From contig NZ_CP015520.1 of the NCBI RefSeq assembly GCF_001647085.1, positions 930,001 through 994,000 on the forward strand: 64,000 nucleotides of DNA, read 5' to 3'. The notes beneath the pieces were generated by a model. That model was not told the DNA's origin. It was given only the letters and a program-made list of their open reading frames with translations, and did no database searches. Shown in pieces: positions 1 through 64,000 of the stretch; position 1 is the first letter of the stretch; each line of letters opens with the position of its first letter. A program made the translations under genes and the position numbers. This DNA comes from Thermococcus piezophilus. Its GTDB lineage: Archaea > Methanobacteriota_B > Thermococci > Thermococcales > Thermococcaceae.

Positions 1-1
1 G

Positions 2-643
2 TTACCTCCCTATAAGGGTGAACTTCTCCTTGAACCCCAGGCTTTTAGAGCCATTGTGGGGATTTTCCTGGAGAATCTCTTTGGCGACAACGTCTACCAC
101 GGCCGCTCCCGCTTTACTAAGATTGGAGAGAAAGTTTCAAGTGAAGAATTGACCCTAATCGATGACGCGACCGTCGATGGTGGTGTCGGCAGCTACCCCT
201 TCGACGGTGAGGGAAACCCTGGAAAGAAAACCGTCCTCGTGGAGAGGGGCACGTTGAAGGGCTTCCTGCTGGACGAGACGTATGCCAGACTTCTGGGAAT
301 TGAGAGCACGGGCAACGCGGTGAGGGACTTCAGGACGGTGCCCCACGTCGGGACGAGCAACGTCGTGGTTGAACCTGGAGAGGAGAGCCTCGACGACTTC
401 GAGGGAGTTGTCGTCAAAAAGGTCTTTGGCGAGCACACGGCGAACCCGATAAGCGGCGATTTCTCTCTCACGGTTGAGCTGGGTTACGTAGTAAAGGACG
501 GCGATGTCAGGCCCTTCAAGGATAACATGCTCGTAGGCAACGTCTTCGAGCTGTTCAACTTGGTGGTGGCCGTTGGAAAGGAATTTGAGAGAGTTGGCTC
601 ATTCTACTCCCCGAGAATTCTGGGAATTGGCAAAATAGTGTAA
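2..643 (+). CDS. PmbA/TldE-like protein, C-terminal part (5' end outside window)
   Basis: The frame is open from base 2, so the gene begins before the window; a GTG at 56 is internal, not a start. The visible ~213 residues match the C-terminal domain of the PmbA/TldE half of the TldD/TldE protease pair: a GDNVYHGRS stretch, TLIDDATVDGG, then the SYPFDGEGNP loop and a TGNAVRDFR segment. In this family TldE (PmbA) lacks the metal site of TldD and works as its partner in a heterodimeric metalloprotease that degrades unfolded peptides. A tldD gene would be expected just upstream, outside the window. The family call is solid; assignment to the PmbA rather than the TldD half rests on the C-terminal motifs only. 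Confidence 0.85.
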   Translation, partial: LPPYKGELLLEPQAFRAIVGIFLENLFGDNVYHGRSRFTKIGEKVSSEELTLIDDATVDGGVGSYPFDGEGNPGKKTVLVERGTLKGFLLDETYARLLGIESTGNAVRDFRTVPHVGTSNVVVEPGEESLDDFEGVVVKKVFGEHTANPISGDFSLTVELGYVVKDGDVRPFKDNMLVGNVFELFNLVVAVGKEFERVGSFYSPRILGIGKIV

Positions 644-655
644 AGTTTCCTAACC

Positions 656-929
656 CTTGAAAGAAGGGAGGCCATCAGGCTTATCCGTAATGTCTCAACG
701 TTCGTAGGAAAAAGAGCCTTATTGCCCCGTACTTCATGAACAGGGATGTGATGGAGGAGTACGTTCCGGAGCTTTTGAGCCTTCTAGAGGAGGTATCGAG
801 TACGTCCTCCGCCGGGATGTGGGAGAGGACAAGTATTGGCTCAGGGTTGTCAAGTCGGTCAGTAGTGATATCCTGGGTTCAAACGCCTCATTGCGCTTCC
901 GGGGCGTAGCGGGATGTGAACCTTTTTAA
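656..929 (+). pseudogene. Remnant of an unrecognised gene
   Basis: No intact frame is present, but three consecutive segments read like protein when the frame is changed at about 726 and about 790. They give a stretch starting LERREAIRLIRNVSTFVGKR, then APYFMNRDVMEEYVPELLSL, then GIEYVLRRDVGEDKYWLRVV, ending with a TAA at 927-929. The reconstructed product is about 90 residues, helical and charged. No start codon is evident, so the 5' part is also missing. I do not recognise the family. It fills the otherwise empty gap between the PmbA gene and the amylase gene. The alternative, chance coding-like sequence, is less likely because the three segments follow each other without a gap. Confidence 0.5.
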
Positions 930-961
930 TTGCCTCTCTTCTTATCACTTCTGGTGATATG

Positions 962-3116
962 ATGAAGCAAGCTATTGCGCTGGTCTTCATTATCCTGCTC
1001 TTCTCATCCTCGGTTGCGGCATATCAGGTTCCAGAACGAGGCGTCATTTACCAGGTTATGGTCGACCGCTTTTACGATGGAAACCAGAGCAACAACGGGC
1101 CTTTCTACGACCCAACACACACGAACTATCGCCTCTACTGGGGCGGTGACCTGGAGGGCCTCATCGAGAAGCTCGACTACATCCAGAGTCTCGGCGTCTC
1201 GATGATATGGCTCTCGCCGGTGAACGACAACACAACAGGATGGTCTCTGGCAGCGCTCCCTACCACGGCTACTGGACGCGCGATTACAAGCGCATAGAAG
1301 AGCACCTCGGAACCTGGGAGACCTTTAAGCTCCTCGTGGAAGAGGCCAGAAAGAGGAGAATCTGCATCGTCGTTGACTATGTTCCCAACCACTCGAATCC
1401 CGCAACGGACGGTGAATTTGGCTCCCTCTACGACAACGGCACCTTTGTGACGAACTACTATTATGACGGCAAGAACGCAATAGTGAATCCTTACACCGGG
1501 AGCAGGGAGCTCATCTACCGCCACAACGGCGACATAAATGAGTGGTTCGGCTTTCAGCTCAAGTATGCCGATCTGTTCGGCTTGGCTGACTTCAACCAGA
1601 ACAACCCGTGGGTTGATTCCTACCTGAAGGAAGGTGCAAGGCTCTTCGTTGAAGCCGGCGCCTGCGGCTTCAGAATAGACGCCGTCAAGCACATGGAGTT
1701 GGGCTGGTTGGAGGACTTTTACCTTGATCTGTATTCGAGCTTGAAGGAGCCGCTCTTCATCTACGGCGAATACTACTCCCTCAGCCCCTAGAAAACCGAC
1801 GATATGTACTACTTTTACCAGTACTCCAACGTGACTCCGCTGCTCAGCATCCCGATAAGGAATGATGTCGTGAGAACCTTCGCCTACGGCAGGAGCATGA
1901 AGGACCTCGCTAATGAGCTGGAGGACTACTACTCCCTTTTCGTCTATCCGAACAAAGCTGTTAACTTCCTCGACAGCCATGACCTCGTGAGGTTCCTCAA
2001 CGAGAACTATCATTTGGATCGCTACCGCATGGCCTTTGCACTGACGATGACCCTCCCCGGCATTCCGGTCATCTACTACGGTGACGAGAGCTATCTGGTG
2101 AGCAGGGACGGAAAGGGGACCCCTACAACAGGCCCATGATGGTCTTCAACAACACCACTGAGGCGGCCCGGATAATAAGAACCCTCGCCGCCCTTAGAAA
2201 GACCAACGACGCTTTAGCCTTCGGCGATTTTAGAACCATCTACACCGACTACAACGTCTGGGCCTTTGAGAGAGCCTTCGGCTCCCACAGGCTCCTCGTG
2301 GTCTTGAACAATGGGCCAGAGAAGAACCTTACGCTTTCCCTCAACTGGAGCGACGGGACCTATCGCGACGCACTCTACGGAGCCGATATGGTCGTGAATA
2401 GAGGAAAGGCCCTCGTAACTCTTCCGAGGAACTCCTTCTATATGTTCCACATTGAGGACGATCAGAACGAACCTCTCATCGGCTCGGTTACGCCCTACAT
2501 AGCCCAGCCCGGCCAGAAGATTCTCATAGCTGGCGCCGGTTTTGGGAAGAGCGGAACCGTCTTTATTGGCGGCGAGAAGGCTAGGATAATCTCATGGAAC
2601 TGGAGCCAGATACTTGTGGAAGTCCCGAGGCTGAAGACCAGCGATGCTTGGGTTCCTGTTTACGTTGAGGTGGACGGAAAGGATAGCAATAGGGTTAAGC
2701 TCCGCTATTACTCCGAAAACGAGATTCCTGCGCTGGTGGTGAACGGGAGCAACCTGACGGGCGGGCTCCGGTCGATGGAGACCTTCCTGAGTTGGCGGAG
2801 CCGAGGTATCTCATCAAATCGAGCACGGGCTATTACTTCACCGTTGTCCCACTTCCAAACGGCACGGTCTTTTCAGTCGAGCTCTACCGCGGTCTTCCAT
2901 GGGGCGAACTTGAGCCCCTTAACGTTACCCTCTATGGAAAAGCTGGTTCTACGATCCTCCTCAATTCGGAGCCACCGGTGAGCACTCCCACGGAAACACC
3001 TATTTTAACGTCCCCCGAATCACCATGCGAATCTTCAAGTTTGGATTTCTTATGCGGGGATTATCGCGGTTGGGCTTACCTTGGCCTTCTTGATTTTGAG
3101 GAAGGGCCGATTTTGA
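962..3116 (+). pseudogene. Secreted CGTase-like GH13 amylase, multiply disrupted
   Basis: Intact, this would encode a secreted cyclodextrin glucanotransferase-type enzyme of about 715 residues acting on starch outside the cell. It has a signal peptide (residues 2-21) and all four GH13 regions: DYVPNHSNP, GFRIDAVKHM (nucleophile Asp), FIYGEYY (acid/base Glu) and FLDSHDLVRF (third Asp). An IPT/TIG-like domain follows (about 2470-2690), then a starch-binding-like segment, and a C-terminal hydrophobic helix read in a third frame (3048-3116) that would anchor it. Lesions: frameshifts near 1236, 2118, 2780 and 3030, and an in-frame TAG at 1789-1791 where Glu is expected. The ATG at 962 sits 4 nt after GGTGA; the ATG at 959 is too close. 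CTTTTTAAT near 922 may be its TATA box. Confidence 0.85.
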
Positions 3117-3166
3117 TTTTTCTTCCACTGTTATGCATTAAGAAAAAGAAGTGTTAGGCTCGGCCC

Positions 3167-3730
3167 CTAAATCTGTTCCAGGAGCTTTCTCCTTTTCTCC
3201 TTGTATTCCTCCTGTGTTATGACGCCCATATCGTAAAGCTCCTTTAACTTCTTGAGCTTCTCCAGCGGATCATCTTTTGCTGCCGTGCCCTGGGCGGCTA
3301 TCCTGAGGGATCTGCTCACGGTCTCCTTTGGTTTGTGTATCCATAACTCCTCGCCCATCAGGTGCTTCTTCTTCTCTATGCTGACGGGCTCCACGGCTAT
3401 CGCATTGAGGGCGTCCCTTATAGCCTCTACTGCTTTCTTGCTCTTCTCTTTGTCCATCTTGTCAAGTTTTATGACGTCACCGCTCTCATCCTTTATGACG
3501 AACTCGGCATACATCTTTCCTATCTTGACGTAGACCTCCTCGAGCTTCTCGTAGGGGATGGCTTTCATCTCGTACCTCCCGAGTATCTTCTCGTCGAAGT
3601 AGATTATCCTGTGGGTCGTCACAACGAGCCACTTTGGCTTTTCGATGCCGAGCTTCTTTTTAACTGCGTAGAGAACCTCCTCGTTGGGATGCAGATGCTC
3701 TGTTAAGTCCTTGGGACGCTTCTCACTCAT
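3167..3730 (-). CDS. PH-like and SHOCT domain protein
   Basis: The product is 187 residues and probably cytoplasmic. Residues about 10-110 have the pattern of a bacterial-type PH domain (HPNEEVLYAVKKKLG, then WLVVTTHRIIYFDEK), a fold often used for membrane or protein attachment. The last ~35 residues are a SHOCT motif (DPLEKLKKLKELYDMGVITQEEYKEKR, here split for length: core LKELYDMGVITQEEY), a short helical module usually found at protein C-termini and thought to mediate oligomerisation. The start at 3730 is chosen over the upstream ATG at 3748 because GGTGAG lies 4-9 nt before it. It is transcribed in the same direction as the MoxR operon upstream but separated by 35 nt. Exact function unknown. 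Confidence 0.8.
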   Translation of the reverse strand: MSEKRPKDLTEHLHPNEEVLYAVKKKLGIEKPKWLVVTTHRIIYFDEKILGRYEMKAIPYEKLEEVYVKIGKMYAEFVIKDESGDVIKLDKMDKEKSKKAVEAIRDALNAIAVEPVSIEKKKHLMGEELWIHKPKETVSRSLRIAAQGTAAKDDPLEKLKKLKELYDMGVITQEEYKEKRRKLLEQI

Positions 3731-3765
3731 GACTCTCACCATTAGCATCTCATCGTTTGATTATA

Positions 3766-4617
3766 TTAACCTTCCTCGCGGTAGAGGAGAAAGAGGGTCT
3801 CTCCATCGACGTTCTCTATCAGCGGAGCCAGACGCTTCCTCCTCTCTCCCCTCCTCAGAAAAACACAGAGTGGTCTCTCCATCAGCTCGGTCTCAAACCT
3901 TACCATTTCCCACTCGAAAGCGGCCGATGGGCTTATGGGAAACCTCTTCTCCCCTTCCTTTGTCTGAACTATCACCTCTCCCCCGCCTTGGGGCTTGACC
4001 TCCACGGCGAGCACGATTTTCTTGTACTTTCCGCTTACGATGGAGCCGTAGGCAACTGCCATTCCAACGGCGAACAGGATTACTGGCAGGACGATTCCCT
4101 CTATCCTGAGCGGAAGTCTTTCTCCGAGGCTCAGGAGTCCCCAAGAAAGGATGAAGGCCATAACAAGAACGGTGAGACTGGATGCAAGGGTTTTAAGACC
4201 CACCCTCTTTTTTCCTAGTCCTGCCAAAACTTTCTCCCACTCCTCCGCGCCCTTTACGTAGTCCGTCATCAGGCTGAGCCCCATAAGGAGGAACAGTGAG
4301 GGGAGCCCTAAGTTTGAGAAGTATGGGCTGGTGAGTATCCTCTCCCCGGTCTGCCTGTAGGTCTCTGGAAACGCTATGGGGAGGAACTGGGAGGCGCCTA
4401 TGGCGTAGGGAACTGTGTATAGAACCATCGCCAGCGAGATGACCCTGCCAGCCGAGCCTGTGGAGAGCAGCATTCCAAGGAGTATTAAGATTATCGAGGC
4501 GAAGACGACGTACCAGTTCCCGGCTGGAAACAGGCTCGAGTAAGCCAACGCGAGAAGGACTATCACGGGCAGTGCTATGATCAGCTTGAGGATGGTAAAG
4601 ATGGTCCTGGGTTTCAT
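3766..4617 (-). CDS. Membrane protein of the MoxR/DUF58 operon
   Basis: This is a 283-residue protein with about six membrane segments in the first ~195 residues (for example residues 8-27, 33-51, 143-163 and 174-195), followed by a soluble basic C-terminal tail of about 85 residues. No enzyme motif is visible and I do not recognise a named family. Its ATG overlaps the TGA of the DUF58 gene (ATGA), with GGGTGAG as ribosome-binding site, so it is translationally coupled and is the last gene of the operon. By context it is probably part of the same membrane-associated machine as MoxR and DUF58. A small-solute transporter is not supported by anything seen. Confidence 0.75.
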   Translation of the reverse strand: MKPRTIFTILKLIIALPVIVLLALAYSSLFPAGNWYVVFASIILILLGMLLSTGSAGRVISLAMVLYTVPYAIGASQFLPIAFPETYRQTGERILTSPYFSNLGLPSLFLLMGLSLMTDYVKGAEEWEKVLAGLGKKRVGLKTLASSLTVLVMAFILSWGLLSLGERLPLRIEGIVLPVILFAVGMAVAYGSIVSGKYKKIVLAVEVKPQGGGEVIVQTKEGEKRFPISPSAAFEWEMVRFETELMERPLCVFLRRGERRKRLAPLIENVDGETLFLLYREEG

Positions 4618-5876
4618 CTTATCTCACCCAGCAGTTTGCTTAGAATCACGCTCACGTCCTCTTCGCCGGGCAGCCACCTCACCACGTAGGCTCCGATGCT
4701 CTCTAGCTCCCTTACTATCGCCCTCTTCTCCATCTCGAGCAGAACTCCCGTCTGGGGGTCAAGGATTGGGTAGACGGAGACATCGATTATCACAGGTCGA
4801 ATCCGGCCCCTGTGGAGATTCCTCAGCATCACAGCCCCCTTCTTAACGCCGGCCTTGTTGTTCTCCAGGATGTTGGAGACGTGGATCACCAGCGGTGTGT
4901 ACTGGAGGAGTATCCTCTTGAGCCTCTCCACGGCATCGCAGAAGTTCTCATCCCCAGTGTGAACCCTCTCGAAGTCCATCATTGTTTTCACAATTTTGTG
5001 AAGCTGTTTCGGCCCCGTTGCTGGCGGTAGGAACTTCCTCGCACCCAGGAGGTAGAGGCCGACGTGGTAATCTTTCTTGAGGAAGCGGTACGCCATGGAC
5101 GCAACGAGGTTCATGGCGTGCTCGTAGGGGCTCTCGCTCTCCGTGCCAACCTTCATTAAGTCACTCGCGTCCACGATGAAGAGTATCGCCTTCTTGCCCT
5201 CCCTTTCGAACTCGTTCACCAGCACCTGACTAGTCCTCGCGGTGGCCTTCCAGTTTATCAGCTTCATCGGATCTCCTGTCTGGTATTTTCTTATCTCCTT
5301 GAAGTCCGTTGAAATCGGCCCCCTGATGGAGAAGCTCGTCTCCGGGACGCTTATCTTGACGTTCCGTCTTGTTTCCAATATGGGCACGTTCCCGAGGATC
5401 TTTGGAACGGCCCTAAGGCGAAGCTCCTCACCGTAAACGCCCCATAGGTAGCGCACCCCGAGGGGGTTCCTCGTCGTTACCTCACTCTTTGGGAGGTTGT
5501 AGAAGCCCCTCAGTATGGGCTTTATCCTGTAGGAGTAGCTCACCTTCAGCGGCTTGAGCCCCTTGAAGAAGACTCCCACGTTGCTCCCATCGGCCAATGC
5601 GACGTTTTTGGGGAGCGGGTCCCTAACGACTACTATGCCCACTCCTCTCTCGACCATCACCTCGACGCTTATCTCAACCTTTTCTCCAGTTCTTACCTCC
5701 CGCTTCGAGATTCTCCTCCTGACCGAGACACCGCTCGGGGGGTCGATGAGCATCGCAATGGCCAAAACTGTGAGCGGAATCACAGCTAAGCTAACCATTC
5801 CTGGGGCGAGGAAGAGGGTTCCCATGAGGATCGCCCAGAGAAGGTAGCCCAGCAGATTCTTCTGCATATCACTCAC
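4614..5876 (-). CDS. DUF58 domain protein (VWA-like)
   Basis: The protein has two N-terminal membrane helices (residues about 7-45), an Ig/CARDB-like region of about 130 residues, and then the DUF58 signature YQTGDPMKLINWKATART followed by a VWA-like segment (ILFIVDASDLMKVG) with an imperfect metal-ion motif. DUF58 proteins are routinely paired with MoxR AAA ATPases and are thought to act as substrates or adaptors in assembling or activating secreted or membrane complexes. The 3' end overlaps the next gene by 4 nt and the 5' end overlaps the MoxR gene by 8 nt. Two starts are possible, GTG at 5876 and ATG at 5867; the latter has GTGAGTGAT directly before it. Confidence 0.88.
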   Translation of the reverse strand: MSDMQKNLLGYLLWAILMGTLFLAPGMVSLAVIPLTVLAIAMLIDPPSGVSVRRRISKREVRTGEKVEISVEVMVERGVGIVVVRDPLPKNVALADGSNVGVFFKGLKPLKVSYSYRIKPILRGFYNLPKSEVTTRNPLGVRYLWGVYGEELRLRAVPKILGNVPILETRRNVKISVPETSFSIRGPISTDFKEIRKYQTGDPMKLINWKATARTSQVLVNEFEREGKKAILFIVDASDLMKVGTESESPYEHAMNLVASMAYRFLKKDYHVGLYLLGARKFLPPATGPKQLHKIVKTMMDFERVHTGDENFCDAVERLKRILLQYTPLVIHVSNILENNKAGVKKGAVMLRNLHRGRIRPVIIDVSVYPILDPQTGVLLEMEKRAIVRELESIGAYVVRWLPGEEDVSVILSKLLGEIR

Positions 5877-6843
5877 GTCCGCTCTCTTTGGGCACTGGCG
5901 TCTTTTTGAGGGCTTCCTTGACTATCTCTTCCCCAGTAGCGCCCTCGAATGCGTATTCAGGCTTGATCATAATCCTGTGTGCGAGGGCATCAACCGCGAA
6001 GACCTTGATGTCATCTGGAAGCATGTAGTCCCTATTGTTTAGGAGTGCGTTCGCCTTAGCAACCTTCATGAGTGCGATTCCACCCCTTGGACTCGGTCCA
6101 GCCTCCACGCGCTCGTCGGAGCGGACGTTCCTCACGAGCTGGGCTATGTACTTCAGCAGGTCCATGCTAATGAAGATGTCCCGTTCTACGATCTCCTGCA
6201 TCTTGAGGAAGGTTTTCCTGTCGATCAAAGGCTCCATTTCCACTGTAGGGTCGTCTTTGGCCCAGCTCAGGCGCGCTTCCAGAATGGCGATCTCATCGTT
6301 CAGGCCCTTCGGGTAACCCACGCGAAGTCTGAGAAGGAACCTGTCGAGCTGGGCCTCTGGCAGGGGATAGGTTCCCTCGAACTCTATTGGATTCTGGGTG
6401 GCAATCACGAAGAAGGGCAGCTCCAGCGGGAAGGTCTCGCCTTCTATAGTTATATGCTTTTCCTCCATTGCCTCGAGGAGAGCGCTCTGGGTCTTCGGTG
6501 GTGCGCGATTGATCTCGTCAGCGAGGAGAACGTGCGTGAATATCGGGCCTTTTATGAGCTCGAAGGTGCCCTTATTCTGACGCCAGACTTTTGTTCCCAG
6601 AATATCGGCTGGTAGAAGGTCTGGAGTGAACTGAACGCGCGTGTACTTCAGGCCGAGAACTTTCCCGAAGGCTTTGGCCAAGAGTGTCTTTCCGAGACCC
6701 GGATAATCCTCAAAGAGCACGTTGCCGTTCACCAGCGCAGCGGCTAAGGTCTTCCTAATGACCACCTCATTGCCGAGGTAAACGCTCCCTATTCTCTCGA
6801 TAATTTCTTTTGAGATCTCAAAGGCATCTTTAATCTCCATCAT
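5869..6843 (-). CDS. MoxR-type AAA ATPase
   Basis: At 324 residues this is a normal-length MoxR. It has the Walker A motif DYPGLGKTLLAKAF (residues about 42-55), Walker B LLADEINRAPPKTQSALLEA, sensor-type FFVIATQNPIEFEGTYPLPE with LDRF arginine finger, and the C-terminal lid domain. MoxR proteins are chaperone-like ATPases that activate or load metal into VWA-domain partners. Here the partner is evidently the DUF58 protein whose gene overlaps the 3' end. Tandem ATGs at 6843 and 6840 follow GGGGTGAT; either could be used. The gene immediately upstream ends 3 nt before this start. Confidence 0.95.
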   Translation of the reverse strand: MMEIKDAFEISKEIIERIGSVYLGNEVVIRKTLAAALVNGNVLFEDYPGLGKTLLAKAFGKVLGLKYTRVQFTPDLLPADILGTKVWRQNKGTFELIKGPIFTHVLLADEINRAPPKTQSALLEAMEEKHITIEGETFPLELPFFVIATQNPIEFEGTYPLPEAQLDRFLLRLRVGYPKGLNDEIAILEARLSWAKDDPTVEMEPLIDRKTFLKMQEIVERDIFISMDLLKYIAQLVRNVRSDERVEAGPSPRGGIALMKVAKANALLNNRDYMLPDDIKVFAVDALAHRIMIKPEYAFEGATGEEIVKEALKKTPVPKESGRE

Positions 6844-6846
6844 AGA

Positions 6847-7854
6847 TCACCCCATCATCCTCTTGAGCTCATCAAAAACTTCCTCAACGATTTTGAGCCT
6901 GTTTTCAAGCTCTCTCCTCTCGTAGGCTTTCCTTATCCAGAGAGGGGTGAGGGGGGATGTTTTCTTCTCCTCGTAGTCGGCTATCCTCGAGACGAGCTCC
7001 TCCACTTTGCCTCTGTCCCCGAAGAGCTGGGCGCCGTAGTAGGCTATGAACGTCACGAGCGGGCCCTTCTTACCTCTCACCACGAAGTCCTCGACGGCTT
7101 TCCTCGCCTTCGCCATCTCTGGCCCGAACCTCTCGACGGTTTTGGCCTCATGGCGCCTCCACTGGGATATGAGGTACTTCTCGGGGTCACTCTTCGAGAC
7201 GACGGAGTAGACCATCGAGCCCGCCACGACAACGCCGAGAACAAGCGCGATCCACTCGCCGTAGAAGACCAGTCCTGGATAGCTGGTGCTTAGTTCTCCC
7301 CTGACGCTGGTGTAGAGGCCGAGGATTCCCCCGAGGATGCCGATTCCAATGAGATTGCGCTCCACCGTTTCGGCCCATAGGTGTCCCCTATGGTCGAACT
7401 CTGCTACGGCGTAGCCTACAAAGAGAAACGCACCGGCGCAGAGGAAGACGCTCCTCACGGGTTGGAGGGCATTGATCTCCGATAGGCCGTAGAAAAGGAT
7501 GAAGATACCCGTTCCCCTGACGAGCCGGGAGTTTCTCTTTAATGAAGGGCCCACTAGGGCAGTTCCGGTGCCGATAACCACCATTGCCATCTGGGTTTTC
7601 CAGGGGAATATCTCCGCCGGAAGAACTGTGAGGGCCGCGGCTGCCCCGGCGATGCGCATTAGGGGAGACTCGACTTTCCTTCCTGAGTATTCGAGGATGT
7701 CCGCTGCGAACATAGAGGCAGCGAGAACCAGGGCCGGAGTTACCAATGCTCTCAACCACTCAATCTGGGCGGACATGGCGTATATCAGCGTAACCGAGCC
7801 TATGTAAAGCGCAAGCCTTCCCCAATTCGGGTTAAACAACACAACCACCTCCAA
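6847..7854 (-). CDS. Membrane protein of the MoxR operon
   Basis: The 335-residue product has about eight hydrophobic segments in residues 10-220, then a charged cytoplasmic C-terminal region (about 115 residues) rich in Lys, Arg and Glu with helical character. I do not recognise a catalytic motif. DUF4129-type proteins, common in MoxR/transglutaminase operons, have a comparable membrane-plus-charged-tail layout but I cannot confirm membership. The start overlaps the transglutaminase-like gene by 23 nt. The ATG at 7854 is part of a GGAGGTGG element that could instead be the ribosome-binding site for a GTG at 7842. Confidence 0.7.
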   Translation of the reverse strand: MEVVVLFNPNWGRLALYIGSVTLIYAMSAQIEWLRALVTPALVLAASMFAADILEYSGRKVESPLMRIAGAAAALTVLPAEIFPWKTQMAMVVIGTGTALVGPSLKRNSRLVRGTGIFILFYGLSEINALQPVRSVFLCAGAFLFVGYAVAEFDHRGHLWAETVERNLIGIGILGGILGLYTSVRGELSTSYPGLVFYGEWIALVLGVVVAGSMVYSVVSKSDPEKYLISQWRRHEAKTVERFGPEMAKARKAVEDFVVRGKKGPLVTFIAYYGAQLFGDRGKVEELVSRIADYEEKKTSPLTPLWIRKAYERRELENRLKIVEEVFDELKRMMG

Positions 7855-10800
7855 TGAGGGTTAACAGGGCGCGGTAGAACCGTATGAACTCCTCCCTTGA
7901 GACCTCGCGGTGACTGTACTTGGCTTTCTCAAAGATTTCGGTGAGCACATCGAGGGGCTCCCATGGATACATCATGTCCGTTAGCACAGCCTCTATCTCC
8001 CTCGGCGTCAGCTCGTCGACGTTTACTCCGGTTTCCTTGCCCCATGGCAGGAAGCACCTATCGTAGTGCTCCACAACGGCGTCGTTGTAGCTCTTCACTA
8101 TTCTCGCGGTTGCTCTCTCCACTAGCCCCCCGCAGCGGGCCTCGATGGTGTGTTCGCCAAGGGGAAGCTTCAGTCTGAAGTCCTTCCCTTTCCCGACGGG
8201 CTTCCCGTCCACGTAAAGCTCCGGTTCGTTCTCGCACTCGACGCTTATCTCAATTACCTCACCCTCTTTGAAAAGCGGGATTCCATTGTTGAAGATTATC
8301 TTCAGTACTGGCTCTCTTTCGACTTTTGGGGCCTTTTTCCTTACCAGCCCGTATCTAGCTATTACCACGGCGAGGAGCAGTGCAATGCCCAAGTAGAGCC
8401 AGGGTATCTCCCTCTTCTTCACGATTAGAACATGAAAGGTTTCCTCGGCCGGAAGGTAGTATGAGGAGCCTCTGAAGAACACCCTAACGGTCACGTTCTT
8501 TTCATCGTCGGGCACCGGCACCTCCAGTGTCGCTATCCCTGAGGCATTCGTCATCACCTGTCTAATTTCGTTCTCCATCTCTACTGTGAGAAAGACATTT
8601 GGAACGGGGTCGTTTAGGGCGTCCAGAGCTTTAAACTTGATTACTGTCGTTTCTTCACCCTCACTTCTGTTCGTTAGGAGCTCTATCTTGATGGGTGAGA
8701 CGATGACAACGGTTGTCCTAGCAAGGAGGTTGTCACCGTGATAGAAGTCTATGCTCCTCTCGCCGATAAAGTTGAAAGGCTCGAGGGTAAGCGTGAAGCT
8801 CCCGTTGCTGACCGGCACTTTGTAGAGTTTTCCTGGATAAATGCGGGCGGATATCTGGCCTTTTTCAAGTCCGATTATCCCTCCCGTAATTTTAACGGGC
8901 TTCCCGAGCTCAGCTTCAACCTTCTCAGGAAGCTCCATCTCGACGATGGCTATCTCAACATTTACCTCCGCTGGGGAATAGCTTGCGTCTCCTGGATAGT
9001 ACAGGCTTAAGTTGTGGCTTCCGAGTTGGGTCAGGAGTACGCGGAGGGAAAACTCGCCGTTTTCAGAGGTGTTGACTGTCCCCATATAGTTTTTGTCGAG
9101 GGAATACTCGATGCTAGCGTTGGCTATCGCCTTTCCATCCCCGCCCACGAGGTGCCCCTTGACGGTCACGTTCCCCTCAAGGGAAACCACCTGCTCAGGA
9201 ACATCAAACTCGGCGAGAGCCTTCACTGCAATCTCTATCCAGGTTTCTCTGGGGACGTATGGGGCACCCCAGCTTGGAAAGTAGTGGAACGTGATGTTGT
9301 AGACACCCGGGGCCAGATATCTCGGCAGGGTGAAGTTCACCTGCAAGAGCTTTCCCGTGAGGTTTTCAAAACCGAGCAGAATGGAGCGGTTCCCGTAGTC
9401 CAGTGTGGTGTATATCGTTCCCTCATCCAAGACAACGCCGGTGGAATCAGCGACAGTGCCACTGATGGTAATCGTGTCCCCAGCGGTCGCGTTCTGGGGC
9501 CAGTCAAAGAGAGTCACCTTTGCCCAATCGATTACCTTCACGGGGATGTATAAAAAGGAAGGGTTTTCTCCGGCAGTTCTAATGCCCAAGAAGTGCCACT
9601 CGGGCTCAGATGGTGCATAAAAGAGCAGGTTAAATGCCCCTTTGCGGTCAGGGAGGAGAACTGGGAGGAAGGAGGAATCCATAGGAAGGAGTATAAGTTC
9701 AGTGACATTGTCTTCGGTGTATATCCGCACCGTCCCGAGACTTCCTCTTTTAATTACGAGGTAGGCGGGCTCTGCTCTGAGCTTGACCCCTCCGCTGACG
9801 TTGACAATCACAATGGCGTCTTCCTTCATGACCTTTCCGTGGTGCTCTACCATGGCTTTTAGGACTATTCCATAGCTGCCTGGGCTCTGGAGTGTCCTCA
9901 GCGTTATCTCCGAGGTTCCTGGATTCAGGAGAAACACCAGGGCAGGCTTCTCTGGAACATACGCGTAGAGATACACCTTTGAGTTATTCACGACGTTCAT
10001 CAAGGTTATGTTCAGCTTTATCTCCCCGCCGGGCTGGAGCTCAAGGCTGTTTGGAGATACCTCAAGCTCGAAGGGCCTGAAGAGGTTCGGGTCTTTCCTA
10101 AGGGGGTCGAAGGTCAGCCAGCCAGCTTTATCGAAGTACAGCTCCGCCCAGAACCAGCGGTCTTTATTGCTGATGATCTGCGTTCCAGGAACGGCCCTGA
10201 TGTAGAAGCCCTCCACGAGCCTCGCTGGAATGCCGTTCAGCCTCGCCAAGATGACGAACGCTGAGGCAAAGTCCTTGGAGGTGCCTTCCTTAGACTCGAA
10301 GAGGAACCACGTGAGCGGGTCCGTACCGTTCGGCCTCTCGGGGTTCTCTAAGTAGGTGTAGTGCTTCCTGAGGAATTCGGCGATGAGCTGGGCCTTCTCG
10401 TAGTCATCGGTCGCGTTCCTCGTTATGGCCCTAGCGAGGGAGACGAGTCGGGTATCGTTGGGGGCGCTTAGGTAGTCGGTGAGGTTGCCTGCACTCAGGT
10501 TGTGAAGGAAGTATGGCTGAAAGGTATAGCTCACGGCCGAAAAGGAGTATGTGCTCACGTTAACTGCCGTCTTGAAGAGGTTGTATTCGGGGAGGGCCTC
10601 AACGCCGCTCGCGTTAACCATCGTCGTGTAGAGCGAGGTGTAGAGGTTGCCGCTTAGGGGGGCGAAGGAGATGACACCGATGGTGTCCCTCTCGGCGTGG
10701 TGCGGGACTTCGGGCATGGGTGGGGCAACCGTGTTTGCCAGGAGAACGGAGGTGTTCTTCGTGAGCCAGCTCCCGTTGATGTAGTCCGTGTAAACGTTAG

Positions 10801-11044
10801 CGCGGAGGTAGGAGACATGAGAAGCGCCGGTTACAAGAAGCATAAACTGCCCGTTCTCGGGAACCTCGATCGGCGGACCCGTTTCGTTTGTCTCGTTCCT
10901 GGTGGGTTCCCACTGAAGGAGGAACCTCTCGAGGCTCTTTGTTTGGGGGGGCGCTTTTATTAGAACTGGGCCCAGCACGGAGGAGATTATCAAGATGGAG
11001 AGGAGGATGAGGATGAAGAACGTAACGTACTTTCGTCTCGCCAT
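7832..11044 (-). CDS. Large envelope protein with degenerate transglutaminase-like domain
   Basis: The product is 1070 residues. An N-terminal signal anchor (residues 7-27) is followed by an extracytoplasmic part with many potential N-glycosylation sites, a transglutaminase-like core (residues about 190-320), a string of Ig-like/CARDB-type beta domains (about 325-890), a second membrane helix near residue 900, and a cytoplasmic tail. In active transglutaminase-like proteases the core reads GxCxxFA...HxWxE...D. Here the Cys is Ser256 (GTSKDFA), the His position is Trp297 (RWFWAE), and only Asp313 remains, so hydrolysis is unlikely. It is the first gene of the operon. A TATA element sits at about 11067-11076, only ~25 bp before the ATG, and no Shine-Dalgarno is seen, suggesting a leaderless transcript. 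Confidence 0.85.
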   Translation of the reverse strand: MARRKYVTFFILILLSILIISSVLGPVLIKAPPQTKSLERFLLQWEPTRNETNETGPPIEVPENGQFMLLVTGASHVSYLRANVYTDYINGSWLTKNTSVLLANTVAPPMPEVPHHAERDTIGVISFAPLSGNLYTSLYTTMVNASGVEALPEYNLFKTAVNVSTYSFSAVSYTFQPYFLHNLSAGNLTDYLSAPNDTRLVSLARAITRNATDDYEKAQLIAEFLRKHYTYLENPERPNGTDPLTWFLFESKEGTSKDFASAFVILARLNGIPARLVEGFYIRAVPGTQIISNKDRWFWAELYFDKAGWLTFDPLRKDPNLFRPFELEVSPNSLELQPGGEIKLNITLMNVVNNSKVYLYAYVPEKPALVFLLNPGTSEITLRTLQSPGSYGIVLKAMVEHHGKVMKEDAIVIVNVSGGVKLRAEPAYLVIKRGSLGTVRIYTEDNVTELILLPMDSSFLPVLLPDRKGAFNLLFYAPSEPEWHFLGIRTAGENPSFLYIPVKVIDWAKVTLFDWPQNATAGDTITISGTVADSTGVVLDEGTIYTTLDYGNRSILLGFENLTGKLLQVNFTLPRYLAPGVYNITFHYFPSWGAPYVPRETWIEIAVKALAEFDVPEQVVSLEGNVTVKGHLVGGDGKAIANASIEYSLDKNYMGTVNTSENGEFSLRVLLTQLGSHNLSLYYPGDASYSPAEVNVEIAIVEMELPEKVEAELGKPVKITGGIIGLEKGQISARIYPGKLYKVPVSNGSFTLTLEPFNFIGERSIDFYHGDNLLARTTVVIVSPIKIELLTNRSEGEETTVIKFKALDALNDPVPNVFLTVEMENEIRQVMTNASGIATLEVPVPDDEKNVTVRVFFRGSSYYLPAEETFHVLIVKKREIPWLYLGIALLLAVVIARYGLVRKKAPKVEREPVLKIIFNNGIPLFKEGEVIEISVECENEPELYVDGKPVGKGKDFRLKLPLGEHTIEARCGGLVERATARIVKSYNDAVVEHYDRCFLPWGKETGVNVDELTPREIEAVLTDMMYPWEPLDVLTEIFEKAKYSHREVSREEFIRFYRALLTLIGGGCVV

Positions 11045-11066
11045 GATGTTTTGTCTTTCTCTTTTG

Positions 11067-11076
11067 GTTTATATAA
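11067..11076 (-). promoter_or_regulatory. TATA box of the transglutaminase/MoxR operon
   Basis: GTTATATAAA reads toward the start codon at 11044. Archaeal TATA boxes lie about 25 bp before the transcription start, which places that start at or next to the ATG and implies a leaderless mRNA for the first gene. Confidence 0.5.
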
Positions 11077-11192
11077 CGTTTTGCTATAGTGTAAAAGTTA
11101 GGGGGAAGATACCCCGAACTGCTGACCCGTGAAATTCTAGGTTCTGTGGGTAAGGTTTAATATCTCGCGTACAAATCCTCTCTGGTGGTATC

Positions 11193-11978
11193 ATGGACTT
11201 CGGAAGGAAGGTTCTCATCGGTATGGTTCATCTGAAGCCACTCCCTGGTGCGTACCTCTACGACGGTGATCTTGATTCGGTCATCGAGCGGGCTCTCTCT
11301 GATGCGAGAACTCTGGAAGAAGCGGGCTTCGACGCGATTATGGTGGAAAACTTCGGTGACGTGCCCTTTTCAAAGTATGTTGATAAGACTACGGTTGCCG
11401 CTTTCACGGCCGTGGCGAAGGCAGTAAGGGATGAAGTTTCCATCTCCGTGGGCATAAACGTCCTCAGGAACGACGGGATGGCTGCTTACTCCATAGCCTA
11501 CGCCGTAAAGGCGGACTTCATAAGGGTGAACGTCCTGAGCGGTGTTGCCTACACCGACCAAGGGGTAATAGAGGGAATCGCCTACGAGCTGGCTAGGCTC
11601 AGAAAGCTTCTTCCGGCCAGGATAAAGGTCTTCGCAGACGTCCACGTCAAGCACGCCGTCCACTTCGGGGACTTCGAGGACTCCATAAGGGACACCGTCG
11701 AGAGGGGCTTAGCCGATGCTGTAGTAATAAGCGGAAGGGCAACTGGAAGTCCCGTTGATCTGGAGCGGCTGAGGCTCGCGAAAAAAATCTCCCCAGTTCC
11801 GGTCATAGTCGGCTCGGGCACGAGCTACGACAACCTGCCCATGCTTTGGAACTATGCAGATGGCTTCATAGTGGGCACATGGATAAAGAGATGCGGAAAA
11901 GTTAAGAACGAGATAGACCCCGAAAGGGCTGAGAGACTCATTAGGCTGGCGAAAGAACTTCGGAAAAGGGGCCTCTGA
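11193..11978 (+). CDS. BtpA/SgcQ family TIM-barrel protein
   Basis: The protein is 261 residues, the usual length of the BtpA/SgcQ family. It shows the family's N-terminal HLKPLPGA motif, the GFDAIMVENFGDVPF segment, and a C-terminal phosphate-binding-like PVIVGSGTSYDNLP followed by ADGFIVGTWIKRCG. Members adopt a TIM-barrel fold. In cyanobacteria BtpA is linked to photosystem I stability, which cannot apply here, and in bacteria SgcQ lies in sugar operons; the archaeal role is not established. The start is set by GGTGGT 4 nt before the ATG, and a TATA-like GGTTTAATATC lies at about 11153-11163. It stands alone between a divergent operon and three small ORFs. Confidence 0.88.
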   Translation: MDFGRKVLIGMVHLKPLPGAYLYDGDLDSVIERALSDARTLEEAGFDAIMVENFGDVPFSKYVDKTTVAAFTAVAKAVRDEVSISVGINVLRNDGMAAYSIAYAVKADFIRVNVLSGVAYTDQGVIEGIAYELARLRKLLPARIKVFADVHVKHAVHFGDFEDSIRDTVERGLADAVVISGRATGSPVDLERLRLAKKISPVPVIVGSGTSYDNLPMLWNYADGFIVGTWIKRCGKVKNEIDPERAERLIRLAKELRKRGL

Positions 11979-12080
11979 CTGCCACAGTTCTGAATATTTT
12001 TCTCCGAAAGGTGTATTATCCAGTAATACTAAAAACAAAATCTGTCCCTCTTTTCTTTTCTGCGAGATGGTTTTGATTCA

Positions 12081-12308
12081 ATGGCGATAGAAATGAGAAA
12101 AGCAGTGTTATCCAGTCCTGTCCTTCTGCAGGCCCCATTAGTGGCAGCTCTAGAGGATGGGAGCTATTCCGCGAGTTTGCATGTATTCGGCCTGCTCATC
12201 GGCACGTTAATGGCCTTTAGCCTTCTGCTCCTCCCGATCTTTGGGGCACGATGGGTCTGGGAGCTAATCATGGACAAGACGAGTGTCGATTCTTCAGAGG
12301 GACGCTGA
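12081..12308 (+). CDS. Small membrane protein, unknown
   Basis: This is a 75-residue ORF with one clear hydrophobic helix (residues about 34-55, FGLLIGTLMAFSLLLLPIFG) and an acidic, Ser-rich C-terminus. The Shine-Dalgarno is weak. It is followed 3 nt later by another small ORF and then by a third, so the three probably form one transcript. I recognise no family. The close, same-strand packing is the main reason to believe it is real. Confidence 0.5.
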   Translation: MAIEMRKAVLSSPVLLQAPLVAALEDGSYSASLHVFGLLIGTLMAFSLLLLPIFGARWVWELIMDKTSVDSSEGR

Positions 12309-12311
12309 ACG

Positions 12312-12551
12312 ATGGTTGGTGAGCTTGCCCCGTTTTTGGTCTTCGTGCTGCTCACCGTGAGCGTTTTCCCGGGGTCTGCTTGGGTTCCGGAGGGATTTCC
12401 GAGCGAGCTTTCCTGCTTTACAGAGGTGGAGTATTCCAAACTAGGCCTCCAGCAGGCCAGCTCCACCCAGGAGGAGCCTGAGGAGGCCTATGCAAAATAT
12501 CTAACCGCAAAGGAGTGCTACGACTCCTTCGGCAACTCGACAGAAGGGTAA
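12312..12551 (+). CDS. Small secreted protein, unknown
   Basis: The 79-residue product has a Sec-type signal peptide (residues about 6-23) and a small, acidic, Glu-rich mature region with two Cys (in the LSCFTE and KECYDS contexts), consistent with one extracellular disulphide. It lies between two other small envelope ORFs, 3 nt after the first and 4 nt before the next. No known family was recognised. Confidence 0.5.
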   Translation: MVGELAPFLVFVLLTVSVFPGSAWVPEGFPSELSCFTEVEYSKLGLQQASSTQEEPEEAYAKYLTAKECYDSFGNSTEG

Positions 12552-12555
12552 TGAT

Positions 12556-12954
12556 GTGAGAAAGATGGGGCTTATCAAAAAGCTCGTCATCGGGTTTTTC
12601 GTTCTGCTGTTCCTAGGCATAGCAGGGGCCTTTGGCATTTACTACTACGTGCTCTCCCACTACGACCAAGAACTTATCGTCAGCAGCAATGCGGCCATTA
12701 CGGGGCCAGTGTACTATACTTCAGAGGTATTCCAGGCAGGGAAATACAGAATCGTGGCTGAAAGCGATGTGGTGGTTGAGAAGATACAGACACTCGACCC
12801 CAATACTGGTGATGCCATTACGGAATACGAGGGCGACGACGTTATCTATGGCTCTTCCAACTCATTCCAGGTCAGAATCAACTACAACGGGCCTAACCCG
12901 AACGCAGAGTACTCTGTCTCTGTGAAGATATACCGTTCGGTTGAGAGGGACTGA
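12556..12954 (+). CDS. Membrane-anchored small beta protein, unknown
   Basis: This 132-residue protein has a single N-terminal membrane helix (residues about 8-30, VIGFFVLLFLGIAGAFGIYY) and a ~95-residue outer domain that looks all-beta (alternating pattern with KIQTLDPNTG and SVSVKIYRSVE). It starts at a GTG, with ATG at codon 4 as an alternative. Type II membrane topology with the domain outside the cell is the natural reading. It is last in a run of three small envelope genes; their joint purpose is unknown. Confidence 0.6.
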   Translation: MRKMGLIKKLVIGFFVLLFLGIAGAFGIYYYVLSHYDQELIVSSNAAITGPVYYTSEVFQAGKYRIVAESDVVVEKIQTLDPNTGDAITEYEGDDVIYGSSNSFQVRINYNGPNPNAEYSVSVKIYRSVERD

Positions 12955-13043
12955 CATCTTTTTCATCTTTAGTCTTTCCATCATGGAAAAAATTATATCC
13001 CACCACTGGAGAGTAGGTTCAGTTACTTGCAGGGGGCACGGAA

Positions 13044-14393
13044 ATGGGGAAGTACTTTGGCACCAGCGGAATTAGGGAAATCGTGAACGAGAAGCTGACT
13101 CCGGAGCTTGCTCTGAATGTCGGAAGGGCTCTAGGGACTTATCTTGATGGTGGAACAGTTGTAGTAGGCAAGGACACTAGGACGAGCGGAGAGATGCTCA
13201 AAAAGGCAGTGATAAGTGGTCTGCTAAGTGCGGGTGTTGATGTTATCAACATAGGTCTCGCCCCCACCCCGCTGACGGGCTTCGCAATAAAGCTCTACGG
13301 TGCCGATGCAGGGGTTACCATTACCGCCTCACACAACCCGCCCGAATACAACGGCATAAAGGTGTGGCAGGCCAACGGGATGGCCTACACACCGGAGATG
13401 GAGGCGGAGCTTGAGACTATAATTGACTCCGGGAGTTTCAGGAAAGCTTCCTGGAATGAGATTGGAGCATTGAGGACGGCCGACCCGAAGGAGGAATACA
13501 TCAAAGCGGCCCTTGATATGGTTGAGCTTAAGGGAAGTTACACCGTTGTAATCGATTCTGGAAACGGTGCAGGTTCTATTCTTAGCCCTTACCTCCAGCG
13601 CGAGCTTGGGAACAAAGTTATCAGCCTCAACTCCCACCCCAGTGGCTTCTTTGTGAGAGAGCTTGAGCCGAACGCGAAGAGCTTGGCCATGCTCGCTAAA
13701 ACAGTCAAAGTGATGAAAGCCGACATTGGTATAGCTCACGATGGTGATGCGGATAGAATAGGCGTCGTTGATGACCAGGGCAACTTCGTGGAGTATGAGG
13801 TCATGCTGAGCCTCATTTCGGGATACACCCTCCGGAAGTTCGGGAAAGGGAAGATAGTAACGACGGTCGATGCAGGCTTTGCCCTCGACGATTACGTTAG
13901 GCCACTTGGCGGCGAAGTGCTGAGGACGCGCGTCGGTGATGTTGCGGTGGCAGACGAGCTGGCGAAGCACGGCGGAATCTTCGGAGGCGAGCCGAGCGGA
14001 ACATGGATCATTCCCCAGTGGAACCTAACGCCGGACGGCATCTTCGCGGGAGCACTCGTTCTGGAGATGATCGACAGGCTCGGCCCGATAAGTGAGCTCG
14101 CCAAGGACGTCCCGCGCTACGTGACGCTCAGGGCAAAGATACCCTGCCCCAACGAGAAGAAAGCGAAGGCCATGGGGATAATAGTGCGCGAGGCTCTCAA
14201 CAGCTTTGACTATGAGCGGATTATCGACATAGACGGCGTTAGGATTGAGAACGGCGACTGGTGGATTCTCTTTAGGCCGAGCGGAACGGAGCCGATAATG
14301 AGGATAACCCTCGAGGCCCATACCGAAGAAAAGGCCAGGGCATTGATGGAGAAAGCTAAGGGGCTGGTAAAAGACGCAATAGCGAGGGCTTAG
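13044..14393 (+). CDS. glmM: Phosphoglucosamine mutase / phosphomannomutase-type enzyme
   Basis: This is a 449-residue member of the alpha-D-phosphohexomutase superfamily. It interconverts hexose-1- and hexose-6-phosphates via a phosphoserine. The active-site loop [15 protein letters not shown] (Ser near residue 97), the metal-binding DGDADRIG, the sugar-binding GGEPSGTW loop and the phosphate-binding RPSGTEP are all present in order. GGGGGCAC precedes the ATG. Archaeal genomes carry paralogues specific for glucosamine or mannose, and the sequence alone does not separate them, so the gene symbol is provisional. The product feeds UDP-sugar or GDP-sugar supply for glycans such as those of the island at 19-32 kb. 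The 3' end overlaps the convergent gene by 4 nt. Confidence 0.88.
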
Positions 14394-14964
14394 TTCCTGA
14401 GGGCTGCTTTTACCCTTTCCACGCTTCTTTCAATGTCATCTTTGTCGAACTCCAGGTAAACCGCCTCCGGAAACCTATCCTTCAGCACCTCGAAGAGTAT
14501 CCCCTCCCCGGGAACGAGCTTAAATCCCGCCTTCTCCATTACCTCCTTAGAGCGCTCGAGTCTCCCCCCTTTGGACATGTAGAAGAACTCCTGCATTGCC
14601 TTAAAGTCGAAATCATCTGGGTTGCTCTTAGTGGTGTGGAAGACACCGCAGGTGGGTGAGCCCTTCACCCCGAGAAAGATGACTTTCTCGGGCTTCTCCT
14701 CAGTCAGAATCCGACCTATGAAGTCGGCTATCGTTTTTGCTTTCTCTACCATCCCGAGGTGCATGTAAACTTCCCTGCTCATGGGCGCCTTGGCCAGCCT
14801 ATAAGTTCGTATTCGGGGCATGGATAAGCCAGAACCTGCCATTCATCGCCGAGCTCGGCGAGGAGTTCTCTCAAACCTTCAGCAGTCTTGAACTCCTTCT
14901 CCTTCGGCCCACGATAGACATAGAAGGGGCTTAAAAGGCACGGGGCTGTGATAAGGAGCTTCAT
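14390..14964 (-). pseudogene. DUF523-like protein, split by one frameshift
   Basis: Two overlapping frames join into a single ~190-residue protein: an N-terminal part beginning MKLLITAPCLLSPFYVYRG and ending in YPCPEYELIGWPRRP, then, after one missing base near 14781, MSREVYMHLGMVEKAKTIAD onward to 14390. The segment GVKGSPTCGVFHT resembles the SPSCG motif of DUF523 proteins, a Cys-containing family that includes thiouracil desulfurases. The start at 14964 has GGTGGTCGA before it and overlaps the previous stop (ATGA). All sequence on both sides of the break is well preserved, so either the inactivation is recent or a base is missing from the sequence. The function is uncertain. Confidence 0.7.
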
Positions 14965-15533
14965 TCGACCACCTTCCTTATTATCTCCTCAACCCTTCGA
15001 CGGAGCTCCTTTAGGGTTCTGTCGTTAACTATCACATAGTCTGCCATGTCTTTCAGCTTTGAGGTATGGTAAAGCTCTTCCTCGGCGTCGTCCATCCTCT
15101 TAAAGTCCTCGAAACGTTTAATGCCCCTGTCTTTCCCTGCTTTCCTGTCCATGAGGCGCTTGAAGCGTGTCTCTGGGTCGGCGTCAACGTAGATCACGAC
15201 GCCGCCGACACGTTTTATGGCCTCTATCTCCTCCTTGGAGCGGACTCCATCAATGACGATGTTCCTGCAGTGCCTCTTCTTGTCAATGGCGAGCCTTATG
15301 AGCACGTCCCCACCGTACTTGTTCTTCAGGTACTTCCCAAACTCTATTAGTCTCTCCCTCGTGGGTTCCCCTTTCTCAGGCAGCTCGGGGACCCAGGAAT
15401 AGTCGGCGATGTTGTGGGTGAGGAGGTCGATCAGCGGCTCGCTGCAGCTCACGCGGCAGAAGCCCTTCTCCTCGAAGAACTTTGCAATGGTTGTCTTTCC
15501 CGCCGCTATCTTACCGACGACACCGACTATCAT
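14961..15533 (-). CDS. UPF0200 / dephospho-CoA kinase-like P-loop nucleotide kinase
   Basis: The ~190-residue protein has a clear P-loop GKIAAGKTTIAKFF near the N-terminus, a VIDGVRSKEEIEAIKRVGG core strand-loop, YVDADPETRFKRLMDR, and a lid-like KDRGIKRFEDFKRMDDAEEE region, the layout of small nucleoside-monophosphate or dephospho-CoA kinase folds. The archaeal UPF0200 group shares this; its substrate has not been settled as far as I know. The start at 15533 overlaps the upstream TGA (ATGA); an in-frame ATG at 15551 is less likely. It is third of four same-strand genes that overlap end to start. Confidence 0.8.
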   Translation of the reverse strand: MIVGVVGKIAAGKTTIAKFFEEKGFCRVSCSEPLIDLLTHNIADYSWVPELPEKGEPTRERLIEFGKYLKNKYGGDVLIRLAIDKKRHCRNIVIDGVRSKEEIEAIKRVGGVVIYVDADPETRFKRLMDRKAGKDRGIKRFEDFKRMDDAEEELYHTSKLKDMADYVIVNDRTLKELRRRVEEIIRKVVE

Positions 15534-16330
15534 CTCTTCCACATCCTCCATATCAGGTTTGCACCGTCCGTCGATTCCATCAGACCTTCGTAAGTCAGGC
15601 TGATAATGAACTCTACAAGGGCTTTCTTATCGTAGATCACCGGTTTCTCAAAGCCAAACAGATATTTCAGCTCGAAAAACCCTATGTGGAGGGATCTGAA
15701 TGGATTCAAGAGCGCAACTCCCTCTTTGAATTTTACTTCAAAGGGAAAGTCTGCAAGGACAAGTTTTGCGCCCTTATCCTTGGCGAGACTCAGGAGCCTT
15801 TCCTCGTTGGGGAACAAAATTTCCCTCGGTTCTCCTTCGATGGTCTCGTATTCGAGCTTGGGGAACGCGTAGCGTATTCCAACTGTATCGTATTCGAGGT
15901 TTAGTCTCCTCGCAAAGCCAATCAAGGCTTTTGCGTTGAAGCTCATGAAGACGAGTGTTTTTACGTTCCCTTTAACTTCCGGCCATTTCCTCGGTGGGAA
16001 TTTCATTTCGACATCTATTATTGGGAGCAGAAACTCAAGAACCGTTCCCCTCACGAGCTCAGCGTTTTTCCTCAGCTTCCTCCGCTTTATCTCGAGGTCG
16101 AGGTTCGAGTAGACCGTCACCTGCTTGACGCCGAGTGCGTTCCTGAGCTTTCCTATGACGAAGCTGTTACCGATCACAACACTTTTATCCGTCCTGACAT
16201 GGGCTATTATGAAGAGTTTGTCGCCCTCTGGGTCATAGCGGACCTCGTCTATTCTGAACGGAGTATCTGGAAAGCCGTTTTCCCTTCTGATTTTTTTCAC
16301 GAGCGCCTCTATTTCTGGGATACTTCTCAT
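15530..16330 (-). CDS. Conserved-looking hypothetical protein, 266 aa
   Basis: This soluble 266-residue protein is rich in Lys, Arg and Glu with mixed alpha/beta character and no membrane segment. Local features are IRRENGFPDTPFRIDEVRYD at the N-terminus, a basic LEIKRRKLRKNAEL stretch and a hydrophobic strand GNVKTLVFMSFNAKALIGFA. I see no catalytic motif and do not recognise the family. GGTGGTTGA directly precedes the ATG, which abuts the stop of the upstream small gene. Coupling to a P-loop kinase-like gene suggests a shared but unknown role. Confidence 0.75.
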   Translation of the reverse strand: MRSIPEIEALVKKIRRENGFPDTPFRIDEVRYDPEGDKLFIIAHVRTDKSVVIGNSFVIGKLRNALGVKQVTVYSNLDLEIKRRKLRKNAELVRGTVLEFLLPIIDVEMKFPPRKWPEVKGNVKTLVFMSFNAKALIGFARRLNLEYDTVGIRYAFPKLEYETIEGEPREILFPNEERLLSLAKDKGAKLVLADFPFEVKFKEGVALLNPFRSLHIGFFELKYLFGFEKPVIYDKKALVEFIISLTYEGLMESTDGANLIWRMWKR

Positions 16331-16576
16331 TCAACCACCTGGGTCCTCTATGCATTCGTAGATTTCCCTGGCTATTTTTAAGGCTTCGTTCTCGTCGGAA
16401 GTGTCCCGAACTATAATTCTGCCGCTGGGAAAGATGCTCACCTCAAACTCCCTGCTCACAATGGCAAGGAACGGGGTGACCTTTTTTACTCTGTATTCTC
16501 TCTTTTTGAGGCATTCGCATAGTTCTCTAAGGTCAATACGGTACTTCTTTTCTGGAACTATCGTTACTGCTTTCAT
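16331..16576 (-). CDS. Small TBP-like single-repeat protein
   Basis: From the ATG at 16576 this encodes ~81 residues. The C-terminal half (FEVSIFPSGRIIVRDTSDEN, then a helix EALKIAREIYECIED) resembles one half-repeat of the TATA-binding-protein fold, where strands carry a FxSGK-like turn before the long helix. A full TBP has two such repeats; only one is present. The frame is open upstream to 16639, and several GTG codons with GGTG elements could extend the start by a few residues. First of four overlapping genes on this strand. A DNA-binding role is a guess from fold resemblance. Confidence 0.6.
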   Translation of the reverse strand: MKAVTIVPEKKYRIDLRELCECLKKREYRVKKVTPFLAIVSREFEVSIFPSGRIIVRDTSDENEALKIAREIYECIEDPGG

Positions 16577-16664
16577 GCTTGTGCATGGTCTTGTGGTAAT
16601 CACCTGCACCACCGGAGAAAAGTGTGGAAGATTCTTCATAAAACTTGCACCTTAAGATGCCCAC

Positions 16665-16688
16665 ATATGTTCTATATATGGAACATAT
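16665..16688. promoter_or_regulatory. Palindrome at the ECF S-component promoter
   Basis: ATATGTTC (16665-16672) and GAACATAT (16681-16688) form a perfect 8-bp inverted repeat with an 8-bp spacer. It lies immediately upstream of a TATA box (TTTATAAAT, about 16690-16698) for the gene starting at 16729, and between two divergent genes. Position and symmetry fit a repressor or activator site for a dimeric regulator. Confidence 0.5.
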
Positions 16689-16728
16689 ATTTATAAATCT
16701 TGGAATAAATTTCCCTGCGGTGGGGAAC

Positions 16729-17322
16729 ATGAGGAAGCTTACGCCAAGGGAAATAGCGGTAATCGGAATGATGCTCGGTCTTTCGCTGATGCTTGAGGTC
16801 ATGCCAATAGAGATGCCCACCATGTGGGGCATGAAGATAGACCTCGTCGCGGTTCCAGTAGTGATGGCCTCCTTCCTCACGGGGTTCATGGGCGGTCTCG
16901 TTGCGGTTTTCCTGCTCTTCGTTGGGCTGAGCATAGTCTCCCCCTCAAGCTGGCTCGGAGCCAGCATGAAGGCCACCGCGACTTTGGCCGTTCTCATAGG
17001 CCTTGAAATCTCCAGAAGAATAACGCGCTTCGACTTTGAGAACTCCTCCACAGAGAAGGCCATCCTCTTTGCCATCCTCGGCTTCTTGGCTGGAATAGCC
17101 ATCAGGATACCCCTCATGCTCGCGCTCAACTATTACTACGCCCTCCCGATATGGCTCGGCGTCCCCAGAGAACTCGTGGTTCAGACCGTCGAGGAGTGGA
17201 CCCACGTGCCCTTCTGGGTTGCTATCGGCCTACCGAACGCCGTACAGAGCGCCATAGACGTCTTTGTGGGCCTGGCGGCAACGCTGCCCGTGCTGAGGTC
17301 GCTTCCCCATATCCTTGAGTAG
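16729..17322 (+). CDS. ECF transporter S component-like membrane protein
   Basis: The ~197-residue protein has about five to six membrane helices and the compact hydrophobic layout of an energy-coupling factor substrate-binding (S) subunit, with the N-terminal RKLTPREIAVIGMMLGLSLM helix and small-residue-rich helices after it. S components capture vitamins or metals and hand them to a shared EcfAAT module, which is not in this window. The substrate cannot be told from the sequence. The start at 16729 follows GGTGGGG; an upstream in-frame ATG at 16645 would extend into the promoter. The 3' end faces and overlaps the remains of the decayed epimerase gene. Confidence 0.75.
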   Translation: MRKLTPREIAVIGMMLGLSLMLEVMPIEMPTMWGMKIDLVAVPVVMASFLTGFMGGLVAVFLLFVGLSIVSPSSWLGASMKATATLAVLIGLEISRRITRFDFENSSTEKAILFAILGFLAGIAIRIPLMLALNYYYALPIWLGVPRELVVQTVEEWTHVPFWVAIGLPNAVQSAIDVFVGLAATLPVLRSLPHILE

Positions 17323-17339
17323 CCAGGGGATGTTCTCCG

Positions 17340-18140
17340 GCTCTAGCCCCCTTTCTCTTAAATATTCGTTCCACTTCTCGGCATATTCTAGAAACGTCCC
17401 GCCGCCTGTTTTCATGTAGAGCCAGACGAGGAGCTTTATGTGGAGCCTGTGGTAGAACTCGCTCGAGGAGTCGTAGATGCTCGCATACCTGCTTCAGTCC
17501 CCGGTGTCAAAATCGGGCAGGGCTTTTTTGACGCTCATCGCGCCCTCCCAGAAGAGGTCGTAAGTCCTCTCGTCGCCGGTGACTTTCCAGTAGTACAGCC
17601 CCTGGAGAGTTATTATGTGGCCGTTCAGAACGAGTTGCTCCGGGTAGTAGTTGTACTCCAGGTACCAGGGGTCATATTTTGTCTGGACAACGAAGCCGTT
17701 CTGACTGAGTGGCAGGTTGAACGAGTTCAGGAAGAGCCTTGCGGTTTCGAGATAAGTTTCGTTTTCAGTGAGGTTGTATGCCCGTGCATAAAGCCCTGCT
17801 GTCATGCCCTGGGCGTAGCCTGAAACCCCGGGACGCTCGCGTTCTGTAAGTGTAAGTAAACGTTGAAACTGCGTATTCAGTGTCGTTGTAGGTGCTGTGG
17901 GTGGCGAATGGAAGAAGCTCGTCCAGGATTTCGAGCATGGCATTGTAATCGCCTCTCTCGTAGTATACCTGGGCCCAGTGGAGTGCCGAGACCGGGTATA
18001 AGTTGAAGCCGTTCTGGTTATCCGCCGTTTTTGTAATTGTAGTTGATAATTTCCAGCCTCTGCTCATCGGCTGGCTTTCGGGGGAGCGAGGGCACATCTT
18101 CAGTCAACGGCCCCCATTCGGGCTTACAACCCCACATATC
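17340..18140 (-). pseudogene. D-glucuronyl C5-epimerase-like gene, decayed
   Basis: Read 5' to 3' on the minus strand, fragments in changing frames give PEWGPLTEDVPSLPRKPADE, then NQNGFNLYPVSALHWAQVYY, then VSGYAQGMTAGLYARAYNLT and YLEYNYYPEQLVLNGHIITL, then YASIYDSSSEFYHRLHIKLL. These follow the order of the C-terminal catalytic (alpha/alpha-toroid) domain of D-glucuronyl C5-epimerase-like proteins, which invert uronic acids in polysaccharides. There are shifts near 18025 and 17855, an in-frame TGA at 17494-17496, and no start or signal peptide remains at the 5' side. The gene would fit the polysaccharide theme of the neighbouring island. A homologous archaeal secreted protein of unknown substrate is the alternative. 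Confidence 0.65.
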
Positions 18141-18308
18141 GAGTTACATCACTATCTATACTCCAAAACTATTTAAAAATTTCAAAAAACAAAAATTACT
18201 AAATATTTCACTCGTTACTACCTACGAAACAGCCCCAAAAGATTTAATAGGATGGATCTTAAAAATATACACCAAAGTTATCAAAATTGTTAATTATGGT
18301 GGATAATC

Positions 18309-19052
18309 ATGAGAATCGAACTGCTCAACAAACTCGCAAGAAAGAAGATCTTCACCATAGATGAAATCGCCAATATGACAGGAATCGATAGAAACCCCCT
18401 GAAAGTTCTCCTCAGCAGGCTCGAAAAAAGAGGCTGGCTTGAGAGAATTGAAAAGGGAAAATACATTATAATCCCTCTGGGGGCAGAGAAAGGAGAATAC
18501 ACGCTCCACGAGTTCATAATAGGATCATTACTTGTAAAGCCCTCAGCCATAGCTTACTGGTCAGCCCTTAACTATCACGGCTTTACCGAGCAAATTCCCA
18601 ACACCGTATTCGTCCAGACGACGGCAAGAAAGAAAAAACAAGACCTCAGAATTTTTGGAGTCAGGTATAAAATCGTCAGGATAAAGCCCGAGAAATTCTT
18701 CGGCATTGAAAAAGTGTGGATTGAGGGGTTTCAAGTTTCCATAACAGATGGGGAAAAGACTGTAATTGACTGCTTGGACAAGCCGAGATATTGTGGAGGA
18801 ATAATCGAGGTTGCCAAAGCGTTCAGGGAGGAGCTTGACACAGAAAGGCTCAGAGAGTATGCGTTGAGAATGAATAACTCCGCCGTCATAAGAAGGCTCG
18901 GCTACCTCTGCGACTATTTTGGAGTGGATATTGACTTACCAAAGCCAGAAACGAGGAACTACATTCTCCTCGACCCAACAATGCCCAGAGAAGGGCATGT
19001 TGACAGTAAATGGAAGGTCATAATTAATGTTGAGCTGGAGGGGTTGGAATGA
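18309..19052 (+). CDS. abiEi: AbiEi-family antitoxin (type IV toxin-antitoxin)
   Basis: The 247-residue protein has an N-terminal winged-helix domain (residues about 1-60, with FTIDEIANMTGIDRNPLKVL as the HTH) and a C-terminal AbiEi-like domain containing the conserved-looking DGEKTVIDCLDKPRYCGGI. AbiEi antitoxins repress their own promoter through the wHTH and counteract the AbiEii nucleotidyltransferase. The start follows GGTGG. The upstream 150 bp is strongly AT-rich. The stop overlaps the abiEii start (ATGA), the usual arrangement. A second, broken copy of an AbiEi-like gene lies at 34.3-35.2 kb. Confidence 0.88.
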   Translation: MRIELLNKLARKKIFTIDEIANMTGIDRNPLKVLLSRLEKRGWLERIEKGKYIIIPLGAEKGEYTLHEFIIGSLLVKPSAIAYWSALNYHGFTEQIPNTVFVQTTARKKKQDLRIFGVRYKIVRIKPEKFFGIEKVWIEGFQVSITDGEKTVIDCLDKPRYCGGIIEVAKAFREELDTERLREYALRMNNSAVIRRLGYLCDYFGVDIDLPKPETRNYILLDPTMPREGHVDSKWKVIINVELEGLE

Positions 19053-19804
19053 TACCAATACTTGAAATCAAGGCAATTGCAAGAAAGAAGGGAGTTCCCG
19101 AGAGTACTGTGGAGAGGGATTACGCCCAGAACTGGCTTTTGTTTGGGCTTTCGAAGACATCCCTCAAAATGGCATTAAAGGGAGGAACGGGGATAAGGAA
19201 GGTTTACATTGAGGATTACAGATTTTCCGATGATCTGGATTTCACACCCTTGGAGGAATATGATGGGAAAACAATACAAGGGAAACTGGTGAAGAGTGTT
19301 AAGATTGCCAGAAAAGAAAGCGGTATAAGTTTTGAAGAGAATATTGCTTTTAAAGAGACGCCAAATGGTTATGAGGCTACGGTCTATTTCAGAATAATAA
19401 GGGCATCAGGACCACCGCTAAAAATCAATCCGCTGGAAAAAAGGAAAATTGTTCATCCTTATTCTGATGGGTGCAGTGCTGAGGTCTTAGTGTATTCCCT
19501 CGAGGAGATTTTTGCCGAGAAAGTCCGCTCGCTCTTCCAGAGAATGAGACCAAGGGATTTATATAATATTTGGCGTTTGAAAGATATTATGGAGTGGGGG
19601 GAAATCACTGAAATAATCTTTGGGAAGTTTAAGGTTAAAGATGTTCAGCTGGAGTTTGAAGAATTTGAAAGACGTAAGCTCTATTATGAAAGAGCCTGGG
19701 AGAGGAGCTTGGCACATCAAATAAATTCACTTCCAGAATTTGAAAAAGTCTGGAATGACGTTCTGAAATTCTTGGAGGAACTCGGGGAGAGTGTTAAGCT
19801 ATGA
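19049..19804 (+). CDS. abiEii: AbiEii-family nucleotidyltransferase toxin
   Basis: This 251-residue protein carries the nucleotidyltransferase signature of AbiEii/MenA-type toxins: LKGGTGIRKVYIEDYRFSDD followed by LDF, where the KGGT loop and the two Asp of the D-x-D form the metal/NTP site, and a downstream EEIFAEKVRSLFQRMRPRDLYN helix with the conserved Lys and Asp. Known members add nucleotides to tRNA acceptor ends, blocking translation. The start overlaps the antitoxin stop. All recognisable catalytic residues are present, so the pair appears functional. Confidence 0.9.
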   Translation: MIPILEIKAIARKKGVPESTVERDYAQNWLLFGLSKTSLKMALKGGTGIRKVYIEDYRFSDDLDFTPLEEYDGKTIQGKLVKSVKIARKESGISFEENIAFKETPNGYEATVYFRIIRASGPPLKINPLEKRKIVHPYSDGCSAEVLVYSLEEIFAEKVRSLFQRMRPRDLYNIWRLKDIMEWGEITEIIFGKFKVKDVQLEFEEFERRKLYYERAWERSLAHQINSLPEFEKVWNDVLKFLEELGESVKL

Positions 19805-19847
19805 GAATTAAAGTCCCCAAAGCCATCATAATTAAAGGGTGACACCC

Positions 19848-21377
19848 ATGAGCGAAGCAAGCCAGGCTTTGCAGAAGATTGCGAGGGGAACGGGGATAAT
19901 ATTTGCCGGAACCGTTATCTCGATGTTCTTCGGGTTTTTGAGCAGGACCTTGATTGCGAGGTACTTTTCCACAGGGGAGTATGGGGTGTTTAATCTAGCG
20001 TTGACCGTTTTGAGCATTGCCCTTGTGATAGCTACGCTCGGCTTTCCAAATTCATTGCCGAGGGAGATTGCTTTTTACAAAGAAAAAGACCCCTCAAGGA
20101 TTGATAAGCTGATCCCAACTGCATTGATAATCGTCGCGCTGAGCAGCATCTTACTGGTGATGTTCTTAATCCTCGAAGCGGGAAACATTGCTCGGATTTT
20201 CAAAGATGAGAGATTGGCTCAGGCATTAACTGTAATCGCTTTTGCCCTGCCATTTTCCGCTCTAACAAGCATTATAATCTCAATCTCCCGAGGCTTTGGC
20301 AGGGTCAGGGAGAGGGTTTACTTCCAGAACGTTGTTTATCCTACTGCGTTCCTGCTCCTCATCATTTCTGGAGTGCTTTTGAACCTCGATTTTAACTTCG
20401 TATTCCTTGCATACATAACTGCTCAGGCTTTTACGCTTCTGGCTTTGATGGTTGATGCATCACGGATGAAGATCTTACGTTTCAGATTTTATCTCGATCT
20501 GGCACTTGGGAAGGAATTGATAGCCTTTTCGATTCCGTTGCTCTTCACCGGAATTCTAGGTTTTGTCATGACCTGGGCGGACACGCTGATGCTGGGCTAC
20601 TATAAAGGCTCTGAGGTCGTTGGTCTCTACAATTCAGCATCACCAATAGCCAAACTGCTACCGGTATTTTTAAGCTCGGCATCTTTCCTTTACGTTCCCT
20701 TAGCTTCGGGCTTCTATGCCCGGGGAAAGCTTGATGAGATGGGCAGGGTTTATCAGATTTTAACGAAGTGGGTGTTCTTGCTGACTTTGCCCCTCTTCGC
20801 TCTAATGTTTCTTTTTCCCAAAGCGGTTATAGTGTTCTTCTTTGGGGAAAAGTACGTTCCGGCAGCTCCGGCACTGCAAATCCTTGCTACTGGCTTCATG
20901 TTCCATACTCTACTGGGGTTGAACGGGTTGAGTTTGATAATAGCCGGCGAGAGCAGGTTCATATCTCTCTCAACATTCATTGCCTCAGTCCTCAACGTGG
21001 TTTTGAACACTTTGCTGATACCAAATTACGGAATGATAGGGGCGGCAACTGCCACTTCGGTTTCCTATCTTGTGTCCAATCTGCTGAATTCCATAAGGCT
21101 GTATCAGGTAACAAATATCCACCCGTTCAGCCGGAACTACGTGAAGCCTCTGGTTATTAGTTTTGTGCTTTTGGGGATAATTAAGGCATTGCACCTGAAC
21201 GTGCCAAACATCTGGTATGCGATCCCGGTTTTGGTTGTATTCCTTGCGGTCTATTCGCTTTTGGTTCTTTTAAGCAGGAGCGTTGATAGGGAAGATATTG
21301 ACCTTCTGCTCGCAATTGAGAAGAAAATGGGAATTGATCTGAAGATAATAAAGAAAATTTTAAGGAGGTTTGTTTAG
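19848..21377 (+). CDS. Oligosaccharide flippase (Wzx/MATE-like)
   Basis: The ~509-residue protein has about 14 membrane helices of the polysaccharide flippase (MVF/MATE) superfamily, starting with a helix after the RGTGIIFAGTVISMFFGFLS segment and including the family's central FSIPLLFTGILGFVMTWADT. It should move lipid-linked glycans across the membrane for the cluster that follows on the opposite strand. The start at 19848 follows GGTGA by 5 nt; the ATG at 19839 is less favourable. The gene converges with, and overlaps by 4 nt, the sulfatase-fold gene. Confidence 0.92.
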   Translation: MSEASQALQKIARGTGIIFAGTVISMFFGFLSRTLIARYFSTGEYGVFNLALTVLSIALVIATLGFPNSLPREIAFYKEKDPSRIDKLIPTALIIVALSSILLVMFLILEAGNIARIFKDERLAQALTVIAFALPFSALTSIIISISRGFGRVRERVYFQNVVYPTAFLLLIISGVLLNLDFNFVFLAYITAQAFTLLALMVDASRMKILRFRFYLDLALGKELIAFSIPLLFTGILGFVMTWADTLMLGYYKGSEVVGLYNSASPIAKLLPVFLSSASFLYVPLASGFYARGKLDEMGRVYQILTKWVFLLTLPLFALMFLFPKAVIVFFFGEKYVPAAPALQILATGFMFHTLLGLNGLSLIIAGESRFISLSTFIASVLNVVLNTLLIPNYGMIGAATATSVSYLVSNLLNSIRLYQVTNIHPFSRNYVKPLVISFVLLGIIKALHLNVPNIWYAIPVLVVFLAVYSLLVLLSRSVDREDIDLLLAIEKKMGIDLKIIKKILRRFV

Positions 21378-22738
21378 AGTTTTATCTTTGGAACTTTTGC
21401 TATTGTTGCTGTTTTCAGGAACTTTATCACTTCTTTTTTCATATGTTTTACGATATCATCTGTAACTTCAATGTTTGGATCGTATGATTTGATTTTTTCA
21501 AACTTCCAGTCTGTAACATTGAAAATTCCTTTAAAGTTCTTGTAGTAGATAGCTATGCGGTATTTTTCAAGCTGCTCGATGTTTCTCTTTTCCTCTTCGT
21601 TTGAAGGTTCTCCAACATTTAGATGAGTTCCGTAAGATTCTGCAAATACCGTCTCTTCATATAGAATAGAATCATCGTCTAAATCGTTCCCTATAATTCC
21701 GAAAATAAACGGTTTAAGCTTAGTTAAGCTAATGTACTTTGAGTCCTCCGTTACATGCTCAATTTCATAATCTGTTGGGTATTTTATCAGTAATGGGACT
21801 CTTAAAAGCTCATCATAAAGGAAAGTTCCGTGATTTATCCTGCCATGCTCACCCAACAACTGGCCATGATCACTAGTCACAATTATTAGAGAGTCGTCAA
21901 AAATTTCCGTTTCTTTGAATATTCTCATCATCTCTAAAATTTTCTTGGTTACATACTCAACCTCTTCAGGATACTTCTTTCTCCAGTTTTTAACAAGATT
22001 TGGGTCAACAGGTTTGTTTCTCTTTAAATTTTCTAGGGTCTCTTGTATAGGTTTCTCAAAAAGAGAATAAGGCTCGTGAACTTCCATTAGATTTATGAAA
22101 ATAAACTTTGGCTCATTTGTTAGAGTGTCCGACTTTTTCAGTTCTTCTATGATATCTCTCGACCCTTTTTCTTTGGGCCATCCTTTAAACATTGAAAGTG
22201 CTTGATTTATATACAATCTCCTGATAACATGTTCTAAACTTATTTTAACAAGCAATTTGAAGTGTTTCTCTAATAAAAGAATTCTAATGATCTCTGATTT
22301 TGTTTTCCAATTGTGAATTTGCTTAAGTCTCTTCAGCTTCTCTCGTTCGGATAGTGATAGCATTCCATCCCACATTTTGCTTAATAATGGGGGCTCGTAA
22401 ATATAATCAAAACCGCTGAATCCAAATCTTGGATGAATGTAAGGGTTCGAAGTTAAGAGCCAACTCTCATACCCAAGTTCTTTTAACCGAATGGTCATGG
22501 TATAACTGTCATTGAGTTTTACATCTGCGCCTTTTTTGCTTTTGGTTTCATGTGCTCCGTGGAGTGCAGGATAAAACCCGGTAAACAGAGAAGCGTGGCT
22601 TGGAATTGTCCAAGGTGCTGGGGCTATGGCATTTTCGTAGGATATAAAGTCTAACCTTTTAAGCTCCGTTTCCAAAGGCTTGGCATAATCTTTTCTTAGA
22701 GTATCAATGAGTATAAATATCACATTCACATAGTCCAT
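21374..22738 (-). CDS. Arylsulfatase-fold phosphatase/transferase with Thr nucleophile
   Basis: The 454-residue protein has the alkaline phosphatase/sulfatase fold markers: the metal-binding Asp in FILIDTLRKD (residues about 8-17), the nucleophile loop APAPWTIPSHASLFTGFYP, and the second metal site VTSDHGQLLGEHG. True sulfatases have Cys or Ser before x-P-x-R, converted to formylglycine. Here the position is Thr (WTIPSH), as in phosphoglycerol transferases and phosphonate hydrolases, so a phospho- rather than sulfo-ester substrate is more likely. No signal peptide or membrane anchor is visible, which argues against an envelope-facing enzyme unless it is exported otherwise. GGAGGAAGGGGT precedes the ATG. 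Confidence 0.88.
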   Translation of the reverse strand: MDYVNVIFILIDTLRKDYAKPLETELKRLDFISYENAIAPAPWTIPSHASLFTGFYPALHGAHETKSKKGADVKLNDSYTMTIRLKELGYESWLLTSNPYIHPRFGFSGFDYIYEPPLLSKMWDGMLSLSEREKLKRLKQIHNWKTKSEIIRILLLEKHFKLLVKISLEHVIRRLYINQALSMFKGWPKEKGSRDIIEELKKSDTLTNEPKFIFINLMEVHEPYSLFEKPIQETLENLKRNKPVDPNLVKNWRKKYPEEVEYVTKKILEMMRIFKETEIFDDSLIIVTSDHGQLLGEHGRINHGTFLYDELLRVPLLIKYPTDYEIEHVTEDSKYISLTKLKPFIFGIIGNDLDDDSILYEETVFAESYGTHLNVGEPSNEEEKRNIEQLEKYRIAIYYKNFKGIFNVTDWKFEKIKSYDPNIEVTDDIVKHMKKEVIKFLKTATIAKVPKIKL

Positions 22739-22811
22739 ACCCCTTCCTCCTGCCTAGATCCTTGGATAGTATTTTATCATACGATATTTGGTGAGAGATT
22801 TTTTGAAATTT

Positions 22812-24002
22812 TTAAGATGCCTTCAAAAGTGTTCTATAAATCTTAATAGTTCTCTTAGCAAGCGTTTCCCAGGTTCTCTTGTTTTCTATATATCTTATTG
22901 CGTTTCGTCCTAATTTCACTTTCAAGACGGGATTATCAATAATTTTTAATACAGCTTTTGAGATGGCATTTGGATCTTTATCGGGTACGAGTATACCGTT
23001 GACGCCGTCCACAATTGTCTCTCTAAGACCTCCGATATTACTTGCAACGACTGGTTTTCCCATAACCATTGCTTCTGCTAAAAATATTGATGTCGCTTCT
23101 TCTAAACCTTTAATATGAATCGAGGGAACTACCACTATATCCACCGCGGCTAAATATTCTGGAATTAAATCATTGGGTAAATTCCCCACAAAGATTACAT
23201 TTTCAGTTATGTTCAGTTCATGCGTTAATGTCTCTAACTTTTTTCTTAACGGACCATCGCCAGCAAGTATTAACTTTGTTTTAGGATTTTCTTTTAAAAT
23301 TAATTTCATTGCTCTAATCAAATACTCTTGGCCATTCTTTGGAGTAAATGCCTTTGCATGAAAGATAATAGTATCTTTTTGTGAAATATTGTATTTCTCT
23401 CTAATTAGTCGTTTTCTGTTATTATATGACAATGGATTAAATTTGCGCGTATTTATACCATTTGGAATTACGATAGTTTTATTAGCATGCTTTATTCCGA
23501 ACTCTTTAACAATCCAACTTTTTATTCTAGTATCTACAGAGATTAGAACATCTGCTTTCTCTACAGTCATTTTTTCCAGCCATTTTAAAATTCTATATCT
23601 AAATGAACCTTCTTTTAGTTTTTTATGAGCTACAAGTTCTATTGTTGGATATGAATGGAAAGTAATAACTTTCTTTGCTTTTCTATTAAGAAATACCGCA
23701 TACAGCAAGTATGGGCTTAAATTGCTTCCTTGAACATGAATTATATCTGGTTTTATTTTCTTTACCTCCCATGCTAATCGGATTAAAGCAAGAATAGGAA
23801 ATATATAGTACAATTTTGGAGCTTTTATTAAAATCACTTTTGCGTTACCTATCTTCAAAGTTTTTGACTCATTGCCAAATGAGATCACATATAACTCCAA
23901 TTCATCGAATTTACTCAAACTCCTAACCAAGTTTATCGTGTGAACAGCAACTCCTCCACTCAGCTCTTTTTCGGACCATTTTGCGAGCATTACCACTTTC
24001 AT
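22812..24002 (-). CDS. Glycosyltransferase family 4
   Basis: The ~396-residue GT-B enzyme has the N-terminal glycine-rich acceptor region SGGVAVHTINLVRS and the C-terminal donor domain with VPSIHIKGLEEATSIFLAEA followed by MGKPVVASNIGG, where the Glu residues of the EX7E-like motif contact the nucleotide sugar. It transfers a sugar with retention to a lipid-linked or polymer acceptor at the cytoplasmic membrane. The start at 24002 has GGAGGTGTG before it. It is one of the downstream members of the minus-strand glycan operon. Confidence 0.92.
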   Translation of the reverse strand: MKVVMLAKWSEKELSGGVAVHTINLVRSLSKFDELELYVISFGNESKTLKIGNAKVILIKAPKLYYIFPILALIRLAWEVKKIKPDIIHVQGSNLSPYLLYAVFLNRKAKKVITFHSYPTIELVAHKKLKEGSFRYRILKWLEKMTVEKADVLISVDTRIKSWIVKEFGIKHANKTIVIPNGINTRKFNPLSYNNRKRLIREKYNISQKDTIIFHAKAFTPKNGQEYLIRAMKLILKENPKTKLILAGDGPLRKKLETLTHELNITENVIFVGNLPNDLIPEYLAAVDIVVVPSIHIKGLEEATSIFLAEAMVMGKPVVASNIGGLRETIVDGVNGILVPDKDPNAISKAVLKIIDNPVLKVKLGRNAIRYIENKRTWETLAKRTIKIYRTLLKAS

Positions 24003-24019
24003 GTTCACACCTCCTATTG

Positions 24020-25936
24020 TTAGCTAAAATATACCCGCACTTCCCCATTTTCATAGATCTTATTGGAATTCCTGAGAAAATTATAAAACTGTTTACTTGG
24101 GCGGATTATTTCTAATAATTTCCCTTTAGCTCCAAAAAGCGGAATAGTGAAGCCCTTTTGAAGGTCATAATTCCTTATAACTACCAATCCACTTTTATAT
24201 GTGTTAGGATTTTTGGGATTAATAAAGTTCTCGGGCCTAGCCAGACTTGTGTTTACAAAGATGAGGTACTTTGAATTTGCATGGACTTCATTAATATGGA
24301 GTGAATTCAAAAATAACCCTGAGTAAATTTCTGACTCTGTTAATGCCTGTCTATTGGAGAGTTTCGTTGCATAAATTTGACTATTTGGATTAACAATTGG
24401 AGAAGTTATCATGAAGAAGACCAAAATACATGTTATTAGAGATGCCACATATTGGAAGTTACGCTTTGATAATATTTGAGAAGTTATTATAATGCCAACA
24501 CTTCCAAATATGCTCATAATGATTTCTATGAAAGGAAACCACCTACTAGGTAAACTCTGGGGATATAACACAGTAAGAATGTACGGAAGAGGGATGAATA
24601 GTAAGGCGAAAATTGATAATAGTGACGATTTTTTAATTTTCTCCTTCTTAGGATAGTCCTCTGTTCTTCTCCGGTCTAGATGAGAGGACAGGATATAAAA
24701 CCCACCAACAATTCCCCAAAACATCAAAATGACCATTCCTAGATCATATAAGATAATATCGCTCCAGGTGTATAATGGAGCTAATGTCGCCGATGTGATG
24801 AAGGTTTCTTCGGATGTGAGAGCGTGTTTTACTGATAAAATGAAAAGCTCAAAAAAGCTTGTCTCTCCACTACTAGTGGACATCATCCACTTAGTCAGAG
24901 TGAGTATGACAAAGAATAAAATAATTGACCTCGATAGGGTCATCTTGCTTATTTTCAACAATTTGGATGTAGCAAGTATTACGGAAAATGTAAATATCAG
25001 AATTAATGGGATTAACGGATGACTAAAAAGTGTTACTATAAGTGCTATAACCAACAGGATGTATGACTTAAGTGTGGGTTGGGTAGATAGGATTAGATAT
25101 ACAATAAAAATAAAGAATATTACAGTAAATGAAGAAGGAAAGTACATATATCTTGGTTGTAATACATGAGGAGAAAGGGAAGCTAAAAGCATTGACATTA
25201 GAGCGATCTTTATATTGAATAACTTTGTCACTAATATAACAAGAAAAAGTAGGAACAAAATCTGAATTAACGCCATATTAAGTTGAACTAACTTTAGATT
25301 GTTTATGTTTGCAATCACCTCAATAAAAACGAACAGTAGGTGATATACTGGGTAATAACGGTAGTGCCCATAAAAATCATCAATCCTGCCTGAGAGGATA
25401 ATGCTCCTTATGAATTCCACGTGATATGGGGAATCATTTCCGTAAGGTCCAGGAAACAAAAACAAAAATGCCGTACTTAGCGAAATGGAGATAAAAAGAA
25501 TTTCGAGTAATATTAAACTCACATGAAGTCTTGATAAAGCATACTCTTTTAGAATTTGAAATGATGTAAAGGCACTGAGCAAAGAGACAATTAGAAAGTA
25601 ATATTCTGGTAGGTGATACTCATATTTGGAGTTTATGGAAATAAAAATTGATACTGTTAATAAATAGAAATAAGACATAGACGTTATCTTAAGAATGTGG
25701 GAATTGTTCTTTATCTTGCCTCCCTCTTCAAAGAGTAGTGACAAGTTTAGGCGTCTTGACATTAACAGTGAGAAACTAAAGGCCAATAGAAATGAAATCC
25801 CAATATGCTCCTTATTCCAGTGATGGAAGTAAGAGAGAATAAAAGCAAGTAGTCCCCCTACAAAATAAGCAAAAAATAGTGCATAAAATAGTATGCCAAA
25901 TGTAGAGTTAACATGATTATCATGACGCCTATTCAT
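24020..25936 (-). CDS. Polytopic membrane protein of the glycan cluster
   Basis: The 638-residue protein has about 14 predicted membrane helices over residues 10-510 and a short extracytoplasmic C-terminal domain. A charged loop after the fifth or sixth helix (LFPGPYGNDSPYHVEFIRSI) resembles the loop-1 region of GT-C transferases and polymerases, where Asp or His bind metal and lipid-phosphate sugar, but I cannot assign a family. By position it could be a polymerase, ligase or lipid-phosphate sugar-dependent glycosyltransferase. It overlaps the next upstream gene by 8 nt. Confidence 0.75.
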   Translation of the reverse strand: MNRRHDNHVNSTFGILFYALFFAYFVGGLLAFILSYFHHWNKEHIGISFLLAFSFSLLMSRRLNLSLLFEEGGKIKNNSHILKITSMSYFYLLTVSIFISINSKYEYHLPEYYFLIVSLLSAFTSFQILKEYALSRLHVSLILLEILFISISLSTAFLFLFPGPYGNDSPYHVEFIRSIILSGRIDDFYGHYRYYPVYHLLFVFIEVIANINNLKLVQLNMALIQILFLLFLVILVTKLFNIKIALMSMLLASLSPHVLQPRYMYFPSSFTVIFFIFIVYLILSTQPTLKSYILLVIALIVTLFSHPLIPLILIFTFSVILATSKLLKISKMTLSRSIILFFVILTLTKWMMSTSSGETSFFELFILSVKHALTSEETFITSATLAPLYTWSDIILYDLGMVILMFWGIVGGFYILSSHLDRRRTEDYPKKEKIKKSSLLSIFALLFIPLPYILTVLYPQSLPSRWFPFIEIIMSIFGSVGIIITSQILSKRNFQYVASLITCILVFFMITSPIVNPNSQIYATKLSNRQALTESEIYSGLFLNSLHINEVHANSKYLIFVNTSLARPENFINPKNPNTYKSGLVVIRNYDLQKGFTIPLFGAKGKLLEIIRPSKQFYNFLRNSNKIYENGEVRVYFS

Positions 25937-26828
25937 TATAGTTCCCCCTTGTGAACATTGTCTGAATTACCTCTTTTAGACGTTCTTTTTCAAAATATTC
26001 CCGTATTTCCCTATCTGGAATTCTCTGTTTTTTGAACATCCAAGAATTTATGTATCCTTTAAACATCCAGATCCCTAGTTTAGATTTTTTGCTTAGATAA
26101 TAGAAAACGTTTAGGACAATCAAAACAGGATTGTATCCAAGATAATACATAGCCCTGCCTTTATTTATGTATCCTTTTTTTAAGCCTTCCTTGCTACCTC
26201 CAACTCTATATTCATAAAAAGGTAAGTTCTCTACTCTTTTTGTCTTCCAGCCTTTATTAATAGCTCGTAATACGATAACCACATCAGGTGAACAAGTTAT
26301 TGGAAATCCGCTTACATCCTCTATACATTGAACTCTATATAACCTCGTGTCTGGAAGTTCATAAGAGTATGTAGAAACGTATTTGATGGGTTTTCCATCT
26401 TTTATTAAATATTGGACTCCACTTGCTATTCCTAGACGATTATCTTTTTGGAATTCTAATAATAACCTCTCAAAATAATTGGGAGGTATATTAACGCTGG
26501 CATCGACTTTGCCTATATATTCTAACCTAATCTTCTTTTTTTTGGCAATCCATTTGGCATATTCGTATCCTTCCCATACAGCTAATGCAAAATTTAGGTG
26601 TGGATGTTTATTTCTGAAATAATGTTTTTGGGTTATTACGTATATCCATTTGTGTGGATGGTTATACTTTTTTGCAAGAGTATTTGCATATTCAAAACTC
26701 CCATCAGTGCTATTTCCATCCACAATAACCCAGATTACTGGCTGTATTGTTTGACTAGTTATGTTCTTAAATAAGCTATCCATATTTTCAATTTCATTTC
26801 TTATTGGAGTTATCAATGCATAACTCAT
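25929..26828 (-). CDS. Glycosyltransferase family 2
   Basis: This 299-residue GT-A enzyme opens with the usual SYALITPIRNEIENMDSLFK strand, then VIWVIVDGNSTDGSFEYA, where the DGNSTDGS motif binds nucleotide sugar, and VDASVN at the place of the metal-binding DxD. There is no clear membrane segment apart from a weak C-terminal hydrophobic stretch. It adds one sugar in the cluster's glycan. The stop overlaps the following membrane-protein gene by 8 nt. Confidence 0.9.
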   Translation of the reverse strand: MSYALITPIRNEIENMDSLFKNITSQTIQPVIWVIVDGNSTDGSFEYANTLAKKYNHPHKWIYVITQKHYFRNKHPHLNFALAVWEGYEYAKWIAKKKKIRLEYIGKVDASVNIPPNYFERLLLEFQKDNRLGIASGVQYLIKDGKPIKYVSTYSYELPDTRLYRVQCIEDVSGFPITCSPDVVIVLRAINKGWKTKRVENLPFYEYRVGGSKEGLKKGYINKGRAMYYLGYNPVLIVLNVFYYLSKKSKLGIWMFKGYINSWMFKKQRIPDREIREYFEKERLKEVIQTMFTRGNYNE

Positions 26829-26847
26829 GATGTGTCCCCCACGGATG

Positions 26848-27885
26848 TTAAAGAGTACTAATTGTTCTCTGAATATTATCTACCGCACCAATATGGACTC
26901 TTTTAGTTTTAATGATTTGCTTTATCTTTGTTTTTAAAATATTATTGTACAGTCTAATCCAGTTATTCTCTGGGAAGATGTAACTATATGCAAGAATATA
27001 ATTCGGAAAAGCACGCCTTTGTAATATTGATGGAATTACGGTTGTATAAAGCTCTGCAATATTATTAGATATCATCCTTAACAATAACGCATCTTTATTA
27101 TTTGTGGTGGGGTTTTTTAGCTCTTTATTAGTAAATATCAGGTAAAATATTGATCTTAATTTAACGCTTTCGTTTTCCCATATTTGGGGAATGATAGAAG
27201 TTTCTTCCCTAAGAAAATATAATAGCCGGATCTTATGATAGAGTGACAAATTTTCCCTTTTAGAATATTTGACAATAAATTCGAATATTTTGGGGAATAT
27301 TGGAAAGCTGTGTACTGTATAATTCTCCAAGTCAAGTATGACTCGATCATCCCCTAAGACTCTATATCCACTTTTGATGCTGTCCATTATTATAGTAGTT
27401 TTTCTACTACCCGCTCTACCAACAAATATTTCTGCATGTTTATTTTTTGATATGCCTCCTGCATGGAGCAACATAAACCCTCTTAGTCCTAATGCTAGCT
27501 CGATCATTGGAAGGAGGGCTAGATCTTGTGCCAATAAATCCGGCGCTAAGAGTTGGTAGATTCCACGAATTTTTCCATGAAAATTTATGATTGTAGGAGG
27601 TCTCTCAAAACCAATAATCTCTAATTTCCACGAGGCTTTTCCATTAGCGGTATCAGAGCAATGGAAATAATTATCCTTAATGTAATACTTGTGATCTACA
27701 ACATACGAGCCGCTGAGGTCTGGTTTAAATGGTCCAATATTAAGGATAATATCTGGATCTGTTATGTCTTCATCAACTTCAAAATAACTTAATGGGAAAT
27801 TAAGTTCTGGGAGTTTTGCTTTGTTTTGGGTATTAATTTGAATAGTTAAAATATTATGGATGTTATAATTTCTAGTTAGTGCCAT
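26848..27885 (-). CDS. HPr-kinase-like P-loop protein, copy 2
   Basis: The ~345-residue protein has an N-terminal beta-rich half and a C-terminal kinase-like half. Around residues 135-165 lie the FMLLHAGGISKNKHAEIFVG segment, the P-loop GRAGSRKTTI, and YRVLGDDRVILDLENYTVHS, the order seen in HPr kinase-like proteins (His-Ala, Walker A, then DD). It lacks the rest of the bacterial HprK signature. It is a full-length paralogue of the gene just upstream, sharing the NxHNIL start and a FKPxLS motif. The start at 27885 follows GGAGGTTG. The target (protein or lipid/sugar phosphate) is unknown. Confidence 0.8.
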   Translation of the reverse strand: MALTRNYNIHNILTIQINTQNKAKLPELNFPLSYFEVDEDITDPDIILNIGPFKPDLSGSYVVDHKYYIKDNYFHCSDTANGKASWKLEIIGFERPPTIINFHGKIRGIYQLLAPDLLAQDLALLPMIELALGLRGFMLLHAGGISKNKHAEIFVGRAGSRKTTIIMDSIKSGYRVLGDDRVILDLENYTVHSFPIFPKIFEFIVKYSKRENLSLYHKIRLLYFLREETSIIPQIWENESVKLRSIFYLIFTNKELKNPTTNNKDALLLRMISNNIAELYTTVIPSILQRRAFPNYILAYSYIFPENNWIRLYNNILKTKIKQIIKTKRVHIGAVDNIQRTISTL

Positions 27886-28936
27886 TGTTAACAACCTCCA
27901 AAATTTTTTCTATTGTCTGTGTGCTGATTCTGGTTGGGGGTATGATCCTATAATACTCAATATCATCATCCAGATTTTCATCGAGTTTTCTCTTATAAGT
28001 TTCCCAGTGACGTGACAGAGGAGAATCCGGGAAGAAATAAGAATATTCATAAATATATCTGTTAAACAGAGGAAATTCTAACATTTGATTGTAAACGAGA
28101 TGATCGAGGACTTCTTCTTTTTTAGTCTCAATGATTTTTGGTTCTATTACATCTGTTCTCGGGAAGATAATAACCATTTTTTCGATTTTGGCCTTTTCGC
28201 ACATACTATTTATCACTCTCTTTGGATTTACTTTAGTGAAAAATTTTGCATACCCTTTAGTCATTCTATATATCAAATGTTTAATCTGCAATTCAATTTT
28301 TTGCTTTTGTGTTAGATTGTTCTTGATAATCGGAGCAAGATTATACGTAAATATGCTCAAAGAGGTTGGAAAGCTTAGTGCAGTACTTTTATGCAAAATC
28401 GTGAAATTATCTCCAAGAAAACCAAAACCATGTTCAACCAAATGTAGGGCTATTGTAGTTTTGCCTCCTCCTCCCCTTGTTGAAAATAAAATCGCCTTAT
28501 TATCCTTGCATAGTGATGATGCATGGATCATCGGATAGCCCATCTCCGCTAGTTTGAAATGTATTAGAAAATCTATGACATTCCCGACGATAAAAATCCT
28601 ACCTAGCGGGTTACAAGAAATCCTTATATGAGTCGTTGAAGCTTCTATTCCCTCAATTTCGAAGCTCCACTTAGCACCTTTATATTGCTCATGGGGAACA
28701 TAGATATAATCTTGGCCAAAATAATACTTTCCATCGCCAACATTGTAAGTATTTGAAAGCTTGGGTTTGAATTTACCAATTTCAAATATTATATCCAAGT
28801 TTTCGGGTTCATCTTCAACTTTAAAATTGGCATAGTGAACTTCAAATTTGTCCATAAGTCGGTTAATTATGCTTGTTTTATCAATTACTGCAAAATTAAG
28901 GATATTGTGGACAGAATAATAGTTCTTTTTTACCAT
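27872..28936 (-). CDS. HPr-kinase-like P-loop protein, copy 1
   Basis: This 354-residue protein shares the same domain order as the next gene: beta-rich N-terminal region (residues about 1-115), then GYPMIHASSLCKDNKAILFS, the P-loop RGGGGKTTIALHLVEHG and GFLGDNFTILHKSTALSFPT. The second acidic residue of the DD seen in its neighbour is Asn here. The start has GGAGGAG before it and overlaps the Alg14/13-like gene by 7 nt; the 3' end overlaps its paralogue by 14 nt, so the two must be co-translated. HPr-kinase-like proteins of this kind are found with glycan and peptide-modification clusters in bacteria, but their substrates are unproven. Confidence 0.8.
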   Translation of the reverse strand: MVKKNYYSVHNILNFAVIDKTSIINRLMDKFEVHYANFKVEDEPENLDIIFEIGKFKPKLSNTYNVGDGKYYFGQDYIYVPHEQYKGAKWSFEIEGIEASTTHIRISCNPLGRIFIVGNVIDFLIHFKLAEMGYPMIHASSLCKDNKAILFSTRGGGGKTTIALHLVEHGFGFLGDNFTILHKSTALSFPTSLSIFTYNLAPIIKNNLTQKQKIELQIKHLIYRMTKGYAKFFTKVNPKRVINSMCEKAKIEKMVIIFPRTDVIEPKIIETKKEEVLDHLVYNQMLEFPLFNRYIYEYSYFFPDSPLSRHWETYKRKLDENLDDDIEYYRIIPPTRISTQTIEKILEVVNNGTN

Positions 28937-29982
28937 ATTATCTCCTCCAAGGCTCTTTTTAAATTGTTAGGGAAGTTAGCCTCATTATTTTTGGAGATTT
29001 TTTCAATTTTTTTGGCAAGCTTGAGTAGTGTTTTTGTATAATTTGCAGGATAGTTTGCCAAGGAAGTTACAAGGGAATATAACTCTTCCTCAGTATGTGC
29101 CACTTCAGAAAGCCCACTATGCTTCATGAATTTTGCAATTTCTAATTGATGGTCATCATTGTGCTCTCCATATCGGCTCAATCTTGGAAAGAGTATCAAA
29201 ATCGCTCCATATTTCAGAGCAAGGATAATACTGCCCACTCCTCCATGTGATATAATGATCTTGGAATTCATATTAAAACGTATAATATCTTTGTATTCGG
29301 GAACAAACAAGAAATACTTAGCGTTTTTTGGATTATATTTGGTTCTTCCTTTTTGTATCACCATTTCGTAGAATTCCAGCTTAGGTGAAATCTCATCAAC
29401 TAGTTTAATTAACCTATCAAAAGGAGCCGTTCCTATTGTTACAAACACTACATTTTTCTTAGTCATTTTTGACTGATTAATATGCGCTCTTTTTGGTACT
29501 AACACATTTCCGAGGTATTTTGCTTTTGAATATCTTTCAGCTAGTTTTTTCCATTGAACAACAAATAAGTCCGAGATACGATATACAGCTTTTCCCGTAA
29601 ATGAGAGCTCATCAATTCTACAGACGCTCTCTATGTACACCTTTTTTATATTCAAAAGACTCGCAATGTAAAACGCTGGAATTGCAATTTCAGAACCAGT
29701 TGATATCAAAATATCCGGTCTCTCTTTTAGTAATATATGGAGCTCCTTAATAAAGAGTAGGAAAAAATGGGCAAAAAGTATAATACTCCTTTTTATTCCT
29801 GCTACTCCGGGATACTTAATAAGCAGATTTTCAATTCTATAAATTTTTTTTATTTCTTTGGGCAGATTCAAAAAGTTTTCATTGTATGTTATCAAAAAGA
29901 TTTCATGCTCTCTAAATGCACTTGTTAATTGTAATATCTCTGTCAAATGTCCTCCAGGTGAGCATATGATTCCTATTTTCAT
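28930..29982 (-). CDS. Fused Alg14/Alg13-like (PssD-PssE) glycosyltransferase
   Basis: The 350-residue protein joins two parts that are usually separate. Residues ~1-170 match the membrane-recruiting Alg14/PssD half (IGIICSPGGHLTEILQLTSA, then a hydrophobic FFLLFIKELHILL anchor). Residues ~175-340 match the catalytic Alg13/PssE half (VFVTIGTAPFDRLIKLVDEI, then IISHGGVGSIILALKYG, the donor-binding site). Together these add the second sugar to a lipid-linked first sugar at the cytoplasmic face. The fusion makes a self-contained enzyme. Confidence 0.88.
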   Translation of the reverse strand: MKIGIICSPGGHLTEILQLTSAFREHEIFLITYNENFLNLPKEIKKIYRIENLLIKYPGVAGIKRSIILFAHFFLLFIKELHILLKERPDILISTGSEIAIPAFYIASLLNIKKVYIESVCRIDELSFTGKAVYRISDLFVVQWKKLAERYSKAKYLGNVLVPKRAHINQSKMTKKNVVFVTIGTAPFDRLIKLVDEISPKLEFYEMVIQKGRTKYNPKNAKYFLFVPEYKDIIRFNMNSKIIISHGGVGSIILALKYGAILILFPRLSRYGEHNDDHQLEIAKFMKHSGLSEVAHTEEELYSLVTSLANYPANYTKTLLKLAKKIEKISKNNEANFPNNLKRALEEIIW

Positions 29983-31142
29983 TTTATGCTTTCCTCCAGT
30001 ATGTTTTCTTGCATCTCTAGTATCCGTTTCCAGTCATATTTTTCTTTTACAAACGTTCTCCCAATTTTCTTGAAGGATTTCTTTAGTTCGTTATTATTGT
30101 AAAGCGACAAGATTTTTTCTTCCCATTCTTTGGCTGTATTTGCATAAAGTACTTTCTCTCTAGCAATATCAACAACCGCAGGCAACGGTGTGGATATAAC
30201 AGGCCTCTCACATGCCATATACTCGAATAATTTGAGGGGCAGGGCATGTTCAGTTATAGAGTTTAGCTTAAACGGGATGACTCCTACATCCATCGCGGAG
30301 ATGTAGATAGGCACCTTAGAGTAGGGAACATTGGCGACAAATCTAACTTTTTCGATAACACCATATCTCTTTGCAAGCTCTATATTTTCTCGATATCTGC
30401 CCTCTTTCCCTACAACTACGAATATAATATCTTCTGGGAGTTTTCTTAGGGCTTGATATATGGGTTCAAAGTCAACCCACTCTCTCAACACTCCAACATA
30501 ACCAATGACAAAATAATCCTCTAAACCAAATTGAGACTTAGTGTTACCATAATCTTTAAATAGCTCAGTGTCTACGCCATTTGGCAGAACTACAGTCTTA
30601 TTATCAGGAATGTTGTACTTTTCTTTTAGGTGACTATTTGTAACAGTGATTTTTTTAGATAATTTAATGTTTCTCTTTAAAATTTCTTTTCCTACTCTTG
30701 CGCCGATAGGTCTTAATGGTCTTGGTATTTGGGGAGACTCGCTTATCATCCCAACCAAATCGTCTGCAAGGTCAAATATTGTAGGAACGCTCTGTTTTAA
30801 TAGAGATTTGGTCGCAAAATATCCGAGGGTAAGGCTGTTGTAATTTATGTGAACATCAAAGGATCTATTTTTGAGCAGACGCTTAATAGCAAAATAGGAA
30901 TAAACATTTTCTTGGATAACTGGGCTAACTTTTTTGTCTGTTATATACATTATGTCTACTCGTTCTAGTATCTTTTCCCATTCTTTACTGTATTTTTCAA
31001 AGTTGTGCTGTTTTCCTTTCCACCAATCATTAATGCTAACTAAGGTTATATCATGATTCTTGGAGAGATATCTTACAAATTGGTGAGGTCTGTTGTGCTG
31101 TGATTTAACAAGGTCTACTATTGAAGTCATTAATATGTCCAT
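29979..31142 (-). CDS. Glycosyltransferase family 4
   Basis: The 387-residue GT-B protein has the donor-binding domain at residues ~200-360: YFVIGYVGVLREWVDFEPIY, FVVVGKEGRYRENIELAKRY, then VGVIPFKLNSITEHALPLKL with EYMACERPVISTPLPAVVD, the second part of the EX7E-like nucleotide-sugar motif. The N-terminal acceptor domain mentions no signal peptide. The stop overlaps the next gene's start by 4 nt (ATGA). It is near the 5' end of the minus-strand glycan operon. Confidence 0.9.
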   Translation of the reverse strand: MDILMTSIVDLVKSQHNRPHQFVRYLSKNHDITLVSINDWWKGKQHNFEKYSKEWEKILERVDIMYITDKKVSPVIQENVYSYFAIKRLLKNRSFDVHINYNSLTLGYFATKSLLKQSVPTIFDLADDLVGMISESPQIPRPLRPIGARVGKEILKRNIKLSKKITVTNSHLKEKYNIPDNKTVVLPNGVDTELFKDYGNTKSQFGLEDYFVIGYVGVLREWVDFEPIYQALRKLPEDIIFVVVGKEGRYRENIELAKRYGVIEKVRFVANVPYSKVPIYISAMDVGVIPFKLNSITEHALPLKLFEYMACERPVISTPLPAVVDIAREKVLYANTAKEWEEKILSLYNNNELKKSFKKIGRTFVKEKYDWKRILEMQENILEESIK

Positions 31143-31148
31143 AGTGTT

Positions 31149-32033
31149 TTAATCCCTCCTAACCATCTTTGCTAAAACGTTTAACGTCAGCCCGGCGATA
31201 AACAGCTGAATTCCTATGAGTGCAAAAATCCCCGCGGCTATTGCCTGGGTCAGGAAAACTCTTCCGCCCTCCCAGTAGGGCTCCAGTGCAAGGTATGCAA
31301 GTACTCCCGCGGTTATGAAGCTTATCATACTCAGGGCACCGAATAACAACAGGGGCCTTCTGTAGCCGATTAAACTCACGACCTCCATTAACACGCCAAG
31401 GCCATGGGCTACCGGGTGCTTTTTATGCCTGTTCGGCACGTCGTACCTTACATTTATAGGGACTTCCTTAATTCTTAATCCCTTCTCCGATAGCTCTGCT
31501 ATCATCTCGCTCTCAACGTTATAGCCCGAGAAATTTAAACTTAACGATTCCAGGGCTTTTCTGTTCAAAGCCCTGAACCCGCTCTGTGAATCGGTTACCT
31601 TAACTTCGGAGGCCATGTTCGTGGTCAGGTTTAAAACGCCCAACCCGATTCGCCTGTAGAACGGGATGTTTTTATGTGCCCCGTTTAGATACCTCGAACC
31701 TATAACGAGATCCGCCTCGCCCTTCATTATCGGCTCCAATACGAGTGGAATCTTATCTGGATCATGCTGTCCGTCGGCATCAATGCAAACGACGGCATCG
31801 TAACCCTTGGCCAATGCATACTCAAACCCCGTCCTGAGGGCGTTCCCCTTCCCTCTGTTGGTCTCGTGCCTTAAAACAGTCGCTCCCGCCTTCTTAGCGA
31901 TCTCATGAGTCCTATCTTTGGAGCCATCGTCAACTACCAGAACTTCCCCGTACTTTTTGGCCAGAGCAACGACCGAGCCGATGGTTAACTCTTCATTATA
32001 CGCTGGGATGATGATTAGGATTTTGTGTTCCAT
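31149..32033 (-). CDS. Polyprenol-phosphate sugar synthase (DPM-like GT2)
   Basis: This ~294-residue GT2 enzyme has IIIPAYNEELTIGSVVALAK at the N-terminus, VVDDGSKDRT, CIDADGQHDPDKIP (the DxD metal site), SRYLNGAHKN, and a GFRALNRKALESL catalytic-site loop. Two C-terminal membrane helices (residues ~225-290) anchor it. Such enzymes charge dolichol phosphate with mannose or glucose, providing the lipid donor for extracytoplasmic glycosylation. The start at 32033 has GGTGAGTGTC before it; the GTG at 32042 lies inside that ribosome-binding site. It is the first gene of the minus-strand cluster and its base composition is closer to the chromosome than that of the genes after it. Confidence 0.92.
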   Translation of the reverse strand: MEHKILIIIPAYNEELTIGSVVALAKKYGEVLVVDDGSKDRTHEIAKKAGATVLRHETNRGKGNALRTGFEYALAKGYDAVVCIDADGQHDPDKIPLVLEPIMKGEADLVIGSRYLNGAHKNIPFYRRIGLGVLNLTTNMASEVKVTDSQSGFRALNRKALESLSLNFSGYNVESEMIAELSEKGLRIKEVPINVRYDVPNRHKKHPVAHGLGVLMEVVSLIGYRRPLLLFGALSMISFITAGVLAYLALEPYWEGGRVFLTQAIAAGIFALIGIQLFIAGLTLNVLAKMVRRD

Positions 32034-32042
32034 GACACTCAC

Positions 32043-32430
32043 CGGTGAAATCGTTACAATATCTTTAAATTAACATTATAAATTTTAGCCAAGGGTATCA
32101 TTTGCTAACCTGAAACATAATACGTATATTCTATCTTTTAAGTTTTTCTAACCATGGGAGATATTTTGGTTCGCATGTGGAACGTCATTTGATGGAAATC
32201 GTCCTGAAGGATGTCAGATTAGAACATTTCTTTAACATTGTGGTACTTGAAGACTACTATTCATGCTGAAACTTGAATAATGTTCCCCTCTGGACATCCA
32301 AAGGACATCTTAATGACGTTCGGATCATCCACTGTGGCCGGAATTCTACGCTAGTTTATTTCAATCCCCCGCCCGTAGTCTCATGGGCATCTGCCATTGT
32401 CCGGGTGTCGCTGTTCCCATCACCGAAAAC
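32043..32430. other. Intergenic region with a possible gene scrap
   Basis: No complete gene is visible in this ~390-base stretch between the glycan operon and the tRNA promoter. On the minus strand 32261-32347 reads as 28 protein-like residues (PATVDDPNVIKMSFGCPEGN near its middle) to a stop, without a start codon, so it may be the C-terminal scrap of a lost gene that I do not recognise. The rest is AT-rich and contains the promoter region of the minus-strand operon near 32060-32110. Confidence 0.35.
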
Positions 32431-32438
32431 TTTTTAAA
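32431..32438 (+). promoter_or_regulatory. TATA box of the tRNA-Glu/tRNA-Ile unit
   Basis: TTTTTAAA preceded by a purine-rich CGAAAAC BRE-like element stands about 28 bp before the first tRNA base, the spacing expected for an archaeal tRNA promoter that produces a nearly leaderless transcript. The second tRNA has no separate promoter and follows after 13 nt. Confidence 0.55.
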
Positions 32439-32465
32439 TCCTCTTCCCTCCCTAATTTCGGACAC

Positions 32466-32543
32466 GCCCCGGTGGTGTAGCCCGGTCAATCATGCGGGAC
32501 TCTCGATCCCGCGACCCGGGTTCAAATCCCGGCCGGGGCACCA
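32466..32543 (+). tRNA. tRNA-Glu (anticodon CTC)
   Basis: The 78-nt gene folds as a cloverleaf: acceptor GCCCCGG with CCGGGGC, anticodon stem CGGGA/TCCCG with loop CTCTCGA (anticodon CTC, U33 and purine 37 in place), T-arm CCGGG TTCAAAT CCCGG, discriminator A and an encoded CCA. It decodes GAG. It is co-transcribed with the tRNA-Ile that follows 13 nt later. Confidence 0.93.
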
Positions 32544-32556
32544 AAACCTTTCTCGC

Positions 32557-32633
32557 GGGCCCGTGGCTCAGCCTGGTCAGAGCGCCCGCTGATAAGCGGG
32601 AGGTCCGGGGTTCGAAGCCCCGCGGGCCCACCA
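32557..32633 (+). tRNA. tRNA-Ile (anticodon GAT) with a short anticodon loop
   Basis: Acceptor GGGCCCG/CGGGCCC, T-arm CGGGG TTCGAAG CCCCG and encoded CCA are perfect. The anticodon arm is CCCGC - TGATAA - GCGGG, so the loop has six bases instead of seven; the base expected at position 32 (usually C, giving CTGATAA) is missing. Identity is set by GAT flanked by T33. The total is 77 nt where 78 would be expected. A six-base loop would be unusual for a tRNA that is normally essential and single copy, so a missing base in the sequence is possible. Confidence 0.85.
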
Positions 32634-32640
32634 GTTTTAC

Positions 32641-32662
32641 AAACTTCGCCTTCGCGAAGTTT
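32641..32662 (+). terminator. Hairpin after the tRNA pair
   Basis: AAACTTCGC (32641-32649) and GCGAAGTTT (32654-32662) form a perfect 9-bp stem with loop CTTC, 7 nt beyond the tRNA-Ile CCA. It may aid 3'-end formation or processing of the tRNA transcript. No long T-run follows, so classical terminator function is not certain. Confidence 0.4.
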
Positions 32663-32733
32663 GACCAAGGTTGGTAGCTCCTTTTTGAGGTGCAAGTTCT
32701 TGAGAGGTTTCTTACATTAAAAGCATTGTTTTA

Positions 32734-32845
32734 AGTGAGAACCTATCTAAGGACTCATCGTAAAGGGTTTAGCCATAAAAAGACGCCCGTAGGGCGTCAG
32801 AGGAAGTAAACCCACTTCAAGGACTCCCCTAAACAGGTTCTCACT
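32734..32845 (+). ncRNA. Candidate structured RNA with three nested stems
   Basis: Three complementary pairs are nested in order: AGTGAGAACCT 32734-32744 with AGGTTCTCACT 32835-32845 (11 bp), GGGTTTA 32765-32771 with TAAACCC 32807-32813 (7 bp), and GACGCCC 32782-32788 with GGGCGTC 32792-32798 (7 bp, loop GTA). The two internal loops both contain AAGGACTC (32749-32756 and 32819-32826). This 112-base domain would fold as one long irregular hairpin on either strand; the strand is assigned only because the tRNAs upstream read this way. No open frame crosses it. It does not match RNase P, SRP or a C/D-box RNA as far as I can see. Confidence 0.4.
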
Positions 32846-33415
32846 CAAAAAGGAAACTTCAACTTGGAAAACCAACTCGTAATAACGCCTTTAGTGATGA
32901 GCTACGAACTTTTGGTGAAGCTTTTTTCAAAAGCTTCAGCGCTGGCGGAAAGATGGCGTGTAATTTTAAATGTACTTGCTTTAGAGTGGTTCACTCTTTA
33001 ATCACCAATTTTGTAGGATTTCACTTCCGACAAGGCGTTCAAAGAACGCCAGAATGAGAGTGAAACTGTTGAATGGGCGGGTTTTAAAGTTAAACCACCA
33101 TTCTAAGGGCGATTTTAATGTGCACGCTTTAAGTTCCAGCCAAGTTGACAAAAAGGGAAATCTTTTGGTCAAACTTTGCTCTGCTTAACGAAACTTAACG
33201 AATGTACGGACAGTTTGGGTGCTAGCCTTCAGCAACCTTTGCTGGACAAAGTTTCAGTGCTGGCGGAAGGTTTGCGCGTGGTTCTAGGGACACTGTCCTT
33301 CGGAGATTATAAGACAGAAACCAAGTTAATCTCCACCAAATTTGGGCTCTAGTCTGTTCAAGTCGACTAAAACATGGGGGATTTTGTTCTGTTTGGACAG
33401 ACTATAATGTGGTGA
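32846..33415. repeat. Gene-free stretch packed with inverted repeats
   Basis: At least seven further stems follow in series: GAAGCTTTT/AAAAGCTTC (32917-32937), AGAGTG/CACTCT (32983-32997), TTTCACT/AGTGAAA (33019-33065) enclosing GGCGTTC/GAACGCC (33034-33050), GAATGG/CCATTC (33071-33103) enclosing GGTTT/AAACC, TTGACAAAAAG/CTTTTGGTCAA with one mismatch (33145-33172), GGACAGT/ACTGTCC (33208-33298) enclosing CAGCAA/TTGCTG, GGAGATTA/TAATCTCC (33302-33334), and a 12-bp arm pair (33351-33362 with 33392-33403) that pairs fully if G-U is allowed. A core CAG(C/T)GCTGGCGGAA occurs twice (32937-32950, 33255-33268). CTTAACGAA is tandem at 33184-33202. No protein-like frame was found. An RNA family, or decayed transposon ends, could produce this. 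Confidence 0.45.
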
Positions 33416-33430
33416 GGATCTTTCCTCAGG

Positions 33431-33538
33431 AGCGGGGAGAGCCGGATTCTTGTCCTCTACGGCCTCCGTGATGTTGGGAAGACAACGATGCTTGCCCGGG
33501 TAAGGAATTTTAGTTTCATTGAACTAGAGCCCGGTTAA
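33431..33538 (+). pseudogene. Fragment of an archaeal P-loop ATPase
   Basis: One frame reads SGESRILVLYGLRDVGKTTM, then LARV and ends at a TAA about 30 codons later. The LYGLRxxGKTTML pattern is the Walker A strand-loop of the archaeal ATPase family (MTH1475-like, often mobile or toxin-associated in Thermococcales). Everything after the P-loop is gone, so only ~35 codons of the N-terminus survive. The end overlaps the 3' end of the split MazF gene on the other strand. Confidence 0.55.
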
Positions 33539-33906
33539 AAATAGTTTTCTCAGGCTGGCTCTAACATCATCGATTTTTTCAGGGTACAGCATCCCCATTC
33601 TGGTCCGGACTTCACGTTTTGAGACGGAGAACATAATGTGCGGCTTTATGAGGCTCGGCCGGATAAAGGCCCCCCATAAAGGCAAACGTCATCTCCCGTT
33701 ATTTCAACATTGTACTCCTTGAACCCGCTCCCAAGTTTGGACGTTATTTGGCAGACCACGATGCTGTTGCTGACTCTGTTGAACTTTGAGTTTGAGAGGA
33801 TCAAAACGGGGCGGGGCTTCTTCTGTGCCGAGTCGGTAAAAGGAAAGGCCACCGTAATAATCTCCCACTGCTGGAGATCTCCTTTGGGCTCACATCTCTG
33901 GCTCAT
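33524..33906 (-). pseudogene. MazF/PemK-family toxin, split by one frameshift
   Basis: The first frame gives the N-terminal two thirds of a MazF-like endoribonuclease: GDLQQWEIITVAFPFTDSAQ, then KPRPVLILSNSKFN and NSIVVCQITSK. After a run of six C on the plus strand (about 33670-33675) the frame changes and continues as IRPSLIKPHIMFSVSKREVR to a TAG at 33524-33526. A seventh base in that run restores a complete ~125-residue toxin. The 5' end overlaps the antitoxin gene by 17 nt. The N-terminal Arg/Pro/Val core of the RNase fold is intact. A sequencing error in the homopolymer would make the gene functional. Confidence 0.75.
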
Positions 33907-34171
33907 ACTTCACACCCTTAACCTCGCTCCAGTACTCGTCGGCCTCGCTTTCCCAATCCTCGGCAAGGATGGGCTCTACCATCTTCTGGATAGCTTTCAG
34001 GTACTCTTCATCCTTGGTCTCCTTTGGGAGGAATTTGTTTCTCATTATGAAGTCCCTGAGGGCCTCTTTGATGACCTCACTCCTGCTGGAGTAGTACCCC
34101 GCCTGAACCAGCCGGTCTATTTCGGCCACTAGTGCCGGGGGAATCCTGGCGGTGATCTTCACGCTGGCACC
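33890..34171 (-). CDS. Ribbon-helix-helix antitoxin (MazE/CopG type)
   Basis: The ~93-residue protein has an N-terminal RHH DNA-binding domain (SVKITARIPPALVAEIDRLV, then SSRSEVIKEALRDFI) and an acidic C-terminal tail (EDWESEADEYWSEVKG) of the type that occludes a toxin's active site. The start at 34171 follows GGTGAT by 5 nt; the GTG or ATG at 34186 overlaps that element. It overlaps the MazF-like gene and precedes it, the usual antitoxin-first order. Paired direct repeats over the start region suggest autoregulation. Confidence 0.85.
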   Translation of the reverse strand, partial: GASVKITARIPPALVAEIDRLVQAGYYSSRSEVIKEALRDFIMRNKFLPKETKDEEYLKAIQKMVEPILAEDWESEADEYWSEVKGVKYEPEM

Positions 34172-34199
34172 CATTTGTATCACCATTTAACCCATTTGT
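34169..34199. promoter_or_regulatory. Direct repeats at the antitoxin start, candidate operator
   Basis: ACCCATTTGT occurs at 34169-34178 and again at 34190-34199, 21 bp apart, so both copies face the same side of the helix. The first overlaps the antitoxin start codon. Two ribbon-helix-helix dimers bound side by side would fit this spacing. Confidence 0.45.
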
Positions 34200-34224
34200 C
34201 CGACATCATAAAAAGGTTTCCACA

Positions 34225-34281
34225 GGGGGCGGAGCCCCCCAGTAATTCAAATAAAACCGGGGTGCGGGGTGGAACCCCGCA
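34225..34281. repeat. Two GC-rich hairpins with GGA loops
   Basis: GGGGGC-GGA-GCCCCC (34225-34239) and TGCGGGGT-GGA-ACCCCGCA (34263-34281) are perfect 6-bp and 8-bp stems with the same loop, separated by 23 mostly A/T bases. They lie upstream of both the antitoxin gene and the broken AbiEi-like gene. They could act as terminators for transcripts entering from either side or as an RNA element. Confidence 0.4.
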
Positions 34282-34347
34282 TCTCACCCTATCAAGTGAG
34301 TAGTTATAGAATGCCATAGGTTATACCCATTTAACCTCATTCCAAAA

Positions 34348-35197
34348 ATGTTATTAAGAAAGTTACCATATTGGCCACTATATGCAAAAAATTACTACCT
34401 CACAAAAACTGAACAGGTAATAATGCGAGCAATACGAGGGACTGATATAGTGAGTACTGACGAGATTAGAGGGCTCTTTCCAGGTCTCAGCAGGGGAATG
34501 GTTAAAAAGGTCCTTTGGAGCCTCTCAAAAAAGATACTTTACAAGGCTGAAGAAAGGCCTCTACCTCGTCAATGAACATCCTGGAAACCCCTCAATAAAA
34601 ACCCCTATCGGATAGCCCTTGTCATATTCCCAGGATATATAGCCTTCTCTTCCGCCCTGAGGCTTTACGATCTGCTTGACTACGAGCCGTTCACGATATT
34701 CGTGGCCACACCGAGAAAAATCCGGTGAGAGAACCATTGGGGAGTGCACGATCAAGGCCGTTGCCCTGGGAGAAAAGGCCACAGGAATGACGCTTAAGGA
34801 TGGAATCTATACATCCACCCTCGCGAAGACGTTCTTCGACTGCTTTTACAAGCCGAGATACTGCGGGGGCTACTCCGAGATAACCAAGGCCTTTTATGAA
34901 GCCGGAAAACTTGACTGGGACGAATTCTTGGGCTACTTCGAACGCTTTGCCAGCGACTCCCTCTGTCAGAGAACTGGTTACGTCTTGGAGCTCCTCAGGG
35001 ACGATCTCGGAGTTGATGTTCCGGAGAGGGTTCTTAACTATATAATGGGCAGGGTTAGAAGCTGGACGAAGCTCGTTCCAACTTTTCCCTCCCTCGGGAG
35101 GAGCATTAAGGGGTGGAAAGTGATAGACAACCTTGGAAAGGAGAAGATACTGGGGTGGGTCTATGGATGGGATAGAAAGCCTGAAGCTCAGAATTGA
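34348..35197 (+). pseudogene. AbiEi-like antitoxin gene, multiply frameshifted
   Basis: Segments in changing frames read as an AbiEi-like protein: a wHTH start KNYYLTKTEQVIMRAIRGTD, then KKGLYLVNEHPGNPSIKTP, YRIALVIFPGYIAFSSALRL and TIKAVALGEKATGMTLKDGI, then KTFFDCFYKPRYCGGYSEIT, which matches the DKPRYCGGI motif of the AbiEi at 18.3 kb, and a C-terminal helical domain to 35197. Breaks occur near 34545, 34610 and 34730. No AbiEii toxin gene follows, so either it was lost or this was an orphan. Such antitoxin paralogues often mark places where mobile or defence genes turn over. Confidence 0.75.
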
Positions 35198-35249
35198 AGA
35201 ACTTGGCCAGGTGATCCCTCTGTAGTTTGCGCCTTTCCCCAGAGAAAGG

Positions 35250-35257
35250 TTTATAAG
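35250..35257 (+). promoter_or_regulatory. TATA box of the zinc-ribbon/EF-1beta operon
   Basis: TTTATAAG preceded by the purine-rich GAGAAAGG lies about 60 bp before the GTG at 35315, giving a transcript leader of about 35 nt that includes the GGAGGTG ribosome-binding site. Confidence 0.5.
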
Positions 35258-35314
35258 CCAACTCCCTCAATGCCCACCAGTGATTAAAAACCACCTTTCT
35301 TGGAGGTGTTCGCA

Positions 35315-35494
35315 GTGGAAGCCAAGTTGGAGATACCCGTATGCACATCATGCGGAAAGGAGATAACCCCCAGGGAGCACGCCACTCACTTCGTCTGCCC
35401 AAACTGTGGCGAGGAGATCATCTGGCGCTGCGAAAGCTGCAGGGTCCTCTCAGTCCCCTACAAGTGCCCCAAGTGCGGCTGGGAGGGGCCGTGA
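35315..35494 (+). CDS. Zinc-ribbon protein encoded with EF-1beta
   Basis: The 59-residue protein has three CxxC-type knuckles: CTSCGKE, CPNCGEE plus CESC, and CPKCGW, enough for two zinc sites. It is of the DUF1610-like short zinc-finger group commonly found immediately upstream of archaeal EF-1beta. A GTG start at 35315 follows GGAGGTG by 5 nt; the TTG at 35300 would swallow the ribosome-binding site. Its role is not known, but conserved linkage with a translation factor suggests a ribosome-associated or RNA-binding job. Confidence 0.85.
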
Positions 35495-35513
35495 AGTTTA
35501 GGAGGTGAAAAGA

Positions 35514-35789
35514 ATGGCTGACTACAACCTTGTTGGCGTTATAAAGGTCATGCCGACCGACCCGGATGTCAACCTCGACGAGCTCGAGGAGAAGCTCAAG
35601 GCCGTCATCCCGGATAAGTTCGGCCTCGCCAAGGTCGAGCGCGAGCCGATTGCCTTCGGTCTCGTTGCCCTCAAGTTCTACGTCCTCGGTAAGGACGAGG
35701 AGGGTTACTCCTACGACGAGGTTGCCGACCTCTTCAGGCGGGTCGAGAACGTCGAGAGCGCCGAAGTTGAGACCGTTTCAAGGATCTGA
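35514..35789 (+). CDS. ef1b: Elongation factor 1-beta (aEF-1B)
   Basis: This 91-residue protein matches the GEF domain of archaeal EF-1beta, which reloads aEF-1alpha with GTP. Landmarks are DYNLVGVIKVMPTDPDVNLD at the start, FGLAKVEREPIAFGLVALKF (the central strands) and the C-terminal VENVESAEVETVSRI helix and strand. GGAGGTG precedes the ATG at 35514. It follows the zinc-ribbon gene by 19 nt and shares its promoter. Confidence 0.95.
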   Translation: MADYNLVGVIKVMPTDPDVNLDELEEKLKAVIPDKFGLAKVEREPIAFGLVALKFYVLGKDEEGYSYDEVADLFRRVENVESAEVETVSRI

Positions 35790-35948
35790 GCTTTTTTATT
35801 TGTTTTTCATTTGTGCATATTGCCATTTTTGTAATGTTACAACTTCATTCAAAGTGTTAGAAAGCTATTTATAGTTCTTGTGCATAAGTTTCCATTGACC
35901 ATATACATCCGCTTTCTTTTCTTTGTGGGCTCTAAGGAGGTTATATAT

Positions 35949-37097
35949 ATGAAAAAAAGTTTGAGTATGCTGGTGACATTGTTGATAGTTGGGTTTGTAC
36001 TGGCCAGCGGATGCTTGGGTGGAACATCCACAGATGAATCCCCCACGACTACCCCACACTCATCCCCCACCACCCCAACCGTTCCGAGCTCATCCCCTAC
36101 ACACACCACGACAACAAGCACCTCACCGGCAACTTCAAGCTCAACAACAGTCACAAGCCCAACAACATCGTCGCATTCAACAACCACGACAACCACGACA
36201 ACCTCAACCCAAGCCCCTGCTGAGGAAGCCTACTGGAGTCATCCGTGGGAATACGCTCCTGTGGAAATTGGAGATGCTATGTATACCATCACATACTACA
36301 GGTACGCCTATAAGGTTAGGCCAAATCAGACTTCACCCGTTTATGAATACATCTTGGAAAAACATGTGGAAAAGACAAAAATTCATGTATATGGGCAGGA
36401 TATGAGATTGAACAAGATTGATCTGGGAGAACATGAGGTCTATGCCTATGAAACGGTTGTAACGCCCGTTAAAGCAGTTTCCATGGACAGTAAGCTCGTC
36501 ATCACCATCTGGTATGTATCGAACAAGAGCAACGCATTCCTCTATCCATGGGACGTTTCCTGGTTTGCCATGATATCTCCCTACACTCAAAACACAGAGT
36601 TCGTAGGTATGGAATTTGAGTACAAAGGAGAAAAGTTCCTCTTCATGAATCCAGCCCCCTTCCAGAGTGGATTATTGCCGTACTTTGAGGGGAATGATGA
36701 GTTGCTGGGCAGTCTCAATGAGGATCTCACCAACATTTACATGGGATGGGTTTCCGTGCTCCATCTGGCGGTCTGGAGTGCCATAGCTGAAGAAAATCTC
36801 ATGTCCCCCTATCAAGGCACATGGAGCGATATGCAGGGCCATACCTGGAGGTACTCAATAAAACCTGATGGAGTGGTTTCAATCGGGGGTTTTGATTTCA
36901 AAACGGCAGACGTTGAATGGAGCTATGCAGGAGTGCCAGAAAACGTTACTCTAAGTGGGTCTGGGAAAGTATCCCCTTCCCTTCCGATTCCGATTTTGGT
37001 GGAAGGAAGTTTCTCCTACAAGGAAAACAATAGATGGAGAACTGTTTATGCCTACTTGGAACTCAAGGAGTTAAGGCTTGAGAAGGTGAAAGGATGA
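35949..37097 (+). CDS. Lipoprotein with Thr/Ser-rich linker, unknown function
   Basis: The ~382-residue protein starts MKKSLSMLVTLLIVGFVLAS and has a lipobox-like LASGC, so it should be lipid-anchored outside the cell. A linker of about 55 residues rich in Thr, Ser and Pro (repeated TTTT runs) follows, probably O-glycosylated, then a beta-rich globular domain of about 300 residues with no recognised motif. A GGAGGT is 9 nt before the ATG at 35949. A TATA-like CTATTTATAG lies at about 35867. Its 3' end overlaps a second lipoprotein gene by 4 nt. Confidence 0.8.
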   Translation: MKKSLSMLVTLLIVGFVLASGCLGGTSTDESPTTTPHSSPTTPTVPSSSPTHTTTTSTSPATSSSTTVTSPTTSSHSTTTTTTTTSTQAPAEEAYWSHPWEYAPVEIGDAMYTITYYRYAYKVRPNQTSPVYEYILEKHVEKTKIHVYGQDMRLNKIDLGEHEVYAYETVVTPVKAVSMDSKLVITIWYVSNKSNAFLYPWDVSWFAMISPYTQNTEFVGMEFEYKGEKFLFMNPAPFQSGLLPYFEGNDELLGSLNEDLTNIYMGWVSVLHLAVWSAIAEENLMSPYQGTWSDMQGHTWRYSIKPDGVVSIGGFDFKTADVEWSYAGVPENVTLSGSGKVSPSLPIPILVEGSFSYKENNRWRTVYAYLELKELRLEKVKG

Positions 37098-38176
37098 GGC
37101 ATTTTCCATTTTTTATTCTTATCCTCTTCTCCGTGGTGATTTCAGCGGCCTGCATTGATTCTCAAGGAGGAACACCATCTTCCCAGCCTTACCCATCACA
37201 TACACAAACAGCTAACGTGCCCTCGACATGGAGTATGAAACTCGTCTGGAACATCTCCACAGTGGGTATACCTTTTATGGACATGGCCAAGGACGGAAGC
37301 CTTTCTGCGGTTATAGATGATCACAGGGTGCACCTCATTAAGCCCACGGGGGATAGTGTATCCATTGACCTTCAGGGAAGCGATGCCATTCAACCGGTAA
37401 TAACTGGGGTAATAGTCAAAGGGGGAAACGTCTATGTGCTCGGGAATTATGAGGCGTTCTCCGGAATGAGAATTTACTCATGGGATGGAAAAGTCGGCGA
37501 AATAAGGGTTGGGAGTTTTGCAGACTGTATAATGAGGTCCCCGGATGGTAGTCACATGTGCCATCTCGTGACACTGTCTCCGACGGAACAGCTTTTAACA
37601 TGCGATGGACTAAAAACGAAACTTGAATCAACGGACTATGCCATAAACGCCATTTCCGATACTGGAGTCGTGGTACTGAGGAGGAAATTGGCGGGTGAAG
37701 CCTTAGTAACAAAGAACGGGAAAAAACTCTTAACCCTGAACACTCCCAGCGTTATACCCCACGATGACAAATTGCTCGTGAGCGAAAACAATACCTTAAA
37801 AATCCTCGCCCTTAAGGGGGAGGTACTGGCGAGCAGGGAAAAGGCCGGTTTTGGATTGACGACCCTCTTAAGGTGGACTCTGATTCCTACAAAGCGTTAC
37901 ATCTTCCGGTATGAACCCTTTGGAGATACCCACGTCTTCACCTGGAATCTAACGGAGGTTAAGGTGCTACCGGGCTTCCCGTACTTCGCCAACGAGAACT
38001 TCGTAGTTACTGCCAAGGGGGAGACGATTCGTTGCTACTCGCTGAATGATTTCCACGAGGTTTTCAACGTCAAGGTTCCAGGGGATTCCATTGGCTACAT
38101 AAGGCTCAGCGACGATGGGAAGGTTATGCTCGTATCTGGAGAAACCGGAAACTTCTGGCTTTATGCGGAAGGGTGA
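37094..38176 (+). CDS. Lipoprotein, probable beta-propeller
   Basis: This 360-residue protein has a signal peptide with a lipobox (VVISAAC at residues ~16-22) followed by a short Ser/Pro/Thr linker and a beta-rich domain with repeated strand patterns (MAKDGSLSAVIDDHRVHLIK and RLSDDGKVMLVSGETGNFWL near the ends) typical of WD40-like or YVTN-like propellers. The number of blades cannot be told by eye. The start overlaps the upstream lipoprotein stop, so the two are co-translated and probably work together at the cell surface. Confidence 0.75.
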   Translation: MRHFPFFILILFSVVISAACIDSQGGTPSSQPYPSHTQTANVPSTWSMKLVWNISTVGIPFMDMAKDGSLSAVIDDHRVHLIKPTGDSVSIDLQGSDAIQPVITGVIVKGGNVYVLGNYEAFSGMRIYSWDGKVGEIRVGSFADCIMRSPDGSHMCHLVTLSPTEQLLTCDGLKTKLESTDYAINAISDTGVVVLRRKLAGEALVTKNGKKLLTLNTPSVIPHDDKLLVSENNTLKILALKGEVLASREKAGFGLTTLLRWTLIPTKRYIFRYEPFGDTHVFTWNLTEVKVLPGFPYFANENFVVTAKGETIRCYSLNDFHEVFNVKVPGDSIGYIRLSDDGKVMLVSGETGNFWLYAEG

Positions 38177-38179
38177 ATC

Positions 38180-39181
38180 CTAAAGGGACATATTCAGTTT
38201 GGGCTTCCTCAGTTCATCGATGAATTCCCTGAGCTCCTCCGGGATCTTGCTGTAAATTTTTTCAAGGCTGCTTTCCTCACCAAGTTTAAACTTTGCGAGC
38301 TCCCTCAAAGCTTCAAAGAAAGTTCTGTAACCTTCATCATCCTTGAAGGCTTCAACAAAGAGCCCGATGTTCTCGTGGATGTCCTCGTAGGCCTCCTCGT
38401 TGAATAGCCCCTCGATGAAGTCAACGAGCGTGTCGAAGACGAGGCCGAAAATCTCTTCGTTCGTATCGACGGCCTTCAAGAGCGCGTCGCGGAGGGCCCT
38501 GAAGGCCTTTCCGTAGTCCTCTCTGCCAGCCCAGATCTCAGCTTCTACCAGCTTGGCGTTTATCTCTATCTCGTTGTCCCTCGGGTTCTTGAGAACCTCG
38601 TTTATCAGCGCCTCGGCCGTGTTATAGTCTCCGAGTTCGTATCTGAAGTGCGCCAGGTCGAGGAGGCTTATGAGGTGGTTCTTCTCGTCGCTGAGCCTCT
38701 CGAATATGTCCCTCGCGCGCTCCATGAGCTCTATGGCTTTCTCGGTCTCGCCGATCTCGTCGAGGTTCACCGCAATGTTGGCCAGCGTTAGCGCTATCTC
38801 CCTCTCGTTCTTGAGGACTTTCTCCTCAAGCTTGAGCAGCTCCTCATAGGTCTCTATTGCCTCCTCTGGCATGCCAAAGTGCTCGTAAGCATCGGCCAAG
38901 TAGTAGAGCGCCGTCGCGTACTCCTCCGGATCTTCCTTTTTCCTCTCGGCTATCCTCTTGTAGAGCTCAATGCCGCTCTCGGCGTCGTCGAGGTGAGCGT
39001 AAACGTGAGCTATCTCGTGGGCCAAATCGTAGGGATCCTTGCACTCGATGACGACTTCCTCAAGCCTCTTCAGCTCTTCCCTCAGAGTATCTTCATCTTC
39101 GATGTTCTCAATGTAGTCGTCAAACAGCTCGAGCAGCTTCTCGCAGTCCTTCTCGGCTAACGCCGTTTCAAACTCGTTCAT
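38180..39181 (-). CDS. TPR repeat protein
   Basis: The 333-residue acidic protein consists almost entirely of paired helices in tetratricopeptide pattern. Examples are YATALYYLADAYEHFGMPEE and EIALTLANIAVNLDEIGETE, with small residues at canonical positions 8 and 20 and Pro or Gly in turns. TPR arrays serve as protein-protein scaffolds. There is no signal or membrane segment. GGTGATGAGG precedes the ATG. It converges with the lipoprotein pair, leaving 3 nt between stops. Confidence 0.88.
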   Translation of the reverse strand: MNEFETALAEKDCEKLLELFDDYIENIEDEDTLREELKRLEEVVIECKDPYDLAHEIAHVYAHLDDAESGIELYKRIAERKKEDPEEYATALYYLADAYEHFGMPEEAIETYEELLKLEEKVLKNEREIALTLANIAVNLDEIGETEKAIELMERARDIFERLSDEKNHLISLLDLAHFRYELGDYNTAEALINEVLKNPRDNEIEINAKLVEAEIWAGREDYGKAFRALRDALLKAVDTNEEIFGLVFDTLVDFIEGLFNEEAYEDIHENIGLFVEAFKDDEGYRTFFEALRELAKFKLGEESSLEKIYSKIPEELREFIDELRKPKLNMSL

Positions 39182-39529
39182 TCCTCATCACCTGCCTTCG
39201 ATTAGCCTAAACCAGTTAAAAAGGTATGGGCCTATATCCGGTCGATGTGCCATCAAAGACTTGGACCTTGCTTGGTTCTAAAGGCTCGGGAACAATGACT
39301 AGTGCTAAATCCCTGGTTAGAGGAAGGGGTGGAGCGTACAGGGAAAGGCTTGAGGGGCTCGGCATCGAGGTCCACATGAACGGATGGATCTAATTCTTTT
39401 CGTTTTTGGTATCATCAAAAACCATAAGTTTGGAACTTGTTGTTTTAAAAAGTGTTAAAAGTTAGCTACATCCCATCGGTTTTGTATTACTAGATTTGAA
39501 ATCAGTGGCACAACATGGTGGTGAGCACA
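39182..39529. other. Intergenic region before the importer operon
   Basis: About 350 bases without a gene. On the plus strand 39331-39393 reads GAYRERLEGLGIEVHMNGWI to a stop and could be the tail of a lost gene. An A/T-rich promoter region lies at about 39440-39480, with TTTTAAAAAG as the likely TATA box for the operon starting at 39530. No hairpin or riboswitch-like structure was recognised. Confidence 0.35.
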
Positions 39530-40660
39530 ATGAAATCCCGCGGAAAGATATTCACCCTGTTTCTGGTCGGCGTCTTGCTCCTCGCCGTCGTGGCGAGCGG
39601 CTGTATAGGTGGCGAAACTACTACAACGACCATCACCGCGCCCTCTTCCAGCCCAACGGAGGCTGCTTCATCCCCAACAACCACCACTGCCGCTCCCAAG
39701 TACCCGATAACCGTTACGGACTTCGCGGAAAGGACCGTCACCATAGAGAAGCCGCCCGAGAGAGTGATAGTGCTCTCCGGCTACTGGGCAGAGATACTAT
39801 GCGTCCTCGGCGTCCAGGACAGGATAGTCGGCATAGGCAAGTACGTCCCCTATGACACCTACCTTCCGGATGATGTGAAGAACAGGACAGTCGTTGGCAG
39901 CAACTTCAAGGGCCTCAACTGGGAGACCGTCGTCGGCTTAAACCCGGACCTCATAATAATCGACTGGTACGGCGGCAAGTACGCCGACGCCGAGACGATA
40001 CAGAAGGCGGAAGAGCTCGGCATACCCGTCATAGCGCTCACTGCTAGGACCATCGAGGACAATGTGAAGGTCGTCGAGCTCCTTGGAAAGGTCTTTGATA
40101 AAGAAGAGAAGGCCGGTGAGCTGGCTGGATGGATGGAGGAGAAGCTCAGCGCCGTGAAGGAAACCGCCGCCCAGATTCCGGAGAGTGAGAGGAAGAACGC
40201 CCTCCTCATAAGTGCCCCCAAGGACATCGCGGGCCCGGTCACTGTCTACGCCAACGGAAGCGCGTGGGCGAGCATGGTGGAGCTCATCGGTGCCCACAAT
40301 TTAGCTTCCGACATGACCTTCGATACCCAATGGCCCAAGCTCGACCTCGAGAAGATAATCGCCTACTGGGGCAACGACACGGACGTTTTAATCCTGACGT
40401 CATTCAGTCAGGACAGGCTTGAGGACGCCATGAACGGCATTAAAAATGACTCAAGGTGGCAGGAAATCAAGGCCGTGAAGGAAGGACACGTCTACGGCAT
40501 CCTCGCAGGTTCAAAGGGCTATCTCGACTGGGGCCCGAGGATAATAGTCGGCCTCTACCAGATGGCCAACATAATCTACCCCGACCGCTACCAGAGCTGG
40601 GAGTCGGTCAGGGACGAGCTGATTGAGAAGTTCTACAGCCCGTTCTACCCTGGTGAGTGA
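39530..40660 (+). CDS. ABC importer substrate-binding lipoprotein (BtuF/FepB type)
   Basis: The ~376-residue protein has a signal peptide with a lipobox (VVASGC), a Thr/Ser/Pro linker and the two-lobed metal-chelate/cobalamin binding fold (VTDFAERTVTIEKPPERVIV, LNPDLIIIDWYGGKYADAET, EEKAGELAGWMEEKLSAVKE). Such proteins bind corrinoids, haem or ferric chelates. The linked CobN and ChlI/D genes favour a tetrapyrrole or metal. GGTGGTGA precedes the ATG at 39530; the ATG at 39515 is less likely. Together with the next two genes it makes a complete importer. Confidence 0.88.
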   Translation: MKSRGKIFTLFLVGVLLLAVVASGCIGGETTTTTITAPSSSPTEAASSPTTTTAAPKYPITVTDFAERTVTIEKPPERVIVLSGYWAEILCVLGVQDRIVGIGKYVPYDTYLPDDVKNRTVVGSNFKGLNWETVVGLNPDLIIIDWYGGKYADAETIQKAEELGIPVIALTARTIEDNVKVVELLGKVFDKEEKAGELAGWMEEKLSAVKETAAQIPESERKNALLISAPKDIAGPVTVYANGSAWASMVELIGAHNLASDMTFDTQWPKLDLEKIIAYWGNDTDVLILTSFSQDRLEDAMNGIKNDSRWQEIKAVKEGHVYGILAGSKGYLDWGPRIIVGLYQMANIIYPDRYQSWESVRDELIEKFYSPFYPGE

Positions 40661-40662
40661 GC

Positions 40663-41709
40663 ATGAGGAAGGCCTTCCACCTTTCCTTTTTGCTCTCTCC
40701 AGTTCTTGCCCTCATCGTAAGCCTGTGTATAGGGACCTATCCAATTCCTCCCTCCGCCGTAGTGAGTATGGTGCTCCTTAAAGGGGCTCAGCTCATCTCC
40801 GAGGTTTTGAAAATTCTAACCCTCGGGAAGATATCCTTCCCCGTCATAATTCCCTACCCGAGCGTTTACCAGACCATACTCTTTGAGATACGCCTCCCCC
40901 GCGTCTTGATGGCCATGCTCGTCGGCTCGGCCCTTGCCATTTCGGGCGCCGTCTTGCAGGCCATATTCAGGAACCCCCTCGTGAATAGCTATATATTGGG
41001 CATCTCTTCCGGGGCGGCATTCGGGGCTGCTTTGGCCATAGGATTCTCTCTGAGCCTGGGCGTTACACCTCTGGCGTTTGCCTTTGCCCTACTCGCTGTG
41101 TTTATGACGACCTCTCTGGCCAAAATTGGTGGGAGGATAACCCCAGTCTCGCTCGTACTCGCTGGAATCATAGTCAACGCCTTCTTTTCAGCTTTAACGT
41201 CCCTTCTCAAGTTCCTTATGGAGCACGATAAGCTGGCGAGCATCGTCTACTGGCTCATGGGGAGCTTCGCCAACTCTGACTGGGGCTCGGTCAGAGTGGC
41301 CTTCCCGGTGATCCTCGCTGGCTGTTTCATGATATACTCAATGCGCTGGCAGCTGAATGTGCTCTCCTTCGGTGAGGAGGCTAAAATCGTGGGTGTCGAG
41401 ACCGAGAAGCTGAAGTTTGCTTTTATTGTGATAATCTCCCTCATAACTGCCGTCTCAGTTGCTTTCTGTGGGATAATCGGGTGGGTTGGCCTGATGATTC
41501 CGCACATCGTTAGAATGGCGTTTGGACCTGATCATAAAACCCTGATACCTCTGACGATAACTGTGGGGGCTTCATTCATGGTTCTGGCCGATACGCTGGC
41601 GAGGTCAATAGCCACCTATGAAATTCCGATTGGTATTTTGACAACTCTCCTTGGGATTCCATTCTTCGCTTACCTGCTGAGAAAGACGGGCGGTGGTTGG
41701 AATGCTTGA
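40663..41709 (+). CDS. ABC importer permease (FecCD/BtuC family)
   Basis: The ~348-residue protein has about ten membrane helices and the FecCD signatures RLPRVLMAMLVGSALAISGA with ISGAVLQAIFRNPLV, and the cytoplasmic coupling loop IGWVGLMIPHIVRM that touches the ATPase. The start at 40663 follows GGTGAG; the GTG at 40657 overlaps it. The start lies 2 nt after the preceding stop. It pairs as a dimer to carry a large chelate across the membrane. Confidence 0.92.
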   Translation: MRKAFHLSFLLSPVLALIVSLCIGTYPIPPSAVVSMVLLKGAQLISEVLKILTLGKISFPVIIPYPSVYQTILFEIRLPRVLMAMLVGSALAISGAVLQAIFRNPLVNSYILGISSGAAFGAALAIGFSLSLGVTPLAFAFALLAVFMTTSLAKIGGRITPVSLVLAGIIVNAFFSALTSLLKFLMEHDKLASIVYWLMGSFANSDWGSVRVAFPVILAGCFMIYSMRWQLNVLSFGEEAKIVGVETEKLKFAFIVIISLITAVSVAFCGIIGWVGLMIPHIVRMAFGPDHKTLIPLTITVGASFMVLADTLARSIATYEIPIGILTTLLGIPFFAYLLRKTGGGWNA

Positions 41710-42475
41710 GGTTAGAGGTTTATCATTTAGCTACGGTGATTTCAGCGTTGATGATGTCTGTCTTGAGGTGGGAGAGGGTGAGATTTTAACACTGCTCGGC
41801 CCGAATGGCAGTGGGAAAACGACGGTTCTGAAAAGCATTTACGGGTTGCTAAGGCCCAGGGAAAGGTGCGTCTTCATAGATGGCAAAGATTGTCACTCCC
41901 TACCTTTAAGGGAGAGGGCCAGGTTGGTTGGCTACGTTCCACAGTCCCATCATCCTCCCTTTCCCTACACAGTTCTGGACGTTGTGGTCATGGGCTTGGC
42001 CTCTCAGCTTGGAGTTTTTGAGAGCCCCAAAAAAGAGCACTATCAAAAGGCTCTGGAGAAACTTAAGCTCGTGGGAATGGTGCGTTTTAAGGATAAGCCC
42101 TACACGGAGCTGAGCGGGGGTCAGTTACAACTGGTGTTAATAGCGAGGGCCCTGGTTCAGGAGCCAAGGGTTCTTCTCCTGGATGAACCCACCGCCCATC
42201 TGGATTTTAAGAACCAGGTCAGGGTTCTCGAAATTGTAAAGAGATTGGCAGGGAGGGAAGGGATATCGGCAGTTATGGCCCTTCATGATCCGAATCTGGC
42301 CTCGATGTATTCTGATAGGATAGCCCTTCTTAAAGACGGACGGATTAAGGCCATTGGAAAACCAGATGAGATTCTGAGGGAGGAAATTCTTGAAGATGTT
42401 TATGGTGTTCCGGTCTGTGTCCTTGAATTCAACGGGCTTAGGATCATACTTCCAAAAACGGAGGTGATTCAATGA
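41702..42475 (+). CDS. ABC importer ATPase (FepC/BtuD family)
   Basis: The ~257-residue ATPase has Walker A LGPNGSGKTTVLKSI, Q-loop YVPQSHHPPFPYTVLDV, signature ELSGGQLQLVLIARAL, Walker B LLLDEPTAHLD and the switch His (ALHDPNLA). All are intact. The start at 41702 overlaps the permease gene by 8 nt and the stop overlaps the CobN-like gene by 4 nt. It powers the importer encoded by the two previous genes. Confidence 0.95.
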   Translation: MLEVRGLSFSYGDFSVDDVCLEVGEGEILTLLGPNGSGKTTVLKSIYGLLRPRERCVFIDGKDCHSLPLRERARLVGYVPQSHHPPFPYTVLDVVVMGLASQLGVFESPKKEHYQKALEKLKLVGMVRFKDKPYTELSGGQLQLVLIARALVQEPRVLLLDEPTAHLDFKNQVRVLEIVKRLAGREGISAVMALHDPNLASMYSDRIALLKDGRIKAIGKPDEILREEILEDVYGVPVCVLEFNGLRIILPKTEVIQ

Positions 42476-45400
42476 TATGCTTCATCTTAGGATACGGCGC
42501 GAGGCCCCTGCCCCTGCTGGAAGAGATACTTGAGGGGGAGAGAATAGATGGGCTTGTGCTCACCGACCAGAACTGTGAGAGTGAGCTGGAGGGGATAGAG
42601 AAGTCGGATGTAATCTTCATCTACGTCCACGAGCTTCCCGAGATAGTGATGGAGAAAGTCAAGGAAAGCAATGCAAAGGTCATTGCATGTGCCGGGCTTG
42701 AAAGCCTGACCAACGTTCCGGAAGATGTTCTGATCAAAGCGAAGACCTACTACGTTCTCGGGGGCGAGAAGAATCTCAGGAACATGGTCAGGTTTTTGGT
42801 AAGCCTATCTGGGGAAACGGTCAAATATGAAGAACCGGAGGAGATCCCTATGCACGGTATCTATCACCCCGAGCTGGGCCTTTTTGAAAGCCTGGATGAT
42901 TACTTAACGGTTTACAAGAAGAGGTTCCTCATTGGAGTCCTCTTCTGGAGGAGTGCATGGCTCTATAATGAGCTTAAACCAATTGAAGAGCTCATCAAAG
43001 CCCTTGAAGAGGAAGGCCTCGGGGTAATTCCTGTCTTCACCTACGGAAAAGACTCAACTACCGGTCTCGGGAAGGAAAAAAGTGAGGCTGTTGAGGAGTT
43101 CTTCATTAAGGACGGAAGGCCGATTATAGAGGCCCTTGTGAGCTTAATCTCCTTTGGCACAGTTGATTTAAAGAATCTGCAAAAGCTTAACGTTCCGGTT
43201 TTTGCCCCAGTAAGGTCTTACTACCAGTCCCTTGAGGAATGGAGGAGGAGCGAGCGAGGCGTAGACTACATGACTCAGGTTTATGGGGTAATAATTCCGG
43301 AAGTTGCTGGAACAATTGAGCCGATTTTCATATCCGGGACAAGGAACATTGAAGGTTACAAGGTGGGGGAGCCCTACGAAGAGCATATGAAATATCTGGC
43401 CCGGAGGGTGAAGAAGTGGGTCGAGCTCAGGAAGAAGTCAAAAAGGGAAGTTAAAATCGCCATAGTTCTGATAAACCCCCCATGTAAGGGGCTTGAGGCA
43501 AACGTTGCCGTTGGCCTTGGTTTGGATGTCCCGGAAAGCATCGTCAGACTCCTGCACAGGCTTAAGGAGGAGGGCTACCACGTTGGCGAAGACTTGCCGG
43601 AGAACGGTGAAGAGCTTATACAGTTGATTTTGAGGAGAAAAGCGATAAGTGAGTTCAGATGGACAAGCGTTGATGAGATAGTCAAAAGCGGCGGAGCAAT
43701 TGACTTCGTGGGCCTGGAGGAGTATCTGGAGTGGTTCAACGAGCTTCCTGAAGATTTAAGGGAGAGAATCATAGAGGACTGGGGAAAGCCGGAGGATGTC
43801 CTGGCTGGAAAGGTGAACAAAGAAATGGTTGGGATGGTCTATAACGGGAGGTTTGTAGTTCCGGGAATAAGGTTCGGGAACGTCCTCATTACGCCCCAGC
43901 CTAAGTTCGGCTGTGCTGGGGCCAGGTGCGACGGAAAGGTGTGTAGAATTTTGCATGATCCAAGGATAGTCCCTCCGCATCAGTGGTGGGCCGTTTACAG
44001 ATGGATAACGCGCAAATTTGGTGCTGATGTGGTTATACACTTTGGGACCCACGGCTACCTTGAATTCAGGCCCGGAAAAGGCGTTGGTCTTTCCCCCTCA
44101 TGCGTTCCCGAGGCAAGCTTAGATGACATTCCACACCTGTACGTTTACGTGGTTTCAAATCCGATGGAGGGTGTTATTGCCAAGAGGAGGAGCTATGCAG
44201 CACTTATAGACCACATCTATCCCCCAATGGGGATGGCGGAGGTTCTGGACGATTTGGATTCCCTCCTGACCCAGTATGCAAAGGCAAAGAACCTTGGAGA
44301 TGATGCGAGGAGACAGAAGATTTACGAGCAGATTCTTGAGAAGGCAAGGGAAAACAGGCTGAGAATAGCGAATCCCGAAGACGAAGAGAAGACTGTAGAG
44401 GAAATACACCGCTACGTTGAGCTGATGAGAGGTTCCCAGATAAACCTCGGCCTCCACGTCTTTGGCTGTCCCCCAAAAGAGCCCAATAGATTAGCGGGAT
44501 ACGTTGCCACAGCAATGGCTTATGATTCCTACTCTTCTCCTTCAATTAAGCGCGTTATAGCTGAGGCAATGGGTCTGGATTACGATGAACTAAAAAAGAA
44601 CCCATTGGGAACCACAAACGGGTTCACGAACAGGGAACTGCTGGATATCTTCCACAAGATAGCTGTCAAAAGCCTGGAGCGCCTACTTAATGGGGAGAGC
44701 TTCGATGTCATCGAGGAGGAAATTGAAAAGTTCGGATTCAAAGTTAAGGAGAAGGAGAAGGAAAAGCTCGAAGAAATGTTTAGGAAAGCCCTTGAAGTTG
44801 CAAAGAAAATAGCTGAATGTGAAAGAGAATACGACGGTTTTCTGAAGGGACTTGGTGGGGAATACATCGAGCCTGGCCCGTCGGGAGCGATAACAAGGGG
44901 GAAATTCGAGATTTTACCGACGGGAAGGAATTTCTATGCAGTTGATCCAAGAACTCTACCAACTAAGGCAGCATGGCAGATAGGAGTTGAAACTGCTGAA
45001 AAACTTTTGAAAGCTTACAAAGAAAAGCACGGGAGATATCCGGAGAGCGTCGGACAGGTTCTCTGGAGCATAGACGGTTATAAGGCGGATGGGGAGCAGA
45101 TAGCTCAAATCCTCTATTTGATTGGAGTTAGGCCGGTTTGGAAAGGAGATGTAGTTGCTGGGCTTGAGGTAATTTCCTTGGAAGAGCTCGGAAGACCAAG
45201 GATTGATGTTCTGGTCAGAATAAGTGGAATCGTGAGAGATACTCTGCCAAACTACATCTACCTAATTGACGAGGCCATAGAAAAAGTTGTTGCGCTGGAT
45301 GAGCCTTTGGAGATGAACTACATTAAAAAGCACTACATTGAGCACATTAAAAAGCTCGTTGAACTCGGCAAGAGTTTTGAAGAAGCCCAAAGGTTTGCAC

Positions 45401-46236
45401 GCTTTAGAGTTTTTTCAGCCCCGCCGGGTGCCTACGGGGCTGGAGTAAATTTGGCGGTTGAGTCATCGGGCTGGAGGAATGACGAGGATTTAGCTAAAGT
45501 GTGGGTTCAGTGGAGCGGCTATGCCTATGGAAAAGAGGCCTTTGGCGTCGAGGCATATGACTCATTTGTTTTGAACCTGAGGGAGGTGGATATAATCAAC
45601 AGGAACCACATAAGCGATGAGCACGATCCGACGAACTGCTGCTGCTATTTTGCATATCACGGGGGCTTTAAGACAGCCGTTGATGCTCTAACGGGCAAGA
45701 ACGTTGAGGTGGTTCAGACGGACACGAGAGACATAAGTGACGCCAAAATCGTTGAGATGAAAGTCGAGCTTGAAAGGGTCGTTAGGGCAAAGCTTCTCAA
45801 TGGGAGGTGGATTGAGGAGATGAAGAAGCACGGCTACAGAGGGGCTAGTGAGTTCTCGAGGAAGATCCTCCACCTATACGGCTGGGAGGCAACGACGAAA
45901 CTCGTTGAAGATTGGGTTTTTGACGAGATAGCAGGGAAATACGTTCTGGATGAAGAGATGAGGAGATGGTTCGAGGAGCACAATCCTTACGCCATTGAGG
46001 AAATCGCGAGAAGGCTGATGGAAGCCTATGAGCGTGGCTTGTGGAAGACGAGTGAGGAATTGATTGAAAAGCTCAGGGAGGTTTATTCTGAAATTGAGGG
46101 AATTCTGGAGGAAAGTCTCGGCGAAGGGGAAGTCCAGGGAGGAGTGATTGAAATCTTCACTGCCCGGGACGATGAGCACTGGAATGAAAACATTGAGGAG
46201 GTGGATAAAATATGGAGCCTCGTGAAAAACGCTTAG
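42472..46236 (+). CDS. cobN: CobN/BchH-like large subunit of a metal chelatase
   Basis: The 1254-residue protein is the usual size for CobN/BchH large subunits, which bind the tetrapyrrole and insert Co or Mg using ATPase subunits. Diagnostic stretches are [19 protein letters not shown] (residues ~520-540), [20 protein letters not shown], and [20 protein letters not shown]. Special features are a Cys cluster [20 protein letters not shown] (residues ~480-500), typical of archaeal members, and Cys1056-Cys1058 in [16 protein letters not shown], where other CobN proteins have acidic or Tyr residues. The start overlaps the ATPase gene and the stop overlaps the ChlI/D gene. I cannot tell the metal or substrate from sequence. 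No other corrin-pathway gene is in the window. Confidence 0.9.
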
Positions 46237-48137
46237 TATTTCCATTTTCTGCAATAGTCGGGCAGGAAAAGGCTAAATTAGCTTTACTTTGTGTAGCTGT
46301 TAATCCGCTGATCGGTGGTGTCCTGCTTAAGGGTGATAAGGGAACAGGGAAATCGACCCTGGTTAGGGCTTTGGCTAACGTTTTGCCCGAGATTGAAGTC
46401 GTGGCAAACTGTCCCTTCAACTGCAATCCGAGGAATCCTTTGGAGATGTGTGACAGCTGTTATGAGAGGTATGAGCGGGGAGAAGAGTTACCGGTAGCAA
46501 AGAGGAAGATGCGCGTTGTGGACCTGCCCTTAAGCGTTACAATAGACAGGCTCGTTGGAACCGTTGATGTCGAGAGATTTTTAAAAGAAGGAAGAAAGGC
46601 ATTACAGCCTGGAATTTTGGCAGAAGCAAACAGAAACGTGCTTTACATCGATGAGGTGAACCTCCTGGATGACTACATAGCCGATTCACTCTTAGATGCT
46701 GCTGCAATGGGATGGAACACGATAGAGAGGGAAGGAATCTCTTTCAGACATCCGGCGAGGTTCATCCTGGTTGGAAGTATGAATCCAGAGGAAGGCGAGC
46801 TCAGACCTCAAATCCTCGATAGGTTTGGTTTATGCGTTGAGGTAAGCGCTCCAATGAATCCCGAGGAGAGAATAGAGATAGTTAAGAGAGTCGAAGAGTT
46901 TCATGAAGACCCGATAAGCTTCTATAAGAAGTTCGAAAGCGAAGAGAAGAAGCTCACGGAGAGGATTGTTAAGGCAAGGAAAATTCTGCCGAAGGTTGAG
47001 ATAAGCGACAATTTGCTGAAGCTTTTGGCTGAAACAGTCGTCAATTTGGGAATTAAAACCAACAGAGCTGAGATAGCCACGATAAAGACAGCCAAAGCGA
47101 TAGCTGCCCTAAATGGAAGGAGAAGGGTCTCACTGGAAGACTTAGAAAAAGCTATGGAATTGGCTTTACCGCACCGCCTGAGGGACAGACCGTTCCAAAA
47201 GCCACCCCAGATGGGGCCCCCAAAGCCTAAGGACGATAGCAAGCAGGATCACGATCATAAACACGATCACAGGCATGAGCACAAGAAGGAAGAAAAAAGT
47301 GAAAGGAGAAACCAGGAGTCTCGAAGTCAGGGGATCGGGAATTTGGAGCAGAATTTTCGTTCAAGTGAAGTTAGAATCCCAAGGATAGAGAGCAAAAACT
47401 TTGATGGAAGCGAATTCATGGGATACCGCTCCTCAAGGGACGTCAGCGTTACAGTGGTAAACTTCCCCAAGGGCGTTCCAGTTTCGTATCTTCCGCCGGC
47501 CAACGGCAAAATTAAGGACGTTGATTTTTACAGCTCTCTGGTCTGGGCGGTGTTGAATGGAAAAAAGCCTCCAATAAAGCTTGATTTAAACGACCTTCGC
47601 GTTAGGGTCAGGAAGGCAAAGGCACCAACACTCTGGGTTTTGCTCTTGGATTCGAGCGGAAGCATGGCCGTGCAGAAGAGGATAAGCATCGCGAAGGGAA
47701 TAGCGGAAAAGCTGGTTGAGAACGGCTACATCAAAAAGTCAAAGGTAGCTTTGATAGTCGCAAAAGGTAATCAGGCGGAAATATTTGTCCCACCTACAAA
47801 GAACTACTGGGAGGTGCTCGAGAAAATAGAGAGCGTTCCAACTGGGGGCAGAACACCTTTAAGCTCTGCCCTCTATAATCTTCTTCTGCTTGCTGAACAT
47901 GAGAGGAGAAAAGACAAGTCCTTGAAAGTTAGGGCATTCTTGATAACTGACGGAAAGGCCAACGTTCCACTTTTTGGAAAGAGGATTAAGGAGGAAATAG
48001 TTGAATTAGCGAAAGCATTGAAAAAGAAGGATATTGGGCTTATAATTTATGACACGAGAGGGAGGGGGATAAACCCGGGCCTGTCCTACGTCCCCATCCT
48101 GGAGCAGGTTGTGGGGGCGAAGGTACACAAAGTTTAG
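46212..48137 (+). CDS. Fused ChlI-ChlD chelatase ATPase/VWA subunit
   Basis: The 641-residue protein joins an AAA+ ChlI/BchI domain (Walker [11 protein letters not shown] at residues ~41-50; Walker [13 protein letters not shown]; sensor [19 protein letters not shown]) to a C-terminal VWA domain with a MIDAS motif [10 protein letters not shown] (residues ~477-486). A Cys4 cluster (Cys67, 71, 80, 83) lies after Walker A. Between the domains, residues ~343-360 are a His-rich tract with seven His in [13 protein letters not shown]-like order, likely to bind metal. It should drive the CobN-like subunit. The start overlaps that gene by 25 nt, with GAGGTGG as ribosome-binding site. Confidence 0.92.
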
Positions 48138-48212
48138 TCTGCCTAAAAGCCATCAGTTTTTTTAGTATCTCAATAGAATCGTCTCTAAAACAAAGTAGAA
48201 AAGGGAAATACT

Positions 48213-49397
48213 TCATCCACTGTAAATATGGAACTCCACGTATCCTTCAGTGGTGTAGTCCCACCAAAACAGGGTCTTTTTCCCATACTTTGCCCCATAG
48301 TGTTCCACCCAGTCCATGGGAGAGCCTTGGGGGACCCGAATCGTTGCGCCTGGCTCTATCTGGTAGGTTGAAGAGCCCACGGGTGCACCTTCGTCAACGT
48401 TATGCCACCATTTAGCCAGCTCTAGGTAGTAGTCGCTTTGATCATATACGACGACATCAGGTAGAGTATAGCTCCAAGAAAGCGAGGCGGAGATTGATGC
48501 ACCATCTTCACCTGCGGAGACGCCAATTGAAACCCCAACTGTGGTGGAGCCAACGGTTGTGGTGGGAGCATAGTCTGAAAGGAAGTAGTCACTGTTATAA
48601 TAGTCAGCGTCGATCCACGTGTACATATCAGCAGTTTTCCAGCTGGAGTCCCAGAGATACTCTCCCGGAACAGACTGCTGCCTAACGTGAACGCTGTACC
48701 AGTCGTAGGTATACGAACCATCGTTGGAGAGTTTATAATATAATGATCTAACGTTTAACCTACCGTAGGGTTCCCAGAGATCAACAGTAGAGAAATCCAG
48801 CTGGTATATCTGAGTCCACTCCCCAGTGGACTCTATGCTCACATCAATAGTTCCTGCGTTGGGGGGCATGTTGCGAACTGCCCATCTGTATGCTTCTTCT
48901 ACGGCTCTTCTTCCAGGATCTGGTGAAATAAATACCTTTGTCACAAGTACGCCCTCACTTATGGGATACACTATGTAACCGTAGACTTTCTCTCCTTTTA
49001 TTGGCCTGCCATCAGGTGTTTTGCCACTAATAATCTCAGGTTTGAACTGGTGAGGAAGTAGTGACTTTATGACTTCTGTGTGTCCATTCACCACTATTAC
49101 GGGAATCCCTCTAAGAAGTTCGTCTTTTATGCTTTCCTTAGTCTCAGGATGTTCGGCAACATAGGGCCCATCAACGATTAGTATGTGCGCTTCTTTGGGA
49201 ATCCCGTTCTGGAAGGGATGGATAGTTTCAAAGACGCCATAAAGATCGCGACCGAGATAATAAACAGGTACGGTATTCTTTATCGGCTTTTCTGTCCCGG
49301 CATTTTGGGGTGAATGTTCGGAGGTAAAAGCGCCCACAGCTACAAGTCCTATTACAAGTAACCCCAATAGTATGTTAAAGATTTTCTTTTTTATCAT
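48213..49397 (-). CDS. Secreted beta-rich protein, unknown function
   Basis: The 394-residue protein has a signal peptide (residues ~4-23). An N-terminal part (about 40-160) looks alpha/beta, with AHILIVDGPYVAEHPETKES and GIPVIVVNGHTEVIKSLLP suggesting a Rossmann-like strand order. The C-terminal part (about 180-394) is rich in Trp, Tyr, Ser and Thr and beta-structured (TTTVGSTTVGVSIGVSAGED, then ISASLSWSYTLPDVVVYDQS), with amphipathic alternating stretches reminiscent of pore-forming or surface proteins. I do not recognise a family. It is divergent from the thermosome gene and has its own AT-rich promoter (TTATATAA at about 49443-49450). Confidence 0.7.
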   Translation of the reverse strand: MIKKKIFNILLGLLVIGLVAVGAFTSEHSPQNAGTEKPIKNTVPVYYLGRDLYGVFETIHPFQNGIPKEAHILIVDGPYVAEHPETKESIKDELLRGIPVIVVNGHTEVIKSLLPHQFKPEIISGKTPDGRPIKGEKVYGYIVYPISEGVLVTKVFISPDPGRRAVEEAYRWAVRNMPPNAGTIDVSIESTGEWTQIYQLDFSTVDLWEPYGRLNVRSLYYKLSNDGSYTYDWYSVHVRQQSVPGEYLWDSSWKTADMYTWIDADYYNSDYFLSDYAPTTTVGSTTVGVSIGVSAGEDGASISASLSWSYTLPDVVVYDQSDYYLELAKWWHNVDEGAPVGSSTYQIEPGATIRVPQGSPMDWVEHYGAKYGKKTLFWWDYTTEGYVEFHIYSG

Positions 49398-49486
49398 AGA
49401 ATTTCACCTCCGAATCTTCACGTTGTATATGAAATATTATTTTTATATAATCTTTTACTATAGATGCTACTAAGCTATACCGAAAA

Positions 49487-49496
49487 ATTTATAAAT
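49487..49496 (+). promoter_or_regulatory. TATA box of the thermosome gene
   Basis: ATTTATAAAT with a BRE-like CGAAAA directly upstream (49481-49486) points toward the gene at 49584 and implies a 5' leader of about 65 nt. The leader is long for this organism and contains a small in-frame-less ATG at 49516. A heat-shock regulator site would be expected here, but I could not identify one with confidence. Confidence 0.55.
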
Positions 49497-49583
49497 AGCC
49501 CTAAGGAACGATAAAATGGATACACTAATTGTAACTAAAAGTCTCCCAACAATAAAAAAGAGAACGGGTGGGGGTGAGGGGAG

Positions 49584-51218
49584 ATGGCCCAGCTCACTGG
49601 ACAGCCGGTTGTTATTCTGCCTGAGGGGACCCAGAGGTACGTTGGAAGGGACGCCCAGAGGCTTAACATCCTCGCCGCGAGGATTGTTGCCGAGACCATC
49701 AGGACCACCCTCGGTCCGAAGGGCATGGACAAGATGCTCGTCGACAGCCTCGGCGACATCGTCATCACCAATGACGGTGCCACCATCCTTGACGAGATGG
49801 ACATTCAGCACCCTGCTGCTAAGATGATGGTTGAGGTTGCTAAGACTCAGGATAAGGAGGCCGGTGACGGTACCACCACTGCTGTCGTCATCGCTGGCGA
49901 GCTTCTTAGGAAGGCCGAGGAGCTTCTTGACCAGAACATCCACCCGAGCATTGTCATCAAGGGTTATGCTTTAGCTGCCGAGAAGGCCCAGCAGATCCTC
50001 GACGAGATCTCCAAGGACGTTGACGTCGAGGACAAGGAGATCCTCAAGAAGGCCGCGGTCACCTCAATTACCGGTAAGGCCGCCGAGGAGGAAAGAGAGT
50101 ACCTCGCCGAAATTGCCGTCGAGGCCGTCAAGCAGGTCGCCGAGAAGGTCGGCGACAAGTACAAGGTCGACCTCGACAACATCAAGTTCGAGAAGAAGGA
50201 GGGTGGCAGCGTCAAGGAGACTCAGCTCATTAGGGGTGTCGTCATCGACAAGGAGGTCGTTCACCCAGGCATGCCCAAGAGGGTTGAGAACGCTAAGATA
50301 GCCCTCATCAACGACGCCCTCGAGGTCAAGGAGACCGAGACCGACGCCGAGATAAGGATCACCAGCCCAGAGCAGCTCCAGGCCTTCCTCGAGCAGGAGG
50401 AGCGCATGCTCCGCGAGATGGTCGACAAGATCAAGGAGGTCGGCGCCAACGTCGTCTTCGTCCAGAAGGGTATTGATGACCTTGCCCAGCACTACCTCGC
50501 CAAGTACGGCATTCTCGCCGTCAGGCGCGTCAAGAAGAGCGACATGGAGAAACTCGCCAAGGCCACCGGTGCCAAGATAGTCACCAACATCCGCGACCTC
50601 ACCAGCGAAGACCTCGGTGAGGCCGAGCTTGTCGAGCAGAGGAAAGTTGCCGGAGAGAACATGATCTTCGTCGAGGGCTGCAAGAATCCAAAGGCAGTAA
50701 CAATCCTCATCAGGGGTGGTACCGAGCACGTCGTCGACGAGGTTGAGAGGGCCCTTGAGGATGCCGTCAAGGTCGCCAAGGACATCGTCGAGGACGGCAG
50801 GATCGTCGCTGCCGGCGGTGCCCCGGAGATCGAGCTCGCCATCAGGCTCGACGAGTACGCCAAGGAGGTTGGCGGCAAGGAGCAGCTCGCCATCGAGGCC
50901 TTCGCTGAGGCGCTCAAGGTCATCCCGAGGACCCTCGCCGAGAACGCTGGCCTTGATCCGGTCGAGACCCTCGTTAAGGTCATCGCCGCCCACAAGGAGA
51001 AGGGCCCGACCATCGGTGTCGACGTCTTCGAGGGCGAGCCGGCCGACATGATGGAGAAGGGTGTCATTGCTCCGCTCAGGGTCACCAAGCAGGCCATCAA
51101 GAGCGCCAGCGAGGCGGCAATAATGATACTCCGCATAGATGACGTCATCGCCGCCAGCAAGCTTGAGAAGGACAAGGGAGACAAGGGCGGCGACGACTTC
51201 GGCAGCGACCTCGACTGA
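49584..51218 (+). CDS. Thermosome subunit (group II chaperonin)
   Basis: The 544-residue protein is a full-length archaeal chaperonin that folds proteins in double rings with a built-in lid. The ATP-binding motifs [27 protein letters not shown] and [12 protein letters not shown], and the C-terminal [18 protein letters not shown] are present. The C-terminal tail is short and Gly/Asp-rich rather than the GGM repeats seen in some. It starts after a GGTGGGGGTGAGGGG element. Codon use is strongly biased (GAG, AAG, ATC), as expected for a highly expressed gene. Confidence 0.97.
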
Positions 51219-51340
51219 AGGCTTTGAGCTTTAGCTCTTCTACCTTTTCTGTTCTCCCGACTTTTGGCTGGGCTTCTCTGGTGGCAAGCCTTTTAAAGAA
51301 CATTTCATTCTTAACTGGGATAAACGAGGGGGTGTTTTCC

Positions 51341-52197
51341 ATGAGGGTCATAGGCGTCGATCCCGGAACGAAGAGCTTCGACGTTATCGGACTTGAAGAC
51401 GGGAGGATAAAGCTTGACCTTACCTTTCCGAGTGAAGTGGTTGCAGAGGCACCTGAAAAGATTGTCAAGGCCATGGAGGACTTCAATGCCGATCTTATAA
51501 TCGGGCCCTCCGGCTACGGAGTCCCGCTGAAGCACATAAGCGAGCTGACAGACAGGGACCGCTTCGAGATGACCCTGTTCTCATAGGGTTACAGAAGATA
51601 GTAAGCGAGATGGCTGAGGGGGGCATGAACGTCTGGTTCATCCCTGGCGTTATCCACCTCCCGACGGTGCCGGAGTGGAGGAAGTACAACAAGATTGACA
51701 TGGGAACGGCCGACAAGATGGCGATAACAGTGCTCGGTATCTACGACCAAGCGAAAAGGTTCGGAACTGAGTATGCTTCTGGGGCGGAGCTACGGTAATA
51801 GCCGCCAACGGGATACTCCCGCAGGGGGAGTTTGCCAAGAGGCTCGACGAGGAACCGTTCGCAAAGGCTTGGGAGGCCATGAAGGACGGCTTCTTAAAGG
51901 CCGTTGCAAGCGAGCTGGCCGTTGTGGGCAACGCTAAGGAGATAATTCTCTCCGGCAGGCTGATGCGCATAGACGAGCTCAGAAAGGACGTGGAAGACCT
52001 CTTCGAGGAGCGCTTTGGACTTCCCGTTGTCAAGCAGAGGGGTCTTGAGGGTAGGGCTAAGGAAGCCGCCCAGGGGAGCGCGATAATAGCGGATGGCCTC
52101 GCCGGCGGAGGGTTCAAAGGCTTAGTGGAGCACGTTGAGACAAAGAAGAGCCGCGGGAGTGTTCTTGAGTACGTGAAGCTTCCGCTGGAGGTCTGAC
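51341..52197 (+). pseudogene. DUF1464 family (butyrate kinase-like) gene with two frameshifts
   Basis: Three segments join into one ~290-residue protein: MRVIGVDPGTKSFDVIGLED to about 51580, then KIVSEMAEGGMNVWFIPGVI to about 51775, then VIAANGILPQGEFAKRLDEE to 52197. The ASKHA-like N-terminal phosphate loop DPGTKSFD and IIGPSGYGVP fit DUF1464, predicted sugar/acetate-kinase-fold proteins of unknown activity. Each junction needs one base inserted, and no codons are otherwise lost. The start follows GGGGGTG. Either recently inactivated or split by two missing bases. Confidence 0.8.
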
Positions 52198-52204
52198 TTT
52201 ACCC

Positions 52205-52348
52205 TTAGGAATCTTGAGGAACTGAGCGAGAGTCTTCCAAAATTCAAAAATCCCTCGGAGCTCCTTGAGGAGGACAGGATAGGAAATGATAGTTGTAGAT
52301 GTGAATATCCTGATAGATGGCCTGTTTTTGGAGAATGATTTTCTTTGA
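52205..52348 (+). pseudogene. VapBC toxin-antitoxin debris
   Basis: The first half (52205-52285) reads NLEELSESLPKFKNPSELLE and resembles the C-terminal tail of a VapB-type antitoxin. It runs into MIVVDVNILIDGLFLENDFL at 52286-52348, the first strand and Asp of a PIN-domain VapC toxin, stopping after 20 codons. The order antitoxin then toxin is right. The rest of the toxin has been lost; a weak continuation (VLPTEIFNNVE) may exist near 52420. Confidence 0.5.
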
Positions 52349-52650
52349 ACCGTCTCTTTGGTCGGAATGCTGGATTTTTGGGCTTAATATTCATCGACAG
52401 GTAGATCTTAGTTCCCATTCGTTCTTCCCACTGAAATTTTCAATAATGTTGAAACTTGAGATGGATGGTGCATAATTGAATTCATCTGTCCATTCTTTTA
52501 CTCTGGTTTTTTCATCTTCTTCTCTTCGTGATGCTACGATTGGAAATTAAATATCCTACGAAAAAAAACATAACTTATTCAAACTTGTAATTAGAAAGAC
52601 TTTTAAGGATTTTAACGTTACATCTAATGACAACCCTGGGGGGTGCCTCC
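52349..52650. other. AT-rich intergenic region
   Basis: About 300 bases with no gene. The left part may hold further VapC debris. The right part (about 52550-52630) is very A-rich and holds the promoter for the two small membrane peptides. No repeats or hairpins of note were seen. Confidence 0.4.
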
Positions 52651-52722
52651 GTGGAAGGCTGGACCAAGAAGGTTGGTGCTGTCTTCTTGCTTGCCACGCT
52701 GTTGATATTGTTAGGGGGGTAG
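52651..52722 (+). CDS. 23-residue membrane peptide
   Basis: A GTG preceded by GGGGGGTG starts a 23-residue peptide (MEGWTKKVGAVFLLATLLIL, then LGG) made of a short charged head and one membrane helix. It ends 4 nt before the next small gene, whose ribosome-binding site (GGGGGGT) overlaps its last codons. The strong start signal and the coupled neighbour support a real gene; its role is unknown. Type I toxin peptides and small regulatory subunits have this shape. Confidence 0.45.
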   Translation: MEGWTKKVGAVFLLATLLILLGG

Positions 52723-52726
52723 GTCT

Positions 52727-52972
52727 ATGAATTGCATTGTGGGGTTCGCGTCAGCATTTTTTATCTCTTTTGTTTTAGTTTTTAGTGGAGGATGGGTATA
52801 TTCAAAAGTGAGCAATGTACTTCGAACAGCAATTGGAATGGTGATAGGTGGATTAATCGTTATCGTGGCTAAGAAACTTATAGCTGATACTTCCTGTTCT
52901 TGGATAATAACAAGTGCCGGAACAGTTATAGGAATGCTTGTTGGATTCTTGTGCGTTAGACAGTGGTTTTAA
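52727..52972 (+). CDS. Small membrane protein, 81 aa
   Basis: The protein has two or three hydrophobic helices (residues ~3-23, 33-48 and 59-76) and little outside the membrane. It contains three Cys. A GGGGGGTAGG element just before the ATG suggests efficient translation. Coupled to the 23-residue peptide before it. No family recognised. The 3' end stops 4 nt before the convergent taw3 gene. Confidence 0.6.
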   Translation: MNCIVGFASAFFISFVLVFSGGWVYSKVSNVLRTAIGMVIGGLIVIVAKKLIADTSCSWIITSAGTVIGMLVGFLCVRQWF

Positions 52973-52976
52973 TTTT

Positions 52977-53567
52977 TTATCTTCCAGAATTAATCTCCTC
53001 TTCAAGCTTTTTCAATTTCCCTTTAGCTCTTCTAAGCTGGGCGTTCGCTATGGCAACTATTTTCTCGATGTATTCCCTGCTCACCCAGAGTTCGCCGTTT
53101 TCTCCCAAAGGGACATCCATCCTCTCGGTGGAGCGTATCTCAACGAGCAACTTTTTGTGGCTGATGCTCTTTATGTTTGAATACTTGAAGCCGCAGTTTA
53201 TTGCCAGGTTTAAAATCCTAACAGCATCTTCCATTGTTCTCGCCGAAACGTGTATGATGGGGCTCCTCACGAGGAACCAGAGCTGACCCTTTGAGTGCAT
53301 CCCTATGGCATCGAGGACCTCCTCAAGGGTAACTTCCCGGTGCCACTTGCCGAGCCATTCAGCGTTAACCTTGTCTCCAAATTCGGGCATCTCCATTATC
53401 GAAATCCTTCCGGAGCAGGAGGACGTTGTGAAGTAGTTCTCAAGCGAGTTTATCTTCTCCAAGAGCGGAATTATGTCCTCATCCACCTTGCCCTCTTCCA
53501 GTGCCTTCCTAAGGCCTGCCATCGCCCTGGCCTTCTGCTCGTCGAAGTTCTTGGTAAATAGGAACAT
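52977..53567 (-). CDS. taw3: tRNA wybutosine-pathway methyltransferase Taw3
   Basis: The 196-residue protein fits TYW3/Taw3, which methylates the wyosine precursor (4-demethylwyosine) on tRNA-Phe. Its hallmarks are the NYFTTSSCSGRISIMEMPEF motif and HSKGQLWFLVRSPIIHVSAR, which form the SAM and tRNA site. It lies 6 nt after the helicase stop on the same strand, so it is probably co-transcribed with it. Length and motifs are complete. Confidence 0.93.
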   Translation of the reverse strand: MFLFTKNFDEQKARAMAGLRKALEEGKVDEDIIPLLEKINSLENYFTTSSCSGRISIMEMPEFGDKVNAEWLGKWHREVTLEEVLDAIGMHSKGQLWFLVRSPIIHVSARTMEDAVRILNLAINCGFKYSNIKSISHKKLLVEIRSTERMDVPLGENGELWVSREYIEKIVAIANAQLRRAKGKLKKLEEEINSGR

Positions 53568-53573
53568 GGCCCC

Positions 53574-55556
53574 TCATCCCCCGTTGGTCTTAAAATCATT
53601 TCCAATCTCAACGAACCTACCCTCAGCTTTCACGAACTCGATGAACCTTTTGTAAGTTGAACGAACGCTTAAAGTTTCGGAATCCCCAACCACTATCAGC
53701 TTCCTCTTTGCCCTCGTCAGCGAGACGTTTAATCTTCTCAAATCCTTCAGGAAGCCAACCTCGCCCCTCTCGTTTGAGCGCACGAAGGAGAGGATTATGA
53801 CTTCCTTTTCCCTGCCCTGATAGCCATCCACGGTTCTGACTTCTATTTCCTCGGGAACGAGTGAGCTGATTAAGTCACGCTGGTCGTCGTACGGCGTTAT
53901 CACGCCAATCCACTCTGGCTTGACGCCCATCTCGAGGAGCTTCTCAACGGTCTCGGCCACTATCCTCGCCTCAAGTGGGTTCTCCCTGCTTTCGCTCCCG
54001 CGCCTCTGCCTCTCCCACTTCTCCGGGTGTTTGGATATGTCCACGAAGACGAGCGGTTCGCCTGGGTTCAAAATTGAGTCCCAGGGCTCTCCAAATCCTG
54101 GCCTCATCACCTTCAAATCGGCCAGCGTTATGTTCCCCACGCTCTCATCGGCCCTTATCCTTCCGCCGTAGAACTCCCTGCTCGGAAACGCCATGAGCCT
54201 CTCGTTCATCCTGTACTGGACTTCGAGCATCTGGGCCTTGGCTGAATACCTCTCTATCAGGCCCTCAAAGAGCGTCCTGCTCAGCGCCTTTGCCTCTTCG
54301 CTCAGAATCGTCGGCGGCAGCTGCTTGTGGTCACCCGCTAAAACGAAGCGTTTGGCACGGTTTATAGGTATTAACACGCTTGGTATTGTTGCCTGTGTCG
54401 CCTCGTCTATGATCGCCACATCGTAGTCTGCGTAGCCGATTACCTCCAGCCCGGCCGAAGCATTGGTGGTGAGAACAACGTCTGCCTCCTGGATTATCTC
54501 TCTGGCTATTCTCTCCTCCAGCTTTATGGCATCGTCGAAGGTCTTCTGGACGAGCTTGTTGAGCTTTATCCAGTTGGCCATCTCCCTGATGAGTTTTGCT
54601 GATACCCCTCTCGTGCCCCGCCTCCTCCTCGACAACGCAAGGATTTCACTGTCGGTCAATCCGCGCCTGTACTTCGGCAGGGGCTTTGTGAAGGTGTCAC
54701 GCTTTTCCGCGAGGTTCTGTGCCGTGACTCGGAGTTCTCTCAGCTCGCCGTATAGGTCATGCTTGGTCATGAGATATGCAAGAGTTGTCTCGTGGAGGTG
54801 TTTGGAAACGCGGCTTGGGTGTCCAACCCGGACGATTTTCAGGCCCGATTCTGCTAATCGCTCAACGAGGTTGTCCACAGCCACGTTGCTCTCTGCCGTT
54901 GCAAGAACCTTGTGGCCGCGCTCTACTTCCTGCATTATCAGCTCGGCCAGCGTTCTGGTTTTGCCCGTTCCAAAAGGCCCGTGGATGAGGAAGAAGTTGG
55001 GGCTCCCGAGTGCCTGGCTGATTGCTCTCCTCTGACTCGCGTTCAGGCTTTTATCGATCGGATCAGACTCGACCGGCTCGCTTTCTTCTGGATCTCTTAG
55101 GCCGAGATAGAACTCCAGTGCCCTCTTTCCGCCCTCATAGAGGTGTTCAAGGTTTTCAATCCAGCGCTTGAATGTGATATCATTGGCGTAGAGGTCTAAC
55201 CTTACTCCTTTAAGCGCCCACTCCGGGACAGTTTCAAGGGCGACTGTAATGAACCTCTTACCCTTCTCGACGACGGTTCCAACTAAATCGCTCTTCAGGG
55301 GGTCGCGTTTGCTGATAACTACCAAATCTCCTACGCCTATCTCCGTTTTAAGTTCCCGATCTCGACCGTATTTTACCATGAAGTATCCTAGTTCTTCCCC
55401 GATGATTTTGCCGTTCAGGCCAAGAATTGCTCTGCCTACCTTCTCACGCTCTCTGCCGCTCAGCCTTTTCATCTCTGCCCTCATAGCTTCTATCTCGGCC
55501 TTTCTCTCGTACTCTACGAGAACCTTGAGGTGGTTGATGAACTTCTCAAGCTCCAT
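53574..55556 (-). CDS. UPF1/IGHMBP2-like SF1 helicase
   Basis: This ~660-residue SF1B helicase has an N-terminal barrel domain, Walker A HGPFGTGKTRTLAELIMQEV (residues ~195-215), motif II VAIIDEATQATIPSVLIPIN, motif III LAGDHKQLPPTILS, motif V TVDGYQGREKEVIILSFVRS and motif VI NVSLTRAKRKLIVVGD. Archaeal members act on RNA or DNA 5' to 3'; the exact role is unknown. The ATG at 55556 and an upstream one at 55568 are both possible; neither has a strong ribosome-binding site. Confidence 0.93.
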   Translation of the reverse strand: MELEKFINHLKVLVEYERKAEIEAMRAEMKRLSGREREKVGRAILGLNGKIIGEELGYFMVKYGRDRELKTEIGVGDLVVISKRDPLKSDLVGTVVEKGKRFITVALETVPEWALKGVRLDLYANDITFKRWIENLEHLYEGGKRALEFYLGLRDPEESEPVESDPIDKSLNASQRRAISQALGSPNFFLIHGPFGTGKTRTLAELIMQEVERGHKVLATAESNVAVDNLVERLAESGLKIVRVGHPSRVSKHLHETTLAYLMTKHDLYGELRELRVTAQNLAEKRDTFTKPLPKYRRGLTDSEILALSRRRRGTRGVSAKLIREMANWIKLNKLVQKTFDDAIKLEERIAREIIQEADVVLTTNASAGLEVIGYADYDVAIIDEATQATIPSVLIPINRAKRFVLAGDHKQLPPTILSEEAKALSRTLFEGLIERYSAKAQMLEVQYRMNERLMAFPSREFYGGRIRADESVGNITLADLKVMRPGFGEPWDSILNPGEPLVFVDISKHPEKWERQRRGSESRENPLEARIVAETVEKLLEMGVKPEWIGVITPYDDQRDLISSLVPEEIEVRTVDGYQGREKEVIILSFVRSNERGEVGFLKDLRRLNVSLTRAKRKLIVVGDSETLSVRSTYKRFIEFVKAEGRFVEIGNDFKTNGG

Positions 55557-55689
55557 TCTCGCTCCCAAACGGAGGAAAGAAGAACGTCTTAAAAGGTTGA
55601 GGGTTGGTCAGCCCATGCGAGTTTCCTCACCGCTCGGACGAAACTTCCCTCATCATCCCAAGAAGAGTAGAGAAAGGGGGTTAAAAAAG

Positions 55690-55980
55690 CTAAGCCTTCC
55701 CAAAGGAAATTACTGCGATGATATCCCTTTGGAAGGATTTCACTGCCTTCATGTGCCTTTCTTCAACGCGACCGCAGCAGGCGACGCGGTTGTAGAATAT
55801 CTCCAGCTCCCTGAGTAGATCCGCGAGCTCCCTCTTGGTGCTTTCACTGTACCCGTTGTTCAAAAGCTTGCCTCTCAGAAACGGTATCACTTCCGACGGC
55901 CTTCCGAGGGCCGCCCAGAAAAGGCCTTCCTTCAGTATTTCACCCAAAATCTCCTCAAAACTAAATCCCCTCACATTCAA
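55690..55980 (-). CDS. Small helical protein, unknown
   Basis: The 96-residue soluble protein is mostly alpha-helical (FSFEEILGEILKEGLFWAAL at the start, KRELADLLRELEIFYNRVAC in the middle) with two adjacent Cys (ACCG). No family recognised. It stands alone upstream of the helicase on the same strand, about 120 bases before its start, and is in a region of normal base composition. Coding by length and codon pattern rather than by homology. Confidence 0.55.
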   Translation of the reverse strand: MNVRGFSFEEILGEILKEGLFWAALGRPSEVIPFLRGKLLNNGYSESTKRELADLLRELEIFYNRVACCGRVEERHMKAVKSFQRDIIAVISFGKA

Positions 55981-56151
55981 AATCCTTTCCTTAGCGATGG
56001 GTTTGGTACTCCCCCCTCATTGTGGAATCACCAAAAGGAAGGATGTTTGGAAGTATTTTGGCTTTTCGGCAATAGTCTTGATGTGATGACAAAATGTGGA
56101 GAAAAAGGACCTAACTCTCGGACGAACTGCCATTTATTTCTGCTCTTTTTG

Positions 56152-56229
56152 TCACATCATCAGGGCAATGACGCCGAGCGTGAGCAGTATCGGTGCCGCG
56201 TAGGATAGGGCTATTGCGAGTCTTTTCAT
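56152..56229 (-). CDS. 25-residue hydrophobic peptide
   Basis: GGTGGCACCC precedes an ATG that opens a 25-codon frame, MKRLAIALSYAAPILLTLGV followed by IALMM, a basic head and one membrane helix. A TATA-like TTTATAAA (minus sense, at about 56261-56268) lies ~32 bp upstream of the ATG, and a perfect palindrome sits between them. The promoter, ribosome-binding site and frame make a gene likely, though no family is known to me. Confidence 0.5.
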   Translation of the reverse strand: MKRLAIALSYAAPILLTLGVIALMM

Positions 56230-56244
56230 GGGTGCCACCGTGTC

Positions 56245-56260
56245 CAAATGTACACATTTG
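56245..56260. promoter_or_regulatory. Palindrome CAAATGT-AC-ACATTTG
   Basis: A perfect 7-bp inverted repeat with a 2-bp centre lies directly downstream of the TATA-like element for the 25-residue peptide and ~150 bp upstream of guaB. At the transcription start it would be well placed for a repressor. Confidence 0.45.
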
Positions 56261-56388
56261 TTTATAAAGTCTACACTTGTAAAGTTGTCAAATATAAAGC
56301 TACTGGTTCGAAGCTGTACATTGAAACCGCGGCCGAGTTCGATCCTCGATGTGAAAACCCTTAAAAACCCCTGCCAGATTCATGTTAA

Positions 56389-58663
<2,275 letters not shown>

Positions 58664-58939
58664 TTAAACCACCCTGATTACGTACGTTCTTCTTTTTCTT
58701 TCACGTCGAACCAATCCCATGTCTTCAGGATTCCTGATAGCCCTGCAAGTGTTAGCTCTGCTGAACAGCTTACTTAATTCTTTTTGGGTTACCTCATTGT
58801 TGTCAAGAATGAAGTCTAATATTTGTCTCTCCAGCTCGCCCAGCTCGTGCTTGTGTATATTGTTTAGTTCGATCTCCACTTTGAGAAGCAACACAAGTTT
58901 TCCGTTTTCACATTCCTCCTTGAGAATGTGTACTCTCAT
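58664..58939 (-). CDS. Winged-helix regulator of the ABC efflux operon
   Basis: The ~91-residue protein has a C-terminal wHTH (ELERQILDFILDNNEVTQKE, LSKLFSRANTCRAIRNPEDM, then GLVRRERKRRTYVIRV as the wing). The N-terminal 35 residues form beta strands and a polar linker. GGTGAGTCTA precedes the ATG at 58939; the ATG at 58948 overlaps this. It lies between the permease and ATPase genes of a decayed efflux system and probably regulated it. It is the only unbroken member. Confidence 0.7.
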   Translation of the reverse strand: MRVHILKEECENGKLVLLLKVEIELNNIHKHELGELERQILDFILDNNEVTQKELSKLFSRANTCRAIRNPEDMGLVRRERKRRTYVIRVV

Positions 58940-58949
58940 TAGACTCACC

Positions 58950-59746
58950 TCACATGTGCCCCAGCGTTCCCAGCCGTCTCGCCTTGTTAAAGCCCCACCT
59001 GAAGGGGAGGTACCCTACGAGGAGCATTATGGCCGTGATGAGGAGCATGTTCATCAGGCTGGGGAGGATTTGAGATAACGAGTAGCCGCCACCCATTGTG
59101 AGCTTGCCCATTTTAAGGATGTAGGTTTCGGGATGGATTTTTGAGAGGGGCTGGAGTCAAGAGGGGAGTTTATCGGGCGGAAAGTAAAGCCCGCTGACGA
59201 GCTGGGCAGTTATATTGAAGAACCAGTTTAAAGGGTCCTAGGTGGCTTTGGTTGCTATTCTGAATCCGGCTGAGAACAGGTCGAGGGCAAAAATTAGCAG
59301 GATACCGCTCAAGATGACGACCAGAACGCCGAGGTTAAAGTGAATTCTCAAACCGAAAAACAGGATGTACGCAAGTGTTATGAGAAATGTCAATCCTAAG
59401 TTCCACAGAATTCGCCAAGCGTTGATTCTAATGAAAATGGAAGTTAGTGAGGCCGGAGAGTTGTAAAGGACTGGGAACACCCTTCCAAGAACGAAGTGAT
59501 GAGATGCTCCCTCTCGGCAGAGAGACGAGGTTGTGGATTATTGAGCCTATGAGTAAGGTAGTCAAGGTAGTTTGGAGTGCCATATTGAGCGATGTTGGCG
59601 TTGATTGTTATCAGCTTGGCAAAGATGCCTATGAAGATTATGTTCAAAGCTAAGCCTATGAACTGCAAAAGCAGGTCAAAACGTCTTGAGAAGAAGACTT
59701 CCCTTTGGATGAAGACGAAAGCTTTGACTGTTCTAACGCCCTGCAC
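58950..59746 (-). pseudogene. ABC-2 type permease, multiply disrupted
   Basis: The product read on the minus strand starts VQGVRTVKAFVFIQREVFFS, continues DLLLQFIGLALNIIFIGIFA, then after one or two frame changes near 59470-59530 WRILWNLGLTFLITLAYILF, FNITAQLVSGLYFPPDKLPS and finally MGGGYSLSQILPSLMNMLLI and GYLPFRWGFNKARRLGTLGH. This is the six-helix layout of ABC-2 permeases for drugs or polysaccharides. There are in-frame TAG (about 59238-59240, where Trp is expected) and TGA (about 59155) codons. The stop is at 58950-58952. With the broken ATPase it forms a dead exporter. Confidence 0.75.
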
Positions 59747-59759
59747 TGCGGCAATTGAA

Positions 59760-60619
59760 CCACCCAAAGCTAGTTGGTGGAATTGCGAGTTTTGCCGGTG
59801 TTTTTGAGAGCGTAACTGGAGTTAACTACTTCGATGAATTAATCAAAGCGATTGAGCGGATTTTTAGGAGCGCAGAGTCAAAGCGCGTGAAGGAGTACAT
59901 GAAGCGCCTCGGGATTGACAGGGAGGCAAAGATGGCAGTCGTAGTCCAGAGGCAGGTAAACCCAAAGCTCTCCGGAGTACTCTTCACCCGCTCTCCAAAC
60001 GAATTAGATAAGGCATTAGTTGAGTTCGTCAAAGGTTTTCCCGAGAAGCTTGTTGGGGGAAAGAGGGCGGTAAGCGTATCCTTCTTCCGCGCGACCCCAC
60101 CAAGGTCAAAGACCCCTTGATGAGGGAACTCATTGAAACCGCTCTTGAAATTGAGGAACTCTTTGGAAACCCCACGACATCGAGTGGGCCCACGACGGAA
60201 CCCTATGGCTCCTCCAGTTGAGGGACATAACGGTACTGGCTCGAAAATCAAAGAAAGTGAAGGAGAGCTCAAGGGCCTCACAAGGATGGCACAGGCTCAC
60301 TGGAGTTCCAGCCGGTCCTAGAAGAGTAAGAGGAAAGGCTTACTTCGTTCTCGATGATCAGCCACCTGAGGAGGCTGAAAAGCTCTTCCCCAAGGGAGGG
60401 GTACTCGTGACGTACGTACTCCACGCTGAATACTACGGCCTCTCCATGAAGGCTTCTGGTATAGTGACAAAGGTTGAGAGCATTCTCTCTCATTCCGCGA
60501 TAATAGCAAGGGAGCTCGGAATTCCGTGCGTCACAGGTGTAGATGTGAGGTAATTCGAGAGGGTGACGAGGTTATCGTGGACGGTGATGAGGGGGCTGTT
60601 TACATCAGAAATCCATGAA
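59760..60619 (+). pseudogene. PEP synthase/PPDK-like gene, 5'-truncated and frameshifted
   Basis: The frame opens in the middle of an ATP-grasp (PPDK_N) domain: GGIASFAGVFESVTGVNYFD, then MAVVVQRQVNPKLSGVLFTR. After a shift near 60105 and another near 60180 it continues as RGKAYFVLDDQPPEEAEKLF, VLVTYVLHAEYYGLSMKASG and SILSHSAIIARELGIPCVTG, the swivelling PEP-utiliser domain with its catalytic His (SHSA). A further shift near 60550 leads to GDEVIVDGDEGAVYIRNP and a TGA at 60617-60619. The N-terminal ~200 codons are missing and the junction is with the divergent dead permease. The C-terminal PEP-binding barrel is also absent, so this may have been a two-domain paralogue. Confidence 0.75.
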
Positions 60620-60621
60620 AG

Positions 60622-61035
60622 ATGTTTGGGAGACTCAATCTCTGGGAGGCGAGCTGGGAGGAAGACGAGCTCACAAAAAAGCTCAGGGAGGGGTACTTAA
60701 CGGCACTTCAGGAACTGGATGATGGAAAACTTGAAACAACGATACCCAGGGCCTTTGAGTACGTTAGAAAGCTCTACCCTGTTAATAAAGAGAGGGCCTT
60801 TAACGTCTACCACTTCATCAACACACTGATGGAAGAGGGAACTCCGATGATTCTTGCCGGAAAGTTCAACGTCGTTGAAGTCTTCGCCCGCGCTGACCGA
60901 AAGGAGGAACCGAGAGACGAAACCAAGAAACGGCTGTTCGAGATTTATAACCTTCTCAAACGGTTCATCAATTACACCGATGAAAGAATCAGAGACATCC
61001 CGGCCATGCTCTTTGGCCTGGGGAAAACCGTTTAA
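60622..61035 (+). CDS. Conserved-looking hypothetical helical protein
   Basis: This 137-residue soluble protein is acidic and mostly helical (EDELTKKLREGYLTALQELD, ERAFNVYHFINTLMEEGTPM). No motif recognised. Its start is 2 nt after the stop of the PEP-synthase-like remnant, so it was probably the partner gene of that enzyme and survives it. The stop is 31 nt before nadB. Confidence 0.6.
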   Translation: MFGRLNLWEASWEEDELTKKLREGYLTALQELDDGKLETTIPRAFEYVRKLYPVNKERAFNVYHFINTLMEEGTPMILAGKFNVVEVFARADRKEEPRDETKKRLFEIYNLLKRFINYTDERIRDIPAMLFGLGKTV

Positions 61036-61066
61036 GCCCTTCCACTTTTCTTCTCCTGGTGGTGGG

Positions 61067-62464
61067 ATGAGAATTGGAATCATTGGAAGCGGTGCCGCGG
61101 GGTTGACCGCTGCAATAGCCCTCGCGAGGCGCGGCTTTGATGTCACTGTCATCGGAAAGGGGTTCAAAAACACTAACTCATACCTCGCCCAGGCGGGGAT
61201 AGCCTTTCCAATCCTAGGCGGTGATTCTCCTAAAGCCCACGTTCTCGACACCGTAAAGGCCGGCAAGTACCTCAACGACGAAGAGGTCGTCTGGAACGTC
61301 GTGACAAAATCCTCTGAGGCTTACGATTTTCTAACATCGCTCGGTCTTGAGTTTGAGGCCAACGAGACGGAGGGGGGACACTCCTTCCACAGGGTCTTCA
61401 CGATAAGGAACGAGACCGGAAAGCACCTGATAAAGCTCCTCCACATGGCCTCAAGAGAGCATGGGGTGAACTTCGTCGAAGGCCTTGCCGAAGAGCTCGC
61501 CGTTAGAGATGGTATAGCCTACGGCGTCTTTCTCGATGGGGGGCTGCTGAAGTTCGACGCTACCATTCTGGCCACGGGCGGCTTCGCTTCGCTGTTTAAG
61601 TACACCTCCGGCTCGCCCCTCAACCTCGGAACGCTGATAGGCGATGCCGTCATAAAAGGTGCTCCAGCAAGGGACCTGGAGTTCGTCCAGTTCCATCCCA
61701 CAGGCTTCATCGGGAAGGAGGGCATCAAGCTCTTGAGTGAGGCCGTCAGGGGAGCTGGAGCTAAGCTCGTGACGGATGACGGCGAGCGCTTCGTGAACGA
61801 GCTCTCCACGAGGGACATCGTAGCGAGGGCCATATACCACCAGATGCAGGCTGGAAAGAGAGTCTATCTCGATGCAACTGGCATAGAGAACTTCAAACGT
61901 AAGTTCCCCCAGATATACGCCTTCCTCATCAAGGAGGGAATAGACCCCTCCAAGGACCTTATTCCAGTCTTTCCAATAGCCCACTACACCATCGGCGGGG
62001 TAGCGGTCGACCTGGGGTACCGCACGGGTATTAAGAATCTCTACGCAGTTGGGGAAGCCATGAGCAACGGTTTCCACGGGGCGAACAGGCTGGCGAGCAA
62101 CTCTCTGCTGGAGTGCATCGTGAGCGGACTTGAAGTTGCCAGAACCATAGCGAGAGATAGGCCGAAGCTTGGCGGGGTTCCAGAGGTTCCCTACACCTTT
62201 GACTCTCTGGGTGATGTTGAAGCCCTCAGGGAAATACTGTGGGAGCACGCTGGAATAGTGAGAACTGCCGAAGGCCTGAGGTTTGGCTTGGAGAAGCTTA
62301 ATGGGATTGAGGTTGATGGAAGGCTTAAGCTGCTCGCGAAGGGTGTTCTTGAGTGTGCTTTGGCAAGGGAGGAGAGCAGGGGGAGCCACTACCGTGATGA
62401 CTTTTCCGTCATGAGGAAGGAGTTTGAGAGGCCGAGCTTCTTCGACGGGAGGTGCAGGCTCTGA
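61067..62464 (+). CDS. nadB: L-aspartate oxidase
   Basis: The ~465-residue flavoenzyme oxidises aspartate to iminoaspartate for NAD synthesis. FAD-binding GSGAAGLTAAIALARRGFD at the N-terminus, FVQFHPTGFIG and HYTIGGVAVDLGYRTGIKNL with the final YAVGEAMSNGFHGANRLASN are all family hallmarks. GGTGGTGGG precedes the ATG at 61067; the long upstream extension of the frame is spurious. Archaeal enzymes often use fumarate or other acceptors instead of oxygen. NadA follows one gene later. Confidence 0.95.
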   Translation: MRIGIIGSGAAGLTAAIALARRGFDVTVIGKGFKNTNSYLAQAGIAFPILGGDSPKAHVLDTVKAGKYLNDEEVVWNVVTKSSEAYDFLTSLGLEFEANETEGGHSFHRVFTIRNETGKHLIKLLHMASREHGVNFVEGLAEELAVRDGIAYGVFLDGGLLKFDATILATGGFASLFKYTSGSPLNLGTLIGDAVIKGAPARDLEFVQFHPTGFIGKEGIKLLSEAVRGAGAKLVTDDGERFVNELSTRDIVARAIYHQMQAGKRVYLDATGIENFKRKFPQIYAFLIKEGIDPSKDLIPVFPIAHYTIGGVAVDLGYRTGIKNLYAVGEAMSNGFHGANRLASNSLLECIVSGLEVARTIARDRPKLGGVPEVPYTFDSLGDVEALREILWEHAGIVRTAEGLRFGLEKLNGIEVDGRLKLLAKGVLECALAREESRGSHYRDDFSVMRKEFERPSFFDGRCRL

Positions 62465-62514
62465 GCCCAAACATTTAACTTCTCATCGAATCATTATCAT
62501 ACCCGGTGAAACGG

Positions 62515-63702
62515 GTGGAGCTCCTCTACCTCATAGCCTCCTTCGCAGTCATCATCGCCCTCATCTGGCTTAAAATCAACATCGGCGTCTCGATATTCGT
62601 CGGCTCACTTGTTCTGGCCTTTCTGTTCGGCATGAGCCCCTCCGATGCGGTTGTGGCCCTCTATCATTCTGCCACCTCCTGGGAGACCATCAGGCTCGTA
62701 CTTATCATCGCCTTCATCATGGGGATGACCTCGGTGTTCTCACAGATCGGCTATTTGAAGGATATGGAGGCCGCCGCGGGCAACCTCTTCCCCAAGGCCA
62801 AGTACTCACTGGCAATGCTTCCGGCCCTCATAGGCCTCATGCCGATGCCCGCTGGCGCCCTCGTTTCGGCCCCCATGATAGAGCCCGTCGCGGGCAGGTT
62901 TGAGCTGAAGCCAGAGGATAAGACGCTGGTCAACTACTGGTTCAGGCACATATGGGAGCACTCCTGGCCGATGTACCAGGCCATAGTAATCGCCTCCGCC
63001 ATCGTCGGGATTTCCATAAGGGAGATAAGCACCAAGATGTTCCCCCTGACGGTTCTTATGGCTATCATCGGCTACCTGATGCTGATTCGGCCCCTTCCGG
63101 ATGACGGGAGTGGCGAGGGCGACTTCAGAACCGGCCTAAAGCTCCTCCTGAAGAGCACGTACCCCATACTGGTTATCATACTCGTTTCAATCGTTCTGGG
63201 CATCGACATGGTCTACGGTGCTTTTCTCGGCTTCCTCTCGGTTCTCATTCCCAACCTGAAGAGGGTGAGCCTGAAAGAGGTCATTGCTCATGCCCTCCAG
63301 CCCAAGATAGTCTTCCTCCTCGTTTCGGTCATGTACTTCAAATACGTCCTTGAGGTTACGGGGGCCGTGGAGGCCCTCCCAAAGGGCATGTTGGCCATGA
63401 ACCTCCCAGTAATCCTTGTCCTCATGGTGACGCCCTTCGTTGTCGGCCTGATGACGGGCATAAGCTTCGCCTACGTCGGCATGACCTTTCCGCTGTTGCT
63501 CCCCTTCTTCACGAGCTTTGACAGGGTCGCCCTTGCCTATCTAAGCGGCTACATGGGGATGCTATTCAGTCCTGTCCATCTCTGCTTCGTTTTCTCGGCC
63601 GAGTACTACGGGGCCGAGCTCCGGAAGGTCTATTTGAGGCTGCTGGTTCCCGCTCTGGCCATCTTCCTGCTCGGGCTTCTTTACATCACCGTTGTGCTTT
63701 AG
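62515..63702 (+). CDS. DUF401 family membrane permease
   Basis: The ~395-residue protein has about ten to eleven membrane helices and the DUF401 layout (a ladder of hydrophobic helices with MPMPAGALVSAPMIEPVAGR and MTGISFAYVGMTFPLLLPFF re-entrant-like segments), resembling gluconate or citrate-type ion transporters. The GTG at 62515 follows GGTGA by 5 nt, better than the GTG at 62506, which lies inside that element. Its position between nadB and nadA suggests a link to pyridine-nucleotide precursors such as aspartate or quinolinate, but this is inference. Confidence 0.8.
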   Translation: MELLYLIASFAVIIALIWLKINIGVSIFVGSLVLAFLFGMSPSDAVVALYHSATSWETIRLVLIIAFIMGMTSVFSQIGYLKDMEAAAGNLFPKAKYSLAMLPALIGLMPMPAGALVSAPMIEPVAGRFELKPEDKTLVNYWFRHIWEHSWPMYQAIVIASAIVGISIREISTKMFPLTVLMAIIGYLMLIRPLPDDGSGEGDFRTGLKLLLKSTYPILVIILVSIVLGIDMVYGAFLGFLSVLIPNLKRVSLKEVIAHALQPKIVFLLVSVMYFKYVLEVTGAVEALPKGMLAMNLPVILVLMVTPFVVGLMTGISFAYVGMTFPLLLPFFTSFDRVALAYLSGYMGMLFSPVHLCFVFSAEYYGAELRKVYLRLLVPALAIFLLGLLYITVVL

Positions 63703-63747
63703 AACAAGCTTTTATACCCCTGAGCATAGCATTCTCTAGGTGAGATC

Positions 63748-64000
63748 ATGAAAATGGATGAGCTCGTTAGGGAGATTGAACGTCTCAAAGAGGAGAGAAA
63801 CGCCATAATCATGGCCCACAACTATCAGCTGCCCGAGATTCAGGACATAGCGGACTTCCTCGGTGACAGCCTTGAACTCGCAAGGAAAGCTGTTAACGTT
63901 GATGCGGACGTCATAGTTTTTGCGGGCGTTGACTTCATGGCTGAAACTGCCAAAATCCTCAATATGGAGAAGACCGTCCTGCTGCCAGCGAGGAGGGCAA
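63748..64000 (+). CDS. nadA: Quinolinate synthase, N-terminal part (runs off window)
   Basis: GGTGAGATC precedes the ATG. The first ~84 residues show the NadA signature [20 protein letters not shown] and [20 protein letters not shown] followed by [20 protein letters not shown]. NadA condenses iminoaspartate from NadB with dihydroxyacetone phosphate to quinolinate using a 4Fe-4S cluster. The gene is cut by the window end. Co-directional with nadB two genes upstream. Confidence 0.95.

Follow-up and report, generated by a model that had tools for sequence, protein, structure and literature searches.

A tandem array of palindromic, probably mobile DNA elements behind a tRNA gene of Thermococcus piezophilus

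Palindromic dispersed repeats are already known as a kind. MITEs and foldback elements are short, non-coding, of inverted symmetry, multicopy and polymorphic among relatives, while the REP/BIME palindromes, with their RAYT enzymes of the Y1 family, form tandem extragenic units of alternating types. Fungal mitochondria harbor double-hairpin elements, mobile hairpin units in intergenic DNA. Here, we describe a row of hairpins behind a tRNA gene in a 64,000-nucleotide stretch of the T. piezophilus genome (the window), which is a member of a large DNA palindrome family with two types, A and B. These resemble MITEs, REP/BIME palindromes and the fungal elements in the respects just named, the last in that they, too, appear to be mobile. 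Yet unlike MITEs, A and B sit at the 3′ ends of RNA genes, as tandem A/B arrays, and neither a target-site duplication nor an autonomous partner was found for them; unlike REP/BIME units, they are nested palindromes of 200 to 300 bp, most of whose carriers lack a Y1/RAYT enzyme; and the fungal elements are much smaller and have no defined link to RNA 3′ ends. What seems new is the tie to RNA-gene 3′ ends together with cassette-like turnover. We found no description of the elements in the open-licence literature, subscription papers being outside the scope of the search.

Within the genus, integrase-driven inversions in cultures of Thermococcus nautili ran through a 176-bp stretch shared without a mismatch by two tRNA-Gly genes, and the in vitro crossover fell within the 3′ half of the tRNA plus the strictly conserved sequences right after it, as described in passages of PMC5495485. 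That study covers the enzyme and the inversions, and these passages do not describe elements of the A/B type; we infer that the shared downstream stretch may be such an element.

The array behind tRNA-Ile(GAT)

Coordinates below are those of the window and refer to its plus strand unless stated otherwise, single hairpins being given without a strand. The array follows a tRNA pair, tRNA-Glu(CTC) (32466-32543) and tRNA-Ile(GAT) (32557-32633), both found by ARAGORN and Rfam, with the CCA of the latter (32631-32633) forming its left border. The 6-nt linker GTTTTA (32634-32639) leads from the CCA to the first hairpin; linkers of 0 to 6 nt are seen again at other loci and move with the element. Then come element A, element B and a decayed B-like piece, C. 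A sequence-only reading of this DNA had proposed at least ten stems, several of them nested, starting at 32734. The stems are there, but the row begins at 32640, with 6 nt between it and the CCA of tRNA-Ile, and they group as two long palindromic elements plus a decayed third piece. As that reading had also stated, the interval is free of open frames (no ORF of at least 60 aa).

Element A, a palindrome of ∼300 bp (32640-32937), was delimited by alignment to its own reverse complement, by its relatives and by alignment A1. It aligns with its reverse complement end to end (32657-32923, 277 columns, 62.8%, E 1e-14), the inverted symmetry expected of a MITE. Its left terminal hairpin, CAAACTTCGC CTTC GCGAAGTTTG (32640-32663), recurs behind many tRNAs, and its apex hairpin, GACGCCC GTA GGGCGTC (32782-32798), is 97% Watson-Crick across 33 copies. 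A hairpin common to the A/B junction (32917-32937) leads over to element B, a palindrome of ∼240 bp (32938-33181) with a right-hand hairpin at 33138-33180, which was defined by self-alignment, relatives and alignment A2 (32943-33142 against its reverse complement: 58% over 200 bp, E 2e-4). The conserved left end of B, AGCGCTGGCGGAA (32938-32950), rests on alignment A2 and on exact genome matches, those to AGYGCTGGCGGAA numbering nine in the window's genome; its apex hairpin, GGCGTTC AAA GAACGCC (33034-33050), is 97% Watson-Crick across 40 copies. Both apex hairpins are G+C-rich and central, and both elements adjoin terminal hairpins. Folding of 32700-33420 gave z = -3.96 on the plus and -8.95 on the minus strand, with 0 of 20 shuffles equally stable; judged by self-complementarity and by folds on both strands, the hairpins are real and above chance. 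At other loci (L036, L105, L138), small hairpins such as GTTGGAGCTTCGCTCCAAC are inserted within the loops of terminal hairpins.

Piece C opens with a decayed B-like left end (33190-33284; core CAGTGCTGGCGGAA at 33255-33268), recognized from its relatives and from a 39-nt direct repeat of 77% identity, 318 nt apart, which ties the start of C to the core of B and contains the shorter repeated core noticed earlier at this spacing. The remainder (33285-33415) leads into the 5′ part of a broken AAA-ATPase gene. In genome G058 (L117), where this AAA_14/DUF4143 ATPase gene is intact, the right end of C is matched by the DNA directly preceding it; the window retains only a relic (SRILVLYGLRDVGKTTMLARV..., 33440-33537), recognized by its translation against the intact gene. 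One arm pair, 33351-33362 with 33392-33403, had been taken as a hint of RNA function. It does comprise 10 Watson-Crick and 2 G-U pairs, but because it lies within piece C, in the part matching the ATPase upstream region, it is uninformative on A and B.

The immediate surroundings offer observations of their own. Just past the array, on the minus strand (33646-34186), lie genes for a PemK/MazF-like toxin and a CopG-type antitoxin, and a similar pair is located beyond the array of another genome, G002 (L118). The tRNA-Ile(GAT) at 32557-32633, the sole one found in the window's genome, reads CCCGC-TGATAA-GCGGG where its relatives have CCCGC-CTGATAA-GCGGG; because its anticodon loop is one base short, ARAGORN did not name it. 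The missing base is either a sequencing error or a real oddity.

Family range and placement behind RNA genes

A and B are dispersed elements, as one of the suggestions in the sequence-only reading had anticipated, and are confined to Thermococcaceae. BLAST relatives among 94 family genomes were found for A in 66, for B in 35 and for C in 20. An exact hairpin pattern, searched in one genome per GTDB species, hit 62 contigs, every one of them with Thermococcus, Thermococcaceae or Thermococci in its title. Sequence-only covariance models matched the window's genome, G013, G010 and G003, gave two weak matches in G060, and found none in G022 or in the two tested genomes of genus g3, which is presumably Pyrococcus. 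BLAST against plasmids and phages returned no match, and pattern matches on viral contigs were dropped, as none of them matched an A, B or C profile.

The elements sit at the 3′ ends of RNA genes. We inspected 44 tRNAs each in three genomes (every Rfam-found tRNA in the window's genome and in G013, nearly all in G010) and found about half to carry A or B, starting 0 to 6 nt past the CCA; tRNA-Gln(ctg) and tRNA-Tyr are among the sites empty in all three. The searches behind many of our aligned copies included or favored tRNA neighborhoods, but the GTDB hairpin search, with 49/64 sites at most 1.5 kb from a tRNA 3′ side versus 19% at random, and the sequence-only models are free of this bias. 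The latter yielded 20 clusters (8.0 kb) in the window's genome, 12 of which abut a tRNA 3′ end, and 25 clusters (11.5 kb) in G013, where 18 do so (random, ∼1% in either case). The remaining clusters in G013 include copies at the H/ACA RNA Pab160, at tRNA-Trp and another intron-containing tRNA, at a tRNA-His 3′ fragment and at a protein stop codon. In the window's genome, the others include tRNA-Trp, with the element after the 3′ exon, a tRNA-Gly 3′ fragment and a protein stop codon. A few clusters are without an identified upstream RNA, and in other species an element follows the C/D RNA sR36.

Several of these sites deserve description. About 18 kb from the intact tRNA-Gly(TCC) gene is a 52-nt copy of its 3′ end that matches it exactly (G000:C1, ∼314.68-333.05 kb; L362, L255), with an array on the copy and none on the intact gene; an integrated element has probably split gene and array. 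The same pattern is seen for tRNA-His in G013 (L372). In L075, L126/L369 and L367, the arrays are directly preceded by a conserved sequence (CCCGACGAGTAGGGGGTTGCGATGACGTCGGGACCCCC...) that looks like RNA but is unannotated; it may be an H/ACA RNA not yet described. A protein gene with the C-terminus ...VFMPRDWYPKLW has an element right after its stop codon in several species (L366, L374, L063, L064, L183), of type A in some and with a B-like end in the window's genome. At L059, L093, L217, L285 and L146, another repeat (CAAGGGGGCTCCGCCCCCTTATCTCTCTGTACTCTCAAACCCC...) is either placed behind tRNAs or part of an array, and it probably represents a third type of element.

Such a placement, with starts 0 to 6 nt past the RNA 3′ end, one prevailing orientation and several unrelated RNA classes in front, would suit a role of the elements in terminating or insulating, at the 3′ end, stable-RNA genes with high transcription, a role kept up by selection although the sequence turns over. 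We consider this possible yet rather unlikely: about half of the tRNAs do without an element, the models found no copy in G022 or in the two genus g3 genomes, and arrays of up to four units, some of them inverted, are superfluous for termination.

Turnover between close species

Elements at RNA-gene sites are replaced much faster than the surrounding genome changes. The insertion-site polymorphism that the sequence-only reading had proposed to check is strong: behind one and the same tRNA, different species have A first, B first or nothing. A good illustration is tRNA-Val(tac) in the close species G010 and G013, whose flanks are ∼97% identical. Here, identity is 97.7% over 1577 bp upstream, counting the tRNA, and 96.8% over 629 bp downstream, whereas the arrays in between are unlike in both length (505 versus 865 bp) and type. 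Where orthologous tRNAs carry the same element type, the elements have a median identity of 65.8% (n=25), compared with 80.4% for best copies inside one genome (n=63), and a within-genome copy is closer than the orthologous-site element in 19/25 cases. With orthologs thus less alike than copies within a genome, and types alternating, the elements move or are recopied. Some sites nonetheless look vertically inherited, such as Pab160 in G010/G013 (93%) and tRNA-Trp in G018/G058 (92%). No fully clean empty site was found among the tRNA loci compared; the best candidate, tRNA-Arg(tcg), also differs by ∼100 bp of flank. The single filled/empty comparison, whose empty site is not clean, revealed no target-site duplication.

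The array therefore probably consists of foldback elements, palindromic DNA that is mobile and codes for nothing, in two related and modular types; directly 3′ of stable-RNA genes, such elements are repeatedly gained, lost and replaced. The main source of new copies would be exchange between the 3′ ends of RNA genes, by ectopic recombination or gene conversion, in which one homology arm is the 3′ half that tRNAs share and the border on the other side is formed by the terminal hairpins. A case of recent copying is found in G010, where a tract of 331 bp is the same base for base at tRNA-Leu(gag) and tRNA-Leu(caa); it starts at nt 47 of the tRNA and extends to include the first B element. For copies behind C/D RNA, H/ACA RNA or protein genes, gene conversion between tRNA genes offers no explanation. 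More speculatively, and with the odds against it, the elements could represent a new mobile-element class that finds structured RNA-gene 3′ ends whatever their sequence and builds hairpin-joined, cassette-like arrays of interchangeable palindromes by a mechanism matched to no known recombinase or transposase.

Hairpin ends, small size, multiple copies and the lack of coding capacity would also suit miniature derivatives of a hairpin-ended transposon, for example, of the IS200/IS605 (Y1 transposase) or REP type. We regard such an origin as improbable. The Y1 transposase (PF01797) occurs in 25/94 genomes and is absent from the window's genome (G000), from G013, G010 and from most carriers, and it was dropped as a candidate mobilizer since its occurrence does not follow that of the elements. 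IS200/IS605 ends are not whole-element palindromes, unlike the elements here. Y1 was the sole transposase family searched; neither an autonomous transposon with A/B ends nor a transposase was noticed. An earlier suggestion, that the hairpins are ends of decayed transposons, was not confirmed, since we came across no longer element sharing these ends, though the elements do look mobile.

Base pairing and consequences

The mobile foldback reading concerns DNA, and the stems are palindromes with little sign of RNA-type selection. Terminal hairpins were scored where possible in 161 distinct tRNA-adjacent sequences classed A or B. For A, 1161 pairs comprised 1154 Watson-Crick, 3 G-U, 3 A-C and 1 other; for B, there were 343 Watson-Crick, no G-U, 1 A-C and 36 other pairs, mostly a conserved internal mismatch. 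Because the hairpin search gave credit for Watson-Crick pairs and made no distinction between G-U and A-C, the ratio of these two is fair and the Watson-Crick share inflated. The arms co-vary (CTTCGC/GCGAAG, CTTTGC/GCAAAG, CTTTTGC/GCAAAAG), and the strand-asymmetric, G-U-including compensatory changes of an RNA family were not found. Structural selection on an RNA should leave far more room for G-U than for A-C, which is why these counts argue against RNA. The scarcity of G-U could in part reflect hyperthermophily, since tRNA stems here show just 1% G-U (acceptor plus T stems at the same loci: 1460 Watson-Crick, 15 G-U, 0 A-C). Mismatches in the long stems show a weak strand bias (550 G-U to 378 A-C in A, 199 to 161 in B), and per-stem counts in smaller alignments a mild excess (154 to 61 in A, 242 to 172 in B); all pair counts were taken over related copies and hence carry no p-values. 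With G-U nearly absent from terminal hairpins and the long-stem bias weak, DNA palindromes are favored over structured RNA, and any RNA selection or transcription-linked mutation would, on these counts, be weak at most. In searches with cmscan against Rfam 15 at gathering and relaxed thresholds, we obtained only tRNAs and chance matches and none to A, B or C. RNAalifold on full alignments recovered the apex hairpin alone for B and a few short stems for A, a poor output for which we suspect alignment gaps.

The sequence-only reading had also raised the option of RNA, as a structured noncoding molecule of several domains or as a family of elements; despite stable predicted folds, the mild G-U excess in A stems and the site downstream of transcribed genes, we consider this very improbable, given the near absence of G-U from terminal hairpins, the lack of Rfam matches and the replacement of most elements at orthologous sites.

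If the elements are indeed mobile foldback DNA, the 3′ flanks of Thermococcus tRNAs would be a fast-changing compartment packed with near-identical palindromes. Passages of the T. nautili study report 104 bp as enough for integrase-driven chromosome inversion (PMC5495485), and the shared tracts are longer than that, reaching 331 bp for one pair of tRNA genes within a genome, so that they may contribute to the inversions frequent in the genus. The elements would further complicate the annotation of ncRNAs, and they would prompt one to ask by what means a DNA element locates the ends of RNA genes.
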